Positions 1-64,000 of a DNA stretch of 64,000 nucleotides are shown one piece after another. The notes below the pieces were generated by a model that saw only the letters and a list, made by a program, of their open reading frames with translations, was not told the origin of the DNA and made no database searches. The stretch comes from an uncultured Lachnospiraceae bacterium (GTDB lineage: Bacteria; Bacillota; Clostridia; Lachnospirales; Lachnospiraceae), in the NCBI GenBank assembly GCA_949949005.1, contig CATLHM010000009.1:1-64000 (forward strand). The letters run 5' to 3'. The position numbers and the translations under genes were made by a program. Each line of letters starts with the position of its first letter. Position 1 is the first letter of the stretch.

Positions 1-2
1 GG

Positions 3-131
3 AAGTTGATTCTCTGTTTATCCGACAGGGATATTTTAGAGTTGATGGAAATAAAAGAACGGAATGAGCAGCCTACAGAGGCTTTTTTGGGCGCAATGTT
101 GGATGACTTATTAATTCATTTGGAAAAATAA
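3..131 (+). CDS. C-terminal end of an unrecognised protein (5' partial)
   Basis: Reading frame 3 is open from the window edge to a TAA at 129-131 and encodes 42 residues, ending in the acidic, leucine-rich tail DDLLIHLEK. The other two forward frames close within the first 66 bases. The start lies outside the window, so length and function are unknown. The gene is followed by about 240 bp with no convincing ORF and then the NACHT-type gene on the same strand. I do not recognise the family from so short a tail. Confidence 0.5.
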   Translation, partial: KLILCLSDRDILELMEIKERNEQPTEAFLGAMLDDLLIHLEK

Positions 132-281
132 ATTATTTTAGGATTTATGTTTGTCAAAGCTTTTGAAACGATTTGATGTAGATGCCATCATGGATGCGAA
201 CACAGATATGCTTGACAGCTAGAATGGTGACAGCAATCATGATTAAGTCGGTAAATTGAGATCAACCAATGTGAAATTCTG

Positions 282-290
282 TGTTATACT
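282..290 (+). promoter_or_regulatory. Probable extended -10 promoter for the SMEK-NACHT gene
   Basis: TGT followed by TATACT at 285-290 forms a TG-extended -10 box about 97 bp before the ATG at 387. The hexamer 17 bp upstream (TCAACC, 262-267) is a poor -35, which fits extended -10 promoters. A TTGAGA at 255-260 lies too far away for normal spacing. The rest of 132-371 holds no gene I can support. Confidence 0.4.
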
Positions 291-386
291 ATTTTTATAG
301 GGAACGGCTTTTTAAAGGCAGATCAAATGAGTCTCAAGGAGTTCAGGATGACAAAGAAGTGCAAGGGATGAATGGAGGGGTATCAT

Positions 387-3300
387 ATGACCGCCAGAAA
401 AACGTACATGGATCAGATTATTCGGGAATTGGCAATTGCGCAGACCGAAATTGAATACCAGTGCGGGCTGGGAATTTATGATGACGTCCATTACTGGGAG
501 GAAATCGCAAAGGGGCTGCTTAATTGGTGCTATGGATTTCATCTGGCAAACCTGAATGAAGAGAAAAAGAATTTTCCGGGAGTCGATTTGGGAGATAGAG
601 AGCGGGGAATCGGGGTACAGGTGACAGCAGAAAAGGGAAGTACCAAGCTCAATGATACGATTCAGACTATGATCGGGAAAAAGGTTTATGAAGAGTTTCC
701 GCATTTAATATTTTTTATTCTGGGCAGGAAGCAGAAAAAGTATACTGTGACACAGGAAGGACAGACTTTCCTGGATTTTGATGCGGAGAAGGATATTCTG
801 GATTTTGGGGATATCATGGAAAAATGTCAGACACTGGAATTGGAGGATCTGAAACAGGCTGCGGAGTTTTTGACAGGAGAAATTTTCCAGGGAGGGACTT
901 TTGGGGTCGGGAATGCTGAAAAGGAAAAAGCCTACCGTAAACATTTGTTATCCTGTACAGACAGTATTTCCATTATAGGTATGGTGAAGAAGCTTCCGAT
1001 TGAAATGGCATGGATACAGCTGAGGCTTATGGATGAGGAAGCACTGCAGGAACTGAAGGAAAAAGGAACGGGGCGCATGCCCTATAAAGAGGAAGTACGG
1101 CGGACAGGACGGAAATTTGATATTGAATCTATCTGGACCTCTGCAGAAAATATGGTGATTTTGGCAGCACCGGGGGCAGGGAAGAGTACTCTGTTAAAAA
1201 AGCTGGTTCAGACAGCCGTTCATCGAGATCAAAAAGTAATATGGCTGTCGCTGATGGATGTGGCGGGGCTGCTTGGACAGGGGAAGACCTTTGATCAGGC
1301 AATGCGGGAGACGATGACGGCATTCCTGTCATTTGAGGTAAGCAAGGCGGAGTTTGAATACAGGCTGCGGTATCTGTTTCTGGATGGTCTTGATGAATGT
1401 GGCAGCATACGAAGAAAAATCGGTGCAGAAATTGAAAGTTGGGCAACAGCTCATCCCTGGGTCAGGGTTGTAGTCACCAGCAGACCGTTGGGGTATGATG
1501 CAGCGGCGTTATCTGATTTCAGACATATGGCAATTTTACCTATGGATTTTGAGGAGTGTAAAAACTACGTCAGGGAACTGCTAGAAAAACTTGTGCCGGA
1601 GGATGCAGAGCAGTGCGCAGACTGGTTTGAGGAGCACACAAAAAATCGGAACATTGTGGAACTGGTCAGCAAAAGCCCATTGTTGCTGGGGTTTTTGCTA
1701 CAGCTCTCCATCAAGCGAATTGACTTTGGAAACAGCCGGATAGAGTTGTATAGCCGCGTGATGCAGGAATGGCTACAGGGCTCCAGTCGGCAGAATGAAA
1801 TGAAAATAAGCGAGACGGGACTTATGTGCGGTATCGAAGCCGTGGCATATTACATGATGAATGTCATGGATCGCGTCCATGAGGGAGCCTGGGAAAAAGA
1901 AAAGATTCTTTCCACAGTGACGCCATGGTTACAGCGGGAGCTGAATTGTACCAAACTTGCGGCGAGGCAGAACGCAGAATATATCCTGGAATTCTGGGAT
2001 GGGCGGGGAATTTTGGAAAAGAATTATCTGGAGAGCGGGATGCAGTACCGCTTCCTTCACTTAAATATCGGGGAATATCTGGCCGGAAAGTATATTAGTG
2101 AAATGGAGCCTGACGAGGCAGAAAAATGGGTACTGGCGCACTCTGGGAGTGCAAAATGGCATGAGACGATACGTATGGCAGTGGCCTGCGATGACAGCGG
2201 ATTTCTGGCGGTGTCTTTGAGAAAACACGAGGAAACGGCAGAACTGCCGACAGGGGAAATTTTCCTGGCGGCGGAGGGACTTGCAGATCGGCAGACGGGA
2301 GTAGAGGCACAAAATATATACAAGAGCCTTTTACAATTTGTCGCATCAGACAATGAAGAGCTTGCGAGGCGGGCAGTGTCTGCCATACAGGTAATGCGTG
2401 CGCTGATACGTGAATGGGATACAGACTATCTGTCTGAGCTTATGAAAAGCCCAAAACGGCGGATTGCGGATGCGGCTTATAGCGTATATCTTTGCATGCC
2501 GCGGGAGGAAATGGAGCAGAGCATATTAAGGCAGCATTTCCTGGATTATAAGGAGCGGGAGGGGTGTGCCTTTGGACAACGCTCCTATCAAAATATGGAA
2601 GAGACGGTCAAGTACCTGCAGCATAATCTAAATGACCGTGAAGTTATTGAAACAGCAAAATACTATTATGGAAATCACTGTTCTATGAATGGGATGGAAG
2701 TTTTAGGAGAGTATCTGTGTGAGGTGGGAGAGCAGGAATGGAAAACTGAGTGGGATAAAAGATATGTCTCAGCTTTTGACATTGGGACAATGCTAAAAGC
2801 ATTTCAGCACATAAATGCGGTAAATGATGAGCTGTTAAATATAATGATTGAAATTTATGGCATGGACGTGCCCAAAAAACAGGAAGATGCAAAGTCGGAA
2901 GAATGTCTGGAGTGCTCCAAACTGGCACAGGGTTTACAATATATGCAGACCACATATGCTTTTGGTGTTGATTTGAAACAGCCTTATTGTAAGGATGTCA
3001 TAGGGGCAGTCGGTGTTGCCGTGGGAGTAGATTTTGAGCGGATTAAAAGTGAGTTGTCCTATCTGCACCGGGAGCGTCAGGAAAATTCGGAATTTCGTTT
3101 TTATCGGTATATCAGAGACGTCATTGTGAGCAGAGACTGGTTCAAAGCGGCAGAAGGAATTGATGAGGAAACCCTTTTAAAGTGGATAGCGGCATATACA
3201 GAAAACATTGCATTGCCCTGCATGAACATGCTGGTGCAGCGGGATGGGGAGGAGAAAACGAAGCAGGCATTGCTTAAGATGCTGTACGCAGAGAACGAAG

Positions 3301-4133
3301 ATGTCATAGAGCGCATCGGGATGATAGCACAATATATCTGGAAAGAAAAATCCGCAGAAATTATTTTAAACAGGCTGCTTCATGGGAGGTTGGATGTATG
3401 TGCCGGATTGTATCGGTTTTTCCCGGAATCATATGGCAAATTTTGCACAAAGGACTGGATGGAAGCGATGCTGCGGGGAGTCTCGAATGACAACAGTGTG
3501 CTGGTGCAAAATGCCTGTACCTGTATAAAATGGGGACTGCAGCAGGAATATTTGGATGAGGAAGCGAAGGAAGAAGTGTTGTCATTCTGCAAAGAGCAGT
3601 TTGAAACATGGCTGCGGAGAAAAGTAAAATGCGTCAACTGTGATGCTGGAGCATATCTGGATGAAAGCGGTTTTTGCCCGAAATGCCATGTGGGAGGCAA
3701 TCTGCCTTACCGAGCATTTATGGAACTGTTGATCGATAACCGGCGTCTGGATTATCAGGAACTGATCCGATATGGCGGACACCCCTCATCGGATATCAGC
3801 GGAGCGGCATGGGAGGGCATTAAAAGCTTTTGGGAGGAGAATCCGCAAAGGATAGGAGAAATACTGGAACAAATAAAAGAGGATAAGTGCCCGAAGTATC
3901 TGTTTAGATGGCTGCTTACCATGCCGGAGAGCGTGATTGCCGGATATCAGAAGCAGATTGTGGACGTGGCGGAGAAAGAGAGCCGGGAGTTACAGCTCGT
4001 ATTTCTGGAGAAAATGAATGGTCTGGAGTGGCTTCCAGTAAAGGAAAAGCGAGAATATTTAAAAAAGATGATATGCAGCGCGGATGCAGAAGTGAAAGCC
4101 AGGGCGACGAAGGTGTGGCTTGTTCTGGAATAA
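387..4133 (+). CDS. SMEK-domain NACHT-type STAND ATPase, candidate antiphage sensor
   Basis: This is a 1248-residue protein. Residues about 1-135 look like the SMEK domain often found in front of bacterial signalling NTPases. A P-loop follows (APGAGKST, about 262-269), then the NACHT-style Walker B LFLDGLDE (about 330-337) and a sensor segment VVVTSRP (about 361-367). The long C-terminal part is alpha-helical and repeat-like (HEAT-type, by eye). Near the end are two CxxC pairs (C1082/C1085 and C1097/C1100), a probable zinc ribbon. I prefer ATG 387 to 372 because GGAGGGG (374-380) sits 6 bp upstream. NACHT proteins with effector or sensor extensions are an established class of bacterial antiphage proteins; a role here is inferred. 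The SMEK domain's biochemical role is not known to me. The gene appears to be transcribed alone, in an island with other conflict-type genes. Confidence 0.85.
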   Translation: MTARKTYMDQIIRELAIAQTEIEYQCGLGIYDDVHYWEEIAKGLLNWCYGFHLANLNEEKKNFPGVDLGDRERGIGVQVTAEKGSTKLNDTIQTMIGKKVYEEFPHLIFFILGRKQKKYTVTQEGQTFLDFDAEKDILDFGDIMEKCQTLELEDLKQAAEFLTGEIFQGGTFGVGNAEKEKAYRKHLLSCTDSISIIGMVKKLPIEMAWIQLRLMDEEALQELKEKGTGRMPYKEEVRRTGRKFDIESIWTSAENMVILAAPGAGKSTLLKKLVQTAVHRDQKVIWLSLMDVAGLLGQGKTFDQAMRETMTAFLSFEVSKAEFEYRLRYLFLDGLDECGSIRRKIGAEIESWATAHPWVRVVVTSRPLGYDAAALSDFRHMAILPMDFEECKNYVRELLEKLVPEDAEQCADWFEEHTKNRNIVELVSKSPLLLGFLLQLSIKRIDFGNSRIELYSRVMQEWLQGSSRQNEMKISETGLMCGIEAVAYYMMNVMDRVHEGAWEKEKILSTVTPWLQRELNCTKLAARQNAEYILEFWDGRGILEKNYLESGMQYRFLHLNIGEYLAGKYISEMEPDEAEKWVLAHSGSAKWHETIRMAVACDDSGFLAVSLRKHEETAELPTGEIFLAAEGLADRQTGVEAQNIYKSLLQFVASDNEELARRAVSAIQVMRALIREWDTDYLSELMKSPKRRIADAAYSVYLCMPREEMEQSILRQHFLDYKEREGCAFGQRSYQNMEETVKYLQHNLNDREVIETAKYYYGNHCSMNGMEVLGEYLCEVGEQEWKTEWDKRYVSAFDIGTMLKAFQHINAVNDELLNIMIEIYGMDVPKKQEDAKSEECLECSKLAQGLQYMQTTYAFGVDLKQPYCKDVIGAVGVAVGVDFERIKSELSYLHRERQENSEFRFYRYIRDVIVSRDWFKAAEGIDEETLLKWIAAYTENIALPCMNMLVQRDGEEKTKQALLKMLYAENEDVIERIGMIAQYIWKEKSAEIILNRLLHGRLDVCAGLYRFFPESYGKFCTKDWMEAMLRGVSNDNSVLVQNACTCIKWGLQQEYLDEEAKEEVLSFCKEQFETWLRRKVKCVNCDAGAYLDESGFCPKCHVGGNLPYRAFMELLIDNRRLDYQELIRYGGHPSSDISGAAWEGIKSFWEENPQRIGEILEQIKEDKCPKYLFRWLLTMPESVIAGYQKQIVDVAEKESRELQLVFLEKMNGLEWLPVKEKREYLKKMICSADAEVKARATKVWLVLE

Positions 4134-4227
4134 TAATGGAAAATGAAGCCGTAAAATAATCTTATACATAAAGATTTTACCAGTTTTTATAATTATCGGA
4201 ATTTCGAGAATTTTGCCATTTATCTGG

Positions 4228-4399
4228 GGATTTTCCCTGGCAGTGTGATATCGAAATAATGCAGGATTATTGGTCCTAAATGAATAGTCCAAGAGGCTAT
4301 CAATGCCAAGTTGCTTACGAATTCCTTGATAAGAAGCAAGTTTGCATCGAAGAATAAATCGCCTCCATAGAAATTAATTTTAATTCTATTTATTCCATG
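4228..4399 (-). pseudogene. Remnant of an IS1380-family transposase (N-terminus only)
   Basis: On the minus strand one frame reads GINRIKINFYGGDLFFDANL and continues LLIKEFVSNL. A second frame, overlapping at about 4290, then reads SFRTNNPALFRYHTARENP. Together they resemble the first 60-70 residues of IS1380-type transposases (an INF..G.L..DAGLLLIKEF pattern followed by F.TND.A.FR.H...EN). One frameshift separates the halves and similarity stops after about 4230, so only a fragment remains. No terminal inverted repeats were found. The fragment fills most of the 370-bp gap between the NACHT gene and the HipA-like gene. Confidence 0.6.
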
Positions 4400-4504
4400 A
4401 TACAATCTTTATGAAAAAATATGATAAATAAATTGTTTTACTGTTTGAACGTATGTTGATAAGTAAGGAAAGTATAAGAATGATTGAGAATGGGAGGTAC
4501 TATT

Positions 4505-5419
4505 TTGGAATTAATAAGCTTTGATAATTTCCAACAGAATCAAAGAATGTATGGCGGAACAGCTGGTCGAAAAATGGGAATTACATATGAAGGTAAAGAC
4601 TATCTTTTAAAATTTCCGGGAAATTTAAAAGAACAGCAGATGAAAAATATTAATCTGAGTTATTCGAATAGTCCTGTCTGTGAATATATTGGTTCAAAGA
4701 TATACGAGATAGTCGGCTTGCCTGTTCACAATACAATTTTAGGAACCAGAAATAACAAAATTGTAGTTGCCTGCGAAGATTTTTTACAAGATGGAGATAA
4801 ACTCTATGAGTTTGATAAAATAAAAGTCACTTTTGAACCACATTTTTTAGATTCAAATGGCAATGAGACAAATGGTGTAGGTGTAGACTTGTATGAAATA
4901 ATGATGACGATACAGGAACACCCATTTTTGCAAGATGTTCCGGGAGTAAAAGAGCATTTTTGGAATATGTTTATAATGGATGCGCTGATTGGTAATACAG
5001 ATCGTAATAACAGCAATTGGGGGATCATTTTAAGAAAAGACGGTTCGAAGGAGATTGCGCCGGTTTATGATAATGGTAATTGTCTAAATAGCAAATGGGA
5101 TGATGAAAAGATGCGAATCGTAATGAATGACGCTGATAAAATGGAAGCAGAGTCATATAAAGCCCGCAGATGTATCTTTGAATTACATGGGAAACGGGTA
5201 AATCCATATCATATAATTGAGAGCAAAGAATATCCGGAATGTTTAGAGGCTGCTTATAGATTGACACCCCAAATAGGTGATAATATGGATAAGATACAAG
5301 CCATGATAAAGGAGATACCAATATTGTCAGAAATACAGAAGAGATTCTTTACATCAATTATTCAATACAGGTATGAAAAAGTACTGTTAGAATGTATAAA
5401 AAATAATTGTGCATATTAG
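4505..5419 (+). CDS. HipA/CtkA-like serine/threonine kinase
   Basis: The product has 304 residues. I chose the TTG start at 4505 because GGGAGGT (4492-4498) lies 6 bp upstream. A Gly-rich nucleotide-binding segment (YGGTAGRKMGI) is followed by an ATP-lysine candidate in DYLLKFPG. The HipA-type catalytic loop is DALIGNTDRNNSNWGI, with the catalytic Asp near residue 166, and the metal-binding segment is APVYDNG. HipA-family kinases phosphorylate protein targets and act as toxins in toxin-antitoxin pairs; CtkA is a short relative lacking the HipA N-terminal domain, as seems true here. No HipB-type HTH antitoxin gene precedes it. A 71-residue ORF follows 35 bp downstream. The coding sequence is clearly AT-rich compared with the housekeeping genes further right, consistent with transfer. 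Confidence 0.8.
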   Translation: MELISFDNFQQNQRMYGGTAGRKMGITYEGKDYLLKFPGNLKEQQMKNINLSYSNSPVCEYIGSKIYEIVGLPVHNTILGTRNNKIVVACEDFLQDGDKLYEFDKIKVTFEPHFLDSNGNETNGVGVDLYEIMMTIQEHPFLQDVPGVKEHFWNMFIMDALIGNTDRNNSNWGIILRKDGSKEIAPVYDNGNCLNSKWDDEKMRIVMNDADKMEAESYKARRCIFELHGKRVNPYHIIESKEYPECLEAAYRLTPQIGDNMDKIQAMIKEIPILSEIQKRFFTSIIQYRYEKVLLECIKNNCAY

Positions 5420-5454
5420 ATTATGGAAAACCGTAAAGGGAGAGACGATAAATA

Positions 5455-5670
5455 ATGTATGTGGACGAACAAATAATTTTAAGAGATAATTTGCCGGCTG
5501 GATTGCAACGTGATTTTATGGAATTACAGGAATATTATAATACAGGTGACTGGTTTATGTTTGATACTGCTTTTGAAGCGATAGAAGCCAGTGTTAAAGC
5601 TTATTATCTGGCAGGAAAAATCAGCCTAGAGGATTTGAACAGTATTTTTAAAAAATATGGTATTGCATAA
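5455..5670 (+). CDS. Small 71-residue protein paired with the HipA-like kinase
   Basis: An ATG at 5455 is preceded by AAGGGAGAG (5436-5444) with about 10 bp spacing, and the gene starts 35 bp after the kinase stop, so the two are likely co-transcribed. The protein is acidic, soluble and mostly helical by eye (FDTAFEAIEASVKAYYLAGK), ending in a short hydrophobic-basic tail. I do not recognise a named family. By position it could be an antitoxin, a substrate or an accessory of the kinase; this is inference from gene order only. Confidence 0.65.
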   Translation: MYVDEQIILRDNLPAGLQRDFMELQEYYNTGDWFMFDTAFEAIEASVKAYYLAGKISLEDLNSIFKKYGIA

Positions 5671-5741
5671 TATGGGAAAGGCTTATAGGCGGATGTTATT
5701 ACATTACAGAATATTGTTACTCTTTAGGTAAACGTATGATT

Positions 5742-5769
5742 GAAAAGTGGTCGAATTCGACCACTTTTC
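5742..5769. terminator. Perfect 28-bp palindrome, probable bidirectional terminator
   Basis: The left half GAAAAGTGGTCGAA is an exact reverse complement of the right half, with the centre between 5755 and 5756. As RNA it folds with a GC core (GTGGTCG/CGACCAC), an AATT loop and flanking A4/T4 tracts, the usual design of a terminator working in both directions. It lies 72 bp after the 71-residue gene and 63 bp before the TOTE pseudogene. A dyad operator is the alternative. Confidence 0.65.
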
Positions 5770-5832
5770 GATTGTAAGTCACTTGACAGTAACTTATCAT
5801 CAAATAACAGCAGAGCATATGGTGGATAATAA

Positions 5833-7899
5833 ATGAACATAGAAGCATATAATCTGGATTCTCTTCGAAGATTAATTCGGAACCTTCAGGATGAAAACAA
5901 AAGATTGAAAGCGCAGCTAAATAAGGCGAATATTGCTTATGAGTCGGGGCCTATATTTGAAGAGAAAATTGAGACTGCCGAGGAATATGATCCGGATCAG
6001 GGAGGACGGGGCGGATGTATTAGGCATATATCCTCTGCTTGCAGATGGCACATGCCGTTTCTTGTATTTGATTTTGATAACCATGAGAAAGGTGCTGAAA
6101 GTACGGATTTTGCCAATACGGATGATGAATGGCATGATGAAGTGGATGTATTAAGGCTTATTTGTGAGCGCAATGGGATAACACCACTAGTGGAAAGGTC
6201 AAGGTCCGGCAGAGGAGCGCATGTATGGATTTTTTCAGGAAACCAATAGCAGCATCATTAGCAAGGAATTTTGGCTTTCTTTTGCTTGATAAAGGCTCGT
6301 CTTCCATCAATCTGAAATCCTTTCATTAAAATCTAATGCCGCATTTACAGAATCAGGTCAGGAGTATGGCCGCATTTGATAATCCTGTGTTTTACAAAAA
6401 TAAAAGGCTTGGATATTCAAATTATTATAATTTCAGCGCCGTGTATATGGGAAAGGATACCGAAGGCTACATTTGCATCCCCAGAGGCCTTTATGATCAT
6501 TTGATAGCATCCTGTAAAGAAGCTGGTATTGAATATGAAGTGGCAGACCATAGAGAAAAGGGAAGGCCGATCAGAGTTTCTTTTAAGGGTGATTTGAAGA
6601 CACAGCAGGATTTGGCAGCACAGCGCTTACTTGCATTTGACCGTGACGTTCTCAGTGCAGCCACTGCGTTTGGAAAAACAGTAGTGTGCAGTTATCTTAT
6701 TGCCCAGAGGAGAGTCAATACGCTTATTCTGCTTCACAGCAAGGATTTGTTAGAGCAGTGGGTGGAGGAATTACACAAATTTTTGGATATAAACGGGGAG
6801 CCACCGGTCTATAAAACAAAAAGCGGCAGGGAAAAGCGCAGGGACAGCACTGTCGGTATTTTACATGGCAGCAAAAATACCCTGACAGGTCTGATTGATG
6901 TGGCTATGGTGGGCTCCATTTATAGCAAAGGGAAATTCAATGAGTTTATCAATTCCTATGGGATGGTTCTGATGGATGAGTGTCACCACTGCGGTTCCAA
7001 TACGTCTGTTGAAGTCATGAAGAAGGGGAATGCCCGGTATGTTTATGGGGTATCGGCAACCCCGAAAAGAGGGGATGAACTGGAGAAGATTATTTATATG
7101 CTCATTGGACCGGTCAGACACAGCTACACTGCAAAAGAGCGGGCAGTAGAACAAGGGATTGGACATTATGTATATCCACGGTATACAAGGGTGGTGGATA
7201 CAGAGAAAAGTAAAGGCGACATCAATAGAGCATATTCTTTAATCAGTTCCAATGCTGCAAGGAATGATATGATTCTTGATGATACGAGAAAATGTGTGAA
7301 AGAAGGAAGAACGCCTGTCATTTTGACAAAATATAAGGAGCAGGCAAAATACCTGTATGATCATTTGCAGAAAGACGCAGATTATGTGTTTCTCTTATAT
7401 GGTGATAACAGTGATAAAGAAAATTTGGAGGTGAGAAGAAGTTTAAAAGAAGTGCCAGTAAACAAAAGCCTGATTCTGGTAGCAACTGGGCAGAAGATAG
7501 GAGAAGGCTTTGATTATCCGAGGCTGGATACACTGATGCTGGCGGCGCCGGTGTCCTTTTCAGGAAGGCTTGAGCAGTATATTGGAAAGTTAAATCGTGA
7601 CTATACAGGAAAAGAAGAGGTTATCGTGTATGATTACATAGATTCCCATATCCGTATTTTGGATCATATGTATGCAAAGAGACTGCGTACCTATAAGCGT
7701 ACAGGGTTTCAGGTGATAACAAACAATATTCTTACGAAACAGTCAGTCAATTCAATTTATGATTCCGGGAATTATATGGATATTTGAGAGGGATGTTGTG
7801 GAGGCAGGGAAGAAAATCATCGTATCCAGTCCCAAACTGCGGATTAGTTCCTTTCAGGTTGCAGCGGAATTGCTGGAAATTGCCTTGGTAAAAGAGTAA
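5833..7899 (+). pseudogene. Decayed TOTE-type primase-helicase with PLD-like tail
   Basis: Pieces of one protein appear in shifting frames. The order is an N-terminal coiled coil ending EYDPDQGG; then, in frame 2 near 5995, EDGADVLGIYPLLADGTCRF; then back in frame 1 the primase motifs VFDFDN and RSGRGAHVWIF; then after 6230 FFRKPIAASLARNFGFLLLD in another frame up to a stop at about 6329. A jump follows into a 483-residue frame (6336-7787) with LQNQVRSMAAF, a helicase P-loop ATAFGKTV, MDECHHC and a motif VI-like EQYIGKLNRD. A last frameshift near 7785 leads into FERDVVEAGKKIIVSSP, the start of a phospholipase-D-like domain, which ends at 7899. Intact TOTE proteins are one continuous chain with a zinc-binding segment and several hundred more residues. 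At least three frameshifts and two internal deletions make this a pseudogene, although the helicase piece could still be expressed alone. Confidence 0.8.
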
Positions 7900-8184
7900 A
7901 AAGATAGACTTCCGGGACTTCCTTTGAAATGCCGGTGGAGGCGGCGGAGCCGGTAAAGATAACGGGGAAAATATAATTCTGCTTGATAATAACAAAAAAG
8001 TTAACTACAATAATTGTTAGATTAGAATATGATCGGAATTGGTTGGAGGATATTTTATGTTTGAGGAAAAGAAGACAACTGAATTTAATAGATCGGAATG
8101 CTAATGGAACATGGGACTGTGGCGATGACCCGTATGTAAAGCATTTAGATGGGGAAATATGGGAGGAAAGGGGCAGAGCGGAGG

Positions 8185-8595
8185 ATGAAATCGACAAGGG
8201 TATTGGAGCATGAGATTCAGGACAGCGCCGACAGCGGCCTGCTAAAGGGGGAGGATTTTTCCCCTCCGAAATGGACGGATTATATGAGCGGTCTGCTGCA
8301 GCAGCGGAATCTGCAGGTCAAAGATATTATCTTCCGATGCAATTTAGAGCGCAGCTATGGTTACCAGATTTTTAACGGAGCCCGCCGCCCGACGCGGGAC
8401 ACGCTGATGATCCTGGCGTTAATTCTGAGGCTTGATGCACAGGAGACGCGGCGAATGTTTGAACTGGCGGGGCGGGCGCCCCTCTATGCCCGCTGCAGGC
8501 GGGACGCCGCCGTGTTATACGGATTATCCCACGAGATGTCGGAGGGTGATGTGCATGAACTTCTGGTGGAACTTGGCGAGGAGGGGCTGTTTTAA
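8185..8595 (+). CDS. XRE-like HTH protein linked to Ser/Thr kinases
   Basis: About 136 residues from ATG 8185; the start is uncertain, since the frame also has an ATG at 8149 and a TTG at 8203, and no ribosome-binding site is well spaced. The core LQVKDIIFRCNLERSYGYQI followed by FNGARRPTRDTL is a helix-turn-helix of the phage-repressor type. The C-terminal half (MFELAGRAPLYARCRRDAAV) and the ending LVELGEEGLF match, from memory, a clostridial family often encoded beside eukaryote-type protein kinases. Here a lipoprotein gene and such a kinase follow on the same strand within 700 bp. A role as a transcription regulator or kinase target is inferred. Confidence 0.7.
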   Translation: MKSTRVLEHEIQDSADSGLLKGEDFSPPKWTDYMSGLLQQRNLQVKDIIFRCNLERSYGYQIFNGARRPTRDTLMILALILRLDAQETRRMFELAGRAPLYARCRRDAAVLYGLSHEMSEGDVHELLVELGEEGLF

Positions 8596-8690
8596 TTATT
8601 ATTAGGAAACCAATTCTGTGTGCTGAATTGCACACCAAAACAGGACGTGTTTATGCTACGATAAAGAAAAAATTTGGAGGATTTTGGATC

Positions 8691-9254
8691 ATGAAAAAAT
8701 TTTTAGCAGTATGCTGCACACTTTTTATCCTTGTACCGGCGATTACCGCCTGCGGTGGGAAAAACGAAGCGAAAGAGAACACCGTAAACGGGGGCAGTGA
8801 TGCCGATACGGCGGAGGAACTGAAAGCGGTTACGGTGGAGGAAGTAGGAACTTTTTATCTGCCGGAAGAATTTGTGTTAGAGGAGTCCGGTATTGATGAA
8901 GAGGGGCTTCCCAGGGGATACGCCAGTTTTGTGAAAGACGGTATGTATGTGGATGGCTCTCGATTTGGGAAGGATGCATACGATATGGCGGGGCTTTCGA
9001 TTCCCGAAACGCTGGAAGAGTATTCCCAGCGGGACGGCGTAAAGAGCGGCCTCCCGGAGGGGACGGAATTCAAGACAGATTCCTACGGCAATCTGTATGC
9101 GGAGTATACGGTGGATGGACGCTACTGTTATCAGGTGCTGAAAATGGGAGAGGAATCCTGTGGAGCGGTTCTGTTCACCTGTGATGAAAATGAGCAGGAA
9201 GAAGCAAAGAAACTGGATTTTGCCCTTTGGCTGAGCAAAATGGAGTTAAAATAG
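8691..9254 (+). CDS. Lipoprotein of unknown function in the kinase locus
   Basis: The product has 187 residues. TTGGAGG (8674-8680) precedes ATG 8691 by 10 bp, so an upstream in-frame start at 8628 is not used. The N-terminus MKKFLAVCCTLFILVPAITAC is a lipoprotein signal with lipobox ITAC; the mature chain would be anchored by Cys21 outside the membrane. The mature part is acidic and shows two Tyr-rich beta segments (FYLPEEFVLEESG, NLYAEYTVDGRYCYQV). I recognise no enzymatic motif. It lies 38 bp before the kinase gene and 95 bp after the HTH gene, suggesting one operon; it may act as an extracellular partner of the kinase's repeat domain. Confidence 0.75.
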   Translation: MKKFLAVCCTLFILVPAITACGGKNEAKENTVNGGSDADTAEELKAVTVEEVGTFYLPEEFVLEESGIDEEGLPRGYASFVKDGMYVDGSRFGKDAYDMAGLSIPETLEEYSQRDGVKSGLPEGTEFKTDSYGNLYAEYTVDGRYCYQVLKMGEESCGAVLFTCDENEQEEAKKLDFALWLSKMELK

Positions 9255-9292
9255 GGCAATGATAGAAAACAGAGAGAAAAGCGAGAATACAA

Positions 9293-11365
9293 TTGAGCGT
9301 AAAGAATGATTTTATCAGGCAGTTTCAGTTTCAATTGGAAGAAGTCAGGCTGCCGGCGCGGATACTTTCCCGCTGGCGGCCGGAGAGTTGTCTGTCGCAT
9401 GGCGAGGACAAAGAAGTGTGGCTTTTGCGGGATGCAAAGGAGAAGCGGTTCATTTTAAAGATTGACTATGCAGGCAGGCGGGATCTGGCAGGAGAATTTG
9501 AACTGTTACAGCACTTCCCGCCAAAACTGGCGGGAAAAGTTCCCGAAGCTGCGGACTACTTTGTGGAAGAAGGGGTGCAGTATCTGATCCGTACCTGGTT
9601 ACCCGGGCATTCATTATCCCAAATACAGGAGAGGGAGGGCGTCTTTTCACCGGAACGCTGTGTTCAGGCGGGGGAGGCGCTTTGCCTGCTGTTAGAGCAG
9701 ATGCACGGGATGGAGCCGCCCGTTATCCACCGGGATATGAAACCGGAGAATATTATTCTCTCTCCGGCGGGGGAATTTTGTCTGATTGACTTTGACATAG
9801 CGAGGGAATATAAGGCCGGGCAGAGCGCCGACACAGTTTTCATGGGAACGCGCCGCACCGCCGCGCCGGAGCAGTACGGATTTTCCCAGACAGACGAACG
9901 GTCCGATCTGTATGCGCTGGGGGTGACGTTGCGTTATATGCTTACGGGCTCTTATGAGCCGGAGGCTTTAGAGGGAGCAGACTGTCCGCAAAAACTGAAG
10001 CGCTGCCTGCAAAAAGCGACGGCATTTTCGCCGGATAGCCGTTATCACTCTGCAGAGGAATTTCGTCTTGCTCTGACAGGCACAAAAAGTTGGAGAAGGA
10101 TAGGGGTGTTTTTGGCTGCGGCTGTCTGTACTCTCGCCGTTATATCGGGGGCGATCTTCTGGCAGAGCGGCAGAACGGAGAGAGAGGAGGCGTCTGCCCA
10201 CGTGGAATCAGAGGTAGGCGGGCAGGGAGAGAGGACTTCTGTTTCCGTGGAATCCGGGACAGGTGAGCAGGGAGAGCAGACTTCTGCCTTCACGGAATCC
10301 GGGGCAGGCGGGCAGGAAACGGATAGCTCTGATTCCGCCCAAACCAGAGCGGATGAGCCAGTGGTTTTTGACAATGCGCTTTTGGAGCAGGCTGTCCGGG
10401 CGGAACTGGGAATGCTGCAGGGCGTGATAACGGAGAGCGACCTTGAAAGGGTAGAGCGGCTGGCGGTAGTGGGATGTGTCATCCTAAGCAGGGAGCAGAG
10501 CTACCGCTATCTCATATACAGTTATGTGGACGAGGTGCCGCAGGAAGGGGAACCCTTCGGGAATATTTCCGATCTGTCCCTTCTTTCGAGGATGCCGAAC
10601 CTGAAAGAACTGTATTTATGCGGACAGCAGATCGAGGATTTGACGCCTCTTTGCGGTCTTCCGCTCAGGCGGCTGTATCTATGCGATAACAAGATTACAG
10701 ACTTATCGCCGCTTGCGGATATGATCACGCTGCAGCTTCTTTACATCGGGAATAATCCGGCGAAAGATATAAGTCCTTTGGCGTCGCTTTACAATTTGAA
10801 AGAGTTGTTGCTGGACAGCAGGGAATGGGGCGATGCGGTTGACAGTTTTGCCCCGCTTGGTGAAATAGGTCAATTGGAGCGACTGTCGTTAAATAACCGT
10901 ATTCCTGCCGATGGGGACTGGTCTCCTCTTGAAAATCTTGACAGCGTGTGGGAAATAAAATTGTGGCGTCCGCCCGCAGACAAGCTTTCCTTTCTGGCAG
11001 GGATGGACTCTCTAGCTTCGTTAGATGTCGGGGAGTTTGCATGCGAAGAACCGGTGTCGGTTTACGCGCCCCAGATCAAACACTTCGGCATGTTAGGCGG
11101 AATGAAGGATCTGGAAGTGCTGAAAGGATTTACGAATCTGGAACATCTGGATCTGGTGGGGCTGGAGAATGTTTCTTTAGAGCCGCTATTGGAACTGCCG
11201 CTTTTGAAACTGCTGAGCGTGAATGTCTGTAGTGGGCTGGATTACTCAGCTCTCGAGCGTATGCCCTCTTTGGAGGAGGTTGACGTGTGGGACAGGAAGG
11301 TGCTCGAGGAGATAGAGACGGCATGTCCGGACAGAGGCTTTGCAGTTGTCATGAAGGGGGTGTGA
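9293..11365 (+). CDS. Membrane Ser/Thr protein kinase with extracellular LRRs
   Basis: The product has 690 residues from a TTG start (9293); purine-rich GAGAGAAAAGCGAG lies upstream. Residues about 25-260 are a protein kinase: ATP lysine in RFILKID, catalytic loop HRDMKPEN (D148), DFD in place of DFG (D166-D168), and an activation segment GTRRTAAPEQYGF. The Gly-rich loop is not evident. A single membrane span (GVFLAAAVCTLAVISGAIFW) lies at about 272-292. It is followed by three 15-residue repeats (300-344) and then leucine-rich repeats (NLKELYLCG, LRRLYLCDNKITDLSPLADM) from about 435 to the end. The kinase should be cytoplasmic and the repeats outside. The architecture resembles PknB-like sensors but with LRRs instead of PASTA domains. 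The adjacent HTH and lipoprotein genes suggest a signalling set. Confidence 0.85.
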   Translation: MSVKNDFIRQFQFQLEEVRLPARILSRWRPESCLSHGEDKEVWLLRDAKEKRFILKIDYAGRRDLAGEFELLQHFPPKLAGKVPEAADYFVEEGVQYLIRTWLPGHSLSQIQEREGVFSPERCVQAGEALCLLLEQMHGMEPPVIHRDMKPENIILSPAGEFCLIDFDIAREYKAGQSADTVFMGTRRTAAPEQYGFSQTDERSDLYALGVTLRYMLTGSYEPEALEGADCPQKLKRCLQKATAFSPDSRYHSAEEFRLALTGTKSWRRIGVFLAAAVCTLAVISGAIFWQSGRTEREEASAHVESEVGGQGERTSVSVESGTGEQGEQTSAFTESGAGGQETDSSDSAQTRADEPVVFDNALLEQAVRAELGMLQGVITESDLERVERLAVVGCVILSREQSYRYLIYSYVDEVPQEGEPFGNISDLSLLSRMPNLKELYLCGQQIEDLTPLCGLPLRRLYLCDNKITDLSPLADMITLQLLYIGNNPAKDISPLASLYNLKELLLDSREWGDAVDSFAPLGEIGQLERLSLNNRIPADGDWSPLENLDSVWEIKLWRPPADKLSFLAGMDSLASLDVGEFACEEPVSVYAPQIKHFGMLGGMKDLEVLKGFTNLEHLDLVGLENVSLEPLLELPLLKLLSVNVCSGLDYSALERMPSLEEVDVWDRKVLEEIETACPDRGFAVVMKGV
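10190..10324 (+). repeat. Three 45-bp tandem repeats in the kinase linker
   Basis: Three consecutive 15-codon units encode ASAHVESEVGGQGER, TSVSVESGTGEQGEQ and TSAFTESGAGGQETD. They lie just outside the predicted membrane span and form an acidic, Gly/Ser-rich spacer before the leucine-rich repeats. The unit is a multiple of three, so gain or loss of a copy would change only linker length. Confidence 0.8.
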
Positions 11366-11392
11366 AAGAATAGGCAGGGGCCGGCAGGGAAG

Positions 11393-11676
11393 ATGGAACT
11401 GGTGCTGACCGGAAGGGGCGCTGAGGATGTTTTTTATGACGAATTTGGACAGAGGTATCGGACAGATAAAGGTTATGCTATTTATTTTTCCATGGCAGTT
11501 ATGACGTCCCGCTGAAAGCCAGCGATAAGGAAAGCCTGTGGGAGTCGGAGGAGGTCTATCGGTTCTTAGTCTGTGCGGTCTGTCCGGTAAGCGGCGATTA
11601 CGAGCCGGGGGAGTGGAAGAAATCCTGTTTTTCAGGAGGTAGACGTTCCGTTAACAGGCAGGAATTGCTTGTTTGA
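11393..11676 (+). pseudogene. Broken fragment resembling DUF4317 proteins
   Basis: Two overlapping frames make one plausible protein. From ATG 11393 the first reads GAEDVFYDEFGQRYRTDKGY and AIYF. From 11491 another frame reads HGSYDVPLKASDKESLWESE, EVYRFLVCAVCPVSGDYEPG. The YDVP...SEEVY.F..CAVCP pattern recalls DUF4317, a Clostridia family. A single missing T in the run at 11484-11490 would join the frames. The N-terminus and C-terminus normally present are absent. It lies 27 bp after the kinase; no other gene is visible up to the convergent flavodoxin gene. The family call is from memory and tentative. Confidence 0.4.
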
Positions 11677-11769
11677 TTTATTGTAAAATAGGTTTCGCTA
11701 TACCATAAAGGAAATGACGGTTGCAAAAGAAGGCTGTGAGGTTACGCATTTTGAACCATAGCGGAAAGA

Positions 11770-12324
11770 TCATGGCATGTTTTCCCCCTTCAAAAAATCT
11801 ACCAGGGGTCTCGCATATTCTTCCGATGAAAGATCATAGGATGTTGCGATCATCCGTTCAAAAGCCCTGTCTTCCTCGGTTTTATCCTCTTTGCGCTTTA
11901 GCTTGTTTTTCATCACTTTGGCAAAGGCCTGCATCATCATTTTTTCGTGGAAGGGCATTTTTTCATAACACAGGCCGCCCGGCATATAAAAATGTGGGAT
12001 TTGATGTAATTCGTCAACGGTTAAGTTATTCTCCCATGCCTGGTTTATGGTTTCTGTTGCCGTACCTGGCATAGCACCTGTTGCGTAGACAACAAAAGTC
12101 TTTATCCTGCTCTCTGCAACCAGCCTTTTCATTTTTTTCAGCCCATCCACCATTCCGGCATGGAATCTGCCTCCAAATACCACAATATCGTATTGCGAGA
12201 GGGTATTGGAAGTGACTGCCTCAAAATCTATCAGGTCGCTGTCCGTTTCCCTGGCTATTATTTCCCCATATCTCTTTGTAAAACCCGTTACGCTTTTGTA
12301 GCAGACTAAAATCTTATTTTCCAT
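11770..12324 (-). CDS. Flavodoxin-domain protein
   Basis: The product has 184 residues. The N-terminus MENKILVCYKSVTGFTKRYGE has the FMN phosphate-binding loop pattern of flavodoxins (S/T-x-T-G-x-T), followed by DIVVFGGRFHAG and FVVYATGAMPG, the further flavin-loop positions. The length and the mid-chain extension resemble the HemG-like or flavodoxin_5 group rather than short electron-transfer flavodoxins. The ribosome-binding site AAAGGAACG precedes the ATG. It lies 51 bp downstream of the TetR-type gene on the same strand, so the regulator probably controls both. A redox or quinone-reducing role is inferred from the fold. Confidence 0.8.
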   Translation of the reverse strand: MENKILVCYKSVTGFTKRYGEIIARETDSDLIDFEAVTSNTLSQYDIVVFGGRFHAGMVDGLKKMKRLVAESRIKTFVVYATGAMPGTATETINQAWENNLTVDELHQIPHFYMPGGLCYEKMPFHEKMMMQAFAKVMKNKLKRKEDKTEEDRAFERMIATSYDLSSEEYARPLVDFLKGENMP

Positions 12325-12375
12325 GTCTTATCGTTCCTTTCTGTTCAAGGTAGTAGGAAATGTCATAAATTTTTC

Positions 12376-12942
12376 TTATGATGTTTCCTGTAAAATATTT
12401 TTCAGGAGGATGTTATAAATCCGCTCCTGCTGGGAGTAGATTTCGTTTGATGGGATTCCTGGTGTGGTTACGGAAAAAATCGTGCCGATACCGATGGTAT
12501 AGATCAGCATATCCAAGTGTAGTTGTTGGGCCTGCGTAATGCTGATATTCAGGTTTTTTGCAAGAAACACAGGGATTTGCCCATCAGCCTCTGCATGATA
12601 CAATTCTTTTAACGAAGAAATTCCTTCCCGGCTGTGCAGGATAAAAATTTTGAACAGGTTCGGCTCCTCTTCGGTCAGCCTGATATAGGCCTGCCCTGTG
12701 CTTCGGAAGGGGTCATTTTTATCGAAACGGGAGGCGATATATTCTTTAACAAAGCGCTTTGTGCGCGCTTCCACATCCCGCCGCAGGCCCTCCATATTCC
12801 GGCAATAGCTGTAAATCGGCTGTACGGAGCAGCCAAGTTTTTCCGCTATGGCATTGACCATAACTTGCTCCATCCCTCCGCTTCGGGCGAGCTCAAAAGC
12901 TGCCTCTATTATCATTTCTTTTGTGATGCGTTGTCTGGGCAT
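12376..12942 (-). CDS. TetR/AcrR-family transcription regulator
   Basis: The product has 188 residues. The N-terminal HTH is typical: RITKEMIIEAAFELARSGG, then VNAIAEKLGCSVQPIYSYC. The rest is the helical ligand-binding half with no residue I can tie to a ligand. A GGGAG box 7 bp before the ATG supports the start. A perfect dyad 28 bp upstream of the start codon is a probable autoregulatory operator. The flavodoxin-domain gene is its only co-directional downstream neighbour, so repression of a redox protein is the simplest model. Confidence 0.85.
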   Translation of the reverse strand: MPRQRITKEMIIEAAFELARSGGMEQVMVNAIAEKLGCSVQPIYSYCRNMEGLRRDVEARTKRFVKEYIASRFDKNDPFRSTGQAYIRLTEEEPNLFKIFILHSREGISSLKELYHAEADGQIPVFLAKNLNISITQAQQLHLDMLIYTIGIGTIFSVTTPGIPSNEIYSQQERIYNILLKNILQETS

Positions 12943-12970
12943 TCATATTCTCCCTTATATTATAAAATAT

Positions 12971-12991
12971 TTATATAAATTATTTATATAA
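12971..12991. promoter_or_regulatory. Perfect 10-bp inverted repeat, probable TetR operator
   Basis: TTATATAAAT at 12971-12980, one central T, then its exact complement ATTTATATAA at 12982-12991. It lies 28 bp upstream of the TetR-type start codon, where a self-regulating TetR protein would bind. It is wholly A/T, so chance palindromy is easier than usual, but 10 of 10 paired bases around one centre is still notable. Confidence 0.6.
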
Positions 12992-13068
12992 GTGGATTAT
13001 AATTGGTTCCCGGAGAATTGTCAAATAAATTTTAGCGGGAGGAAAGCAAAAATGGTCAAAAACCCTCC

Positions 13069-13097
13069 TTCACGTGGACAGTAGAATGCGATATAAT
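13069..13097 (+). promoter_or_regulatory. Probable sigma-A promoter upstream of the antiporter
   Basis: TTCACG (13069-13074) and TATAAT (13092-13097) are separated by 17 bp. Transcription would start near 13104 and run through the 17-codon stub, the first hairpin element and into the antiporter gene, giving a leader of about 160 nt. Confidence 0.5.
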
Positions 13098-13121
13098 CTT
13101 ATCTGTAAGTAGGCAGGGAAA

Positions 13122-13172
13122 ATGACAAAACAATATTATAAAACGATTAAGGCCTGCTTTGCGGGAAAATAA
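13122..13172 (+). pseudogene. Sixteen-codon stub resembling an MFS transporter start
   Basis: ATG 13122, after GCAGGGAA, opens the 16-residue frame MTKQYYKTIKACFAGK. The first 15 residues look like the N-terminus of a clostridial MFS transporter group that continues with a GYIVQAI-type membrane helix; here the frame stops right after FAGK. The likeliest reading is a transporter gene lost by deletion, its promoter now driving the antiporter. A functional leader peptide is the alternative. The resemblance is from memory. Confidence 0.35.
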
Positions 13173-13206
13173 AGAGAGAAAACTGAAACTTGGTGTTTTT
13201 ATCCAA

Positions 13207-13267
13207 TGAGTTTGTGTCTGCGCGGCGTCCACAAACTCACTATGCGCTAAAAGCCGGGCAGAAATGG
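13207..13267 (+). promoter_or_regulatory. Hairpin leader element, copy 1 (before the antiporter)
   Basis: A 10-bp perfect stem is formed by TGAGTTTGTG (13207-13216) and CACAAACTCA (13230-13239) around a 13-nt loop containing TCTGCGC. It is followed by TATGCGC (13241-13247), then AAAAGC and GCAGAAATG. The same order recurs at 14729-14788. Stem bases differ between copies but stay paired. The loop GCGC can pair with the downstream GCGC, a possible pseudoknot. The element ends on the antiporter's start region, so it should lie in the 5' untranslated RNA. Confidence 0.6.
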
Positions 13268-14640
13268 GGAAAAAGATGGAACAGAGGCCAAAGAGGATAG
13301 AATTTCGTTTGGGAAAAGCGGGAAAGCTGGCCCCGCTCGTTGTAGCGGCGGTGATGATCGGCTGGGCGGCGTTTAGCCAGTCTAATGTGAATGGGTATGT
13401 GCTGGCGTTTTTTGCGGCGCTGGTGGCGGGGATTATTTTTGCAAAGGATGAAAAGGCCTATGGGGAGGCGCTGGTTTATGGCCTGAGCAAGCCCATGTTT
13501 GCAGTGATTGTGCTGGCGGTGATACTGGCGGCCATCTCTGGCAAGCTGATTTCTGCCAGCGGTGCGGTGCAGACCATTGCGGTGTATGTGGTGGCGGCAG
13601 GTTTTACGGGGAAGCTTTTTGTGGCGGCAACCTTCCTGATTACCTGTCTGCTGGCCTTTGCAACGGGAACCTCGGTGGGTACTTATTTTGTGGTGATTCC
13701 CATATTATTTCCGGTGGGCGTGATGGCAGGGGCTGCACCGGAGTATATGATCGGCGCCATCGTGTCGGGGGCGGCTTTCGGGGACAATCTGGGGCCTATT
13801 TCGGATACCACCATCGCATCCTCCGCCACACAACATGCGGATCTGGGAACTGTGGTAAAAACCAGAACCCGTTACAGCCTGCCTGCAGCAGCGGGAGCGC
13901 TGCTTTTGTTCCTGCTCTTTTCCAAAACCACGGACGGAGGCGGGGCCATTGAGGCGGCCCGGGGGGAGGCCAATCCGGTGAGCCTGGTCATGCTGGTAGT
14001 TCCGGTGGTTATCATTGTCCTGTGTATGATGAGGAAACATCTGATTACCGCCTTATCCTGGGGGATTTTGGCGGGGAGCGGGGCAGGGCTGCTTTTTGGC
14101 GTTTATACCCTGGATAACCTGATTTCATTTCCCGGTGGATTTTCCGTGTCGGGTGCATTCATAGACGCTATCACGGGGACGGCAGGTACGGTGGCTATGC
14201 TGATCGCGGTATTTTCGCTTCTGGGGGTGCTGGAATGCGGCGGTTTGTTTGAGGATGTGAGAGGACTCTTACAGCGCTTTGCAAAAAAAGAGCGGAGCAC
14301 AGAGGCAACCATAGTGCTTTCCGTGGGGATATTGAGCATGGTGACGGGCGTGATTTCGGTAGCTATCGTGGCCCTTGGCGACCTGGTCAATGAGATCGGT
14401 GAGAAGGCAGGGGTGAACCGGTACCGCCGGGCGAATTTGCTGGATTGTACGGGCTGTGTATTTTGTTTCCTGGCGCCGTGGACAGTACATTGTGTGATTC
14501 CGGCCCAGCTTTCCGCCCAGTTCGGGGATGGGTTTGCGGTGGCCCCGGCCTCGGTACCTCTTGTGAATTTCTATTCTGTCTGTATGCTGGTGATATTGCT
14601 GGCGGCGGTGATTACCGGGTATGGCAGGAAGGGATTATAA
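13264..14640 (+). CDS. NhaC-family Na+/H+ antiporter
   Basis: The product has 458 residues with about eleven hydrophobic spans, beginning after a basic cytoplasmic N-terminus (LAPLVVAAVMIGWAAF). The segment SGAAFGDNLGPISDTTIASS (about residues 168-190) is a hallmark of NhaC-type antiporters. The second half repeats the pattern with FCFLAPWTVHCVIPAQLSAQ. The family exchanges Na+ for H+, or organic acids in malate/lactate variants, across the membrane; substrate cannot be read here. Two starts fit: ATG 13264, or ATG 13276, which has GGGGA 5 bp upstream. The gene is flanked on both sides by copies of the hairpin element. Confidence 0.85.
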   Translation: MGKKMEQRPKRIEFRLGKAGKLAPLVVAAVMIGWAAFSQSNVNGYVLAFFAALVAGIIFAKDEKAYGEALVYGLSKPMFAVIVLAVILAAISGKLISASGAVQTIAVYVVAAGFTGKLFVAATFLITCLLAFATGTSVGTYFVVIPILFPVGVMAGAAPEYMIGAIVSGAAFGDNLGPISDTTIASSATQHADLGTVVKTRTRYSLPAAAGALLLFLLFSKTTDGGGAIEAARGEANPVSLVMLVVPVVIIVLCMMRKHLITALSWGILAGSGAGLLFGVYTLDNLISFPGGFSVSGAFIDAITGTAGTVAMLIAVFSLLGVLECGGLFEDVRGLLQRFAKKERSTEATIVLSVGILSMVTGVISVAIVALGDLVNEIGEKAGVNRYRRANLLDCTGCVFCFLAPWTVHCVIPAQLSAQFGDGFAVAPASVPLVNFYSVCMLVILLAAVITGYGRKGL

Positions 14641-14644
14641 GAAG

Positions 14645-14676
14645 CAGGAGGTTTGTGCAGGGCACAAAGTCTCCTG
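14645..14676 (+). promoter_or_regulatory. Long hairpin after the antiporter with an alternative fold
   Basis: CAGGAG (14645-14650) pairs with CTCCTG (14671-14676) and TTTGTGC (14652-14658) with GCACAAA (14662-14668). No T-run follows, so it is a weak intrinsic terminator at best. The CTCCT half could instead pair with AGGAG at 14685-14689, which would open the first stem. That is the layout of an attenuator or of a sequestered Shine-Dalgarno site, though no ORF starts just after it. Confidence 0.45.
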
Positions 14677-14700
14677 ACTTTGAAAGGAGCATGGTTATAA

Positions 14701-14727
14701 GAGTGAAAGATTTTCAATCTTTCACTC
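14701..14727 (+). promoter_or_regulatory. Perfect 12-bp stem-loop before the second leader element
   Basis: GAGTGAAAGATT (14701-14712) and AATCTTTCACTC (14716-14727) are exact complements around a TTC loop. Only one base separates it from copy 2 of the hairpin element. No U-tract follows. It may be an RNA stabiliser, a processing site or part of a composite leader. Confidence 0.5.
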
Positions 14728-14728
14728 A

Positions 14729-14788
14729 CAAGTTTGTGTCTGCGCTGCATCCGCAAACTTGATATGCGCAAAAAGCAGTGCAGAAATG
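14729..14788 (+). promoter_or_regulatory. Hairpin leader element, copy 2 (before the secreted protein)
   Basis: CAAGTTTGTG (14729-14738) pairs with CGCAAACTTG (14752-14761) around a 13-nt loop, TCTGCGCTGCATC. TATGCGC (14763-14769), then AAAAGC and GCAGAAATG follow, as in copy 1. Relative to copy 1 the two outer pairs change together (T-A to C-G, G-C to A-T) and one pair becomes T-G wobble. It ends at the ribosome-binding site of the next gene. Confidence 0.6.
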
Positions 14789-14797
14789 AGGAGAAAT

Positions 14798-15766
14798 ATG
14801 AGAATGGAATGGATGTGTTGTGCCCTTTTGCTTGCAGCAGCCGTGCGGCTTTCGCCGTCCTTTTCTTCTAATCCGGCATTGTCTTCCTTCAGGGCAGAGG
14901 ATGTCCGGAGGATGGATTTGAATTTTGATGGATGGGATGATTTGTGCATTCAGGGACGCAGCGATGATGGAGTGAATGTGCCCTGTTACTGTATGCTCTG
15001 GAAGCCGCAGAAGCAGGAGTTTGAGTACAGCACAACCCTCTGTAATGTAGAAATAGATTTGGAGAATCAATGGGTTATAAGCCAGGTCGTGGGAAGAAAG
15101 GGAGAGTCCTTTAGCACTTACTGCCGTTATGACACAGAGGACAGGCTTCATATGGTAAGGTACGTGGAGGAGAATGACCGAGGAGATGGATTGAAACATC
15201 TGGATCTGACTTATGTGGATGATGAGGGGCCCTATACTTTGCCGGCCATCGTGGACGAAGAGTCTCTTGACGCGACAATGGTGGATATGGCCAGATGGGC
15301 GCTCACAGAGCTTTACCAGTGGACAGGGGAAAAGGTGGAACATGCCTGTTTTCAGGTATCGAATATGGGGGGCGTGGTCTTTTCACAAACACCAGAGGAT
15401 ATGATACATTCCAGAATATTTTTCAGCCGGTATTTTGGAGCGGATACACAATATAATCTGAGCGGTTATGATAAGAGTATTTCCTCCATTGGCCTGTCAT
15501 CGGGAAGAAGGATTTGGTATTCGCCGGTGCTCTGGAGGGTTTTGCCGGAGAATCCTGATGCCATGACCGATGAAGAGATGATTCGCTGGTATTTTGAACG
15601 GCTTCCCAGATCCGATGAGGGCAAAGTGAAATCTATTGAAGAGAGATATGAGGGGATGTGGACTATACAGGCCGAGTCGGGCCAGTGGTATGAGGTGTTT
15701 TACGACAAGGAGTTGAGGGAGGTGTCCGATGTGACCGGGCCTTATCCCGATGTACCGGAGCACTGA
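14798..15766 (+). CDS. Secreted protein with VCBS-like segment, function unknown
   Basis: The product has 322 residues from ATG 14798, chosen because GAGGAG (14788-14793) lies 4 bp upstream; a longer frame to 14759 runs through the hairpin element. A short hydrophobic N-terminus (MEWMCCALLLAAAVRL) is a signal peptide or anchor. It is followed by MDLNFDGWDDLCIQG, an Asp-rich loop like the calcium loops of VCBS/FG-GAP proteins. The rest is acidic and rich in Trp and Tyr with no enzymatic motif I recognise. A 12-bp terminator stem lies 4 bp after the stop, so it is the last gene of its transcript. It shares the hairpin leader with the antiporter gene. Confidence 0.7.
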   Translation: MRMEWMCCALLLAAAVRLSPSFSSNPALSSFRAEDVRRMDLNFDGWDDLCIQGRSDDGVNVPCYCMLWKPQKQEFEYSTTLCNVEIDLENQWVISQVVGRKGESFSTYCRYDTEDRLHMVRYVEENDRGDGLKHLDLTYVDDEGPYTLPAIVDEESLDATMVDMARWALTELYQWTGEKVEHACFQVSNMGGVVFSQTPEDMIHSRIFFSRYFGADTQYNLSGYDKSISSIGLSSGRRIWYSPVLWRVLPENPDAMTDEEMIRWYFERLPRSDEGKVKSIEERYEGMWTIQAESGQWYEVFYDKELREVSDVTGPYPDVPEH

Positions 15767-15770
15767 ATAA

Positions 15771-15804
15771 AGAGAGAGCCTGTGTAATTGAGCAGGCTCT
15801 CTCT
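15771..15804 (+). terminator. Terminator-like hairpin after the secreted-protein gene
   Basis: AGAGAGAGCCTG (15771-15782) pairs perfectly with CAGGCTCTCTCT (15793-15804) around a 10-nt loop. The following TATTTG is a short T-rich tail rather than a full U-run. It starts 4 bp after the stop codon. Confidence 0.65.
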
Positions 15805-15808
15805 TATT

Positions 15809-15945
15809 TGCCCGGCATGGGCGAGTTCTAACGGGTGAAAGTCCCGAATGCGCGTAGGCAGCGGCGAAGCCTGGCAGCCGTTGTTTGTTTAAGGACAGCG
15901 CGGAGTGTGCTGCCTGTTGCTTGCTATAAGGACAGTCCGCAAAAC
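15809..15945 (+). mobile_element. Fragment of a group II intron (5' end, domain I)
   Basis: The stretch CCCGGCATGGGCGAGTTC, TAACGGGTGAAAGTCCCGAA and TGCGCGTAGGCAGCG closely resembles the 5' end and early domain I of bacterial group II introns, with the GGGTGAAAGTCCC hairpin as the clearest mark. No intron-encoded reverse transcriptase or domain V follows; the next gene is a convergent nitroreductase. It is therefore a dead 5' remnant. The right-hand limit is approximate. Confidence 0.6.
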
Positions 15946-15989
15946 GTGTTCTCCGTTGCAAAAATGGCGCAGATATTTTGGGGTGGAAT

Positions 15990-16520
15990 TTATAAAAAGG
16001 TCACCTGTGCATCCGCATCATAGGTGTGAGGCTCTTTCGTGACAGCCTTGTGACCGAAGGCAATGGCAATCTTATATTCATAATTTTCAGGGAAGTGGAG
16101 GGCATTTGAAAAATATCCCTGTTTTTCTCCTCTGATGGCATCGTCAATACAGCCGATGATCAGGTTTCCCAGGCCAAGCCCCTCTGCGGCAAGGGCCATA
16201 TTTTCCACGGCAATACCGGCGTCCAGGGAGCCCCACTTATAAGTGCTGTCTGCGGTTAAGATCACCACTGTGGGAGCCTCATAATAAAAATTATGGGGCG
16301 GATCTACGATTTCCCGCAGCCGGTTCTTCTCCTCTTCCAACTCCTTTAAAATGGAGTGGTCACCCTTTAATACGGTGAAATGAATCTCCTGACGGTTGGC
16401 GGCGGTAGGCGCCTGCAGTCCGGCCTGAATGAGGGCATCCACTTCTTCTTCTGTCAGGGGCTCTAAAGTGTAACCTCTTGTGGAGCTGCGCTTTTTGATG
16501 GCTTCGATGATGTTGTTCAT
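15990..16520 (-). CDS. Nitroreductase-family flavoprotein
   Basis: The product has 176 residues from the ATG at 16520, supported by AGGAGG 8 bp upstream; the open frame extends further back but without a ribosome-binding site. The N-terminus IKKRSSTRGYTLEPLTEEEV, then LQAPTAANRQE is the FMN-binding start of nitroreductases (RRS.R.y, aPs..N.Q). The second FMN loop is at LGLGNLIIGC near residue 120. Members reduce nitro compounds, quinones or flavins with NAD(P)H; the substrate cannot be told. It diverges from the SOS polymerase operon, with the two start regions about 180 bp apart. Confidence 0.85.
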   Translation of the reverse strand: MNNIIEAIKKRSSTRGYTLEPLTEEEVDALIQAGLQAPTAANRQEIHFTVLKGDHSILKELEEEKNRLREIVDPPHNFYYEAPTVVILTADSTYKWGSLDAGIAVENMALAAEGLGLGNLIIGCIDDAIRGEKQGYFSNALHFPENYEYKIAIAFGHKAVTKEPHTYDADAQVTFL

Positions 16521-16597
16521 TGGCGGTTTCCTCCTGTTATAATTTAACTTCATTATATAACGGCATGGAAAGAATGAGCAATAGTATTTATTGGGGA

Positions 16598-16626
16598 TTG
16601 AAATCGAACACAAGTTCTGATATAAT
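16598..16626 (+). promoter_or_regulatory. LexA-controlled promoter of the Y-family polymerase
   Basis: TTGAAA (16598-16603) and TATAAT (16621-16626) lie 17 bp apart. Between them GAAC (16606-16609), ACAA and GTTC (16614-16617) form the Gram-positive LexA/DinR box GAAC-N4-GTTC. A repressor bound there would block polymerase, so the operon should be SOS-induced. Confidence 0.8.
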
Positions 16627-16703
16627 AAATGATATCATAAAGTGAACGCCAAAAACAAAAATTCTTGTCGTTCCATATAGAAACGATCACAGGAGTGAAA
16701 ATT

Positions 16704-18281
16704 ATGGATCCGTCAGGTATTATGGTTTCCCAGGCCTCCGGAACCGGGGAAAGTGCGGGGAAGCGTCATGTTTATCTTGCAATAGATCTGAAATCCTTTT
16801 ATGCTTCCGTAGAGTGCGTGGAGCGGGGGGTGGATCCCCTTACCACGAATCTTGTGGTTGCGGATGAAAGCCGTACCGAAAAGACCATCTGCCTTGCAGT
16901 CTCACCGTCCCTGAAGGCCTATGGGATTTCAGGCAGGGCAAGGCTCTTTGAGGTGGTACAGAAGATAAGGGAGGTAAATGCTCTTCGCAGGCAGAAGGCG
17001 CCGGGGCATACCTTCGCGGGGGCTTCCTGGGACAGCGAAGAGCTCAGGAATCAGCCGCAGCTTGGCGTCTCTTATATCACAGCGCCGCCAAGGATGGCTC
17101 TTTATATGAAGTTCAGTACCAGGATTTATAATATTTACCTGAAATATGTGGCTCCGGAGGATATCCATGTCTATTCTATTGACGAGGTGTTTATGGACGT
17201 TACGGAGTATCTGGGAACCTATGGGCTCACGGCCCGGGAGCTGGCCCTGAAGATTTTGCGGGAGGTTTTGGACACCACCGGGATCACTGCCACGGCAGGG
17301 ATTGGATCTAACTTGTATCTTTGTAAGATCGCTATGGATATTGTGGCCAAGCATGTGACTACCAGGGAAGGGGAGGTACGGATCGCAGAGCTGGACGAGA
17401 TGACCTACCGGAGGCTTTTGTGGGATCACCGGCCGCTTACGGATTTCTGGCGGATAGGCAGAGGCTATGCCAAAAAGCTGGAAGAAAACGGACTTTTCAC
17501 TATGGGAGATGTGGCGAGATGCTCTCTGGGTAAGCCTTCGGATTATTATAACGAGGATTTACTTTACAGGTTATTTGGCATTAATGCCCAGCTCTTGATC
17601 GACCATGCGTGGGGATGGGAGCCCTGCACGATTGCGGATGTGAAGGCCTATAAGCCGGAGAGTAGCAGCGCGGGTTCAGGACAGGTATTGCAGCGCCCAT
17701 ATGACTTCGCGGAGGGGAAGCTGATTGTGCGTGAGATGACAGATCTGTTGGTGCTGGATCTGGTCGATAAGGGTATGGTGACGGATCAGATAGAGCTGAC
17801 CATAGGCTATGACAAAAAAAGTCTCTCTGACCCGGCCGTCCAAAAAAGCTACAAAGGCCCCGTGACTACGGATCCTTACGGAAGGAAAATCCCCGGACAT
17901 GCCCATGGCACGGCAAACCTTGGCAGGAAGACCTCCTCCACTAAGGAAATCCTGGAGGCAGTGACAGGGCTTTACGAGAGGATCGTGGATCCTGCCCTTT
18001 TCGTACGCCGGGTTTATGTTACGGCCAATCATGTGGTGGAGGAGGGACTGGCAGTGGAGGAAGGCGTCTTTGAACAGATGGAGCTTTTCACCGATTATGA
18101 CGCGCTGTTAAAAGAGCGGGAGGAAGAGGCAGCAGAGCGGGAAAAGGAGAAAAAGATGCAGAAAGCGATGCTGGATATCCGAAAGAAGTTTGGCAAAAAT
18201 GCCATCCTTAAGGGTATGAACCTGGAGAAGGGGGCAATGACCATAGAGAGGAATAATCAAATCGGTGGACACAGAGCGTGA
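16704..18281 (+). CDS. Y-family translesion DNA polymerase (UmuC/YqjW type)
   Basis: The product has 525 residues from ATG 16704, with AGGAGTG upstream. Catalytic motifs are clear: YLAIDLKSFYASVE near the N-terminus (first metal Asp and steric-gate region) and HVYSIDEVFMDV (Asp-Glu pair) near residue 160. TATAGIGSNLYLCKIAMD follows, and the helix-hairpin-helix DFWRIGRGYAKKLEENGLFT lies near 250. A little-finger domain and a charged, coiled C-terminus (EEEAAEREKEKKMQKA) complete it. These enzymes copy damaged DNA with low fidelity in the cytoplasm. The LexA box upstream and the YolD-like gene downstream match the Bacillus YqjW/YqjX arrangement. Confidence 0.9.
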   Translation: MDPSGIMVSQASGTGESAGKRHVYLAIDLKSFYASVECVERGVDPLTTNLVVADESRTEKTICLAVSPSLKAYGISGRARLFEVVQKIREVNALRRQKAPGHTFAGASWDSEELRNQPQLGVSYITAPPRMALYMKFSTRIYNIYLKYVAPEDIHVYSIDEVFMDVTEYLGTYGLTARELALKILREVLDTTGITATAGIGSNLYLCKIAMDIVAKHVTTREGEVRIAELDEMTYRRLLWDHRPLTDFWRIGRGYAKKLEENGLFTMGDVARCSLGKPSDYYNEDLLYRLFGINAQLLIDHAWGWEPCTIADVKAYKPESSSAGSGQVLQRPYDFAEGKLIVREMTDLLVLDLVDKGMVTDQIELTIGYDKKSLSDPAVQKSYKGPVTTDPYGRKIPGHAHGTANLGRKTSSTKEILEAVTGLYERIVDPALFVRRVYVTANHVVEEGLAVEEGVFEQMELFTDYDALLKEREEEAAEREKEKKMQKAMLDIRKKFGKNAILKGMNLEKGAMTIERNNQIGGHRA

Positions 18282-18307
18282 GAGAGTGTAACATGAAAGG
18301 AGAAGCC

Positions 18308-18799
18308 ATGAAAGGAAATGCCTGTCAGGACAGACATCGCTATGACGATATTATCCGTCTTCCCCATCACGTTTCCTGTGCCCATCCACCCATGCCGGTG
18401 GCTGAGAGGGCGGCGCAGTTCTCACCCTTTGCCGCCCTTACGGGCTTTGAGGATGCCATCCGGGAAGGCGGAAGGCTTACCGAGAGCAGAATAGAACTGG
18501 GAGAGGATGCCAGAAGCCTACTGGATGAAAAACTGGAGCGGATTAAGAGATTGCAGGAACGCAGTGAGGCATTGCCGGAGGTCACAATCACATATTTCCA
18601 GCCGGATGAAAAGAAGGATGGCGGGGCCTACGTCACCGTCACAGGACAGGTAAAAAAGGTGGATGAATATCAGCGAGTGGTGGTATTACAGGAGGGAGAG
18701 AGGATCGCGTTGGGAGAAATTGTGGGAATGGAGCTGGGAAGTGAATTGGAGGAAAGAGAGCATATAGTAAAGGACAAAATTATTTGTCGTTCACTGTAA
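18308..18799 (+). CDS. YolD-like protein, partner of the Y-family polymerase
   Basis: The product has 163 residues. ATG 18308 is preferred over 18293 because AAAGGAG (18296-18302) lies 5 bp upstream. The sequence HPPMPVAERAAQFSPFAALTGFE is the conserved start of clostridial YolD-like proteins, followed by ITYFQPDEKKDGGAY and a beta-rich WYL-like end. YolD proteins are regularly encoded next to UmuC-type polymerases and may play an UmuD-like accessory role; the mechanism is not settled. It begins 26 bp after the polymerase stop, so it should share the LexA promoter. Confidence 0.8.
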   Translation: MKGNACQDRHRYDDIIRLPHHVSCAHPPMPVAERAAQFSPFAALTGFEDAIREGGRLTESRIELGEDARSLLDEKLERIKRLQERSEALPEVTITYFQPDEKKDGGAYVTVTGQVKKVDEYQRVVVLQEGERIALGEIVGMELGSELEEREHIVKDKIICRSL

Positions 18800-18820
18800 A
18801 AGAAAGGAGTAAAGCAGGAA

Positions 18821-20161
18821 ATGAAGGATTTTGTGCAGGTAAAGGGAAAAGCGTTTGATTTCAGGGGAGAGCCAATTTTGTTCTCCGGCCTGGGCGTTGG
18901 CTCATGGCTGAATATGGAGCATTTTATGATGGGGATTCCGGGCACGGACAAGCAGATACGGGAAACCTTTGCTCAGGTGCTGGGCAGGAAGGATGGAGAG
19001 GCGTTTTTTGACTCCTTTATCATGAACTTTATGGGAGAGGCGGATTTTGCTTTTTTGAAGGAGGCGGGGGTGAATCTCTTGCGGGTGCCCTTCAATTATC
19101 GTCTGTTTATAGACGATGACCGTCCACAAGAGTATAGGGAGGAAGGCTTTCGGTATCTGGACAGGCTTCTTGCCCTTTGTAATCAATATGAGATTTTTCT
19201 TTTGCCGGATCTGCATGGGGTGCCGGGAGGACAGAACCCGGACTGGCATTCGGATAACCAGACGGGGATACCACAGTTCTGGCATTATGAGATTTTCCAG
19301 GAACAGGTCATAGGATTGTGGAGAAAAATTGCTGCCAGATACCGGGAGGAGACCTATCTTTTGGGGTATGACCTGCTGAATGAGCCCTTTCTTATACCCA
19401 AGAGGGAAGGAATGTTGAATGCGTTTTACGAGAAGGTCACAGAGGCAATCAGGCAGGAGGATCAGAATCATATTATTTTTATTGAGGGGGATTTCTTTTC
19501 CATGGATTTCTCGTCTATCGCCCTGCCGGAGGATCAGCAGACGGCCCTTACCTTCCATTTTTATCCGGGAGTGTGGGAGAAGTATTTGACAAGCAAGGAT
19601 TATGACGCATCCAAAAGAGTGGCCAGGATGGATGAGCTTCTTACCGGATTTGACGGACTGCGGGAAAAATTTGGCCGTCCCATCCTCTGTGGAGAGGCGG
19701 GGGTGGATATTGACAGGGAGGATATCCCGTTTACCATGCAGCTTGTGGAGGAAACCCTCTCGCTATTTTGCAAGCATGGGCTTTCCTGGACACTTTGGAG
19801 TTACAAGGATGCCCAATGGATGGGGCTGGCCTGGCCGAAGTCTGATACAGGCTGGATGAAGCTTGTGGGAAAGATCAGAGACAAATGGTCTCACTACGGA
19901 CAGATGCAGATTGCGGACGAGCTTATGGATGAGATCGGGAAAAGATATACGGAGGATTTTTCAAAGGAACTGAAGTATGAATTACAGTTCCAGCTCAGGG
20001 GGCTTTTGTACCGCATGGAGCAGGAATATCTTTTAAAGCCCCTTCTGGCGGAATATAAAAAGGAGGAGCTGCTATCGCTGCCGGAGTCCTTCCGGTTTGA
20101 GAATTGCGGATTCTATGAGGAATACCGGGATTTGCTTAAGAAGTATTCCTGGCAGAAATAA
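18821..20161 (+). CDS. Glycoside hydrolase family 5 enzyme
   Basis: The product has 446 residues. It is a (beta/alpha)8 barrel with the GH5 pattern: NLLRVPFNYRLF near 85, YLLGYDLLNEPF with the acid/base Glu188, a His-Tyr segment LTFHFYPGVW, and the nucleophile Glu292 in ILCGEAGVD. It has no signal peptide, so it should act on oligosaccharides inside the cell. The extra C-terminal 100 residues are helical and of unknown role. GH5 covers glucanases, mannanases and others; the GH2 beta-mannosidase-like gene nearby makes mannose- or glucose-containing glycans plausible. It starts 21 bp after the YolD-like gene, with AAAGGAG upstream, so read-through from the SOS promoter is possible. Confidence 0.85.
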   Translation: MKDFVQVKGKAFDFRGEPILFSGLGVGSWLNMEHFMMGIPGTDKQIRETFAQVLGRKDGEAFFDSFIMNFMGEADFAFLKEAGVNLLRVPFNYRLFIDDDRPQEYREEGFRYLDRLLALCNQYEIFLLPDLHGVPGGQNPDWHSDNQTGIPQFWHYEIFQEQVIGLWRKIAARYREETYLLGYDLLNEPFLIPKREGMLNAFYEKVTEAIRQEDQNHIIFIEGDFFSMDFSSIALPEDQQTALTFHFYPGVWEKYLTSKDYDASKRVARMDELLTGFDGLREKFGRPILCGEAGVDIDREDIPFTMQLVEETLSLFCKHGLSWTLWSYKDAQWMGLAWPKSDTGWMKLVGKIRDKWSHYGQMQIADELMDEIGKRYTEDFSKELKYELQFQLRGLLYRMEQEYLLKPLLAEYKKEELLSLPESFRFENCGFYEEYRDLLKKYSWQK

Positions 20162-20210
20162 AGGCTGCTGATAGCCACGGGAAATTCTGTAAAGGAAACC
20201 CATAACCCGA

Positions 20211-20936
20211 TCATGACTGGTTGGAAGAAGCGTCTTTTCGGTTGTAAATCAGGTCGTATAGATTCATGGAGGAAATCATGGTATTGATTTCCTCTACTGA
20301 TTTTTTGCCAAATTTTTTAAGAATATTGTGTATCTGAGATTTTACCGTTGACATTTCCACATGTCTGAGCTGGCAAATTTCCCGTCGGCTCTTTCCGTCT
20401 AAAAGCAGGCGCAGGAGCTCCATTTCAGCGGTAGTCAAAGAAGATACGATATTGACCGCATAAAGGAAGCTGGTCTCATAAGAGCGGATCCGCTTAAATT
20501 CGCCTAATATTTTGGTGGCGAGCTGGGGGCGCAGGGGGCTGGTACCCTGATAGGCATTGCGAATACTCAAGAGAATCTCATCAGGTGAGGCGTTTTTCAT
20601 TAGATAATCACAGACACCCAATTGAAATGCAGTGAAAATCAACTCATCCTCTTCATAGACAGTGAGGATAATAACCTTGGATTTTAAGCCGGATGCGAAA
20701 ATCTGTTCCACAGCCCGCAGACCGGCATCTTTTTCTTCCATTTCAATGTCCATTAGAATTACATCCGGGTGGGTCTCCAAGGCTTTTGCCACGGCATCCT
20801 GTCCGGTGGACACGTCGGCGGCAACGGTCATGTCCGAAGTGCTTTTGATAATTTTCACATAAAGCCTGCGCAAGGGTTCCATATCTTCCGCAATCAGGAT
20901 GCGGATAGGTGAGAGGGGGTCTGACATTTGATTCAT
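20211..20936 (-). CDS. NarL/LuxR-family response regulator
   Basis: The product has 241 residues. The receiver domain has the acidic pair E17-D18, phosphorylatable D63 in VILMDIEM, T in ILTVYEEDE and K in YLMKNASPDE. The C-terminal HTH is of the LuxR type (LTTAEMELLRLLLDGKSRRE, STVKSQIHNILKKFG). It overlaps the end of the histidine kinase gene by 4 bp, so the two are translationally coupled and form one two-component system. The divergent solute-binding-protein genes are the likely targets. YesN-type AraC regulators are commoner beside such transporters; a LuxR-type output is less usual. Confidence 0.9.
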   Translation of the reverse strand: MNQMSDPLSPIRILIAEDMEPLRRLYVKIIKSTSDMTVAADVSTGQDAVAKALETHPDVILMDIEMEEKDAGLRAVEQIFASGLKSKVIILTVYEEDELIFTAFQLGVCDYLMKNASPDEILLSIRNAYQGTSPLRPQLATKILGEFKRIRSYETSFLYAVNIVSSLTTAEMELLRLLLDGKSRREICQLRHVEMSTVKSQIHNILKKFGKKSVEEINTMISSMNLYDLIYNRKDASSNQS

Positions 20937-22498
20937 CTCCTAAATTGTGTTTCTTCTTTAAAGTTTTTTAAATTGGGCAGCAGGATTTTGAACACAGTTC
21001 CTTTTCCAACCGCACTGGATACCGAAATTTTGCCTTTGTGGGCGCGGATAATCTGATAGGTAACGGTAAGACCGATGCCCCAATGTTCAGCCATGGGATA
21101 GGATGTAAAAAAAGGCTCGAAAATATGGGGCAAATTCTGGGGCAGGATGCCGGGCCCGGTATCTGCAATGGACAAAGCCACCCAGTTGTCAATAGAATAT
21201 AGAGTAAAAAGCAAAGATTGCTGGCAGGAATCTTTTCCTGATGACATAGCATCCACTGCGTTGGAGACCAGGTTATGGATAGCCTGCTCGAAATAGTTGG
21301 CATCCACCATGACGGGAGGAATCTTGTCGGCGGCAGTGACGCTCACGTGGATGCCGGAGAGCTGGCTGGACATCAGTTCAAGAACCCGGTGAATCAGGGC
21401 TTCCAGATCGGTGTTTTTTAGCGTCAGAACAGACTGTTTGGTACTGCGGTGTATGACATCCAGCCTTTGGTACAGATTTTGGCAACGATCCGTTATGCTT
21501 TTCAGTTCCTCACAGCTCTCAGGGGCTATTTCCAGAAATTGTATTTGTGTCTGAATCGCAAGCAGTTCATTTTTCATGTAATGGCAAAAGGCCTTGGAGG
21601 TTGTGTTAGCGGCATCTATCCTGCCGGAAAGGGAAAAATTATCATCATTTATTTTTCGCGAGAACAGAGCGAGCAGGATAATGCTTACGCCCATAATCAG
21701 AGAGGCAGCAAGCAGATAGTAGGGGAAAATGTGATAAATTAGGTAGTTGTCAAAAAGGGGCAGGGAGGCATAAACCGTATAGCCGGAGATCCGGGAGAAA
21801 CGGATGGGGTGTACAGGGAGCTGCCAAAACAGGACAAGGTAGGAAATCATCAGCAGCGTGTAGCTGAGAGTTTCACCAAAAGCAAAATATTTGAAATAGG
21901 GAAAAGAGTAAATCTGTCTGTTTTGCAGAAACAGATTCAAAATGCTCAAAAGGACAATGCCGTTATTGAGAATTTGTGTTATGATGTGGGTTATGAATAA
22001 AAAAGTATGATATTGGGCGCTGTTAAGGAGAGCAGGATAGAGCATCAGATAAACAGCTTTTTCCACAAAAGGATCATAAAAAATAAACTCTGCTGCCAGA
22101 TAAACAGAGAAGAATTTGATGAGCCAGTCGATGCTTTTACGGTCAGCGTGGGAACAATAGGTCAGGGAAAAACGAATACCCATCCAAATGGTGGACAGAG
22201 AAAAAAAGTTTAGCGCCCGCAAAAGCCAGGCCTGGGGAAAGGGCGCAAACATAATTGCTTTCCACACAGCATCGGGAAGGGAAAAGTAATTTTTGATAAT
22301 ATTATAGTACCGAATATCCCTGGACAGATATAGAATCATACAGATGATGGCAAGGATGTAGAGCATGCCGGTGACCAGCAGATATCTCACGGAGATGCGT
22401 TTATCCCGATGAAAGTATAAAATTAATAGTAAGACGATAAAGGCAACAATAAAATAGATCATATATTTGGTATACCACAAAAAGAAAGGCCGGGTCAA
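20933..22498 (-). CDS. Membrane sensor histidine kinase
   Basis: The product has up to 521 residues. The first half holds about seven to eight hydrophobic spans with short loops and no large extracellular domain, so it probably senses within the membrane or through partners. The H-box FCHYMKNELLAIQTQ has the phospho-His near residue 300. The ATPase domain has NAVDAMSSG, ADTGPGILPQNLPHIFEPFF and WGIGLTVTY. The start is uncertain: the frame opens at TTG 22498, but ATG 22462 begins a cleaner membrane segment (MIYFIVAFIVLLL). Only 5 bp separate the TTG from the ATG of the divergent lipoprotein gene. Its partner regulator overlaps at the 3' end. Confidence 0.85.
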   Translation of the reverse strand: MTRPFFLWYTKYMIYFIVAFIVLLLILYFHRDKRISVRYLLVTGMLYILAIICMILYLSRDIRYYNIIKNYFSLPDAVWKAIMFAPFPQAWLLRALNFFSLSTIWMGIRFSLTYCSHADRKSIDWLIKFFSVYLAAEFIFYDPFVEKAVYLMLYPALLNSAQYHTFLFITHIITQILNNGIVLLSILNLFLQNRQIYSFPYFKYFAFGETLSYTLLMISYLVLFWQLPVHPIRFSRISGYTVYASLPLFDNYLIYHIFPYYLLAASLIMGVSIILLALFSRKINDDNFSLSGRIDAANTTSKAFCHYMKNELLAIQTQIQFLEIAPESCEELKSITDRCQNLYQRLDVIHRSTKQSVLTLKNTDLEALIHRVLELMSSQLSGIHVSVTAADKIPPVMVDANYFEQAIHNLVSNAVDAMSSGKDSCQQSLLFTLYSIDNWVALSIADTGPGILPQNLPHIFEPFFTSYPMAEHWGIGLTVTYQIIRAHKGKISVSSAVGKGTVFKILLPNLKNFKEETQFRR

Positions 22499-22503
22499 GA
22501 GTT

Positions 22504-23787
22504 ATGAAAAAGAGATTTTGGAAAAAGCAGAACGGTAAAATACTTGCAATGGTATTGATAGGTATGTCATTTCTGCTCTATGGCTGTGGGGAGGATGGAC
22601 ATATGGGACAAGCGGTGGGGGAGAGCGATGGGGGCAGTGACATTACATTGAATTATTATATCTGGAGCGATGAAGAGACCTATGTGCGAAAGGTAGTGGA
22701 GGCATGGAATGCTTTGCAGGGACGGGAGGCTGTCCGGCTGTATGTCATTCCCAATGGAGATCATGACGACTGGGTAGAGAATTATGGCGAGAGTGTGGGG
22801 GCAGATATTGTAGGACTCAGGGGAAACAGCCATGTAATTAAGTTCCAGCAGAGGGGACATCTTTTGGGACTGCGGGAATACCTGAAGGAGAGTGATCTGG
22901 ATGTGACGGCATATGGAAATATGTATAATGCGATCAAAATAGACAACGAATATTATGCCATGCCCACACGAAGTACCTGCTGGGTGTTGTATTATAACCG
23001 GGAGCTGTTCGATCAGGCAGGGGTTCCTTATCCAGGACAGATGACCTGGGAGGAATATGAGGACTTGGCACTTGCTATGACCAAAGACAGTGGAGATGAA
23101 ACGATTTGGGGAGGGTATTTTCCCATGTGGATACCTCAGTTTTGCGCAATCCAGAAAGGTTATTATCTTTTGGATGATGATGTGGAGCCAGTCCGGGAGA
23201 GTCTGGAACTGATGGGCCGTCTCTACCGGGACAGTCATATGCCTTATGAAGATATCAGGTTCAGGGATAATGATTATTGTCCGGATTTTGAAAAAGGAAA
23301 TATTGCCATGATGGTGAACGGAGAATGGCTGGCAAATCAGTTCCTTGAGGATGAATCGGAGGGCGTTTCTGTACCACAGTGGGGCATTGCGCCTGTTCCC
23401 GTACCCCAGGGAGTGGAAGCGGGGACAACGGTAGGCATGTACCAGTTTGCGGGAATTACGACAGATTGTTCCAGCCCAAAGGAGGCTTTCGCCTTTTTGG
23501 AATTTTCCTGCGGGAAACAGGGGGCCAGAATCTATGCCAGAGATGCCATCATTCCCGCCTATTCCGATGAGGAAATCCGGCAGATTTACGAGGATGCCCT
23601 GGGCAGGGAGAGTGCTAAGGTTTTTTTTGAGGCAAAACGTATTATGGAGCAGCCCATGTGGAATGATTACGATGTGTTGATTGAGAAGTTCAGAAGCCTT
23701 ACTGAAGAATATTTTATAGGTGAGCTTTCGTTGGATGAGATGATGGAGTGCTTTGAGAGCAGCAGGGAGGAAATCCTGCGTCGGTAG
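22504..23787 (+). CDS. Sugar ABC transporter substrate-binding lipoprotein (first copy)
   Basis: The product has 427 residues. A basic N-terminus and hydrophobic stretch end in the lipobox LLYGC, so the protein is anchored outside the membrane by that Cys. The mature chain follows the family-1 sugar-binding pattern (LNYYIWSDEETYVRKVVEAW, MPTRSTCWVLYYNRELFDQ, GQMTWEEYEDLA, AMMVNGEWLANQ). It is a clear paralogue of the next gene, sharing these blocks in the same order. It probably delivers an oligosaccharide to the permeases encoded further right, or reports its presence to the divergent two-component system. Ribosome-binding sequence before ATG 22504 is weak. Confidence 0.85.
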   Translation: MKKRFWKKQNGKILAMVLIGMSFLLYGCGEDGHMGQAVGESDGGSDITLNYYIWSDEETYVRKVVEAWNALQGREAVRLYVIPNGDHDDWVENYGESVGADIVGLRGNSHVIKFQQRGHLLGLREYLKESDLDVTAYGNMYNAIKIDNEYYAMPTRSTCWVLYYNRELFDQAGVPYPGQMTWEEYEDLALAMTKDSGDETIWGGYFPMWIPQFCAIQKGYYLLDDDVEPVRESLELMGRLYRDSHMPYEDIRFRDNDYCPDFEKGNIAMMVNGEWLANQFLEDESEGVSVPQWGIAPVPVPQGVEAGTTVGMYQFAGITTDCSSPKEAFAFLEFSCGKQGARIYARDAIIPAYSDEEIRQIYEDALGRESAKVFFEAKRIMEQPMWNDYDVLIEKFRSLTEEYFIGELSLDEMMECFESSREEILRR

Positions 23788-23952
23788 AAGCGTAAAGAAG
23801 TTGGGCATATTTCTAAAACAATAGGGTTGATAAAATATCCTCCTATGCAGAGTGTTTAAAATAATATATATTAAGTTAGAAAAACATTATGCAATTTGGT
23901 ATTTGCCGGCTGTATGCGGCAGAGATCCAAGAGAGAAAAGGAGGACATTATC

Positions 23953-25332
23953 ATGAAAAAGAGAATACTTGCGCTTCTCTTAAGTGCAACAATGGTTATG
24001 GGACTGGCGGCCTGTGGCGGTTCCGGAAGCGATTCGGGTTCGTCTGGCGGGACGGCCGATTCAGGAGCTGATACAGGAAGTAAGGCAGAGGAGGAAACTG
24101 CACAGGATTCCGCATCGGGGCAGGAGGAAGATAACGCCTCGGCAGCAAGCGGAGATAAGGTGAATCTGAATTTCTACATATGGAGTGATGAGGAAAATTA
24201 TATCAGAAAAGTGGTAGATGCTTACAATGAAGAGCAGGATGCAGTTCAGGTTACCTTAAATGTTGTTCCTGAGTCCGATTATGACGATAAGCTGAAGGTG
24301 ATGCTTGCGGGCGAGACGGACGCTGACCTGGTTGATATCCGTGGCGTTGCACAGATGTCTAATTATGCAAAGGTAGGCGCCCTGCTTGATATCACAGACA
24401 GGCTGGAGGGCAGCGATATTGATACGGCAGCCTATGGCGAGATGTGGAATACCAGTGATTACGAAGGAAAATTTTATGCACTGCCTACAAGGACTACCTG
24501 CTGGGAGCTGTTCTATAATGCGGATATCATCAGTGAGGCTGGTATGGAAGCTCCTGGTCAGATGACCTGGGAAGAGTATGTTGATTATTCTTCACAGCTT
24601 GCAGAGGCGCTTTCCGGTAAGACTGCTGCGGATGGCTCACCCTTAAAAGCTGGTTTTTGGGTACACTGGATTTATCATTTTTATTCCGTACAGCATGGGG
24701 TATATGCCAACGATGAGAATACGGAATATATCCAGGCATCCTTAGAGCTTCTCAACGAGTTGATGAGTAATGGTTCTCATTACACATTTTCTGAGGTTTC
24801 TTCTGGCACGTATGATTATATGACAGAGTTCCAAAATGGCCATGTGGCATTGCTTCCCAACGGCGAATGGTGTGTAAACATGCTGATGGAAGCAGGAGCA
24901 AAGGGTGAAACGGATGTGAATTGGGAAGTAGCTCCCATGCCTGTTCCGGAAGGTGTAGCCGATGGTACATCCTGGGGACAGTTCCAGTATGCGGCAATTA
25001 CCAGCACCTGCGCATACCCTGACGAGGCCTTTGATTTCTTAAGCTATCTGTGTGGCTCGGAGGGTTCGGCAATCTATTCCTCTACAGGAATGATCCATGC
25101 CTATTCTTCTGATGAGGCAAAGAAGTCTCTTGCAGAGGCCAGTGGAAAAGAGTCCACGCACTTCCTCTTCGAGGCGAACAAGATTCAGGAGCAGCCCAAC
25201 GTAGCGAATTACGGCGAATTTACTACGGCGCTCAGCGAAAACGCACAGCTCTACCTGCTTGGAGAGGTTGATATCGACGAGTGTATGAATAACTTTAAGG
25301 CGCAGGGCGAGGAGATTCGGAGCAAACAGTAA
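23953..25332 (+). CDS. Sugar ABC transporter substrate-binding lipoprotein (second copy)
   Basis: The product has 459 residues from ATG 23953, which has AAAGGAGGAC upstream; a longer frame to 23896 lacks one. The lipobox is GLAAC. A Ser/Gly/Asp-rich spacer of about 45 residues precedes the folded part. The folded part shares LNFYIWSDEENYIRKVVDAY, LPTRTTCWELFYNADIISE, PGQMTWEEYVDYS and LLPNGEWCVNML with its neighbour. It belongs to the CUT1-type sugar-binding family. The two permeases follow, separated by a strong hairpin, so this is likely the main binding protein of the transporter. Confidence 0.9.
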   Translation: MKKRILALLLSATMVMGLAACGGSGSDSGSSGGTADSGADTGSKAEEETAQDSASGQEEDNASAASGDKVNLNFYIWSDEENYIRKVVDAYNEEQDAVQVTLNVVPESDYDDKLKVMLAGETDADLVDIRGVAQMSNYAKVGALLDITDRLEGSDIDTAAYGEMWNTSDYEGKFYALPTRTTCWELFYNADIISEAGMEAPGQMTWEEYVDYSSQLAEALSGKTAADGSPLKAGFWVHWIYHFYSVQHGVYANDENTEYIQASLELLNELMSNGSHYTFSEVSSGTYDYMTEFQNGHVALLPNGEWCVNMLMEAGAKGETDVNWEVAPMPVPEGVADGTSWGQFQYAAITSTCAYPDEAFDFLSYLCGSEGSAIYSSTGMIHAYSSDEAKKSLAEASGKESTHFLFEANKIQEQPNVANYGEFTTALSENAQLYLLGEVDIDECMNNFKAQGEEIRSKQ

Positions 25333-25404
25333 GCCTGTGTGAACTGGTCTTATGCCAACAGCGTATGCCAGGCTTAAGCGGGTATCCTTATGTCAAGAAA
25401 AACA

Positions 25405-25434
25405 GGAAAGAGAAGATTTGAGTCTTCTCTTTCC
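25405..25434 (+). terminator. Hairpin between binding-protein and permease genes
   Basis: GGAAAGAGAAGA (25405-25416) pairs exactly with TCTTCTCTTTCC (25423-25434) around a 6-nt loop. Such a stem between a binding-protein gene and its permeases typically protects or partly terminates the upstream mRNA, giving more binding protein than permease. The stem argues against the earlier in-frame ATG at 25390 as the permease start. Confidence 0.6.
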
Positions 25435-25455
25435 GTCTATTATGGGGAACGATTT

Positions 25456-26367
25456 ATGCAGAAAAATGACGGAAAGAAGAATATAAAAATTAAATATCGT
25501 AAAAGTGAAGTGATATCGGGTTATCTGTTCATTTTGCCCAGTGCCATTTTATTTTTGACTTTTATGATTATTCCGATCTTTATGGGATTTTATATTTCCA
25601 TGACGAATTATGACGGTTTTAAAACCATGGATTTTATCGGTATTAAGAACTATGCGGATATGTTTAAGGACAGTTATTTTACCATATCCCTGAAAAATAA
25701 TGTGATTTACGCAGTGGCAACGGTCCCGGGGACAATTGTATTATCACTGCTGCTTGCGGTTGCCGTGAATAAGGGACTGAAGGGATCAAGTTTTTTCAAG
25801 ACAGTGTTCTTTTTCCCATATATAACCTCCAATGTGGCAGTGGGTATTATCTGGTCTTTACTTTTTAACCCGAACAATGGGCCGATCAACAATTTCTTAA
25901 GAGGAATCGGCATTTCATCACCGCCGGACTGGCTGCTTTCCACTAAGTGGGCGCTTCCCGCTATTATCGTAGTTTCGATCTGGAAAAGTGCCGGTTACTA
26001 CATGATTATCTTTTTGGCAGGATTGCAGGCGATCTCAAAGGAATTGTATGAGGCTGCGGATGTGGATGGCGCCGGAGGCCTGACTAAGTTTTTCAGGATT
26101 ACACTGCCCCTGTTATCGCCCACCACATTCCTGGTTGTGATTCTCATGACAATCAGCTCTTTCCAGGTATTTGACCTGATTAATGTTATGACGGAAGGAG
26201 GGCCTGGACGGGCGACTAATGTGTTGGTTTACCGCATTTACCAGGAAGGCTTTAAATACATGCATTTCGGCTATGCATCCGCCATGGCATACTTCCTGTT
26301 CTTTGTGATTTTGATTATCACAATTATACAGTTTATCGGGCAGAAAAAATGGGTTACCTATCAATAA
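25456..26367 (+). CDS. Sugar ABC transporter permease, MalF/UgpA type
   Basis: The product has 303 residues from ATG 25456, with GGGGA about 7 bp upstream. Six membrane spans begin at VISGYLFILPSAILFLTFMI. The EAA loop that contacts the ATPase is YEAADVDGAGGLTKFFRITL near residue 200. It has the short periplasmic loops of oligosaccharide CUT1 permeases rather than the long MalF loop. It forms a heterodimer with the next gene's product. No ATP-binding subunit is encoded in the locus, so an MsmX-like multitask ATPase elsewhere is inferred. Confidence 0.9.
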   Translation: MQKNDGKKNIKIKYRKSEVISGYLFILPSAILFLTFMIIPIFMGFYISMTNYDGFKTMDFIGIKNYADMFKDSYFTISLKNNVIYAVATVPGTIVLSLLLAVAVNKGLKGSSFFKTVFFFPYITSNVAVGIIWSLLFNPNNGPINNFLRGIGISSPPDWLLSTKWALPAIIVVSIWKSAGYYMIIFLAGLQAISKELYEAADVDGAGGLTKFFRITLPLLSPTTFLVVILMTISSFQVFDLINVMTEGGPGRATNVLVYRIYQEGFKYMHFGYASAMAYFLFFVILIITIIQFIGQKKWVTYQ

Positions 26368-26382
26368 AGGAGGACTGATACT

Positions 26383-27216
26383 ATGAAAAAGAACAAGACA
26401 CATTTAATATCAAATGGAATACTGATCATCGTCCTTCTGGCAGTTGCTTTTAGTATGATGGTGCCTTTTTTGTGGATGATTACCTCATCCTTCAAGAATA
26501 ATAATGAAATTTTTCTCTATCCTATCCGGTGGATTCCGGAGCCCATCCGGTTGAAAAATTATGTGGAAGTGTGGACAAAGATTCCGTTTTTCAAGTATTT
26601 CAGAAACACGTTTTTGTATTCGATTACCGTTACCGTAGGGCAGATTATCACCTGCTCCATGGCGGCTTATGCCTTTGCCAAGCTGCGCTTTCCAGGGAAA
26701 AATTTCATATTTATGATTTATCTGGCAACCATGATGGTACCCTGGCATGCGGTTATGATTCCTCAGTTTATGATTAATAAGCGGCTTGGCTTCTACAATA
26801 CGCCCTGGTCAATTATTATCATGAATCTGGTGAGTGTATTTGGTATTTTCCTGATGCGGCAGGCCATGGCAGGAATACCTGACGATCTGTGCGAAGCAGC
26901 AAGAATTGACGGATGCAGGGAATTTGGGATTTTTTCCAAGGTGGTATTTCCTCTGTGTACGCCTTCTCTGGCAACATTGGTGGTATTTCAGTTTACCTTT
27001 ATGTGGAATGACTATCTGGCACCCATGATTTATCTGGATAACGATGATTATAAGACGATCCAGTTGGGACTTGCCAGTTTCCGTTCCCAATATAATACGG
27101 ACTATGGGCTGATCATGGCGGGTACAGTGTGTTCCCTGATTCCCATTTTGATTGTCTATATTTGCGCCCAGAAGTATCTGATAGAGGGCGTGGCTTTTTC
27201 AGGATTGAAGGGTTAA
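26383..27216 (+). CDS. Sugar ABC transporter permease, MalG/UgpE type
   Basis: The product has 277 residues, with AAAGGAGG before the ATG and starting 15 bp after the first permease. Six spans are visible: LIIVLLAVAFSMMVPFLWMI opens the chain, and the EAA loop is CEAARIDGCREFGIFSKVVF. The C-terminus YLIEGVAFSGLKG is typical for the MalG side of CUT1 transporters. It pairs with the preceding permease in the membrane. The glycosidase gene starts 62 bp downstream, so import and cleavage are probably co-transcribed. Confidence 0.9.
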   Translation: MKKNKTHLISNGILIIVLLAVAFSMMVPFLWMITSSFKNNNEIFLYPIRWIPEPIRLKNYVEVWTKIPFFKYFRNTFLYSITVTVGQIITCSMAAYAFAKLRFPGKNFIFMIYLATMMVPWHAVMIPQFMINKRLGFYNTPWSIIIMNLVSVFGIFLMRQAMAGIPDDLCEAARIDGCREFGIFSKVVFPLCTPSLATLVVFQFTFMWNDYLAPMIYLDNDDYKTIQLGLASFRSQYNTDYGLIMAGTVCSLIPILIVYICAQKYLIEGVAFSGLKG

Positions 27217-27278
27217 GGCTGGAAGGAGGGCGTTCACCGGCTACAGCTATGTGGGCGCCCCCAGAAAAAGGGGTTATC

Positions 27279-29903
27279 ATGGAAATACAGTTAAACGGCG
27301 AATGGAAAGTGAGGTATCTGTCTTTTGGAGCCGAGCTTGGAGAAATATTGGAAAAGGATTTTGTACCGGAGGGATGGCTGTCGGCACAGATACCGGAGGA
27401 TATTCATGTAACACTGCGAAGGGCCGGTTTATTGCGGGGGCATACCTATAATAAAGATCCGGAGGAAGAACGTTGGGTAGAGGAATGCGATTGGATCTAT
27501 TATCGGGCTTTTATGGCACCGCCGGATTTTGGCGGAAATCAGATTGAGTTGATATGTGAGGGATTGGACACTTTTTGTGATCTTTATCTAAACGGTGTAT
27601 GGATTGGCAGTGGGGAGAATATGCATCGCCGCTACATATATTTTGTGAAGGGTGTGTTATTGCCGGGAAAGAGGAATGTGTTGGTGATCCGCTTCCAATC
27701 TCCAATCCGAGCGGTAGAGAAGGCAGAGCAAAAAGGAATTTTTTCTATTACCACAAGCGACCGGATATTGGCCAGGAAAGCACAGATGAATTATTCCTGG
27801 GATTTCTGTGGCCGGATAGTGACAACAGGTATCTGGAAAGGGATTACCTTAGTGGGTAGATCGGAAGCATCAATTTCTAATTGGTATTTGTACACAAACG
27901 AAATTCACAGGCAGAGGGAAGAAGCAGTGTGGGCAAGGCTCTCTCTGTCAGTTCCCATAGATTGGTCGGCTTGCGACCATCCGCAAAAAGAGAGGTATCA
28001 GGTGGAGGTTGGATTGGCAGAACCCGGGGAACACGAGGTTTTTCGCCAGAGGTTTTCCATTCGAGAAGCACAGGAGCTTACGCTTACGGTGGAGCATCCA
28101 AGATTGTGGTGGCCCAGGCCGTACGGAGAGCAGCCACTGTATCAGCTTGATCTATCACTATACAGAGATGGTGAGCTTTTGGAAAAATGCAGTCATTTTT
28201 TTGGTATTCGGACCGTGGAGCTGTTACGGGAACCCCAGCCGGACGGTGAGGGTTTTCAGTTTGCGGTGAACGGGAGAAAGCTTTTTATCCGGGGAGCTAA
28301 TTGGGTGCCGATTAAGGCTGTGTACACGGAGATTTCCAATCAGGATTATGAGAATTATCTGGAGGATGCTGTCCGGGGAAACCTAAGTATGCTGCGTATC
28401 TGGGGCGGAGGAATTTACGAAAGCATCCGGATGTTTGAGCTTTGTGATAGGCTTGGAATTCTCATCTGGAGTGATTTCATGTTGGCTTGTGGAATTTATC
28501 CCCAGAGTGAGGCCTTTCTGGAAAACGTGGGCAGGGAGGCACAGGATGCAGTACTGCGGTACCGTAATTACACCTGTCTGGCAATCTGGTCAGGGGATAA
28601 TGAGAATGGTCAGGCATACGGGTGGGCAGGACGGCAGTATGAGTTTGAAAAGGATAAAATAGGAAATAAGGTTATTCGAGAGATATGTGAGGATTTGGAT
28701 CCTGAACGTTACTACATTCCTACGTCCCCTTGCTCCCCATCACCGGAAAAAAGAGGTGGGGATGACCCTTCTTCACAGCATCAGGGCGATCAGCATCTTT
28801 ATATAATGTCAGCAGATAAAGGGATATCTGCTGATCGGGACTATGGAAGGGAATATTATAAACGTATTCTCGGATATCGTCCCCGTTTTGTGAGCGAATT
28901 TGGGTTTGTGGGAATGCCGGATAAGGATACTTTTTACCGATTTAATTTCCGACGGGAACAATTGCGTTACCCGGAAGAGATGGTGAAATTTCTGCCATCC
29001 TGTAAAAAATATTTGGATAATGACGATTTTGACAAGGCGATAATCTATACGCAGATGTTTCACGCACAGGCGTTGAAGTACTGGATTGAATATTTTCGGA
29101 GCCTGAAGGGAATATGCAACGGCACTTTGTATTGGAAATTTAATGATCCTCTGGCGGACTGCCCGGTAGGCGGCATTTTTCCATCCCATATGTGCGCTGT
29201 TGATATGTATGGTAATTTTAAGATGAGCTATTTTGTGACCAAAAGGGCTTATGAGGATTTTTTGGTTGCAGGTATTGAGCGGGAGGATGGAATTGCTTTT
29301 TATGGAATCAATGAGACTTTGAAGGAGAAGAAGGGTACATTTACGTGGCAGCGTCTTGATTTTGACGGGCAGATTTATAAGGAAGAGACGCAGCCCGTGA
29401 TCGTGCCGTCCGATAGCGCGATCTGCCTGAAATTCCGATCAGAAGACGAAATATGGGACGGACTGGACGTGGAAGAGAGAAAAGCATTGTATGCCCGGCA
29501 GTATGTGCGGATGGAATTTATTGGAGAGGACATCAGGACTGAAAACCGTATTTTCTTTTTGGATCTTGACGAGAATGACAGGATGGAGCTTGGAGACAGG
29601 GGACTTTGTGCGGTACAGGCACAGCGAAGTGGGAATAAGCTTCGTATCATATTGAAAGCCAGGCGTTTTGCCCGATCGGTACGTCTGTTCATGCCGGATA
29701 AAAGAGTTTTTTACAGTGACAATTATTTTGATATGGATGCAGGGAGTAGAAAGGTCATTGAAATCGAAGCGGCTATTGAGAGCAGGACAAAAGGCGAGGG
29801 GGAAGATTCTGCCTTTGATGGCAGTCAGATACTTCTGATTGAGGCAGTAAATGCCAGTAAAATTGGAATTCCCGTGGACGAAATGGAAGTGGCTGATATT
29901 TAA
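27279..29903 (+). CDS. GH2 beta-mannosidase-like glycosidase
   Basis: The product has 874 residues from ATG 27279 (AAAGGGG upstream); an open frame runs further back without a start signal. The N-terminal jelly-roll domain of GH2 (LNGEWKVRYLSFG) is followed by immunoglobulin-like domains and a barrel. The barrel holds IWGGGIYES, the acid/base Glu in CLAIWSGDNENGQ and the nucleophile Glu in PRFVSEFGFVGMP. The W-S-G-x-N-E pattern and overall length fit beta-mannosidases better than beta-galactosidases or glucuronidases. There is no signal peptide, so it acts in the cytoplasm on imported oligosaccharides. The exact sugar is inferred from family resemblance. Confidence 0.85.
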   Translation: MEIQLNGEWKVRYLSFGAELGEILEKDFVPEGWLSAQIPEDIHVTLRRAGLLRGHTYNKDPEEERWVEECDWIYYRAFMAPPDFGGNQIELICEGLDTFCDLYLNGVWIGSGENMHRRYIYFVKGVLLPGKRNVLVIRFQSPIRAVEKAEQKGIFSITTSDRILARKAQMNYSWDFCGRIVTTGIWKGITLVGRSEASISNWYLYTNEIHRQREEAVWARLSLSVPIDWSACDHPQKERYQVEVGLAEPGEHEVFRQRFSIREAQELTLTVEHPRLWWPRPYGEQPLYQLDLSLYRDGELLEKCSHFFGIRTVELLREPQPDGEGFQFAVNGRKLFIRGANWVPIKAVYTEISNQDYENYLEDAVRGNLSMLRIWGGGIYESIRMFELCDRLGILIWSDFMLACGIYPQSEAFLENVGREAQDAVLRYRNYTCLAIWSGDNENGQAYGWAGRQYEFEKDKIGNKVIREICEDLDPERYYIPTSPCSPSPEKRGGDDPSSQHQGDQHLYIMSADKGISADRDYGREYYKRILGYRPRFVSEFGFVGMPDKDTFYRFNFRREQLRYPEEMVKFLPSCKKYLDNDDFDKAIIYTQMFHAQALKYWIEYFRSLKGICNGTLYWKFNDPLADCPVGGIFPSHMCAVDMYGNFKMSYFVTKRAYEDFLVAGIEREDGIAFYGINETLKEKKGTFTWQRLDFDGQIYKEETQPVIVPSDSAICLKFRSEDEIWDGLDVEERKALYARQYVRMEFIGEDIRTENRIFFLDLDENDRMELGDRGLCAVQAQRSGNKLRIILKARRFARSVRLFMPDKRVFYSDNYFDMDAGSRKVIEIEAAIESRTKGEGEDSAFDGSQILLIEAVNASKIGIPVDEMEVADI

Positions 29904-29946
29904 AAAGGAAAGACATGGGTAAGCTCATGGCATACGAGGTGTAACA

Positions 29947-31890
29947 ATGAAAATAGGGGTGGACTATTATCCGGAGCATTGGGATGAGGCGCTTTGGGAG
30001 CAGGATGCGGATTTAATGAAAAGAAGCGGAGTGGAGCTGGTGCGGATGGCAGAGTTTGCATGGAGCGTAATGGAACCGCAGGAGGGAGAATATGATTTTT
30101 CCTGGTTGGATAAAGCGCTTGCTCTGTTCCAGGAAAGGGAAATTCAGGTGATCCTGTGTACGCCTACGAACTGTCCGCCTCTGTGGCTTTATGAGAAGTA
30201 CCCGGAAGCTTTGCAGGTTGGACGAGACGGAAAAAGGATGAAACCGGCAGTGCGGGGCCATCGATGCTATAATTCTCCTGTGTACCGCAGGTATACGGAA
30301 AAAATTGTCCGAAAAATGGGTGAACATTACAGGAATGCCACCAATGTGGCGGCATGGCAGATTGATAACGAGGTAGATTCCCCATACTGCTGTTGCGAAG
30401 TCTGTGCCGGAAAGTTCCGGGAATGGCTGAAAGAAAAATATGGTTCTCTGGAAGCAGTTAATAAGGCTTATCATAATGAGGTATGGAGCGGAAGCTATTC
30501 CGGATGGCAGCAGATTTATCCGCCTCTTGGAGGCTGGCCGATAACACAGTATAATCCAGCCTATATGTTGGATTACCAGCGATTTATGTCCGAGAGTACG
30601 GTAGAGTATGTGCAGTTTCAGTTGAGACTCCTGCGGGAATACTTTCCCCGGATACCCATTACCACGAACACCTATTTCAGCGGTTCTATGACAGATTTTT
30701 ATGATTTATTTGAAGAGTTGGATTTTTGCTCTTATGACAATTATCCAACCACAGTTCTTCCCGAGGAGGGGTATTATTCCCATGCATTTCACCTGGATTT
30801 GATTCGGGGAGTAAAGCGCAAAAAATTTTGGATTATGGAACAGCTCAGCGGAGCTACCGGATGCTGGATGAAGATGGGGCCGACAGTAAGGCCTGGTATG
30901 CTAAAGGGGTATGCATTACAGGCCTTTGCCCACGGAGCGGAGGCTGTGCTTCATTTCCGGTTTCGTACAGCGGTGGGAGGCGCGGAAATGTTCTGGCATG
31001 GACTAATTGACCATAGCAATGTACCGGGCAGACGCTATGCGGAGTTTGAAGATTTGTGCCGGACGGTGCAGGGCTTGTCCTATATAGACAAAACCAGGAT
31101 AAATGCAAAAGTGGCGTTGCTATGCGGTTTTGACAGTGAATATGCCTTTAAGCTGCAATTACAGACGGAGGGCATTTACTATTTTGAACAGATGCAGGCC
31201 TTTCACAATGCATTTTCCCATTATGGGGTAAATGTGGATATTATCTCTCAGGAAGAAGAGCTTGAGGGATACCGCATTGTGGTTGCGCCAACGATGTATG
31301 TCCGTTCCCAAAAGGCAGTGGAGCAGTTGCATCGTTTTGCCAGGGAGGGCGGTATTGTGCTGCTTACAGCGCGCAGCGGAGTTAAGGATGAAAATAATAA
31401 TTGCATCATGCAGCCGCTTCCCAGAGACTATAGAGATATGACAGGTTGTTGGGTGGAAGAGTACGATGCCATCGGAAATAGAAAAATTATGGTGGAAATG
31501 GACGGGGAAAATTACCAGGGGACACACTGGTGTGACATTCTGCATTTGGAAAGTGCCGAAGCGTTAGGGGTATATGGTGAGGACTTTTATGCAGGAAAAC
31601 CAGCGGCAACACGAAATGCTTATGGAAAGGGAACGGTATACTATATAGGGACAGTAGGACTGCCGGCGTTGTGCCGAAAGTTGGCAGAACAGACATTGCA
31701 ATTGGCAGAACTTCCTTATTACAAAGATATTCCTGAACGGGTGGAGATTACGGTACGGGAAGGAGAGGAGGGATGCTTTATCTTTGTATTCAATAATGAT
31801 GATGCCGAAAAAGATTTCCTCTTTGAGGGAGGGCGGATCAAATTGAAGCCTTTTGAAATGAAGGTAGTTGGAGGAAAGCAGAATGAATAA
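29947..31890 (+). CDS. GH42 beta-galactosidase-like enzyme
   Basis: The product has 647 residues. The GH42 start GVDYYPEHWDEALWEQDADL is followed by LVRMAEFAWSVMEP. The acid/base Glu lies in AAWQIDNEVDSPYCC, with a Cys cluster (CCCEVC) that binds zinc in many GH42 enzymes, and the nucleophile Glu in KFWIMEQLSGATG. A beta-galactosidase trimerisation domain and a small C-terminal beta domain follow. It has no signal peptide and is therefore cytoplasmic. It starts 43 bp after the GH2 gene and ends inside the stub of a former GH43 gene, so the operon once was longer. Confidence 0.9.
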   Translation: MKIGVDYYPEHWDEALWEQDADLMKRSGVELVRMAEFAWSVMEPQEGEYDFSWLDKALALFQEREIQVILCTPTNCPPLWLYEKYPEALQVGRDGKRMKPAVRGHRCYNSPVYRRYTEKIVRKMGEHYRNATNVAAWQIDNEVDSPYCCCEVCAGKFREWLKEKYGSLEAVNKAYHNEVWSGSYSGWQQIYPPLGGWPITQYNPAYMLDYQRFMSESTVEYVQFQLRLLREYFPRIPITTNTYFSGSMTDFYDLFEELDFCSYDNYPTTVLPEEGYYSHAFHLDLIRGVKRKKFWIMEQLSGATGCWMKMGPTVRPGMLKGYALQAFAHGAEAVLHFRFRTAVGGAEMFWHGLIDHSNVPGRRYAEFEDLCRTVQGLSYIDKTRINAKVALLCGFDSEYAFKLQLQTEGIYYFEQMQAFHNAFSHYGVNVDIISQEEELEGYRIVVAPTMYVRSQKAVEQLHRFAREGGIVLLTARSGVKDENNNCIMQPLPRDYRDMTGCWVEEYDAIGNRKIMVEMDGENYQGTHWCDILHLESAEALGVYGEDFYAGKPAATRNAYGKGTVYYIGTVGLPALCRKLAEQTLQLAELPYYKDIPERVEITVREGEEGCFIFVFNNDDAEKDFLFEGGRIKLKPFEMKVVGGKQNE

Positions 31891-31927
31891 GCAGGTTTAT
31901 AATCCGTATTTACCGTCGTTTGAGTAG
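31883..31927 (+). pseudogene. First codons of a lost GH43-like gene
   Basis: ATG 31883 overlaps the GH42 stop and opens MNKQVYNPYLPSFE, then a TAG stop, then IPD in the same frame. From memory, clostridial GH43 enzymes begin with the pattern QVYNPYLPSFEYIPDGEP, so TAG stands where a Tyr codon is expected. Nothing of the rest of a GH43 gene follows; a hairpin and the convergent exporter gene come next. It is best read as the truncated end of the operon. Confidence 0.5.
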
Positions 31928-31956
31928 ATACCGGACAGGGAACATGAAAATTATGC

Positions 31957-31989
31957 ATCAAGACCATCGGCCTGGCCGGTGGCCTTGAT
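31957..31989. terminator. Terminator-like hairpin between convergent operons
   Basis: A stem of about 14 pairs (ATCAAG/CTTGAT outside, CCA/TGG in the middle, CGG/CCG inside) has one mismatch and one wobble. It lies between the glycosidase operon and the convergent ABC exporter. The plus side lacks a T-run; on the minus side ATTTTC follows, so it may serve the exporter operon better. Confidence 0.5.
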
Positions 31990-32006
31990 GATATATGGAT
32001 AGTTTC

Positions 32007-33998
32007 TTACCCCTGCTCCACCAACTGCAGTTCATAGAGCCGTTTGTACAGCCCGTCCTTTGCCAGCAGTTCCTGATGGGAGCCTGATTCCCGGATCCGG
32101 CCTTTATGCATGACCATGATCTTATCCGCGTGCTGGATGGTGGAAAGGCGGTGGGCCACCATGATGGTGGTGCGGCCTTCCATCAGGCTTTCCAGAGCGT
32201 GGGTGATCAGGCTCTCTGTCTCCGTGTCGATATTGGCAGTGGCCTCGTCCAACACCAGAATCGTCGGCTTGTAGGCAAGGGTTCTGGCAAAGGAGAGGAG
32301 CTGGCGCTGTCCGGCGGAGAGGGTGCTGCCCCGTTCCGTGACAGGGGCGTCGTAGCCGCCGGGCATTTTTTCGATAAAGGTATCCGCATGCACCGTCCGG
32401 GCCGCCGAGCGGATCTCGTCATCGGTGATGGAGGGATTGCCCAGAGAGATGTTGCCCTTAATATCTCCTGTAAAAAGGAACACGTCCTGCTGTACCTGCC
32501 CGATGGCCCTTCGCAGCACATCTGTGTGAATTTCCCGGATATTCACGCCGTCGATCAGGATTTCCCCCTTCTGAATATCATAATAGCGTCCGATCAGATT
32601 CAGGATGGAGGTTTTTCCTGCCCCTGTGGCTCCTACAAAGGCCGCTTTCTCCCCGGGACGGATCACGAAGCTCACGTCCTTCAAAATATAATCCTCCTCT
32701 GTGGGCTCCTTTTCGTAGGAAAACCAAACGTGGCGAAACTCGATCCGCCCCTGAATCTCTGCCTCCACCGGCTGGGGAGGATTTGTGATTTGGGGCTTTT
32801 CATCCAGAATGGAAAAGACTTTCTGGGCGGAGGCAAGGGAGGACTGGAGGGTGCCGAACTGCTCCGCCAGCTCCTGGATAGGCTCGAAAAAGCTGCCGAT
32901 GTAGGTGATGAAGATAAACAGGGTTCCCAGAGAGAGGCTTCCCTTTAATACGGAGGAACCGCCGGCTCCGATCACCAGCACCATGGCAAGGATGGAGACC
33001 AGGTAGATGGAGGGGCGGAAGATGGCAAAGGTCATGACCTCCCGCCAGTTGGCCTGGTAGAGCTCCTGGGATTTCTGGCAAAAGGCCTCATATTTTTCCT
33101 TTTCCCGGGCAAAAATCTGAATCAGCCGCATACCGGAGATATGCTCGGATAAAAAGGTGTTGATGTCCGTGATTTTGTTGCGGGTAATCTGATAAGCCTT
33201 GCGGGAAAGATGGCGGAACAGGAAGGTAAGCACCGTCACCACCGGAAGCAGGGCAAAGGACACCAGCGCCATGGTAACGTTGATGGAAAGCATGACCACG
33301 GCATAGCCGATGATCTTCACCACGTTTTTAAAGAGTTTTACCAAAATAGAGGAAAAAAGCTCGTTCACCGCCTCCGTGTCGTTGGAAACCCGGGTCACCA
33401 GCTTGCCCACCGGGGTAGTGTTGAAAAAGCTCAGAGAAAGGCTGTGGATATGGCCGAACACTTCCTTTCTCATTTCATAGATAATGCTCTGCCCCATTTT
33501 CTGGAGCATCCAGGTATCCAAAGCATTTAAGACGAATCCCAAAAGCAGCATACCGAGATAAAGGAGAGCGGCGGTAAGGATGCCGGTAAAGTCGTAGCGG
33601 CGAAGAGCCGACAGTGCTTCTTTTTCCAGAGGAACGGCCCCTTCCTTTACATATTGGGACAGGATTTCCGGGGAGGCCCCTTCCAACAGGGCGCACTCAT
33701 CCCTGCTTATATTTTCTGCCATGTAGTACCCATCCTGCCAGAGAAAAATCTGATAAAACTGCGACGCTTTGTCCGGATCAAATTCCCGTGTGAGCCACAG
33801 GTTTTTATAGGCCACAGCGCCGGGGCTGTTTTCTGCGGTCACGGCATAGGGGTGATAATAGCCGTTAATATGGTCGTCAATGGCATTTCCTATAATGATA
33901 GGGCGGTAGAGCTCCACCACGATGATGAAGAGCACCAGCAGGGTGGCAAGGGCCATCGTCTTTTTGTGTGGGTTTAAATAGGTAAGCAGCCGTTTCAC
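32007..33998 (-). CDS. ABC exporter half-transporter, BmrD/YheH type
   Basis: The product has 663 residues: six membrane spans followed by an ATPase domain with P-loop GATGAGKTS, signature LSAGQRQLL, Walker B ILVLDEATANID (canonical catalytic Glu) and H-loop AHRLST. An extra soluble segment of about 85 residues lies between the first two spans, as in BmrD of Bacillus. Its start overlaps the stop of the partner gene by 4 bp. Heterodimeric exporters of this type expel drugs or other amphiphiles; here one site is canonical and the partner's is degenerate. Signature LSAGQ instead of LSGGQ is a small oddity shared with the BmrD group. Confidence 0.85.
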   Translation of the reverse strand: MKRLLTYLNPHKKTMALATLLVLFIIVVELYRPIIIGNAIDDHINGYYHPYAVTAENSPGAVAYKNLWLTREFDPDKASQFYQIFLWQDGYYMAENISRDECALLEGASPEILSQYVKEGAVPLEKEALSALRRYDFTGILTAALLYLGMLLLGFVLNALDTWMLQKMGQSIIYEMRKEVFGHIHSLSLSFFNTTPVGKLVTRVSNDTEAVNELFSSILVKLFKNVVKIIGYAVVMLSINVTMALVSFALLPVVTVLTFLFRHLSRKAYQITRNKITDINTFLSEHISGMRLIQIFAREKEKYEAFCQKSQELYQANWREVMTFAIFRPSIYLVSILAMVLVIGAGGSSVLKGSLSLGTLFIFITYIGSFFEPIQELAEQFGTLQSSLASAQKVFSILDEKPQITNPPQPVEAEIQGRIEFRHVWFSYEKEPTEEDYILKDVSFVIRPGEKAAFVGATGAGKTSILNLIGRYYDIQKGEILIDGVNIREIHTDVLRRAIGQVQQDVFLFTGDIKGNISLGNPSITDDEIRSAARTVHADTFIEKMPGGYDAPVTERGSTLSAGQRQLLSFARTLAYKPTILVLDEATANIDTETESLITHALESLMEGRTTIMVAHRLSTIQHADKIMVMHKGRIRESGSHQELLAKDGLYKRLYELQLVEQG

Positions 33999-35821
33999 GA
34001 GAGTGTACCTCCTTTGACAGCACGGGCAGAGCCACGGGTATTGCTATCCGAAAAATCGGTGTGCAGCGCCGCCCTTTTTTCTCCGATGGCAGCTTCCAGT
34101 TGCTGCTTTTCAAACATATCCTTATAAATACCATCCAGCTCCATGAGGGAAGCATGGTTTCCGATCTCCCTGGCCTCTCCGTCCTCCAGAACCATAATGA
34201 TGTCCGCGTTTTGGATGGTGGAAATACGGTGAGCGATCAGAATGGTGGTTTTGCCCCGTCGGTTTTCTTTCAGGTTCTTCAAAATCTGCTCCTCTGTGTC
34301 AGTGTCCACAGCGGAGAGAGCATCGTCCAATATCAGGATAGGGGCGTCCTTGATCAGGGCCCGGGCAATGGAGCTTCGCTGCTTCTGGCCGCCGGAGAGG
34401 GTGACTCCACGTTCCCCCACCATAGTCTCATAGCCGTCGGGGAAGGCGACGATATTCTCGTGGATACAGGAAGCCCGGGCGGCCCGAACCACGGCGTCCA
34501 TGTCCGTTTCCTGGGCGCCGAAGGAAATGTTGGACTTCAGGGTGTCCGAGAAAAGGAAGTTATCCTGAGGTACATAGGCAATATGCTCCCGCAGTTCCTT
34601 TAAGGGGATGGTGTTGATGTCCTGACCGTCGATGAGAATCATGCCCGGTTTGGTGTTGTACAAGTGCAGAAGCAGATTCACCAGAGTAGACTTGCCATTG
34701 CCGGTGCGCCCGATAATGGCAAGGGTGGTTCCTGCCGGGATTTCCAGATTGATGTCCTTTAAGGTGGGCTCACTGTGCCCTTTGTGAAGAAAGGTCAGAT
34801 GGGAAAGGGTAATCTCTCCCCTGATTTTGGGAGCGGAAACTACCTGGTCGTTATCCTGTACCATGGGCTTTTCCTGAAATACCTCCTGCACCCTTCGGAT
34901 GGAGGCGCTTCCCTGAGAAAACATGTTGATGGCATCGCCGCAGGCAAGCATGGGCCAGACCAGCATGTTGATATACTGGTTAAAGGCCACGAAACGCCCC
35001 AGGGTGATCTCTCCGGTCAGGGCAAGATAGCCGCCGTAGATCAGGGTGATCAGGCTGCTGAAACCGATGATCACGTCGAGCAGGGGCATGACGATAGCCT
35101 GCAGGCGCACCACCGTCAGGTTTTTGTCCATGGTATTCTGATTCGCTTTCAAAAAACCGTACATCTGGGCCCGTTCCTGGACAAAGGCCTTGATCACCCG
35201 CACCCCCGAAAAGCTCTCCTGCACATAGTCGGTGAGATCGGAGACAGCCTCCTGCCGGGCTTTATACTTGGGGTGCATGATTTTTCCATAATAAATTTCC
35301 CCAACACAGATCAGGATCATGGGAATCAGGGCAAGGAGGGTCAGGCGCACATTGACGTAGACCATCATCTGTGCGATCACCATAACGGTCATCACAGTGG
35401 CGTCAAAGACGCAGATCACCGCAGGCCCGATGGCCATGCGAATCATATTTAAATCGCTGGTAAAGCGGGTCATAAGATCCCCGGTTTTGTGTTCGTTGTA
35501 ATATTCCACATCCAGAGTTTCCAGGTGAGCGAACATATCGTCCCGCAGGCTCCGCTCAATTCCCCGGGAGGCGCCGAAGAGAAAGTAGCGCCAGAGAAAG
35601 CGTCCAAGGGCCAGCCCGGCTCCCAGCAAAAAGAGCGCAAGCAGGTGCCTGCGGATCCCGCTCATGGTAAGGGAGGAGGCGGTCAGGCCGTCCGTGATGG
35701 AGCCCGTCACCTTGGGAATGAAAATGTTAAAAAAGTCCACGAAAAAAAGAGTGATAATACCGGCGGTGTACCGGAATTTGTAGCGTTGTATGTACTGCCA
35801 TATAAACCTGAAAGAATTCAT
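33995..35821 (-). CDS. ABC exporter half-transporter, BmrC/YheI type
   Basis: The product has 608 residues from the ATG at 35821, with AAAGGGG upstream; an 18-codon extension to 35875 has no such signal. Six spans precede an ATPase domain with P-loop GRTGNGKST, signature LSGGQKQRS and H-loop AHRIST. The Walker B is ILILDDALSAVD: the catalytic Glu is replaced by Asp, the hallmark of the degenerate subunit in heterodimeric exporters. It is translationally coupled to the BmrD-like partner. No regulator or leader peptide for the pair is obvious in the 160 bp upstream, which it shares with the divergent DUF2264 gene. Confidence 0.85.
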   Translation of the reverse strand: MNSFRFIWQYIQRYKFRYTAGIITLFFVDFFNIFIPKVTGSITDGLTASSLTMSGIRRHLLALFLLGAGLALGRFLWRYFLFGASRGIERSLRDDMFAHLETLDVEYYNEHKTGDLMTRFTSDLNMIRMAIGPAVICVFDATVMTVMVIAQMMVYVNVRLTLLALIPMILICVGEIYYGKIMHPKYKARQEAVSDLTDYVQESFSGVRVIKAFVQERAQMYGFLKANQNTMDKNLTVVRLQAIVMPLLDVIIGFSSLITLIYGGYLALTGEITLGRFVAFNQYINMLVWPMLACGDAINMFSQGSASIRRVQEVFQEKPMVQDNDQVVSAPKIRGEITLSHLTFLHKGHSEPTLKDINLEIPAGTTLAIIGRTGNGKSTLVNLLLHLYNTKPGMILIDGQDINTIPLKELREHIAYVPQDNFLFSDTLKSNISFGAQETDMDAVVRAARASCIHENIVAFPDGYETMVGERGVTLSGGQKQRSSIARALIKDAPILILDDALSAVDTDTEEQILKNLKENRRGKTTILIAHRISTIQNADIIMVLEDGEAREIGNHASLMELDGIYKDMFEKQQLEAAIGEKRAALHTDFSDSNTRGSARAVKGGTLS

Positions 35822-35982
35822 TTTGTACGCCCCTTTGCTTATTTGCCCCGTTTTTTTCTGTTGCGCAATAAACATAGCTTATCACATTCATAAAGGAAAT
35901 ACCAGTGCGGATTGCGGTTGAAATCCACCTGGATTAAGAGTACTATGAATAGGAAAAACAGGATAAGGAGAGCAATTGTCAA

Positions 35983-38148
35983 ATGGTATTTAAAGTTGAA
36001 AATCCGGATTATAATTTAAGCCCCTACACGGGGATGACCAGAAAACATTGGCTGGACGCAGGCCGCTACCTGCTGGAGGGGATTTTCGGGAACCTTTCCG
36101 GTATAGATGACCCTATCGTGATGCCGAGAAAGGAGACCAAAGTAACCTATCCCCACCTTACAGCTCCTGCGGCGCAGCAGGAGGCGGAGAGAAAGGCGGA
36201 AATATTTGAAGGGCTTACCCGCTCTTTCTTCATCGCCTCCGTGATGATCAGGAATGAACCGGACATTGAAATCTGCGGCATACGCCTTAAGGACTATTAT
36301 AAAAAGCACATCCTGCGGGCCTGTACCAAAGAGGACGCGGTTTATGTGGGAAGCTATGAGGATATGTGCAGCCTTACCGGCCGCGATGATCCTTTTAAGA
36401 CCTTCCAGCAGACGGTGGAGACCAGTGCCCTGGTGATCGGCCTGCAGGCCTGCCGGGAGCAGATTTGGATGAGTTATACCAAGGAAGAAAAGGATCGGAT
36501 CGCATCCCTTCTCTCCGGGTTTGCCCACGGAAATACAGTGCCTCAGAATTGGCGTTTTTTTAATCTGCTGGATCTTGCCTTTTTACATAAGGAAGGGTAT
36601 GAGATTGATAAAGAGATTATGGTGGATCATGCGCAGGCCCTTCTGAATTATACCGTAGGGGACGGCTGGTACCGGGACGGTCAGTGCTTTGACTATTATT
36701 CCTGCTGGGCCTTCAACATCTATGCGCCCATCTGGAACAGTTGGTACGGGTATGAGAACGAGCCTTATCTGGCAAGGCGGTTTGAGGAATGCTCCAACCA
36801 GTTAATGGAAAATTATCCGGACTTTTTTGACCGGGACGGCTTTACCAATATGTGGGGAAGAAGCTGCATCTACCGGAATGGGGCCACAGGCCCTCTGGCC
36901 GCCAATTTCTTTTTGCGATCCCCCAAGGCAGATCCCGGAAGGGCAAGAAGGATTGCCTCCGGTTCCCTGCTCCAGTTTCTGACAAGGGATGACTTTTTAT
37001 ATAAAGGGGTGCCTACCCTGGGATTCTACGATCAGTTTACGCCATTGGTGCAGGGATATTCCTGCGCGGAGTCCCCGCTGTGGATGGGAAAGGCTTTTCT
37101 GTGCCTGGAGCTGCCGCCGGAGCATCCCTTCTGGACGGCTAAGGAGAACAATGGTACATGGGAGAAGCTGGAAAAGGGCGGGATCAAAGAGACCACCCTG
37201 GCAGGTCCGGCCCTATGCTACACCAACCATGAGGCGAACGGGGAAACCATCCTGCGCAGTGCCAAGGTCTTTAAGGAGGCCGGGGATATCCATGGCATGT
37301 GGAACTATGGAAAGCTGAATTATAATACGAAGTATCCATGGGAATCCACGCCGTGCCCCCAAAAGGATTCGGCTTTGGAGCAGGAGGAAGAAGCCGGAGC
37401 CGGGCGGACAGTGTGCGAAGCTCAGCAGTACCTTCTTTTTGAACAGGAAAAGGAGACGCCTTCCAGAGGGAATATTACCCTGTGGTGCGGCGAGAAGGAC
37501 GGAGTGCTCTACCGCAGACAGTTTTTTGACGGAACTCTCGCCCTGGAACAGCACTGGATCCAGGCTGTCAATCTTGCGGATTTCCCGGTGGAGCGGGGAA
37601 TTATGCGGGTGGATAAGCTGCGCCTGATCAGAAGGCCGGTGACCATGACCCTGGGCTCCTACGGGTTCCCGGATAATCCGGGTGCGGATGGCAGCGGGAC
37701 CAGGATTTTGAAAAGGGAAGAGAGACTTCCTGACGGCAGCCTTGCCCAGGCGATTATCCTGATTGGCCGGGATCACAGGGGAGTACCCAGGCAGATGGCT
37801 ATGACCTGCTACCAGGGATGGGAAAGGATGGAGGTGGTTCGCAGCAGGGGCACCAATCCGGATTCACGGGACTCCATTGTGATCTGTGCGTCCATGAAGA
37901 GCTGCAAGCAGTATGGGAGTGCGGAGCCTTACCTCTTAATTTCCCAGGTGATCACGGCAGAGCTGCCGGGACAAGAGCCAGGGCAGGGAGAAGCGGAATG
38001 TGTGTTTACGGATGAAGAGTTGTTCCCAATCCGGGAAATCCTTTATGAGGATACGCCCCGCACAGGCGCCTATGGCACCACCACCATCTGCCTGAAAAAC
38101 GGAGAAGTCAGAAGGGTGAATTTTGAGGGGATCGAGGGGGCTTTTTAA
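35983..38148 (+). CDS. DUF2264 family protein
   Basis: The product has 721 residues from ATG 35983, about 10 bp after AAGGAG. The N-terminal 350 residues follow DUF2264 (TGMTRKHWLDAGRYLLEGIF, RDGQCFDYYSCWAFNIYAPI, WGRSCIYRNGA), which by composition looks like an alpha/alpha-barrel of the kind found in polysaccharide-active enzymes. The C-terminal 350 residues are beta-rich, as in heparinase-like proteins. No signal peptide is present. The family is found in glycan loci but, to my knowledge, its reaction is not established. It stands alone here, divergent from the exporter pair and followed by a terminator hairpin. Confidence 0.8.
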   Translation: MVFKVENPDYNLSPYTGMTRKHWLDAGRYLLEGIFGNLSGIDDPIVMPRKETKVTYPHLTAPAAQQEAERKAEIFEGLTRSFFIASVMIRNEPDIEICGIRLKDYYKKHILRACTKEDAVYVGSYEDMCSLTGRDDPFKTFQQTVETSALVIGLQACREQIWMSYTKEEKDRIASLLSGFAHGNTVPQNWRFFNLLDLAFLHKEGYEIDKEIMVDHAQALLNYTVGDGWYRDGQCFDYYSCWAFNIYAPIWNSWYGYENEPYLARRFEECSNQLMENYPDFFDRDGFTNMWGRSCIYRNGATGPLAANFFLRSPKADPGRARRIASGSLLQFLTRDDFLYKGVPTLGFYDQFTPLVQGYSCAESPLWMGKAFLCLELPPEHPFWTAKENNGTWEKLEKGGIKETTLAGPALCYTNHEANGETILRSAKVFKEAGDIHGMWNYGKLNYNTKYPWESTPCPQKDSALEQEEEAGAGRTVCEAQQYLLFEQEKETPSRGNITLWCGEKDGVLYRRQFFDGTLALEQHWIQAVNLADFPVERGIMRVDKLRLIRRPVTMTLGSYGFPDNPGADGSGTRILKREERLPDGSLAQAIILIGRDHRGVPRQMAMTCYQGWERMEVVRSRGTNPDSRDSIVICASMKSCKQYGSAEPYLLISQVITAELPGQEPGQGEAECVFTDEELFPIREILYEDTPRTGAYGTTTICLKNGEVRRVNFEGIEGAF

Positions 38149-38189
38149 GAAGTTGTAGAAATTTTGCGGAGTATCCTGATTCATAACAC

Positions 38190-38211
38190 GAGGGCAGCAC
38201 GTTCTGCCCTC
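38190..38211 (+). terminator. Terminator-like hairpin after the DUF2264 gene
   Basis: GAGGGCAG (38190-38197) pairs exactly with CTGCCCTC (38204-38211) around CACGTT, 41 bp after the stop. No long T-run follows. The rest of the gap to 38450 is AT-rich; TTGACT near 38280 may belong to the promoter of the next gene. Confidence 0.55.
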
Positions 38212-38450
38212 ATATAACAAAATCTTAATTCCTTCAGGCCTTTGGATAAGTTTAGAAAATTTTAATTTGTGTATCTCTTTTGACTATGCTATCCTTTTTA
38301 CAGGGCATTCTTGCCCGATACATTCTTTTTGCTCTAAGTAATATCATCAGACCCAGAGAACTTTATCACATTCCTGATCAATTAATTTCATTTCAATGTT
38401 TTTCCAACCAATCCGAAAATAACCAAGAACAACCAAGAAAGGACACGTCT

Positions 38451-39395
38451 ATGAACAAATCTCAGGTATCCAAAGAAACCGTCAAACAGGAACCCTCTAT
38501 GCCTATCCATGCCGAATTGACCCAGTCTCCGAAACCGCGTCCCACAGGGGCAGTGCCCATTCCCATGACTAATGACTACTTATTCCGCGCCTTTTTACAG
38601 AGGAATAACAGAGCGCTTAAGGGGCTTGTGGCCGCCCTGCTCTATAGGGAACCGGAAACCATATCCTCCGCGGAGATTATGAATCCTATCGAACTGGGGA
38701 ACTCAGTGAACGATAAAACATTTATCCTGGACATCCGGGTTTCCTTAAATAATCATACGAGAATCAACCTTGAAATGCAGGTGATCAATGAGCATAACTG
38801 GACGGAACGCTCCTTATGTTATCTGTGCAGAGACTTCAGCCAGCTGACATCAGGAGAGAAATACCAGACGGTCAAACCGGTAATTCAGATCGGAATCCTG
38901 AATTTCAGCTTATTTCCCCAATATCCGGAGTTCTATGCCACCTACAAGATGTTAAATGTGAAAACGTATACTTTATATAGTGACAAACTGCGCCTTTCTG
39001 TGTTAGACTTAACCCATAGGGAACTGGCAACAGAGCAGGATAAGCAGTATCAGCTTGATGTTTGGGCATCCCTTTTCAAAGCCAATACATGGGAGGAGAT
39101 CAATATGCTGGCGAAGAAGAATGAATATATAGACGAGGCGGCAAATACGATACATCAGCTGACCCAGGAGGAGAAGATCCGCATGCAGTGTGAGGCGCGG
39201 GAAGATTATTACCGTACACAGCTTGGATGGCAGTGGATGCTGGCGGAGCAGAGGAAAATGCTGGAAGAACAGAGCGCAATGTTGGCGGAAAAGGATGCAA
39301 TGTTGGGAAAAAAAGACGCAATGTTGGCAGAAAGGGATGCAACTATCCAAAAACTGAGAGAAGCATTAGAGGCAAAGCCGGAGAAAGCCGAATAG
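38451..39395 (+). CDS. Rpn-family recombination-promoting nuclease
   Basis: The product has 314 residues from ATG 38451 (AAAGGA 7 bp upstream). PIPMTNDYLFRAFLQRNNRA is the typical start, followed by the PD-(D/E)XK-type residues in TFILDIRVSL and INLEMQVINEHNWTERSLCY. Rpn proteins were named for promoting RecA-independent recombination and are DNA endonucleases; some take part in defence. The C-terminal tail has three 7-residue repeats that would form a coiled coil. The gene ends 2 bp from the convergent AraC-type gene. A second Rpn gene lies at the right edge of the window. Confidence 0.85.
   Translation: MNKSQVSKETVKQEPSMPIHAELTQSPKPRPTGAVPIPMTNDYLFRAFLQRNNRALKGLVAALLYREPETISSAEIMNPIELGNSVNDKTFILDIRVSLNNHTRINLEMQVINEHNWTERSLCYLCRDFSQLTSGEKYQTVKPVIQIGILNFSLFPQYPEFYATYKMLNVKTYTLYSDKLRLSVLDLTHRELATEQDKQYQLDVWASLFKANTWEEINMLAKKNEYIDEAANTIHQLTQEEKIRMQCEAREDYYRTQLGWQWMLAEQRKMLEEQSAMLAEKDAMLGKKDAMLAERDATIQKLREALEAKPEKAE
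39276..39338 (+). repeat. Three 21-bp tandem repeats in the Rpn gene tail
   Basis: Three units encode AMLAEKD, AMLGKKD and AMLAERD, and degenerate relatives (KMLEEQS) precede them. The 7-residue period gives a perfect coiled-coil heptad. Unit length keeps the frame, so copy changes would alter coil length only. Confidence 0.8.
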
Positions 39396-39397
39396 CT

Positions 39398-40243
39398 TCA
39401 AACATTCCGGGAGCGCCGCACGGAGGAAGGGGTCTGTCCGTAGAGCTCTTTAAAGGCCCGGTTAAAGAGCTTTTGGTTGGTAAACCCGTTATCCTCCATG
39501 ATCTGCGCCACAGGAGCGTCCGAATTTTGCAGATCCTGATAGACATGGGAAAGGCGTACTTCGTTTACATAGTTTAAAAAGGACATTCCCATATTCTTTT
39601 TAAAAAAGCGGCAGAAATATTCCTTCCCCAGGCCAAGGTGGTCGGCCCCGTCACTGAGAGTGACTGGCTCCTGGAAATGCTGTTCGGTAAAGGTGATGAT
39701 GGAGCGGATCCGCTCCCGGGTCATTTTATCCATGGTGGAGGCAGCGGAAGCCGTGAGCGTTGAAAAATCCCGGAGCAGATGGGCGAGGAGCTGCAGTACA
39801 AGTCCCTCCGCTTCCAGGGCATAGACGGGCAGATCCATGATATAAAGCCGGGTCAGGGTTTCCATCAGCCCGCATATCTCCCGGTAGTTTGGAAAACGCT
39901 CGTCTTCTATCTCGTCAGGAGTACAGCGGATCTGATGGAGTTCAATATCGGGAAGATAGTTTGCAAGCAGTTTTTTGGATAAGTGGATGTTGACGAACAT
40001 GGAAGTTTTATCGTGGGCATAGGTGCTGTGTACCTGGGAGGATTCGATCACTGCCAGGTTTTTTTTATTCAGCGGGTGCAGCTTTCCCTCGATCCGCAGG
40101 TCGATTTCCCCGTTCAGGGGATAAAGGATCTCCAGCTCCTCGTGCCAGTGCAGGGGATGGCGTCCGCCGGGGGTGGTGATAAATCTAATGAGAGTCCCCA
40201 TGGGGCTTAAGGAGCGTATCGTTTTATAATAGGGCTGTTCCAT
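39398..40243 (-). CDS. AraC-family regulator with cupin sensor
   Basis: The product has 281 residues from ATG 40243, supported by GGAAGGAGAG upstream. An N-terminal cupin-like sensor (HPLHWHEELEILYPLNGEID) is followed by two AraC helix-turn-helix motifs (ADHLGLGKEYFCRFFKKNMG and IMEDNGFTNQKLFNRAFKEL). Such proteins usually sense sugars and activate neighbouring glycan genes. The direct targets here are unclear: the gene sits between the Rpn nuclease and a 43-residue ORF. Three AAGTC half-sites lie in the divergent upstream region. Confidence 0.85.
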   Translation of the reverse strand: MEQPYYKTIRSLSPMGTLIRFITTPGGRHPLHWHEELEILYPLNGEIDLRIEGKLHPLNKKNLAVIESSQVHSTYAHDKTSMFVNIHLSKKLLANYLPDIELHQIRCTPDEIEDERFPNYREICGLMETLTRLYIMDLPVYALEAEGLVLQLLAHLLRDFSTLTASAASTMDKMTRERIRSIITFTEQHFQEPVTLSDGADHLGLGKEYFCRFFKKNMGMSFLNYVNEVRLSHVYQDLQNSDAPVAQIMEDNGFTNQKLFNRAFKELYGQTPSSVRRSRNV

Positions 40244-40309
40244 AACTCTCTCCTTCCGCATCAATACTGCTCTTTTATATGGAAAGATCAAACTGCGCGA
40301 GACAATGAC

Positions 40310-40411
40310 AAGTCAATATAGACATTGATAAATATTTAACGCATCTGATATTTTACATAAATAATCATATAACAGAAGGAATATGAAGTCAATATCGACT
40401 TAAATAAAGTC
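40310..40411. promoter_or_regulatory. Repeated AAGTC half-sites, candidate AraC-type operator
   Basis: AAGTCAATATAGAC (40310-40323) and AAGTCAATATCGACTT (40386-40401) share twelve or more bases 76 bp apart. The second forms AAGTC-N6-GACTT. A third AAGTC lies at 40407-40411. They sit between the AraC-type gene and the divergent 43-residue ORF, where a looping regulator could bind. Confidence 0.45.
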
Positions 40412-40501
40412 AAAATGGTTTCTATTCAGACTAAGGCCTTTGGGATAAAATGATACTCGTAACAAGGAAATAAATGGCAATGAGAAAAGGAGATGTTTAT
40501 T

Positions 40502-40633
40502 ATGAGTATCGTTGTATTGAAGAGAAACATTGCAAAGTATTTTGAGAAGCATGGAGTGGAAATTATGTGCAGCCTTGCCGTGTTAGATGAAAATTCCAAT
40601 GCGTATGAAAATTATTGTCTGCTGAATAAATAA
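40502..40633 (+). CDS. 43-residue small protein
   Basis: ATG 40502 lies 9 bp after AAAAGGAG (40485-40492), a strong ribosome-binding site. The frame encodes 43 residues starting MSIVVLKRNIAKYFEKHGVE and ending ENYCLLNK. The N-terminal half is basic and amphipathic; the second half is acidic with two Cys (one in IMCSLAV, one in YCLL). I do not recognise the family. A structured RNA stretch and a strong terminator follow directly, so the transcript would be only about 300 nt. It might be a peptide regulator, a signalling peptide or a small toxin; nothing decides among these. Confidence 0.55.
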   Translation: MSIVVLKRNIAKYFEKHGVEIMCSLAVLDENSNAYENYCLLNK

Positions 40634-40726
40634 AGAGTGTTGGAAGAAGGCCCCTGCGGGGGATGCATACGGGCATGGCATAGGTGCAGCCCGAAAAGAC
40701 AAAGGCTGCCACGTGCATGATCGTGG
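40634..40726 (+). other. Structured non-coding stretch after the 43-residue ORF
   Basis: Three stems are visible in about 90 bases: CCCC/GGGG (40651-40661), GCAGCC (40686-40691) with GGCTGC (40704-40709), and CACG (40710-40713) with CGTG (40722-40725). The last two are adjacent and lead straight into a strong terminator. It could be the 3' part of a small mRNA or an independent small RNA. I match it to no known RNA family. Confidence 0.4.
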
Positions 40727-40768
40727 AAACCGCCAAAGTGTAAAAAATCTGTTACACTTTGGCGGTTT
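40727..40768. terminator. Strong terminator between convergent genes
   Basis: AAACCGCCAAAGTGTAA (40727-40743) pairs perfectly with its complement at 40752-40768 (17 pairs), with an 8-nt loop and five T on the plus side. The A-rich left arm makes it usable on the minus strand too, where it would end the LacI-type gene 10 bp away. Confidence 0.85.
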
Positions 40769-40777
40769 TTGTCTATT

Positions 40778-41839
40778 CTATTTAGGCAGCAAACCGCTGC
40801 TTTCCCTCACGACAAGCATCGGCTCCACCATCTGTAGCTTTTCCACCGGCAGGCCGTTCATCCGCCCGATAGCCGCCTTTACCAGCAGGGAGCCATACGC
40901 TTCATAATCATAACCGACACTGGTTAGGCAGGGCATGGCGGTCTCCGCTATGTAGGTATTGTCAAAGCTGGCCACCGCTATATCCTCCGGAATCTTTCCG
41001 CCATGCTCCCGGATGCTCTGCATGACCCCAAGGACCCCATAGTCGTTGATTGCAATCACCGCTGTGGGCATGGCAGACAGGTCTTTTTTCTGATACAGCT
41101 CATTCATCTGGGTATAGCCGGAACGGATGTCGTAACCGCCGCCTTGCCCGATCAGGTCGGGGTCAAAGGACAGCCCGCTGCTCTTCAAAATCTGTTTGTA
41201 ACGCATCACCTTCTCGTAGGTGGACAGCACGTCCATTTTTCCCCCGAGAACGGCGATTCTTTCGTGGCCGAGAGAGAGCAGATGCCCCATCAGAAGATCC
41301 ATGGACTTCATATGGTCGATCCTCACCATATCGCACCCTGTTCCGTCCAGCTTTCCGGTCAGGATGACAGGAATCTGCTCCATGATAGTATTGATCCGCT
41401 CCGCGTACTCTATATTGGTAACCAGCTCGTCTGCGTGTCCGCCCAAAAGAATGATGGCGTCCACCCTCTGCTCTTTAAGCTTTCCCAGCAATTGCTCTTC
41501 CAGATCCATATCCCTTAAAAAGTTGTATACGGATACGCTGTAGTTTTCCTTTCTGGCCGCCTGCTCGCAGGCCACGAACATGGAAGAATAATAGGGATTT
41601 CTGATGTCGGCCATCAAAAGTCCGATCATACGGCTTCTGGCGTCAGCAAGCCCCTTTGCCAGGGCGTTGGGTGTAAAGCTGTATTTCTCCACCGCGGCCA
41701 GAACCTTTTCCTTTTTGGTTTCATTAACCCTTGCGCTGCCTGTCAAAACTCTGGAAACGGTGGAGGCCGACACCCCTGCCTCCGCCGCTATATCATAAAT
41801 TGTAATTTTCCTGTTGTCTCCTGTTTTTGAGGAATGCAT
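40778..41839 (-). CDS. LacI-family transcription regulator
   Basis: The product has 353 residues from ATG 41839, with GGGAGGTC upstream; the open frame continues back into the end of the exporter gene without a start signal. The HTH is textbook (ITIYDIAAEAGVSASTVSRV), followed by the hinge NALAKGLADARS and a periplasmic-binding-protein fold (IGLLMADIRNPYYSSMFVAC, VASFDNTYIAETAMPCLTSV). Such repressors bind a sugar or nucleoside. It lies 56 bp downstream of the ABC exporter pair on the same strand, which is an odd partner for a sugar repressor; a target elsewhere is likely. Confidence 0.9.
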   Translation of the reverse strand: MHSSKTGDNRKITIYDIAAEAGVSASTVSRVLTGSARVNETKKEKVLAAVEKYSFTPNALAKGLADARSRMIGLLMADIRNPYYSSMFVACEQAARKENYSVSVYNFLRDMDLEEQLLGKLKEQRVDAIILLGGHADELVTNIEYAERINTIMEQIPVILTGKLDGTGCDMVRIDHMKSMDLLMGHLLSLGHERIAVLGGKMDVLSTYEKVMRYKQILKSSGLSFDPDLIGQGGGYDIRSGYTQMNELYQKKDLSAMPTAVIAINDYGVLGVMQSIREHGGKIPEDIAVASFDNTYIAETAMPCLTSVGYDYEAYGSLLVKAAIGRMNGLPVEKLQMVEPMLVVRESSGLLPK

Positions 41840-41895
41840 TTCTGACCTCCCTGGGTGGAATGAGCGAAGCCGTCTCCCCTTTTTTGGAAAAAGTG

Positions 41896-43728
41896 TTACT
41901 GATAAGCCTGGGCCTGCAATTCCCACATCCTGCAATATTCGCCACCCAGCTTAAGGAGCTGGGCGTGGGTGCCCTGCTCCACAATACGCCCTTCCTTCAT
42001 CATGTAAATACAGTCGGCGTCCCGGGCCGTGGCAAGGCGGTGGGAGATAAAGATCACGGTTTTATCCTCCGCGATTTCCTTGAGCTCCTGATTTAATTTG
42101 AATTCGGAGGCCGGATCCAAGGCGCTGGAGGGTTCGTCCATGATGATCAGGTCATGGTTTCTGTAAAGGGTTCTGGCGATGGCTACCTTCTGGCTTTCGC
42201 CGCCGGAAAGATTGACCCCGTCTTTTTCAAATTCCGTGGTAAGAGGAGTTTCGATCTGATATTTCAGCTTTTGGCCGGAGAGATCGAACCCGGCCCGGTG
42301 GAGGGCTTGTTCCACCCGGTAGGTTTCCTGTTTGTCCATGGAACACAGATCCATCACCACGTTTTCCCGCAGGGAAGCGGCATAGAGCTTAAAATCCTGG
42401 AAAACCGCTCCGATTCCCTTCCGATAGTCAGAGAGCTTTAGGCTGCGTATATCCTGACCGTTTCGTAAAATGGCGCCGCTGCAGGGGTCATAGAGCCGCA
42501 TCAGAAGCTTGACCAGAGTGGTTTTGCCTGCGCCGTTGTAGCCCACCAGGGCGATCTTCTGGCCTTTTTTGATTTCCAGATTAATATCCTGCAGGATTTC
42601 CCTTGGCCGGGTGGGCGTATCGGATGAGGATTCGTTGCTTTGGCCCTGCGGATTTTGACCCTGATAGGAAAAGCCCACATGGGAAAGAGTCAGACAGTCA
42701 AAGCCCTCCGTCACCGCGGCTTCTCCGTCCACGATCTTTGGCTCATAGGCAAGAAAGCGGCGTATTTTTTCCACAAAGGCTCCGTTGTAGGAGAAGGCAG
42801 GCAAAAACCCGATCAGCGCCACCGTGCGCTTGATCAGCCTGCGGACAGCCGCAAGGAGGATGACAATGGAGCTTAAGGAGATGGTCTGCTCCACCATAGC
42901 CTGATACAACAGCCAGGGAAGATACAGGGCATAGAGCAAAAGGTAAGTGGGGACATACTCCTTGAAAAGGCTGAGGAGCCACAGCCTTGGGCCGTATTTT
43001 TTGTTCAGGCGGTTGATTCTTTCATTACATCTGTCGAAATCGTCGGTAAGAACTCCTTTCATTTCAGGGTGGAGCCGCAGCTCCTTGGCGTAATCGTGGA
43101 GATAAAATACCCTGTGCTGATAATCCCGTTCTCTTTCCGCAGACAGCCGCTCCAGCTTAAGCTTTTCCTGGAGCCTGAAATAGGCATGGCTGGCAAGGTA
43201 GCTCACCAGGCCGCAGAGAATGGCTAGAATAAGTCCGGTTTTATCCGTGGCAAACAGGAAGGAAAAGTACAGCACAGCGTTTGTGAGTTCAAAGAGAAAA
43301 GCCTTGCCGTCGTCCATAAACCGCTCCACGCACTGATCAGCCTGGGTGGTGGAGAGCACGAAATCATTGTAAAAGTCCGGGTCGTCATAGCAGGATAAAT
43401 CCATAGTCTGTGCCTTCTCGTAGATTTTTCTGCGCAGGGCAAAGCTCAGCACAGGCTTGATGCGGTCAAAGGACCACTGGAAGTAAATGCTGTCAACGAA
43501 CTGATGCACCACAAACAGAAGAAAAACCCCCAGAGTCAGAAGGGCCACCTGGGAAAAAGGCGCGCCCTTTTCCACCGCATTCAGGTTATATCCGATCCAG
43601 ACCGTGTATTCCAGAAAGACAAAGGCGCTCTGCTCAACGGCGGCAAACAGGTTAAAGAGAAGGAGCCTGGGAGAGGTCTTAAGGCAAAAGCGAAACAGCC
43701 ACCAAAGGCCGGATAATGTTTTTTTCAT
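41896..43728 (-). CDS. ABC exporter half-transporter of the LytTR locus (second subunit)
   Basis: The product has 610 residues: an N-terminal six-span region (LLLFNLFAAVEQSAFVFLEY) and an ATPase domain with P-loop GYNGAGKTT, signature LSGGESQKV, Walker B LIIMDEPSSALD and H-loop SHRLAT. Its start overlaps the stop of the partner gene by 4 bp. Both subunits have complete ATPase motifs. This divergent ABC group, with degenerate membrane parts, is often encoded near peptide or bacteriocin genes; no such peptide gene is visible here. A LytTR/GHKL two-component pair is encoded divergently. Confidence 0.85.
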   Translation of the reverse strand: MKKTLSGLWWLFRFCLKTSPRLLLFNLFAAVEQSAFVFLEYTVWIGYNLNAVEKGAPFSQVALLTLGVFLLFVVHQFVDSIYFQWSFDRIKPVLSFALRRKIYEKAQTMDLSCYDDPDFYNDFVLSTTQADQCVERFMDDGKAFLFELTNAVLYFSFLFATDKTGLILAILCGLVSYLASHAYFRLQEKLKLERLSAERERDYQHRVFYLHDYAKELRLHPEMKGVLTDDFDRCNERINRLNKKYGPRLWLLSLFKEYVPTYLLLYALYLPWLLYQAMVEQTISLSSIVILLAAVRRLIKRTVALIGFLPAFSYNGAFVEKIRRFLAYEPKIVDGEAAVTEGFDCLTLSHVGFSYQGQNPQGQSNESSSDTPTRPREILQDINLEIKKGQKIALVGYNGAGKTTLVKLLMRLYDPCSGAILRNGQDIRSLKLSDYRKGIGAVFQDFKLYAASLRENVVMDLCSMDKQETYRVEQALHRAGFDLSGQKLKYQIETPLTTEFEKDGVNLSGGESQKVAIARTLYRNHDLIIMDEPSSALDPASEFKLNQELKEIAEDKTVIFISHRLATARDADCIYMMKEGRIVEQGTHAQLLKLGGEYCRMWELQAQAYQ

Positions 43729-45653
43729 AAAGAAATTCCTCCTTTTTCCGGAAAATCAGGGTTCTCAAAGGCCTTTTCCTTTTGGTACTGCCGGGCCTGC
43801 ATATGGTAAAGGGCGGCGTATTCCCCCTCTGCTTCCATGAGCCGGGCATGGGTTCCCTGCTCCGAGATCCGTCCGTCCTTTAAGACGATAATCTTTTCCA
43901 TGTCCTGTACACAGGAGAGCCGGTGGGAGATGAGCAGAAGAATCCGTCCCTGAGCGTCCTTTTTGATGCTTTCCATCAGGTCATGTTCCGAGATCGGATC
44001 CAGGGCGCTGGAGGGCTCGTCAAAGATCCGGATGGGGGTATCCTGAAAGAAAGCCCTGGCCGCCACCAGCTTTTGGACCTGTCCGCCGGAAAGGACGGCG
44101 CCCTGGGGATCAAATTCCCGTGTCAGGACAGTGTCCATCGCTTTGGGAAGCTTTTCGATGACAGGTTTGATCCCGGCCTGGGAAAGCGCGTCCCAGAGAA
44201 GGCCGGAATCAGAGCCGGAACCAAGGCCAGACCCAGAGCCAGAACCACGGCCAGATTCAGATCCGAAACCATGGCCTGCCCCCTGCCCGCCCTCCCGGCC
44301 CATCACCAGGTTATCCCGGATGCTCCGGGCAAAGATTTTTCCGTCCTGGAAGGCTGCGGCAAACAGGCTCCGGTAGGCTTTCAGGTTATATTCCTTAATG
44401 TTGATGCCGTTTAACAGGATTTCTCCCTCCGTAGGGTCATAAAGGCGCATCAGGAGCTTGATCAGGGTGGATTTACCCGCGCCGTTGTAGCCAACCAACG
44501 CGCAGGCCTGTCCGCTTTTTAAGGTGAAGCTGATATTTTTCAGGGTCATCCGGCCATTCTGATAGGCAAAGCCCACATTGCGAAATTCGATACTTCGGAT
44601 TTCCTGATCCGGCAGAATGCCGTCCCAGTCCTCGGGGATGGCGGGCTCATAGGCCATGAAATCCCGGAGATTCTGGATAAAGAGGCTGTTTTTCATGCTC
44701 TCCAACAAAGCCTTTGTGTAGGAGATGAGGATCCAGGAAACGGAGGTCATCAGGCTGGTAAGGATCACGAAGTCGGACAAGGGCATGGTTTTGGACACCA
44801 TGGCCCGGTAGGCCCCGTAAAAGATCACGCCCTCGAAGATGATCACAAAGGTAAAATAGAGGTATCCCCATCCCAGCAGGATGTTTTTCACCATATATTT
44901 GTCCATGGTGCCTGTGATGCCCGCCTCAGCCTCCTTTTGCTTTTTTTCCATCACATGGAAAATGTCGGTCATGCGGAGCTCCTTGGCATAGTCCGAAAGA
45001 TGAATGACACGGTTAATATAATCGGCGATGCGGCGGAAGATCATGGATTCTTCATAGATCCGGTAGGACAACCTGTTGAGGGCATTGGCAAACACGAAAT
45101 TTCCGATCAGAGGGGCTATGACGAAAAGGATCACCCACCGGTCGATGCGGATCATCATCACCCAGGAGACGGCCACAGCCGCGGTGCCGATGATAATCTG
45201 CCACAGATTGCCGATGGTTTTGATCAGCCGCTGGTCGCTTTGGGCCATAGCCATCATATATCGATTATAAAATTCACTGTTCTCAAAACAGGACAGATCG
45301 TTGTTTCCCGCCTTCTGATATAAGGTACGGTAAAGCCCCTGATAAATTTTCACATCGGTTACCGGAAGAAGCAGGTTGTCATACCAGCCGTTATAGAGAA
45401 AGACCAGGAAAAACAAACCTACCGTAAAAGCCAGGAAAAGAAGGATTTCCTGAAAGCTGCCTCCTGTTTCGATCAGGGAGAGCACTTTTTTCAAAAAATA
45501 TCCGGAAAAGAACAGATATTCAAACTGATCCAGCCCGGAGCGTATGCCGGAGAAAACCACCCGGGAGGGGCAGATACGCAGGGCAAAGCCCATGATGTAA
45601 AGGTTGTTTCTGACTGCCTGGACGACAGTTCCGGTTTTTTTAGTCTTTTTCAT
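43725..45653 (-). CDS. ABC exporter half-transporter with Gly/Ser-rich insertion
   Basis: The product has 642 residues and is paralogous to its downstream partner: about six spans, P-loop GYNGAGKST, Q-loop AAFQDGKIF, signature LSGGQVQKL, Walker B IRIFDEPSSALD, H-loop SHRLSC. Unusually, about 32 residues (453-484) made almost only of Gly, Ser and charged residues sit in the helical subdomain between the Q-loop and the signature. ATG 45653 has only a distant AAAGGAA upstream. The pair probably exports a peptide or lipid under control of the divergent two-component system. Confidence 0.85.
   Translation of the reverse strand: MKKTKKTGTVVQAVRNNLYIMGFALRICPSRVVFSGIRSGLDQFEYLFFSGYFLKKVLSLIETGGSFQEILLFLAFTVGLFFLVFLYNGWYDNLLLPVTDVKIYQGLYRTLYQKAGNNDLSCFENSEFYNRYMMAMAQSDQRLIKTIGNLWQIIIGTAAVAVSWVMMIRIDRWVILFVIAPLIGNFVFANALNRLSYRIYEESMIFRRIADYINRVIHLSDYAKELRMTDIFHVMEKKQKEAEAGITGTMDKYMVKNILLGWGYLYFTFVIIFEGVIFYGAYRAMVSKTMPLSDFVILTSLMTSVSWILISYTKALLESMKNSLFIQNLRDFMAYEPAIPEDWDGILPDQEIRSIEFRNVGFAYQNGRMTLKNISFTLKSGQACALVGYNGAGKSTLIKLLMRLYDPTEGEILLNGINIKEYNLKAYRSLFAAAFQDGKIFARSIRDNLVMGREGGQGAGHGFGSESGRGSGSGSGLGSGSDSGLLWDALSQAGIKPVIEKLPKAMDTVLTREFDPQGAVLSGGQVQKLVAARAFFQDTPIRIFDEPSSALDPISEHDLMESIKKDAQGRILLLISHRLSCVQDMEKIIVLKDGRISEQGTHARLMEAEGEYAALYHMQARQYQKEKAFENPDFPEKGGISL
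44202..44297 (-). repeat. Low-complexity Gly/Ser insertion in the ABC ATPase domain
   Basis: On the minus strand the codons GGC/GGT/GGG-TCT/TCC repeat to give segments such as GRGSGSGSGLGSGSDSG. The related subunit next door has no counterpart. The hexanucleotide repetition suggests growth by slippage. Frame is kept on both sides (NLVMG before, LLWDALSQAG after). Confidence 0.75.
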
Positions 45654-45831
45654 TTGATTGTCGGATTCCTTTCTTTGCAGAGCTTATTCAGGCATATGTA
45701 TTCCAAGTTTGCGCAGCATACTTGTAGCAAAAAGTGCTGCCCGTTTGGTTTAGTATACCTGTCTGAGAGGGAAAAATCCAAACCTGTCCTCCAATTCCCG
45801 CTCTTTGTCCCTGAATCGGCAGCGAAAAAGA

Positions 45832-45860
45832 TTGTCCTGATGGGGGATACTGTTTATAAT
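45832..45860 (+). promoter_or_regulatory. Sigma-A promoter of the LytTR two-component genes
   Basis: TTGTCC (45832-45837) and TATAAT (45855-45860) with a 17-bp spacer lie 43 bp before the response-regulator start. The rest of the 250-bp divergent gap holds a 70-codon open frame without a ribosome-binding site, which I do not accept as a gene. Confidence 0.65.
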
Positions 45861-45903
45861 AAGTAAGAGCGACAGAAAATACCAGAGGGCAGAGGCGATA
45901 AGT

Positions 45904-46668
45904 ATGATCAGAGTAGGTCTGTGTGATGATGATCCGGTTTTGCTGAAAAAACTGAATAGCTTTGTGTTGGACTGCTATGCAGAAAATCAGATTTTTGCCA
46001 AAACCCAGGCTTTTGAGAAAGGGCAGGCGCTGCTTTATGAGATCGAGGACGGCGCCGGGTTTGATCTTTTGCTGCTGGATATTGAGATGCCCGGCTTAAG
46101 CGGTATGGAGCTTGCCGCCCGGGTGAAAAAGCTTTTGCCAAAGGCGCTGATTATTTTTATCACCTCCCACATGGAATATGTGCTGGACGCCTATGAACTG
46201 TCGGTGTTCCGCTATGTTCCCAAGGCAGATCAGGGGGAGCGGCTCACCCATGCCCTTTTGGATGCGGCGGCTATGGTGGAGGTGCAGCTTCGGGAAAGCT
46301 ATATTATCCAGAACCAGAACCGTTTGGAGAGGATTCCGCTGCAAAATCTTCTTTATATTACCCATGAGGGCAAAAATGCGCTGCTGGTTACGGATCTTTC
46401 CGCAGGGGAAAATCCCGGCGGGGGAAGTATGCCGGGAGAGAAAACTCTCTGCTTCCGGGTGCGCAAAACCCTTCAACAGGTGTATGAAGAACTGGACGAT
46501 AAGGAGTTTTTCTTTATTGACAGGGGCTGTATCGTGAACCTGTCCCAGATCATGAGCATTAAAGAAGACTTTTGTATTTTAAAGGACGGCACCCGGCTTG
46601 GCGTCAGCCAGTCCAGGATGCCGGGGCTGAAGGAACGGCTTCTGGAATTCTGGAAGCAGCATATTTAA
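45904..46668 (+). CDS. LytTR-family response regulator
   Basis: The product has 254 residues. The receiver has the acidic triplet CDDDPVLLKK, phosphorylatable D59 in LLLLDIEMPGLSG, and K in YVPKADQG. The C-terminal LytTR DNA-binding domain contains LYITHEGKNALLV, FFFIDRGCIVNLSQIMSI and LGVSQSRMPGLKERL. These regulators (AgrA, ComE type) usually control peptide-signalling or export genes, here most likely the divergent ABC pair. The histidine kinase gene starts 23 bp after its stop. Confidence 0.9.
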   Translation: MIRVGLCDDDPVLLKKLNSFVLDCYAENQIFAKTQAFEKGQALLYEIEDGAGFDLLLLDIEMPGLSGMELAARVKKLLPKALIIFITSHMEYVLDAYELSVFRYVPKADQGERLTHALLDAAAMVEVQLRESYIIQNQNRLERIPLQNLLYITHEGKNALLVTDLSAGENPGGGSMPGEKTLCFRVRKTLQQVYEELDDKEFFFIDRGCIVNLSQIMSIKEDFCILKDGTRLGVSQSRMPGLKERLLEFWKQHI

Positions 46669-46691
46669 TAATATGCGAGAGAGGAGGGGCA

Positions 46692-47399
46692 ATGGGAGGC
46701 GTTTCGAAAAAGGAAGCGGAAAAGGTAAGGATGCTCAGCGAGCAGTACGAGCGGCTTCAGAGAGCGTGGTCAGAAAATGCCATGCTTTTTCACGATATGG
46801 GAAACCACCTGCAGACCATTTTTCATCTGGCACAGGCCGGAGAAAATGAGGAAATCTGCCGTTATATCAGCCGGATCAGCAAGCCTGTGGAGCAGCTTGG
46901 CAGCATTTATTTTACGGGAGTGGGGATTGTGGATGCGGTATTAAACGCCAAGAAGCAGCTTGCCGGGGAAAGAGGCTATGAAATGGATGTGAATGCCCAA
47001 CTTCCTGCCAACACGGGAATTTCGGAGGATGATTTCTGCACGGTTTTAACGAATCTGCTGGACAATGCCATTGAGTCCATGGACAGGGAAAAGGCCAGGC
47101 GCTCTGCAATGGAAAAAGGAGAGCAGAGGATGGGGCAGCCTGGGAGGTCGTATCCGCCAATTGAAGTTTCCCTGCGGCACATTCATCACTTCCTGGTAAT
47201 CCGTGTGACAAACCCCTGTACGGAAGAACGCCCCCAGGGACGCGGCTTTTTTGCCACCTCTAAAAGGGACAGGAGCCGTCACGGATGGGGGTTAAGGAGC
47301 GTGCAAAAAACGGTGCGGAAATATAACGGTTCTCTGACCCTGGAGGTAAAGGAAGGGAAATTTGCGGCATCGGCTCTGTTGTTTTTTGAGGATAAGTAG
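46692..47399 (+). CDS. Soluble GHKL histidine kinase
   Basis: The product has 235 residues from ATG 46692 with GAGGAGGGG upstream; an open frame to 46572 only overlaps the regulator gene. There is no membrane span. The chain starts with a coiled coil, then the phospho-acceptor H34 in MLFHDMGNHLQTIFH, and the ATPase motifs NLLDNAIESMD and RGFFATSKRDRSRHGWGLRS. AgrC-like partners of LytTR regulators normally carry a six-span sensor; here the sensor part is missing, so the signal must be cytoplasmic or come through another protein, perhaps the ABC exporter. Confidence 0.85.
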   Translation: MGGVSKKEAEKVRMLSEQYERLQRAWSENAMLFHDMGNHLQTIFHLAQAGENEEICRYISRISKPVEQLGSIYFTGVGIVDAVLNAKKQLAGERGYEMDVNAQLPANTGISEDDFCTVLTNLLDNAIESMDREKARRSAMEKGEQRMGQPGRSYPPIEVSLRHIHHFLVIRVTNPCTEERPQGRGFFATSKRDRSRHGWGLRSVQKTVRKYNGSLTLEVKEGKFAASALLFFEDK

Positions 47400-47501
47400 A
47401 AAAAATCATTTTAGAATGACTTTTTCTTTAAAATAAATCATTTTTGTGTTATTATTTTTGAAAATAGTCAGGCAGATTGCAAAGCCGAAAGAGGGAATGG
47501 G

Positions 47502-48800
47502 ATGGAACGAAAAATCATGCAGGAGCTTGTGGCATGGAGAGAAATGAAGAAAAACAGGATGCCTCTGCTCCTATATGGCGTAAGGCAGGTGGGAAAGACC
47601 TATATTTTAAGGGAATTTGGGGATCGTTATTACAAGAACAGCCTTTATATTAATTTTGAGCGTATGCAGGCGGCTGCCGATTTTTTCGGGGGAGAGCTTT
47701 CTCCCGAAAGGATTATACACCTGCTGGAGGAATATTTTGGTCAAAAGATAATCCCGGAGGAGACTCTGCTTATTTTTGATGAGATTCAGGCCTGTGAGAG
47801 GGCGCTTACGTCCTTAAAGTATTTTTGTGAGGAAGCGCCTGAATATCATGTAGCAGCGGCCGGAAGCCTTTTGGGAGTGGCGATTCACAGGGAAAATTAT
47901 TCCTATCCGGTAGGAAAGGTGATAACCAAAACCTTATATCCTCTGGGCTTCGATGAGTTTCTGCAGGCCATGGGACTAAGGCACCTTGTAAGTCTGATAT
48001 GGGAACATTACGATAAAATGGAAGAGATGCCCCAGACCCTGCACAGGGAAATATTATATTGGTATGACAGATATTTGTTTATAGGAGGTATGCCTGCCGC
48101 GGTCAATCAATATATGGAAAGGCAGTCTCTGATCAATGTGCCGGAGGTGCAGAGCCTGATCTTAAATGCCTATACCGCGGACATGGCCAAATATACCGGT
48201 AACGGTGAGAGTACAAAGATCAGGAGCGCATTTGCGTCGATGCCGGTACAATTGGCAAAGGAAAATAAAAAATTCCAATACAAATTAATTCGAAAGGGCG
48301 CAACCGCAGGATTGTTTGGGGATTCCATTTCCTGGCTGATATTTTCCGGAGTGGTGTTAAGTTCAGAGAGAGTTACCAGGCCGGAACCGCCCCTGATTGC
48401 CTTTCGGGACGTATCAGCCTTTAAGCTCTATTTATCGGACGTGGGGCTGCTCTCTGCGTTTACCAGGATCATGCCGGAGAGCATCATACGAAACGAACTC
48501 TCAGAGCTTTATTTAGGAGCGCTGACCGAGAATTATGCGGCCCAAACATTAAAGGCGGCAGGATATGAGCTATATTATTGGACATCGGATTCTCCGGCTG
48601 CCGAGGTGGATTTTTTAATACAAAAAAAAGGAAAAGTAGTACCGGTAGAAGTAAAGTCCGGGGAAAACGTTAATTCCAGGAGCCTAAAGCATTTGCAGAA
48701 GCTTGCAGAGCCGGAGGAAATGATCCGGCTGTCCCGGAAAAATTTTGGTACGGACGGAAAAATCCGGGCTGTTCCTTTATATGCGGCCTTTTGCCTGTAG
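47502..48800 (+). CDS. AAA_14/DUF4143 ATP-binding protein (copy 1)
   Basis: The product has 432 residues. The N-terminal AAA-type domain has P-loop YGVRQVGKTYI, Walker B LLIFDEIQACERAL and AAAGSLLGVAI. The C-terminal DUF4143 region carries AEVDFLIQKKGKVVPVEVKS, a PD-(D/E)XK-like nuclease motif. This family is very common in Clostridia and Bacteroidetes genomes in varying copy number; a link to mobile DNA or toxin-like function has been suggested but is not settled. A second member lies 7 kb downstream on the other strand. A short T-rich hairpin region (47401-47430) separates it from the kinase gene. Confidence 0.85.
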   Translation: MERKIMQELVAWREMKKNRMPLLLYGVRQVGKTYILREFGDRYYKNSLYINFERMQAAADFFGGELSPERIIHLLEEYFGQKIIPEETLLIFDEIQACERALTSLKYFCEEAPEYHVAAAGSLLGVAIHRENYSYPVGKVITKTLYPLGFDEFLQAMGLRHLVSLIWEHYDKMEEMPQTLHREILYWYDRYLFIGGMPAAVNQYMERQSLINVPEVQSLILNAYTADMAKYTGNGESTKIRSAFASMPVQLAKENKKFQYKLIRKGATAGLFGDSISWLIFSGVVLSSERVTRPEPPLIAFRDVSAFKLYLSDVGLLSAFTRIMPESIIRNELSELYLGALTENYAAQTLKAAGYELYYWTSDSPAAEVDFLIQKKGKVVPVEVKSGENVNSRSLKHLQKLAEPEEMIRLSRKNFGTDGKIRAVPLYAAFCL

Positions 48801-48899
48801 TGTGCCTTGCAGCGCATATTTCTTGCAACGCGGTACTGCGGTGGGCCGCGATATTCAAAAAAAGAACCATATTTGTTCAACAAAAGGAGCAGAAAGCAG

Positions 48900-50693
48900 A
48901 TGGAAAACGAAAATAAGTCGAACAGGAAAAAAATGAAAATCGCGGCGGGAGCCGCTCTGGCGTTGTTCGTGCTGTGTGTGCTGGCTTTGGGCGGGGCCTT
49001 TGGCGTGCGCAGATGGAACGCTTCCGTCTCAGAGAAGTTTGACGCTTACACTCAGGAGCTGTTTCAGGAGGATGTGGCGGAAAATACCATAAACCTTCAT
49101 TACACCCTGGCAAACCCTGAAAACTACGGGATCACGGACTATGAAGTTACTCTGGGCTCCGTCTCCCTCGCTGATGTGGAGGAGAGTTATGCGGAGTTGG
49201 AGGACATGAAAAAAAGCCTGGAGAGCTTTCGCCGGTCCGGCCTGACCAAAGACCAGCAGCTCACCTACGATATTCTGTTGGATTATGTGCAGACAGAGCT
49301 ATCGGTGAAGGATTTGCCGCTTTATGCGGAGGTGCTTGGCCCCATCAGCGGTTATCAGTCGCAGCTTCCGGTGATTTTGGCAGAGTACACCTTCCGGCGG
49401 GAGAGGGATATTGAGGATTATCTCACCCTGGTTTCCGGAATAGACGAGATGGCGGAGGAATTGATCGAGTTTGAAAGGGAAAAGGCGCAGGCCGGGCTTT
49501 TTATGTCGGACTATGCAGCGGACACGATTATTTCCCAGTGTGAGGAGTTTATAGCAAGCCCGGAAGAAAACTATATGATCGAAGTCTTTGACGACAAGGT
49601 TGCCGCCTTCGAGGGGCTTACCGACCAGGAAAAGCAGGCGTACAGCGACAAAAACCGTGCCATAATCACCACGGAGGTTGTGGATGGCTACCGGACGCTG
49701 ATCGAAGGCCTTAAGGAGCTGAAGGGGAGCGGCACAAACGACCTGGGGCTCTGCTATTATGAGGACGGCACAAGGTATTATGAGTATCTGGTCAGATCCG
49801 GCACGGGGACGGATACGTCAGTGAAGCAGCTCATGAGAAAAACAGAATATTTCCTGGAGGAGTTTATCTATAGCCTGCAGACTCTGGTGCAGGAGAATCC
49901 TGAGGTGTATGATGAATTTCTGGATTATGAGTTCCCTGTTATGGAGCCGGAGGAGATTCTGGAGGATTTGAGGGAGAAGTCCGCCGACTATTTCCCGGAG
50001 CCGCCCCAGGTGAATTACACCATTAAATATGTACACCCCTCCATGGAAGAGCATAGCAGCCCGGCTTTTTATCTGACCACGCCGGTGGATGATCTGCAGA
50101 ATAATCTGATTTATATTAATAATAAGCAGGCGAGAAGCTCGGAAAGCGACGGCGCGGAGTTTTATGCCATGCTGGCCCACGAGGGGTATCCCGGCCATTT
50201 GTACCAGAATATTTATACCGGGTCTTCTGACCTGCCCCTGATCCGCAGCCTGCTTTCCTACTCCGGCTATGCAGAAGGGTGGGCCACCTACGTGGAGCAC
50301 AGCTATGCCTTTCAGCTCTCCGGCATGAGCGATACGCTGGCTCAGCTTTTTGCGGGGAACAGTGCGGCCACCCTTGCCCTTCACGCTTATATCGATATGG
50401 GGATTCATTACGAGGGCTGGAACCAGGAGGATGTGGAGGACTTCCTTGCAGGCTATGGGATTTCGGACCGGGATGCGGCGGAGGAAATCTTCAAGCTGGT
50501 GGTGGAGGAGCCTGCCAATTACCTGAATTATTTTATCGGCTATCTGGAATTTCTGGATCTGCGAAGGGCTGCGGAGAAGGAGCTGGGAGATGCCTTTGAT
50601 GTAAAAGAGTTCCACGGTTTTCTTCTGGAAACGGGCCCGGCTCCCTTCTATATTATAGAGGACTATATGGAAGCGTGGATGAAAAGCGCATAA
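48900..50693 (+). CDS. DUF885 family protein, probable membrane-anchored metallopeptidase
   Basis: The product has 597 residues from ATG 48900 with AAAGGAG about 11 bp upstream; the open frame to 48807 lacks a start signal. A basic N-terminus and one span (IAAGAALALFVLCVLALGGA) anchor it, placing the rest outside the cell. The DUF885 signature is MLAHEGYPGHLYQN (HExxxH zinc-site candidate) followed by YSGYAEGWATYVEHSYAF, with the further Glu. Members are treated as putative zinc peptidases; a specific substrate is not known to me. It stands alone between the AAA/DUF4143 gene and carAB. Confidence 0.8.
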   Translation: MENENKSNRKKMKIAAGAALALFVLCVLALGGAFGVRRWNASVSEKFDAYTQELFQEDVAENTINLHYTLANPENYGITDYEVTLGSVSLADVEESYAELEDMKKSLESFRRSGLTKDQQLTYDILLDYVQTELSVKDLPLYAEVLGPISGYQSQLPVILAEYTFRRERDIEDYLTLVSGIDEMAEELIEFEREKAQAGLFMSDYAADTIISQCEEFIASPEENYMIEVFDDKVAAFEGLTDQEKQAYSDKNRAIITTEVVDGYRTLIEGLKELKGSGTNDLGLCYYEDGTRYYEYLVRSGTGTDTSVKQLMRKTEYFLEEFIYSLQTLVQENPEVYDEFLDYEFPVMEPEEILEDLREKSADYFPEPPQVNYTIKYVHPSMEEHSSPAFYLTTPVDDLQNNLIYINNKQARSSESDGAEFYAMLAHEGYPGHLYQNIYTGSSDLPLIRSLLSYSGYAEGWATYVEHSYAFQLSGMSDTLAQLFAGNSAATLALHAYIDMGIHYEGWNQEDVEDFLAGYGISDRDAAEEIFKLVVEEPANYLNYFIGYLEFLDLRRAAEKELGDAFDVKEFHGFLLETGPAPFYIIEDYMEAWMKSA

Positions 50694-50734
50694 AAATCAT
50701 AGAAAGCCGGTATTGAAATTTGATTTTTCCACAG

Positions 50735-50763
50735 TTGAACACCGAAATGTCTTGTGCTATAAT
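50735..50763 (+). promoter_or_regulatory. Strong sigma-A promoter of carAB
   Basis: TTGAAC (50735-50740), a 17-bp spacer ending TGC, and TATAAT (50758-50763) form a near-consensus promoter with TG extension. The ATG of carA lies 46 bp further. I see no PyrR-type attenuator in the short leader. Confidence 0.8.
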
Positions 50764-50809
50764 TAGGAGATTTTGAACAAAATACGCAAAGAAAGGGAAC
50801 AGGGACTAC

Positions 50810-51913
50810 ATGAAAGCATTTTTAATTCTGGAAGACGGCACTGTTTTTTCGGGAACGCATATCGGGTTCGAGAGGGAAGTCATCAGTGAAATTGTGTTCA
50901 ACACTTCCATGGCAGGCTATCTGGAGGTGCTCACCGACCCCTCCTACGCCGGACAGGCGGTCTGCATGACCTATCCCCTGATCGGGAACTACGGTGTGTG
51001 CAGGGAAGATATGGAGTCAAAGAGAGCCTGGCCTGATGGATTTATTGTAAGGGAATTATCCCGCATGGCCAGCAATTTCCGAAAAGACATAACCATACAG
51101 GAGTTTTTGACGGAACAGAAAATCCCGGGTATTGCAGGAATCGATACCCGTGCCCTTACCAAAATTCTCAGAAAAAAGGGCACCATGAACGGAATGATCA
51201 CCACCGATGAGGCCTTTGATTTGGCAGCCATCCTTCCCAGGCTTAAGGAATATACCACCGGAAAAGTAGTCGAAAAAGTAACCTGTTCTCAAAAATACGA
51301 AATAGAAGGCCAAAAGTGCTCGGAGGTCAGGAAGAAAAGGGTAGCCCTCCTTGACTTTGGCGCAAAGGACAATATTGCGGCTTCCCTGGCCAGGCGGGGA
51401 TGTGACGTGTGGGTATACCCGGCCTGTACCGGGGCGGAGGAGATCATAGCGGATGAGCCGGACGGCATTATGCTGAGCAACGGCCCCGGAGATCCCAAGG
51501 AATGTACACAGATCATTGCCGAGCTCAAAAAGCTTTATGACACGGATATTCCTATTTTTGCCATTTGTCTGGGGCATCAGCTTATGGCTCTTGCGGTGGG
51601 GGCAGATACTTTTAAAATGAAATATGGCCACCGGGGAGGCAATCACCCTGTAAAGGACTTAAAAACCGGACGGGTTTATATTTCCTCCCAGAATCATGGC
51701 TATGTGGTGGATACTCAGAATCTGAGTCCCCAAATTGCGGTGCCTGCCTTTATCAATGTGAATGACGGCACCAATGAGGGTCTTTCCTATACCGGGAAAA
51801 ATATTTTTACCGTGCAATTCCACCCGGAGGCATGCCCCGGCCCTTTGGACTCCGGTTATCTGTTTGACCGGTTTATTGAGATGATGGAAGGAAAGGAGGA
51901 AGAAAATGCCTAA
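50810..51913 (+). CDS. carA: Carbamoyl-phosphate synthase, small (glutaminase) subunit
   Basis: The product has 367 residues. It hydrolyses glutamine and passes ammonia to CarB for carbamoyl phosphate, precursor of pyrimidines and arginine. The N-terminal domain (AFLILEDGTVFSGTHIG) is typical of CarA. The class I amidotransferase domain has MLSNGPGDPKEC, the nucleophile C253 in AICLGHQLMALA, and the His-Glu pair in FTVQFHPEACPGPLDS. It overlaps carB by 8 bp, giving translational coupling. Length is normal. Confidence 0.97.
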   Translation: MKAFLILEDGTVFSGTHIGFEREVISEIVFNTSMAGYLEVLTDPSYAGQAVCMTYPLIGNYGVCREDMESKRAWPDGFIVRELSRMASNFRKDITIQEFLTEQKIPGIAGIDTRALTKILRKKGTMNGMITTDEAFDLAAILPRLKEYTTGKVVEKVTCSQKYEIEGQKCSEVRKKRVALLDFGAKDNIAASLARRGCDVWVYPACTGAEEIIADEPDGIMLSNGPGDPKECTQIIAELKKLYDTDIPIFAICLGHQLMALAVGADTFKMKYGHRGGNHPVKDLKTGRVYISSQNHGYVVDTQNLSPQIAVPAFINVNDGTNEGLSYTGKNIFTVQFHPEACPGPLDSGYLFDRFIEMMEGKEEENA

Positions 51914-54900
51914 AAATCCTAATGTAAAAAGAGTCATGGTGATCGGTTCCGGGCCTATCGTGATCGGCCAGGCGGCGGAGTTCGATTATGCGGGGACTCA
52001 GGCATGCCGTTCCCTCAAAGAGGAGGGAGTGGAGGTGATTTTGGTAAACTCCAACCCGGCCACCATTATGACGGATAAAAACATTGCAGACAAGGTTTAT
52101 ATCGAGCCTCTTACCGCAAGAGTGCTGGAACAGATCATTGAAAAGGAAAAGCCGGACAGCATTCTTCCCACCCTGGGAGGACAGGCAGGCTTAAACCTGG
52201 GCATGGAGCTGGAGGAATCGGGCTTTCTGGCCTCCCACAACGTGAAACTTTTGGGCACCACCGCAAAGACCATCAAGAAGGCAGAGGACCGTCAGGAATT
52301 CAAGGATACCATGGAAAAGATCGGGGAGCCCTGCGCGGCCTCCCAGGTGGTGGAGAGCGTAGAGGACGGCGTGGCCTTTGTTAGAACCATCGGTTATCCT
52401 GTGGTGCTGCGGCCTGCCTACACCTTAGGAGGCTCCGGCGGCGGGATCGCCCACAATCAGGCGGAGCTGGAAAGTATTCTGGAAAACGGACTGCGCCTGT
52501 CCCGGGTGGGACAGGTGTTGGTGGAGCGCTGTATCGCGGGCTGGAAGGAGATCGAGTACGAGGTCATGCGGGACTGCGCCGGAAACTGCATCACTGTCTG
52601 CAACATGGAGAATATTGACCCTGTGGGCGTACATACCGGGGACAGTATCGTGGTGGCCCCCTCCCAGACCCTGGGAGATAAGGAATACCAGATGCTGCGC
52701 AGCGCGGCCCTTAACATCATCAATGAGCTTGAGATCACCGGGGGCTGTAACGTGCAGTTTGCCCTTCACCCTTCCAGCTTCGAGTACTGCGTCATTGAGG
52801 TGAATCCCAGAGTAAGCCGCTCCTCCGCCTTGGCAAGTAAGGCCACCGGTTATCCTATCGCCAAGGTGGCGGCCAAGATCGCCCTGGGCTATACCTTAGA
52901 CGAGATCAAAAACGCCATTACCGGCAAGACCTACGCCAGCTTTGAGCCCGCCCTGGACTACTGCGTGGTGAAGCTTCCAAGGCTTCCTTTTGACAAATTT
53001 ATTACGGCCAAAAGAACCCTTACCACTCAGATGAAGGCCACGGGAGAGGTGATGAGTATCTGCAGCAGCTTTGAGGGGGCTTTGATGAAAGCAATCCGCT
53101 CCTTAGAACAGCATGTGGACTGTCTGCTCAGCTATGATTTCAGCGACCTTTCCCGGGAGGAACTGCTGGAGCGCCTGAAAAAGGTGGACGATCAGAGAAT
53201 TTATGTGATCGCCGAGGCACTGCGCAAGGGGATTGACTATGAAACCATCCACGAGATCACCATGATCGACTGCTGGTTTATAGATAAGATTGCTGTGTTG
53301 GTGGAGATGGAGAATGCGCTGAAAGGGTGTGCCCTGCCAGAGGATGCCTGTCTGGGGCAGCAGACCCATAACGGCAAAGAGCTTTCCATAGAATTGTTAA
53401 AAGAAGCCAAGCGTCTGGAATTCCCGGACAATGTGATTGCAAGGCTGACCGGCATCCCCGAGGAGACAATCAAAAAGCTTCGTTATGACAATGGCATTGT
53501 GGCGGTCTACAAGATGGTGGACACCTGCGCGGCGGAGTTTGAGGCAAGTACGCCCTATTACTATTCCGTTTACGGCGGTGAGAACGAGGCGGCTCTTACC
53601 AACCCGCCCAAAAAGGTGTTGGTGCTGGGCTCCGGCCCCATCCGGATCGGACAGGGAATCGAGTTCGACTACTGCTCTGTCCATGCCACCTGGGCCTTTG
53701 CAAAGGCGGGCTATGAGACCATTATCATCAACAACAATCCGGAAACCGTAAGTACGGACTTTGACATTGCGGATAAGCTGTATTTTGAACCCCTTACGCC
53801 GGAGGATGTGGAGAGCATTGTAAGGCTGGAAAAGCCGGACGGGGCGGTGGTGCAGTTCGGCGGGCAGACCGCCATCAAGCTCACGGAAAGCCTGATGAAA
53901 ATGGGCGTGCCTATCCTTGGCACAAAGGCGGAGGATGTGGATGCCGCCGAGGACAGGGAGCTGTTTGACAAAATTCTGGAGCAGACTCAGATTCCCAGAG
54001 CCGCCGGAGGTACGGTCTACACGGCCCAGGAGGCCAAGGAGGTGGCAAATCGGCTGGGGTATCCGGTGCTGGTGCGCCCCTCCTATGTGCTGGGGGGCCA
54101 GGGGATGCAGATCGCCATTTCCGATGAGGAAATCGAAGAGTTTATGAATATCATCAACCGGATCGCCCAGGACCATCCCATCCTTGTGGACAAATATTTA
54201 CAGGGGAAGGAGATCGAGGTGGACGCGGTCTGCGACGGGGAGGATATTCTCATTCCCGGCATCATGGAGCATATCGAGCGGACGGGAGTTCACTCCGGAG
54301 ACAGTATTTCCGTTTATCCGGCAAATACCATTTCGGATACGGTGAAGGAAAAAATCGGAGAGTACACCAGAAGGCTGGCAAGGGCCCTTCACGTAAAAGG
54401 ACTGATCAACATTCAGTTTATTGCCATCGGCGAGGACGTGTACGTGATTGAGGTCAATCCCCGTTCCTCCCGTACAGTGCCCTATATCAGCAAGGTGACC
54501 GGCATTCCCATTGTGGATCTGGCCACAGAGGTGATTCTGGGAAAAACCATCCGGGAGCTTGGCTATGAGCCGGGCTTACAGCCCCAGGCCGACTATTTCG
54601 CTATCAAGATGCCCGTCTTTTCCTTTGAAAAGATCCGGGGCGCGGAGATCAGCCTGGGCCCGGAGATGAAATCCACGGGAGAATGCCTGGGGATCGCCAA
54701 AACCTTTAACGAGGCGCTCTACAAAGCCTTTTTGGGAGCAGGGGTGGATCTTCCCAGACATAAGCAGATGATCATCACCGTGAAGGATGCGGACAAAGGA
54801 GAGGCGGTGGAGATCGGCCGCAGGTTTGAAAAGCTGGGTTACACCATCTATGCCACCCGCAGCACGGCGGCGGCCCTTAGGGAGGCTGGCGTCAGGGCCA

Positions 54901-55148
54901 GAAAGGTAAACAAGATTTCCCAGGAATCCCCTACGGTGATGGATTTGATCTTAGGGCACAGAATCGATCTGGTGATCGACACCCCTACCCAGGGCAGGGA
55001 CAAATCCAGAGACGGATTTTTAATCCGCAGGACGGCCATCGAGACCGGGGTGAACTGCATCACTGCCATGGACACGGCAAGAGCCCTGGTGACCAGCCTG
55101 GAAAATGCCCAGGATCAGTTTACATTGATTGACATTGCCTCACTGTAG
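51906..55148 (+). CDS. carB: Carbamoyl-phosphate synthase, large subunit
   Basis: The product has 1080 residues, full length. It joins bicarbonate, ammonia and two ATP into carbamoyl phosphate in the cytoplasm with CarA. Two homologous halves are evident: VMVIGSGPIVIGQAAEFDYA near the start and VLVLGSGPIRIGQGIEFDYC near residue 565. Both have ATP-grasp segments (RPAYTLGGSGGGIA; RPSYVLGGQGMQIA) and VIEVNPRVSRSSAL / VIEVNPRSSRTVPY. The C-terminal MGS-like regulatory domain ends the chain. It forms an operon with carA and possibly with the lipoprotein gene 20 bp downstream. Confidence 0.97.
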   Translation: MPKNPNVKRVMVIGSGPIVIGQAAEFDYAGTQACRSLKEEGVEVILVNSNPATIMTDKNIADKVYIEPLTARVLEQIIEKEKPDSILPTLGGQAGLNLGMELEESGFLASHNVKLLGTTAKTIKKAEDRQEFKDTMEKIGEPCAASQVVESVEDGVAFVRTIGYPVVLRPAYTLGGSGGGIAHNQAELESILENGLRLSRVGQVLVERCIAGWKEIEYEVMRDCAGNCITVCNMENIDPVGVHTGDSIVVAPSQTLGDKEYQMLRSAALNIINELEITGGCNVQFALHPSSFEYCVIEVNPRVSRSSALASKATGYPIAKVAAKIALGYTLDEIKNAITGKTYASFEPALDYCVVKLPRLPFDKFITAKRTLTTQMKATGEVMSICSSFEGALMKAIRSLEQHVDCLLSYDFSDLSREELLERLKKVDDQRIYVIAEALRKGIDYETIHEITMIDCWFIDKIAVLVEMENALKGCALPEDACLGQQTHNGKELSIELLKEAKRLEFPDNVIARLTGIPEETIKKLRYDNGIVAVYKMVDTCAAEFEASTPYYYSVYGGENEAALTNPPKKVLVLGSGPIRIGQGIEFDYCSVHATWAFAKAGYETIIINNNPETVSTDFDIADKLYFEPLTPEDVESIVRLEKPDGAVVQFGGQTAIKLTESLMKMGVPILGTKAEDVDAAEDRELFDKILEQTQIPRAAGGTVYTAQEAKEVANRLGYPVLVRPSYVLGGQGMQIAISDEEIEEFMNIINRIAQDHPILVDKYLQGKEIEVDAVCDGEDILIPGIMEHIERTGVHSGDSISVYPANTISDTVKEKIGEYTRRLARALHVKGLINIQFIAIGEDVYVIEVNPRSSRTVPYISKVTGIPIVDLATEVILGKTIRELGYEPGLQPQADYFAIKMPVFSFEKIRGAEISLGPEMKSTGECLGIAKTFNEALYKAFLGAGVDLPRHKQMIITVKDADKGEAVEIGRRFEKLGYTIYATRSTAAALREAGVRARKVNKISQESPTVMDLILGHRIDLVIDTPTQGRDKSRDGFLIRRTAIETGVNCITAMDTARALVTSLENAQDQFTLIDIASL

Positions 55149-55168
55149 GCGGAAAGGACGGCTGAATC

Positions 55169-55774
55169 ATGAAAAGCAATTTGAAAAAGTGGAAAATACT
55201 GCCCCTGATCGCGCTGATGATTCTGGCAGCAGGGGGCTGCGGAAAGAAAATACCCAAGGACAGTCTCACAAGGCCGCCGGAGATTACCCTGACTGCCTTT
55301 GTCACGGAAGCAGGGGAGGTCACCCTGCAGGCCGGCAGCTATAACTGGAATTACCGGGTATCCAAGGAGGAAGAAACGGGAGGCATTGCGGACGCCCCCT
55401 CGCCTCTGGACGAAAACTATCCAAGGGGGATATTGGTGGTTCCGGCCAGCGCTTCCGGAGAGGAAGAGTACCGGTTTTCCTTCGAGTGGATCGTAAAAGA
55501 ACTGGAAGATAAGACCGATGAAATCAACTGGCCCGATGAGCTGATGCTGATCTCCTATGACGAAGCGGACATCGGTAATATGGATGCGGAGGCTGTAGAG
55601 ACACTGACCTATACCAGGGAGGATGTGGAGGGAGAGAATTTCATGCTGCCGCTCCATGCCGGGAGAGTGTATGATCTGGTCTTGACATGGAGCGAAGAGG
55701 ACTACAAAAAGGACGGGTTTTACGGGACGGCTTCCTATGTGTTCCGGACGGCGGTGTCGGAGCCGGAAGAGTAG
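55169..55774 (+). CDS. Lipoprotein of unknown function after carB
   Basis: The product has 201 residues. GGAAAGGA precedes the ATG. The N-terminus LPLIALMILAAGGC is a lipoprotein signal with lipobox AGGC. The mature chain is acidic and beta-rich (ITLTAFVTEAGEVTLQAGSY, YDLVLTWSEEDYKKDGFYG) with no motif I recognise. It starts 20 bp after carB, so carAB read-through is likely, although a functional link to pyrimidine synthesis is not apparent. A near-perfect hairpin follows 12 bp after the stop. Confidence 0.75.
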   Translation: MKSNLKKWKILPLIALMILAAGGCGKKIPKDSLTRPPEITLTAFVTEAGEVTLQAGSYNWNYRVSKEEETGGIADAPSPLDENYPRGILVVPASASGEEEYRFSFEWIVKELEDKTDEINWPDELMLISYDEADIGNMDAEAVETLTYTREDVEGENFMLPLHAGRVYDLVLTWSEEDYKKDGFYGTASYVFRTAVSEPEE

Positions 55775-55785
55775 GGAGGGGAGCG

Positions 55786-55821
55786 TATAGGAAAGGGCAA
55801 ATTTATTTGTCGTTTCCTATA
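55786..55821. terminator. Terminator-like hairpin between convergent genes
   Basis: TATAGGAAA (55786-55794) pairs with TTTCCTATA (55813-55821), continued inside by CAAAT/ATTTG with a single G-G mismatch. It lies between the lipoprotein gene and the convergent AAA/DUF4143 gene, 18 bp from the latter's stop, and may serve both. Confidence 0.65.
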
Positions 55822-55839
55822 GTTTCGGCGGGAGCCCCA

Positions 55840-57144
55840 TCAAAGCAGCGTTCTTGCTTTCCGGGCAAGATACAAAGGAATATTTGTGATGAGTCCGTCC
55901 TTCCGGTAACCACGCTTTGAAAAACGAAGGGCGTGTGCAGGCTGGCAGTCTGCAAGGTATCTCTTGAAGGAAGGTGCGGATTTATCCTCGCCGCCTTTTG
56001 CCTCAACGGGAATGATCTCAGTACTGTATTGCAGTAGGAAGTCGATCTCATGATTCTTGTCGGAAAAATAATGAGGCTCAACCTCAAACTGGGGGCGAAG
56101 CTGCTGTAAGACATAGTTTTCAGTCAAAGGCCCCTTGAACTGATAGTCGGATTTCAAAAGGATCGCACGATTGTCAATACCGGCCATGTGCTTGAGGAGC
56201 CCGGTGTCGAAAAGAAAGAGTTTAAATTGATCCAGCTTATCAAAGGCAGCAAGCGGATGCTCTATTTTAGACACATTGTAGACGCGGCTTAGCATACCGG
56301 CTGACACAAGCCATTCGATCGCTTCCTCAAAGTCCCGGGCTCTGCCTCCCTCACGGACAGCCCCATACATGAACTTTTCGTTGGGCTTGGCAAGCTGGCT
56401 GGCGATACTGCGAAATACCATGAGTATGCGTCCGCTGTTTACCTTCCCGTTGTGCTTGGAGAAGTCATTTTCGTAAACCTCAATCAATTCCCTGTGTATC
56501 TGAAAAATTCTGGATGGATCGCGGTACTTAATCCAGGAAGCCACACATTCGGGCATACCGCCGATGATAAGGTAATAGTTGTACGCTTCAAGAAGGCGGT
56601 TATGGAAAATTTCTTCTATCTGCTGCCCCTTTTGGATACTTTCGTAGTAAGAGTAGAGAGTAGGGACAACGGCGTCAAGAAACTCGTCAAAGGTCAGAGG
56701 GCAGATGGTAAGCAGGTTGACCATGCCTACCGGATAGGACTTAGGCTTTGCAAGAAGTGTGCCAAGCAGGCTCCCGGCGGCAATGACGTGATAGTTGTTT
56801 GCTTTTTCCTTAAAGTACTTGAGTGCATTCAGCGCCTGCGGACATTCCTGAATTTCATCAAAGATGATCAGTGTTTCTTCCGGAAGAATCTTCTCGCCAG
56901 CGATCATGGACAAAAGTTCAAGGATGCGATGAGGATTTTTGTTTGCCTCAAAGACGGATTTCAACTCATCTTCCTCGTCAAAGTTAAAGTAGACAGAGCT
57001 GTTATAGCAGTTCTGGCCGAACTCCTTCATGAGCCATGTCTTGCCAACCTGCCTGGCTCCTTTCAGTATCAGGGGTTTACGTTCTTCGTCGGATTTCCAA
57101 TTTATCAGGTCTTGCATTGCATTGCGTCTCAGGAAAATCACCAT
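55840..57144 (-). CDS. AAA_14/DUF4143 ATP-binding protein (copy 2)
   Basis: The product has about 434 residues if it starts at ATG 57144 (MVIFLRRNAMQDLINWKS); a GTG one codon later has better spacing from AAAGG. Upstream the frame stays open another 73 codons through AT-rich DNA with a TATACT box at about 57167-57172, so the longer form is unlikely. Motifs: P-loop LKGARQVGKTWLMKEF, Walker B LIIFDEIQECPQAL, AAGSLLGTLLA, and the DUF4143 nuclease-like HEIDFLLQYSTEIIPVEAKG. It is related to the gene at 47502 but clearly divergent, so this is not a recent duplication. Confidence 0.85.
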   Translation of the reverse strand: MVIFLRRNAMQDLINWKSDEERKPLILKGARQVGKTWLMKEFGQNCYNSSVYFNFDEEDELKSVFEANKNPHRILELLSMIAGEKILPEETLIIFDEIQECPQALNALKYFKEKANNYHVIAAGSLLGTLLAKPKSYPVGMVNLLTICPLTFDEFLDAVVPTLYSYYESIQKGQQIEEIFHNRLLEAYNYYLIIGGMPECVASWIKYRDPSRIFQIHRELIEVYENDFSKHNGKVNSGRILMVFRSIASQLAKPNEKFMYGAVREGGRARDFEEAIEWLVSAGMLSRVYNVSKIEHPLAAFDKLDQFKLFLFDTGLLKHMAGIDNRAILLKSDYQFKGPLTENYVLQQLRPQFEVEPHYFSDKNHEIDFLLQYSTEIIPVEAKGGEDKSAPSFKRYLADCQPAHALRFSKRGYRKDGLITNIPLYLARKARTLL

Positions 57145-57331
57145 CCTTTCTGAGCGGATGAGAATAGTATAACACGTTTTTACAAGTTTGAAAAATAATT
57201 TTTGCACATTTTTCTGAGAAAATGAAAGAAAAAAACACATTTTTTCAAAATCCATTCTGACCAACCCTATCCATTCCCTATGAACGAGGGATGCCACCCT
57301 TCGCCAGCTATCCTTATGTGAAGCAAAAAGA

Positions 57332-57352
57332 ACATCCCGAAAACCGGGATGT
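57332..57352 (-). terminator. Intrinsic terminator on the minus strand
   Basis: ACATCCCG (57332-57339) and CGGGATGT (57345-57352) form an 8-bp stem with a 5-nt loop. Read on the minus strand it is followed by TTCTTTTT. It lies 27 bp after the stop of the small minus-strand ORF at 57379, supporting that ORF as a transcribed unit. Confidence 0.65.
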
Positions 57353-57378
57353 CCTTCAAACATGTCGTTTACTTTCAG

Positions 57379-57600
57379 CTATGTGGGATAACAGTATTCC
57401 CGCTTGCTGATTAAGTTGTAATAGGGAAGGGCACGCCTGGTATATCCATTGGTACAAACATGGATATTCCTCTGCTGCTCCTTTACACACTCTTCGTCCA
57501 GTATCTCCGAGAAGAACTTTCTGCCGGAGGCATCAGACGATTCCTGTTTGGGCCGGTGCTTTTTATCCTCGGAAGTGACCTTCCTAAGAGGCGGAATCAC
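57379..57600 (-). CDS. Small protein of unknown family, possibly a gene remnant
   Basis: The minus-strand frame of 73 residues begins at GTG 57600 and contains RKFFSEILDEECVKEQQRNI, then HVCTNGYTRRALPYYNLISK and REYCYPT. The ordered C-terminus (TNGYT...LPYY...REY) looks like real protein rather than chance, and a terminator follows. No good ribosome-binding site precedes the GTG, and there is no internal Met, so the true 5' end may have been lost. I do not recognise a family name. Confidence 0.45.
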   Translation of the reverse strand: MIPPLRKVTSEDKKHRPKQESSDASGRKFFSEILDEECVKEQQRNIHVCTNGYTRRALPYYNLISKREYCYPT

Positions 57601-57749
57601 CGCTACCGCCTGAACTTTATAAAGCGTTTCATGTCCGTATGCTTTGGCTTATCCCTCCTTGGATGGTACGCGCTGGCAGGCCGGAAAATAAAGGGGCGGC
57701 GCCAGCGGTGCTTTGTCTTGTTCTATTATATATATCGGCAGAAAAGGGT

Positions 57750-57778
57750 TTTATCTAAAGGCATTTCTATGCTATAAT
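57750..57778 (+). promoter_or_regulatory. Promoter of the TerB-BrxD-helicase operon
   Basis: TATAAT (57773-57778) is preceded by TGC, an extended -10, and by TTTATC 17 bp upstream (57750-57755). It lies 30 bp before the ATG at 57809. No other promoter is obvious within the three-gene operon. Confidence 0.6.
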
Positions 57779-57808
57779 GAATTGCGCTGATGCGCAGACG
57801 GCTGTGTG

Positions 57809-59665
57809 ATGGATGAAAAGGTTGATGCTGTTATGGGTAAATACGACAGAGAATATGAAGCTTTTCGGATTTTTGAGCAGGTGCGGGATGAGAGAGAAGC
57901 GGATGCCCCCTCCTCTCAGGAAAAGGCCGGGAACCCGGAGCTACCTTTGGAGAGCGAAGTTCCTTTTTACGAAATAGAATATGATGCCTGCCCGTTGCCG
58001 GGAGTGGGTAAATTTGTGCTTAAATCCCAGAAGGTAACGGCGCCTGTGAAGGATGAGGTCAGGGAAAAATTTAACCGGATGCGGGATATTGCCCGAAAGA
58101 ATCAATATCTCTATTACGAGAACTCCCGGTTTTATGACAAAAGGATCCGGCAGGAAAACTCGAAAATCTTTTATGAGCAGGGGAGGTTCATGGAGGACTT
58201 TGAGGATCACTATGAGAAAGAGGCTTCCTTTTCCGCTTACTTTCCCAGCTATCAGATGATGGGATATGAGCAGCTTCGAGCCTATTTTACCTGGCGTACC
58301 AGGCTGCGGCAGGGGGAGATTGCCGATACCTCCACGTCCTATCTTTTTTTGTACCTGTATGAGCTGATTAACCAGATCGGGGTCAGGAATGAGGAGGAAG
58401 GGTTAGAAAAGCTGATGGATTTCTGGCTGGCTTTCAGAGACCGTCAGGGAGGGGTGGGCAGATATGTGCTCCGGTGGCTGAAGGACTATCATATCTATTA
58501 CGAGCTGCCCTGGACGTTCAAAGAGTTTATTGACCAAAACGGACTGAATGCCTACTATCCGGAGCTTACGGATCCGGAGGATAATTTTGAACTCCTCTGT
58601 GGTATCTCAAAATACGATATCAGAAAATCGGTTTTTTATGGGGAAGGGAGAGAGGCCCTGATCAGGGACTGCTTTCGTTTCCTGAATGGCCGTTTAAAGC
58701 AGAGGTTTGGAGAAAAGGGACTGGATCTGGAAGAGCTGATTTTTCAGCCTGCCAAAAATATGCCCCAGTGGACGCCCTTTAAGGACGCCCTGTTTTATCC
58801 CGCAAAGAGGCAGCGGGACAGACGGGTGGTACTTTCCGAAAAGGAAATCTATCTGTGCAGCCAGAATCAATGGACCTTCAATACCACGCTTACCACGGAG
58901 AGCGGAAAGAGGCTGGTGGGCTATATTATGAAGCTGATGGAGTCCGTTCTCAGACAGGTTGCCAAATATAAATACAAGATTTCCGCAGGCAGCTTAAGCC
59001 AGCAGGCGGCGGAGGAACTTGGGAGGGCAGGGATAGACCTGGAAGCGGAAGTGAGGGGGGCTGTGCTGGAATTTTACCGGGAGGCCACCAAAACTGTGGT
59101 TACGGTTGATCCGGACAGACTGCGCCGGATCCGTCAGGAAGCCCAGCAGACCCAGGAAAAGCTTACGGTACCGGAGGAAAATGAGGCTTTTGCATTCCGG
59201 CAGGGTGGAAAGCTCCAGACTGCTCCTGGGCCGTCAAATAAGGAGTCAGAGACGGCTGCGCCTTTTCCCGGTCTGAATCAGGGGCAGGAAAGAAAGCCGG
59301 AACCTAGGGCCCTTGACCCGGAGAGCTTGCAGAAGAACAATCCCTGGCAAGATAATCCCGCCCCGGAGAGCCCACAGAAGAGCAATTCCTGGCAAGATAT
59401 TCCCGAGCCAGACAATCCCTGGCAGAACCTAAAGAATTCCCTGACGCAGACAGAGTGGGAAGGCCTGGGGATTCTATGGAAAAACGGGGATATCAAAACC
59501 TTTGCGGACAGCCGAGAAATCATGTTAGAGGTGTTGGCGGAAGGAATCAACGAGAAAGCCATGGACTGTGTGGGGGACGCTCTTTTGGATCAGGAGCTGG
59601 CCATCTATGAGGATTACAGGGAGCAGGTAGGGGAAATATGCTCCGGCACAAAAAATAAGGAATAA
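57809..59665 (+). CDS. TerB_N/TerB_C domain protein of a three-gene defence-like operon
   Basis: The product has about 618 residues; ATG 57809 is assumed, but no good ribosome-binding site is visible and ATG 57833 is possible. Residues about 110-310 match TerB_N (FSAYFPSYQMMGYEQLRAYF, TWRTRLRQGE, TSYLFLYLYELINQIG). The middle part is helical. A low-complexity linker at about 490-545 contains three versions of NPWQD/NSWQD. The end (about 545-615: WEGLGILWKNGDIKTFADSR, LLDQELAIYEDYREQVGEI) matches TerB_C. TerB-related domains occur in tellurite-resistance and predicted phage or stress systems; their biochemical role is uncertain. The ATPase gene starts 26 bp later. Confidence 0.8.
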   Translation: MDEKVDAVMGKYDREYEAFRIFEQVRDEREADAPSSQEKAGNPELPLESEVPFYEIEYDACPLPGVGKFVLKSQKVTAPVKDEVREKFNRMRDIARKNQYLYYENSRFYDKRIRQENSKIFYEQGRFMEDFEDHYEKEASFSAYFPSYQMMGYEQLRAYFTWRTRLRQGEIADTSTSYLFLYLYELINQIGVRNEEEGLEKLMDFWLAFRDRQGGVGRYVLRWLKDYHIYYELPWTFKEFIDQNGLNAYYPELTDPEDNFELLCGISKYDIRKSVFYGEGREALIRDCFRFLNGRLKQRFGEKGLDLEELIFQPAKNMPQWTPFKDALFYPAKRQRDRRVVLSEKEIYLCSQNQWTFNTTLTTESGKRLVGYIMKLMESVLRQVAKYKYKISAGSLSQQAAEELGRAGIDLEAEVRGAVLEFYREATKTVVTVDPDRLRRIRQEAQQTQEKLTVPEENEAFAFRQGGKLQTAPGPSNKESETAAPFPGLNQGQERKPEPRALDPESLQKNNPWQDNPAPESPQKSNSWQDIPEPDNPWQNLKNSLTQTEWEGLGILWKNGDIKTFADSREIMLEVLAEGINEKAMDCVGDALLDQELAIYEDYREQVGEICSGTKNKE

Positions 59666-59691
59666 ATAAGGAATAAAGGAAGCGGGACGAA

Positions 59692-61014
59692 ATGAGTAAT
59701 CAGGTACCGGTAAGAATCGCGAATATTCTGATCAATGCCCTGAAGGGGGGCGTGGTGCCCAGAGCGGGGCTGGAATATATTACGGTGGGGCGCACCCAGG
59801 AGATTGCCGCTATTTTGCACGACATTGATATGATTGAGGAGGGCGGCGCATCCTTCCGTTTTATTGTGGGTAAATACGGCAGCGGGAAGAGCTTTCTGCT
59901 CCAGACCATCCGCAACCATGCCACAGCCCGGGGCTTTGCGGTGGTGGATGCGGATCTCTCACCGGAGAGACGGTTTGCAGGAACCAAAGGGCAGGGACTG
60001 GCGACTTATAAGGAGCTGATCAAAAATCTTTCCACCAAGGCAAGGCCTGACGGCGGGGCTCTTCCCCTGATCCTGGAAAAATGGATTTCCGGCATTCAAA
60101 CCTCTGTCAAAAGCCGGCATCCGGGCCAGCTTACCCAGGAGGAATTTGACGCCCTGGTAGAGCAGCAGATTTACGGGGTGGCGGGCTCCCTGGAAGGGAT
60201 GGTGAACGGCTTTGAGTTCGCCAGGGCGGTAGTCCTTTACTGGAAAGCCTACAAGAAGGATGACCAGGCCCTTAAGTCCAACGTGCTTCGGTGGTTTCGG
60301 GGAGAATACCCTTCCCGCAGGGAGGCTAAAGAGGATCTTGGGATTAATTTTATCGTCACGGACGAGACCTGGTATGATTTTTTGAAGATACTTGCGTCCT
60401 TCCTGGTTGGGGCAGGCTATAAGGGGCTGCTGGTGATGATCGACGAGCTGGTGAATATTTTCAAGATATCCAATTCCATCACAAGGGCCAATAACTACGA
60501 AAAGATTCTCACTATGTACAACGACGTGCTTCAGGGAAAGGCAAGGCATATCGGCTTTTTGATGGGGGGCACGCCCCAGTGTATCGAGGATAAATATAAA
60601 GGGGTGTTCAGCTATGAAGCCCTGCGCTCCCGGCTCTCGGAGGGGCATTTTGCAACTGCCGATCTGAAAGACTTTTCCGCGCCCATCATCCGGCTGCAAA
60701 TGCTGACCCAGGAGGAAATGTACATTCTTGTGGAGAAGCTTTTGCAGATCCATGCCCAGCTCTATCGCTATACGCCGAAGCTGACCAATGAGGATCTGAT
60801 TTATTTCCTTACGGTGGAGTATAACCGGGTGGGAGCCGAAAGCCATATCACCCCAAGGGAAATTATCCGCGACTTTATTGAGCTGATCAATATTCTCTAC
60901 CAGAATCCCCAAAAGAGTCTTGGGGAAGTCCTAGGAGATAACAGCTTTGAACTGGCTAAGGGCGGGATCCTGGAGGAAGAGATCAGCGACGAGTTCCAGG
61001 ATTTTGAAATCTAA
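59692..61014 (+). CDS. BrxD-like (DUF2791) P-loop ATPase
   Basis: The product has 440 residues. The start NQVPVRIANILINALKGGVV PRAGLEYITVGR is typical of the DUF2791/BrxD group. The P-loop is VGKYGSGKSFLL (K66), and the Walker B is GLLVMIDELVNIFK (D251-E252), followed by FLMGGTPQCIEDK and RLQMLTQEEMYILVEKLLQI. BrxD belongs to type 2 BREX (Pgl) phage-defence loci, where it accompanies an Lhr-like helicase, as here. PglX methyltransferase, PglZ and PglY/W are absent from the window, so this is not a BREX locus as defined. It is co-directional with and close to both neighbours. Confidence 0.85.
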   Translation: MSNQVPVRIANILINALKGGVVPRAGLEYITVGRTQEIAAILHDIDMIEEGGASFRFIVGKYGSGKSFLLQTIRNHATARGFAVVDADLSPERRFAGTKGQGLATYKELIKNLSTKARPDGGALPLILEKWISGIQTSVKSRHPGQLTQEEFDALVEQQIYGVAGSLEGMVNGFEFARAVVLYWKAYKKDDQALKSNVLRWFRGEYPSRREAKEDLGINFIVTDETWYDFLKILASFLVGAGYKGLLVMIDELVNIFKISNSITRANNYEKILTMYNDVLQGKARHIGFLMGGTPQCIEDKYKGVFSYEALRSRLSEGHFATADLKDFSAPIIRLQMLTQEEMYILVEKLLQIHAQLYRYTPKLTNEDLIYFLTVEYNRVGAESHITPREIIRDFIELINILYQNPQKSLGEVLGDNSFELAKGGILEEEISDEFQDFEI

Positions 61015-61094
61015 CTGAGGAAGCAGGGGCGCATGACAGGAAGAAAGGCTTTTCCCCAAGTGCGCATTTGCCGAAAGTAGAAAGGGCTTAAAGA

Positions 61095-63302
61095 ATGATG
61101 AATGCATTTGAAAGACTCTCTCCCTTTATCCAGGACTTTATCTATCGGAATGGGTGGGAGGAGCTTCACGGTAACCAGGTGGCGGCCTGTGAGGTGATTT
61201 TTGACAGCGACGATAATCTGCTGCTGTCCTCGGGCACGGCTTCCGGCAAGACGGAAGCTGCTTTTTTGCCGGTGCTCACAGAGCTTTACGAGCATCCTTC
61301 GGCCTCCGTGGGGGTACTGTATATTTCGCCTCTCAAGGCGCTGATCAATGACCAGTTTAAACGGCTGGATCTTCTGCTGGAGGACTCCAATATCCCGGTG
61401 ACTAAATGGCATGGGGATGCATCTCTGACCCAGAAAAACCGGCTGATGAAGAATCCGGAAGGAGTTTTACAGATCACGCCGGAATCCTTAGAAAGCCTCC
61501 TTACCAACAAGCGGGGGGCTTGCATGAGGATGTTTTCGGATTTGCGCTTTGTGGTGATTGACGAGGTACACAGCTTCATGCGGGATGCCCGGGGCTTACA
61601 GCTATTGTGTGTTTTGGAGAGGCTTAAGAATCTGACAGGGGTTAATCCCAGAAGGGTGGGGTTATCCGCCACCTTGGGGGAAGTGTCCCTTGCAGAGAAC
61701 TGGCTGAATACCGGAACCGGAAGGCAGTGTGCGGCCCCTGTTTTTGACGAGGGGAAGAAGAGGGTGAGGCTTCACATTGAGCGGTTTGTGAATTATGCGG
61801 ATAAGAAGGATTTTATCGAGCGAAACGGCAGCCAGAATGTGGTCAATACCAGCACCGGCGGGGATATTGGCGATCGGGAACACTACGATTATCTTTTTAA
61901 GCAGACCCTGGATAAAAAGACCATTATCTTTGCCAACAGCCGGGAAGAGATTGAGCTTGTGATGGCCCACCTGCGGGAGACGGCCCTGAAAAACAAGGCG
62001 CCGGACATTTACCGGGTGCATCACGGCAATGTGTCGGCGCTGCTGCGGGAAAACACAGAGGATGAGATGAAATCCACGGAGGAAAAGATCGTCACAGGGG
62101 CTACCGTAACCCTGGAGCTGGGGATTGATATCGGCTCTCTTGACCAGGCCGTGCAGATCGGGGCTCCCCTTAACGTGTCCAGCTTTGCCCAAAGGCTGGG
62201 GCGCTGTGGACGCAGGGGCCAGGTTCCCCAGATTCTTTTTACCTTTGTGGAGAGCATCAAGATCAATTCCTCGGATACCCTTGGGCCCATCAACTGGGAG
62301 TTTATACGCACCATTGCCATCATTGAACTTTATCTGCGGGAGCATTGGATCGAGCCCATCCCGCCCCTGAAACACGCCTATAACCTTTTATACCATCAGA
62401 CCATGAGCGTACTTAAAAGCAGTGGGGAAATGTCCCCGGCCGGGCTGGCTCAGGCGGTGCTTTCCCTGGCCTGCTTTCAGGAAATATCCAAGGAGGATTA
62501 CAAAAAGCTTCTGGGCTATCTGATTCATATCGACCAGCTCGAGCGCACCGAGCACGGCGGCCTTGTGATCGGGCGCGCAGGGGAAAAGGTGGTGAACAGC
62601 CACAAATTCCTGACGGTGTTTTTGGCGCCGGAATATCTGCTGGTGAAGGATGAGAACCGCACCATCGGCACGGTGGACAAGGTTTATCCGGTGGGGACGC
62701 GCTTTGCCCTTGCGGGGATGTCCTGGGAGACGGTGGACGTAAACGTGCGCTCCAAGGTGCTCTTTGTCAAGCGGGTACAAGGAATCTCGGCGGTGGACTG
62801 GGATATGGATTTTGAGGTAGATCTGCACACCATACTGGTTCGCAAGATCCGCAGTATTTTGACGGGAGAGGAGGAATATAAGTATTTAAGCCAAAGATGT
62901 GAGGAGCGCCTTGGCGAGATCCGCTATATTGCCCGCAACAGCGGGATTCTGGAGCATTTGGTGACTGCCCTGTCAGATAAAAAATTCGCCGTCTTTCCCT
63001 GGGTGGGAACCAGGCAGCTTACCACGCTCCATTATGCCCTGTTGCAGAGGAAGATAAAGAGCAGGCGGCTTTGGAGCACTACCCTTTATCTGGAAGTCAT
63101 CTTCGGCGGCACGGCCCAGGAATTGGAGGCTATCATCCGGGATATTCTGGGCTCAGACCTGGATCTCTATACGCTGCCTTTGCCCGATAAGATACAGCTT
63201 CGGGGAAAATATAACGAATTTGTTCCTCCGGAGCTTTTGCGCAAGCAGTTTATTGAGGATTATCTGGATTTTGAGGGATTAAAATGTGGGGTTCTGCCTT
63301 AA
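61095..63302 (+). CDS. Lhr/BrxHI-like DEVH-box superfamily 2 helicase
   Basis: The product has 735 residues; AAAGGGC lies 8 bp before ATG 61095. Helicase motifs in order: P-loop SSGTASGKTEAA, ISPLKALINDQ, ITPESLES, DEVH in VVIDEVHSFM, SAT in VGLSATLGEV, TIIFANSREE, TLELGIDIGSLDQAVQIGAP and motif VI SFAQRLGRCGRRGQ. The C-terminal 300 residues are an accessory region (winged-helix/beta) of unknown contacts. Members unwind or translocate on DNA or RNA with ATP. It starts 80 bp after the ATPase gene; the gap has no promoter I trust. Together with the TerB and BrxD-like proteins it probably forms one DNA-processing or defence complex. Confidence 0.85.
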   Translation: MMNAFERLSPFIQDFIYRNGWEELHGNQVAACEVIFDSDDNLLLSSGTASGKTEAAFLPVLTELYEHPSASVGVLYISPLKALINDQFKRLDLLLEDSNIPVTKWHGDASLTQKNRLMKNPEGVLQITPESLESLLTNKRGACMRMFSDLRFVVIDEVHSFMRDARGLQLLCVLERLKNLTGVNPRRVGLSATLGEVSLAENWLNTGTGRQCAAPVFDEGKKRVRLHIERFVNYADKKDFIERNGSQNVVNTSTGGDIGDREHYDYLFKQTLDKKTIIFANSREEIELVMAHLRETALKNKAPDIYRVHHGNVSALLRENTEDEMKSTEEKIVTGATVTLELGIDIGSLDQAVQIGAPLNVSSFAQRLGRCGRRGQVPQILFTFVESIKINSSDTLGPINWEFIRTIAIIELYLREHWIEPIPPLKHAYNLLYHQTMSVLKSSGEMSPAGLAQAVLSLACFQEISKEDYKKLLGYLIHIDQLERTEHGGLVIGRAGEKVVNSHKFLTVFLAPEYLLVKDENRTIGTVDKVYPVGTRFALAGMSWETVDVNVRSKVLFVKRVQGISAVDWDMDFEVDLHTILVRKIRSILTGEEEYKYLSQRCEERLGEIRYIARNSGILEHLVTALSDKKFAVFPWVGTRQLTTLHYALLQRKIKSRRLWSTTLYLEVIFGGTAQELEAIIRDILGSDLDLYTLPLPDKIQLRGKYNEFVPPELLRKQFIEDYLDFEGLKCGVLP

Positions 63303-63476
63303 TCTTTTTGTGGCTTTGGGCGAATGCCGATAAACCGCATTAGATGGGGATTTTTTTGGAATGGGGTCTGGTGCTTTTGAGCTATTTTGGCTGAATTTTG
63401 GTGGGGAGTTGAACTCAAAAAGTGCAAAGAGAGATTTGGTATTATGTCAAGAAAAAAGTACGCATCCCATTCCTTT

Positions 63477-64000
63477 TTACCAATATTGCTTTACCAATTC
63501 GCTGGATTCATTTTCAGTCAGCTGAAACCTTTCCGCGATCCGTTTTATTGTCTCTACCAAAGAGATACCTAAATCTTTATATGTCTCCACCGCACCCTCG
63601 ATCTTGCTTTCTTCTCGCATTTGTTGAATCGCCAAACACATATTCACTTCTCCTTTCCCTTCGGGATATTTCAACTTGGATCCCGTGACAATATTTATTA
63701 CTTCCGCTGCCTGCCGTTCTATGCTTTGAAATTTTATGTTTTCTTTTACAATTTTATCCAGTGTTTGCTTGTCTTTGGAATACTTAATATATAGCATTAC
63801 TTCACGCAAGTTTGAGTGAAACTCATTAATTTCGTCATCCGACATTTCCTTTGGGGCGATCAGGTTCACATGGTAATCCGGTGCATGTGAAAGAATTGCA
63901 TCGTCCACATCGGAATACATTTCTTTTAGGGAGAGCGGCGCATCCCAGCTGTCTGATCCAAAATATATTACAAGGGTGACCACAGGGATAAGGCGGTCTG
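63477..64000 (-). CDS. Rpn-family nuclease, 5' end outside the window
   Basis: The minus-strand frame is open to the window edge and encodes at least 174 residues. RLIPVVTLVIYFGSDSWDAP and LSLKEMYSDVDDAILSHAPD are the middle part of Rpn/transposase_31-type proteins, followed by the usual helical C-terminus (AAEVINIVTGSKLKYPEGKG, ITE-like ending SELVKQYW). The catalytic PD-(D/E)XK half would lie beyond 64000. It differs from the Rpn gene at 38451, which has another C-terminal type. The gap 63303-63476 between the helicase and this convergent gene holds nothing I can name. Confidence 0.8.
   Translation of the reverse strand, partial: DRLIPVVTLVIYFGSDSWDAPLSLKEMYSDVDDAILSHAPDYHVNLIAPKEMSDDEINEFHSNLREVMLYIKYSKDKQTLDKIVKENIKFQSIERQAAEVINIVTGSKLKYPEGKGEVNMCLAIQQMREESKIEGAVETYKDLGISLVETIKRIAERFQLTENESSELVKQYW

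What the first reader, a model, noticed from the sequence alone, without database searches (positions are those of the whole stretch)
57809..63302. Stand-alone TerB - BrxD-like ATPase - Lhr-like helicase operon
Three genes in tight order encode TerB_N/TerB_C, DUF2791 ATPase and DEVH helicase. The last two are the BrxD/BrxHI pair known from type 2 BREX, but no PglX, PglZ, PglW or PglY gene lies in the window. I recall comparative-genomic work on Ter-domain systems predicting such sets; experimental proof is unknown to me. It may be a minimal defence or DNA-processing machine in which the TerB protein replaces the BREX sensor or effector.
Basis: partly seen in the sequence, partly recalled or inferred. 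Interest (0 to 1): 0.75.

Follow-up and report, generated by a model that had tools for sequence, protein, structure and literature searches.

The report
Shango antiphage operon lacking TerB core
This bacterium carries the three genes of Shango, a known anti-phage system, in a version whose first protein lacks the TerB domain found in the E. coli version, and it is predicted to protect the cell by loading a helicase onto phage DNA.

Summary
The three genes (57833-59665, 59692-61014, 61095-63302, + strand) match PADLOC's SngA, SngB and SngC models (E = 3e-66, 2e-179, 1e-220): Shango, shown elsewhere to protect P. aeruginosa from phages (PMC10250203). It is not BREX: SngB misses NCBI's BrxD cut-off (155.8 against 350 bits), 50 SngB rows separate from 6 BrxD rows with 100/100 support, and the genome's BREX-like genes lie on another contig. 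The new part is architecture. SngA here has TerB_N and TerB_C, but no detectable TerB core and no hydrophobic N-terminus; E. coli-type SngA has both. The core-less state marks one side of the SngB tree, which holds nearly all Bacillota sampled. SngA diverges far faster than SngB and SngC (median pairwise identity 45, 83, 79 %). In 8 of 9 genomes tested where sngC is not beside sngB, it sits on another contig. Best reading: a soluble, core-less Shango variant in which an AAA+ loader and a BrxHI-like helicase act on phage DNA under SngA control; the mechanism is inferred.

The parts
57833..59665 (+). sngA, 610 aa (ORF opens at GTG 57806; ATG 57833 is the likelier start)
   Evidence: PADLOC SngA 3.2e-66; start from relatives and upstream AAAAGG
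58097..58597 (+). TerB_N domain of SngA (residues 89-255 of 610)
   Evidence: Pfam PF13208 3.4e-28; AF2 pLDDT mostly above 90
59081..59629 (+). TerB_C match of SngA (residues 417-599), split by the linker
   Evidence: Pfam PF15615 6.5e-13
59174..59413 (+). hypervariable, proline-rich linker of SngA (residues 448-527), predicted disordered
   Evidence: mean pairwise identity 13.4 % over the 910 of 1770 pairs with enough aligned letters; pLDDT under 50 for residues 450-525
59408..59662 (+). C-terminal helical domain of SngA (residues 526-610), weakly winged-helix-like
59692..61014 (+). sngB, 440 aa, BrxD-like AAA+ ATPase
   Evidence: PADLOC SngB 1.7e-179, BrxD 4.8e-45; PF10923 1.3e-158
59869..59892 (+). 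Walker A of SngB (GKYGSGKS, residues 60-67, K66)
   Evidence: K66 in 78 of 78 aligned rows
61095..63302 (+). sngC, 735 aa, Lhr/BrxHI-like superfamily 2 helicase
   Evidence: PADLOC SngC 9.8e-221, BrxHI 3e-118; DEAD and Helicase_C
61233..61253 (+). Walker A of SngC (GTASGKT, residues 47-53)
   Evidence: K52 and T53 in 65 of 65 rows
61560..61571 (+). DEVH box of SngC (residues 156-159)
   Evidence: 65 of 65 rows

Best explanation
The three genes are an open, motif-complete Shango operon (sngA-sngB-sngC) of a lineage whose SngA lacks a detectable TerB core and a hydrophobic N-terminus, and they are predicted to protect the cell from phages by SngB likely loading the SngC helicase onto invading DNA under the control of SngA, which would be the sensing adaptor. 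Shown here: the genes, their families, their intact ATPase and helicase motifs, the architecture of SngA against E. coli-type SngA, the co-occurrence of sngB and sngC, and the fast divergence of SngA. Shown by others: Shango gives P. aeruginosa PAO1 10-100-fold protection on plates against many, not all, phages tested (PMC10250203). Inferred: SngB is an ORC/Cdc6-type ring that loads or activates SngC, as proposed for BrxD and BrxHI (PMC12839542); SngA, the fast-evolving part, meets the phage-dependent cue; with no recognisable nuclease in the operon, harm to the phage would come from unwinding or clearing its DNA, or from a host nuclease acting on the opened DNA.
For: PADLOC SngA/B/C, each as the best family. 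54 of 54 loci with three near-full-length genes keep one strand and the order A-B-C. SngC at E<=1e-100 in 11 of 12 SngB-positive and 0 of 86 other relatives, Fisher p 1e-13. Walker A and DEVH kept. SngA is the least similar protein in 1485 of 1485 locus pairs. TerB-core HMM: 0 of 60 SngA of the close relatives including the window, 0 of 120 database proteins nearest to their profile (the two sets may overlap), 118 of 120 database proteins nearest to E. coli SngA, 38 of which trained the HMM. Hydrophobic N-terminal segment: 37 of 38 E. coli-type rows, 1 of 62 rows of the window-type alignment, that one a fusobacterial plasmid row. Phage assays and the loader proposal come from papers.
Against: No activity was tested for this lineage. 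The published Shango systems seem to be of the TerB-containing kind (a review lists PF05099 for Shango; PA14's own SngA I did not examine). SngA profiles of the two kinds hardly align (hhalign probability 6 %), so SngA might do different jobs in them. The loader step rests on BrxD/BrxHI by analogy. A fast-evolving SngA could also be an effector, or simply under weaker constraint. sngC apart from sngAB is unusual for a defence cassette.
Confidence: 0.6

Rival explanations
1. SngC (with SngB) is the sensor of damaged or replicating phage DNA, and SngA is the effector, released when the helicase engages, as HamB frees HamA in Hachiman.
For: SngC, BrxHI, DruE and DpdJ form a possible defence-helicase clade (PMC12278908, passage). 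SngA is the variable protein and has conserved acidic and basic residues.
Confidence: 0.2
2. In Clostridia the set has been domesticated into chromosomal DNA maintenance and is no longer mainly antiphage.
For: SngB and SngC are slow (83 and 79 % median identity over loci of several families). sngC sits alone between genes that read as recG and gltX in Acetatifactor muris, and beside tilS-, hpt- and ftsH-like genes in another genome (names by eye). sngAB lies near pheS/pheT-like or clpX/clpP-like genes in others (by eye).
Against: Patchy: 4 of 37 genomes of the genus, 23 of 398 of the phylum sample. SngB identity follows CarB identity only weakly (Spearman 0.45, p 0.01; median 85.5 % where CarB >= 88 %, 82.2 % where CarB <= 63 %), as horizontal transfer gives, though the loci were picked by SngB similarity. 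Relatives of SngB or BrxD lie on 692 of 72,556 plasmid records (the count mixes the two families).
Confidence: 0.15
3. A remnant or detached half of type 2 BREX (BrxD-BrxHI) with a TerB gene by chance.
For: Clear homology to BrxD (4.8e-45) and BrxHI (3e-118).
Against: Better matches to SngB and SngC; BrxD curated cut-off missed, 155.8 against 350 bits; SngB and BrxD are separate clades, 100/100; SngA beside SngB in most loci.
Confidence: 0.03
4. The SngA region between TerB_N and TerB_C is a TerB core too diverged to recognise, so there is no architectural variant.
For: Precomputed Pfam annotation misses the core in some SngA 72-73 % identical to E. coli's (P0188, P0189). Three helices (356-418) stand at that place.
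Confidence: 0.12

Closest known systems
Shango (SngABC), as described from P. aeruginosa PA14 and E. coli
   Same: Three genes, order, SngB and SngC families, TerB_N and TerB_C in SngA.
   Different: Here SngA has no detectable TerB core and no hydrophobic N-terminus, but a disordered proline-rich linker; the SngB tree places it in a lineage apart from the core-bearing one.
Type 2 BREX BrxD-BrxHI dyad
   Same: Homologous AAA+ ATPase and Lhr-like helicase, adjacent genes.
   Different: No Pgl genes seen with it; SngB is outside the BrxD clade and under its cut-off.
Hachiman (HamAB)
   Same: A superfamily 2 helicase coupled to a variable partner.
   Different: HamA is a nuclease; none was recognised in SngA. 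SngC and HamB fall apart in that paper's helicase tree (PMC12278908, passage).
Ter systems (TerB_N-TerB-TerB_C proteins)
   Same: TerB_N and TerB_C domains.
   Different: TerB core not detected; other ter genes were not looked for here.

Membership tests
Shango | SngA, SngB and SngC model matches (the PADLOC models) | tested here: met
   3.2e-66, 1.7e-179, 9.8e-221, each the best family
Shango | three adjacent genes on one strand | tested here: met
   gaps of 26 and 80 nt; 54 of 54 near-full-length trios keep the order
Shango | TerB core (PF05099) in SngA: listed for Shango in a review (PMC10952713), not a separate requirement of the detection models, so I treat it as a variable feature | tested here: not met
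   no hit; E. coli SngA as positive control hits at 9.8e-7
Shango | anti-phage activity | not testable with these tools
   Published for other members (PMC10250203)
BREX type 2 | PglX, PglZ, PglW, PglY in the locus | tested here: not met
   None seen by eye among ORFs of 52-64 kb and of the 20 kb from 63001; the only PglZ match of the genome is on contig C1
BREX type 2 | BrxD equivalog (NF033438, 350 bits) | tested here: not met
   155.8 bits; separate clade 100/100
Hachiman | HamA nuclease partner | tested here: inconclusive
   No nuclease family for SngA; fold searches weak
Ter stress-response operon | terC/terD neighbours | not tested
   Not searched

The most novel reading that the evidence does not exclude
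Shango exists in two deep lineages, and the one in this window shows that the TerB core and the membrane anchor are optional: the working machine is a soluble TerB_N/TerB_C adaptor with a hypervariable linker, a BrxD-type loader and a BrxHI-type helicase, and in Clostridia its helicase gene can leave the operon and act in trans, so that operon-based defence finders miss it.
Probability: 0.45. Interest if true: 0.55.

Novelty: new variant of a known kind. Interest (0 to 1): 0.4.

Why it matters
Shango's mechanism is listed as unknown in two papers seen here (PMC12926258, which lists Hachiman there too; PMC10855318; passages), and its TerB domain invites metal-sensing or membrane models. A large natural lineage without that domain and without the hydrophobic N-terminus says that neither can be essential to every Shango, and gives the experiment: compare both kinds, and delete the core from the E. 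coli-type one. The split loci give a natural test of whether SngC needs to be made beside SngAB.

Tried and rejected
BREX reading: rejected. Phage-borne cargo: no SngB relative in 50,697 phage records; the viral-contig scan matched 5 stretches, none confirmed, but its patterns find close relatives only. Empty-site comparison with carB and a flanking methyltransferase-like gene: led nowhere. The two lie about 16 kb apart in the window genome and about 15 kb apart in G020, with Shango between them in both; in three others of the genus (G011, G022, G024) they are about 36-59 kb apart, in the rest on different contigs or without a clear carB match, so no clean insertion was seen. Rooting by BrxD: the TerB-less rows come out on one side with weak support (73/25), so gain or loss of the core is undecided. 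rpoB as a species clock: not found in this incomplete assembly; CarB was used instead: of 50 genomes 8 had no match at E<=1e-200, 9 with only a match of 45-48 % (likely the paralogue) were left out, 33 were used, four of them by the identity of one piece; one at 49 % was kept and may be a paralogue. Spearman was 0.64 for SngA (32), 0.45 for SngB (31) and 0.30, p 0.11, for SngC (29). Promoter and terminator scan: 8 promoter-like sites against 5.1 expected and 15 terminator-like against 7.0, none placed so as to help. hhalign of the two SngA profiles aligned only 55 columns. Fold searches of the window SngA gave no hit at E<=0.001 and only middling winged-helix rows; no TerB structure was listed, which alone proves nothing. 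No PDB chain resembles SngB by sequence at E<=0.001, and SngA gave three chains at E 0.46-0.6 only.

Literature: in the listings and passages seen from searches no paper described an SngA without TerB core or a dispersed sngC; the papers that named the system (Millman 2022) and predicted Ter-DNA-processing sets (Anantharaman 2012), both recalled, are not held, so print priority is open.

Biases: the 80 loci were picked by SngB peptide patterns and similarity, which lifts SngB identity (SngC and SngA were not picked). The phylum sample is of the window's own phylum, so 'Bacillota lineage' is bound to that sampling. In one search the HMM was trained on 38 of the 120 E. coli-type proteins and on all 6 plasmid positives. 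Most of the 80 loci are titled as metagenome bins.
Full report
The observation. Three ORFs on the + strand, 57806-59665 (start more likely ATG 57833), 59692-61014 and 61095-63302, are open, close together (26 and 80 nt apart), and the second and third are preceded by ribosome-binding-like sequences. Pfam gives TerB_N and TerB_C, BrxC_BrxD, and DEAD plus Helicase_C. PADLOC names them SngA (3.2e-66), SngB (1.7e-179) and SngC (9.8e-221), each ahead of any other family; BrxD and BrxHI come second at 4.8e-45 and 3e-118. This is Shango. In PMC10250203 (passages) the three-gene PA14 operon (TerB-like, ATPase, DEAD/DEAH helicase) gave 10-100-fold protection to PAO1 against many, not all, phages, and the paper cites an E. 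coli Shango with about 10-fold effect on two phages.

Not BREX. NCBI's BrxD model scores 155.8 bits against a cut-off of 350. In a tree of 50 SngB and 6 BrxD rows the two are separated with 100/100 support on a long branch. The own genome does hold BREX-like genes (the end of a BrxC, PglX, PglZ, with an AriA/HEC-01A-like ATPase gene and a 275-aa ORF between PglX and PglZ), but on contig C1, whereas the window is on C9. PF10923 has one match in the genome, the window's own.

Co-occurrence. Among 98 relatives, SngB at E<=1e-90 occurs in 12 (4 of 37 in the genus) and SngC at E<=1e-100 in 11 of those 12 and in 0 of the other 86 (Fisher p 1e-13). G074, the twelfth, has a SngC-like gene at about 34-38 % identity beside SngB. 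Of 91 loci around SngB relatives (at most 88 genomes) 77 show all three, 8 lack SngC nearby, 3 lack SngA and 3 have SngB alone, some of them short or cut by contig ends. In 54 with three near-full-length genes, 54 keep strand and order; 47 have an A-B gap of at most 60 nt and 42 a B-C gap of at most 100 nt. Eleven of the 91 loci lack SngC beside SngB. Eight were searched genome-wide: 7 carry a full-length SngC (74-83 % identical to the window's) on another contig, 1 (L078) has none. A ninth (L011, G085) has SngB on C22 and SngC on C47. The other two (L040, L093) lie on contigs that end 1.8 and 0.14 kb behind sngB and were not searched. None of the seven fetched SngC regions holds SngA or SngB (in one, L155, sngC lies about 0.4 kb from the contig's end). 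In the isolate Acetatifactor muris DSM 23669, SngC lies between genes that read as recG and gltX (names by eye from the first residues).

SngA architecture. Window SngA has TerB_N (residues 89-255) and TerB_C (417-599) but no PF05099. The 120 listed of 848 relatives found by profile carry only TerB_N and TerB_C in the database's precomputed annotation. The E. coli SngA (strain A33) has TerB_N 98-309, TerB 519-624 and TerB_C 644-768. SngA on plasmids of Sulfitobacter, Mesorhizobium, Azospirillum and Cetobacterium has a TerB hit above Pfam's cut-off; Halocatena's is just under it (24.3 against 24.4 bits), Moraxella's is weak (E 0.0091), and the two Paenibacillus ones have none. To be less dependent on Pfam's sensitivity I built an HMM from SngA's own TerB cores. 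It finds 0 of 60 SngA of the window's close relatives (window included), 0 of 120 database proteins nearest to them, 0 of 2 Paenibacillus plasmid SngA, 1 of 27 SngA from the phylum and order samples, and 118 of 120 database proteins nearest to E. coli SngA, the 2 misses being fragments of 427 and 451 aa (38 of these 120 and 6 plasmid positives trained it). The one exception, L125, also carries an SngB of the core-bearing side. In the SngB tree the 8 rows whose SngA has a core are one side of a single branch (100/99, 200 of 200 bootstrap trees). With BrxD as outgroup the support for that group falls to 94/62 (92 % of 200 bootstrap trees), and gain against loss is unresolved. A hydrophobic N-terminal segment (17-residue mean of at least 1.8) is present in 37 of 38 E. 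coli-type SngA and in 1 of 62 rows of the window-type alignment. Of the phylum rows without core, L126 passes that mark and L120, L127 and L123 come near it (1.79, 1.75, 1.56), and two rows of that set carry a TM2 domain, so core and anchor do not always go together. Halocatena, Mesorhizobium, Moraxella and Azospirillum SngA have a core but no such segment as annotated.

Rates. Over 1485 pairs of 55 loci (window included) the median identities are SngA 44.6, SngB 82.7 and SngC 79.0 %, and SngA is lowest in all 1485. Within SngA the linker (13 %) and N-terminal tail (21 %) vary most; TerB_N (53 %), the start of TerB_C (61 %) and the C-terminal domain (52 %) are kept. SngB identity to the window falls little when CarB identity drops from at least 88 to at most 63 % (medians 85.5 of 10 and 82.2 of 14 genomes; Spearman 0.45, p 0.01, 31 genomes). 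This fits horizontal spread, with the caveat that loci were picked by SngB.

Mechanism. Kept Walker A and DEVH motifs suggest that both ATPases work. PMC12839542 (12 of 14 places seen) proposes that BrxD, an ORC/Cdc6-type ATPase, loads or activates BrxHI on target DNA; its held main text has no occurrence of Shango or TerB. PMC12278908 (passages) groups SngC with BrxHI, DruE and DpdJ. I take the same loader-helicase step for SngB and SngC and give SngA the sensing role, because it diverges fastest and is the part that differs between lineages. That is inference. No nuclease domain was hit in the three proteins by Pfam (one weak Cas3-like helicase C-terminal match in SngC), so how the phage is stopped is open.

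Verdict. The architectural variant is well supported; its functional meaning is not tested.

Noticed in passing
G000 contig C1, about 85000-94840 (L096 23-9839): BREX-like genes of the same genome: end of BrxC, PglX (1291 aa), an AriA/HEC-01A-like ATPase and a 275-aa ORF before PglZ.
   Followed up: partly
window 55840-57363 (-): AAA_14/DUF4143 ATPase matching PADLOC candidate PDC-S01 (5e-164), just upstream of sngA on the other strand.
   Followed up: no
window 63477-64000 and on (L002 477-1469, -): Protein of 330 aa with a PF04754 (YhgA-like) match just downstream of sngC, on the other strand; no PADLOC hit.
   Followed up: no
L150-L156: sngC standing alone on another contig than sngB in seven clostridial genomes.
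   Followed up: yes
L112, L113, L102: SngA ORFs with very long N-terminal extensions (1431, 1230 and 1052 aa in all); two SngA rows of the phylum sample carry a TM2 domain.
   Followed up: no
L103 1-1828, L105 1-1472: A helicase gene upstream of Shango on Halocatena and Azospirillum plasmids; PA14 is described to have a large helicase gene there too.
   Followed up: no
L019, L041, L058, L079, L085: Stretches of 0.8-3.9 kb, with extra ORFs, between sngB and sngC.
   Followed up: no
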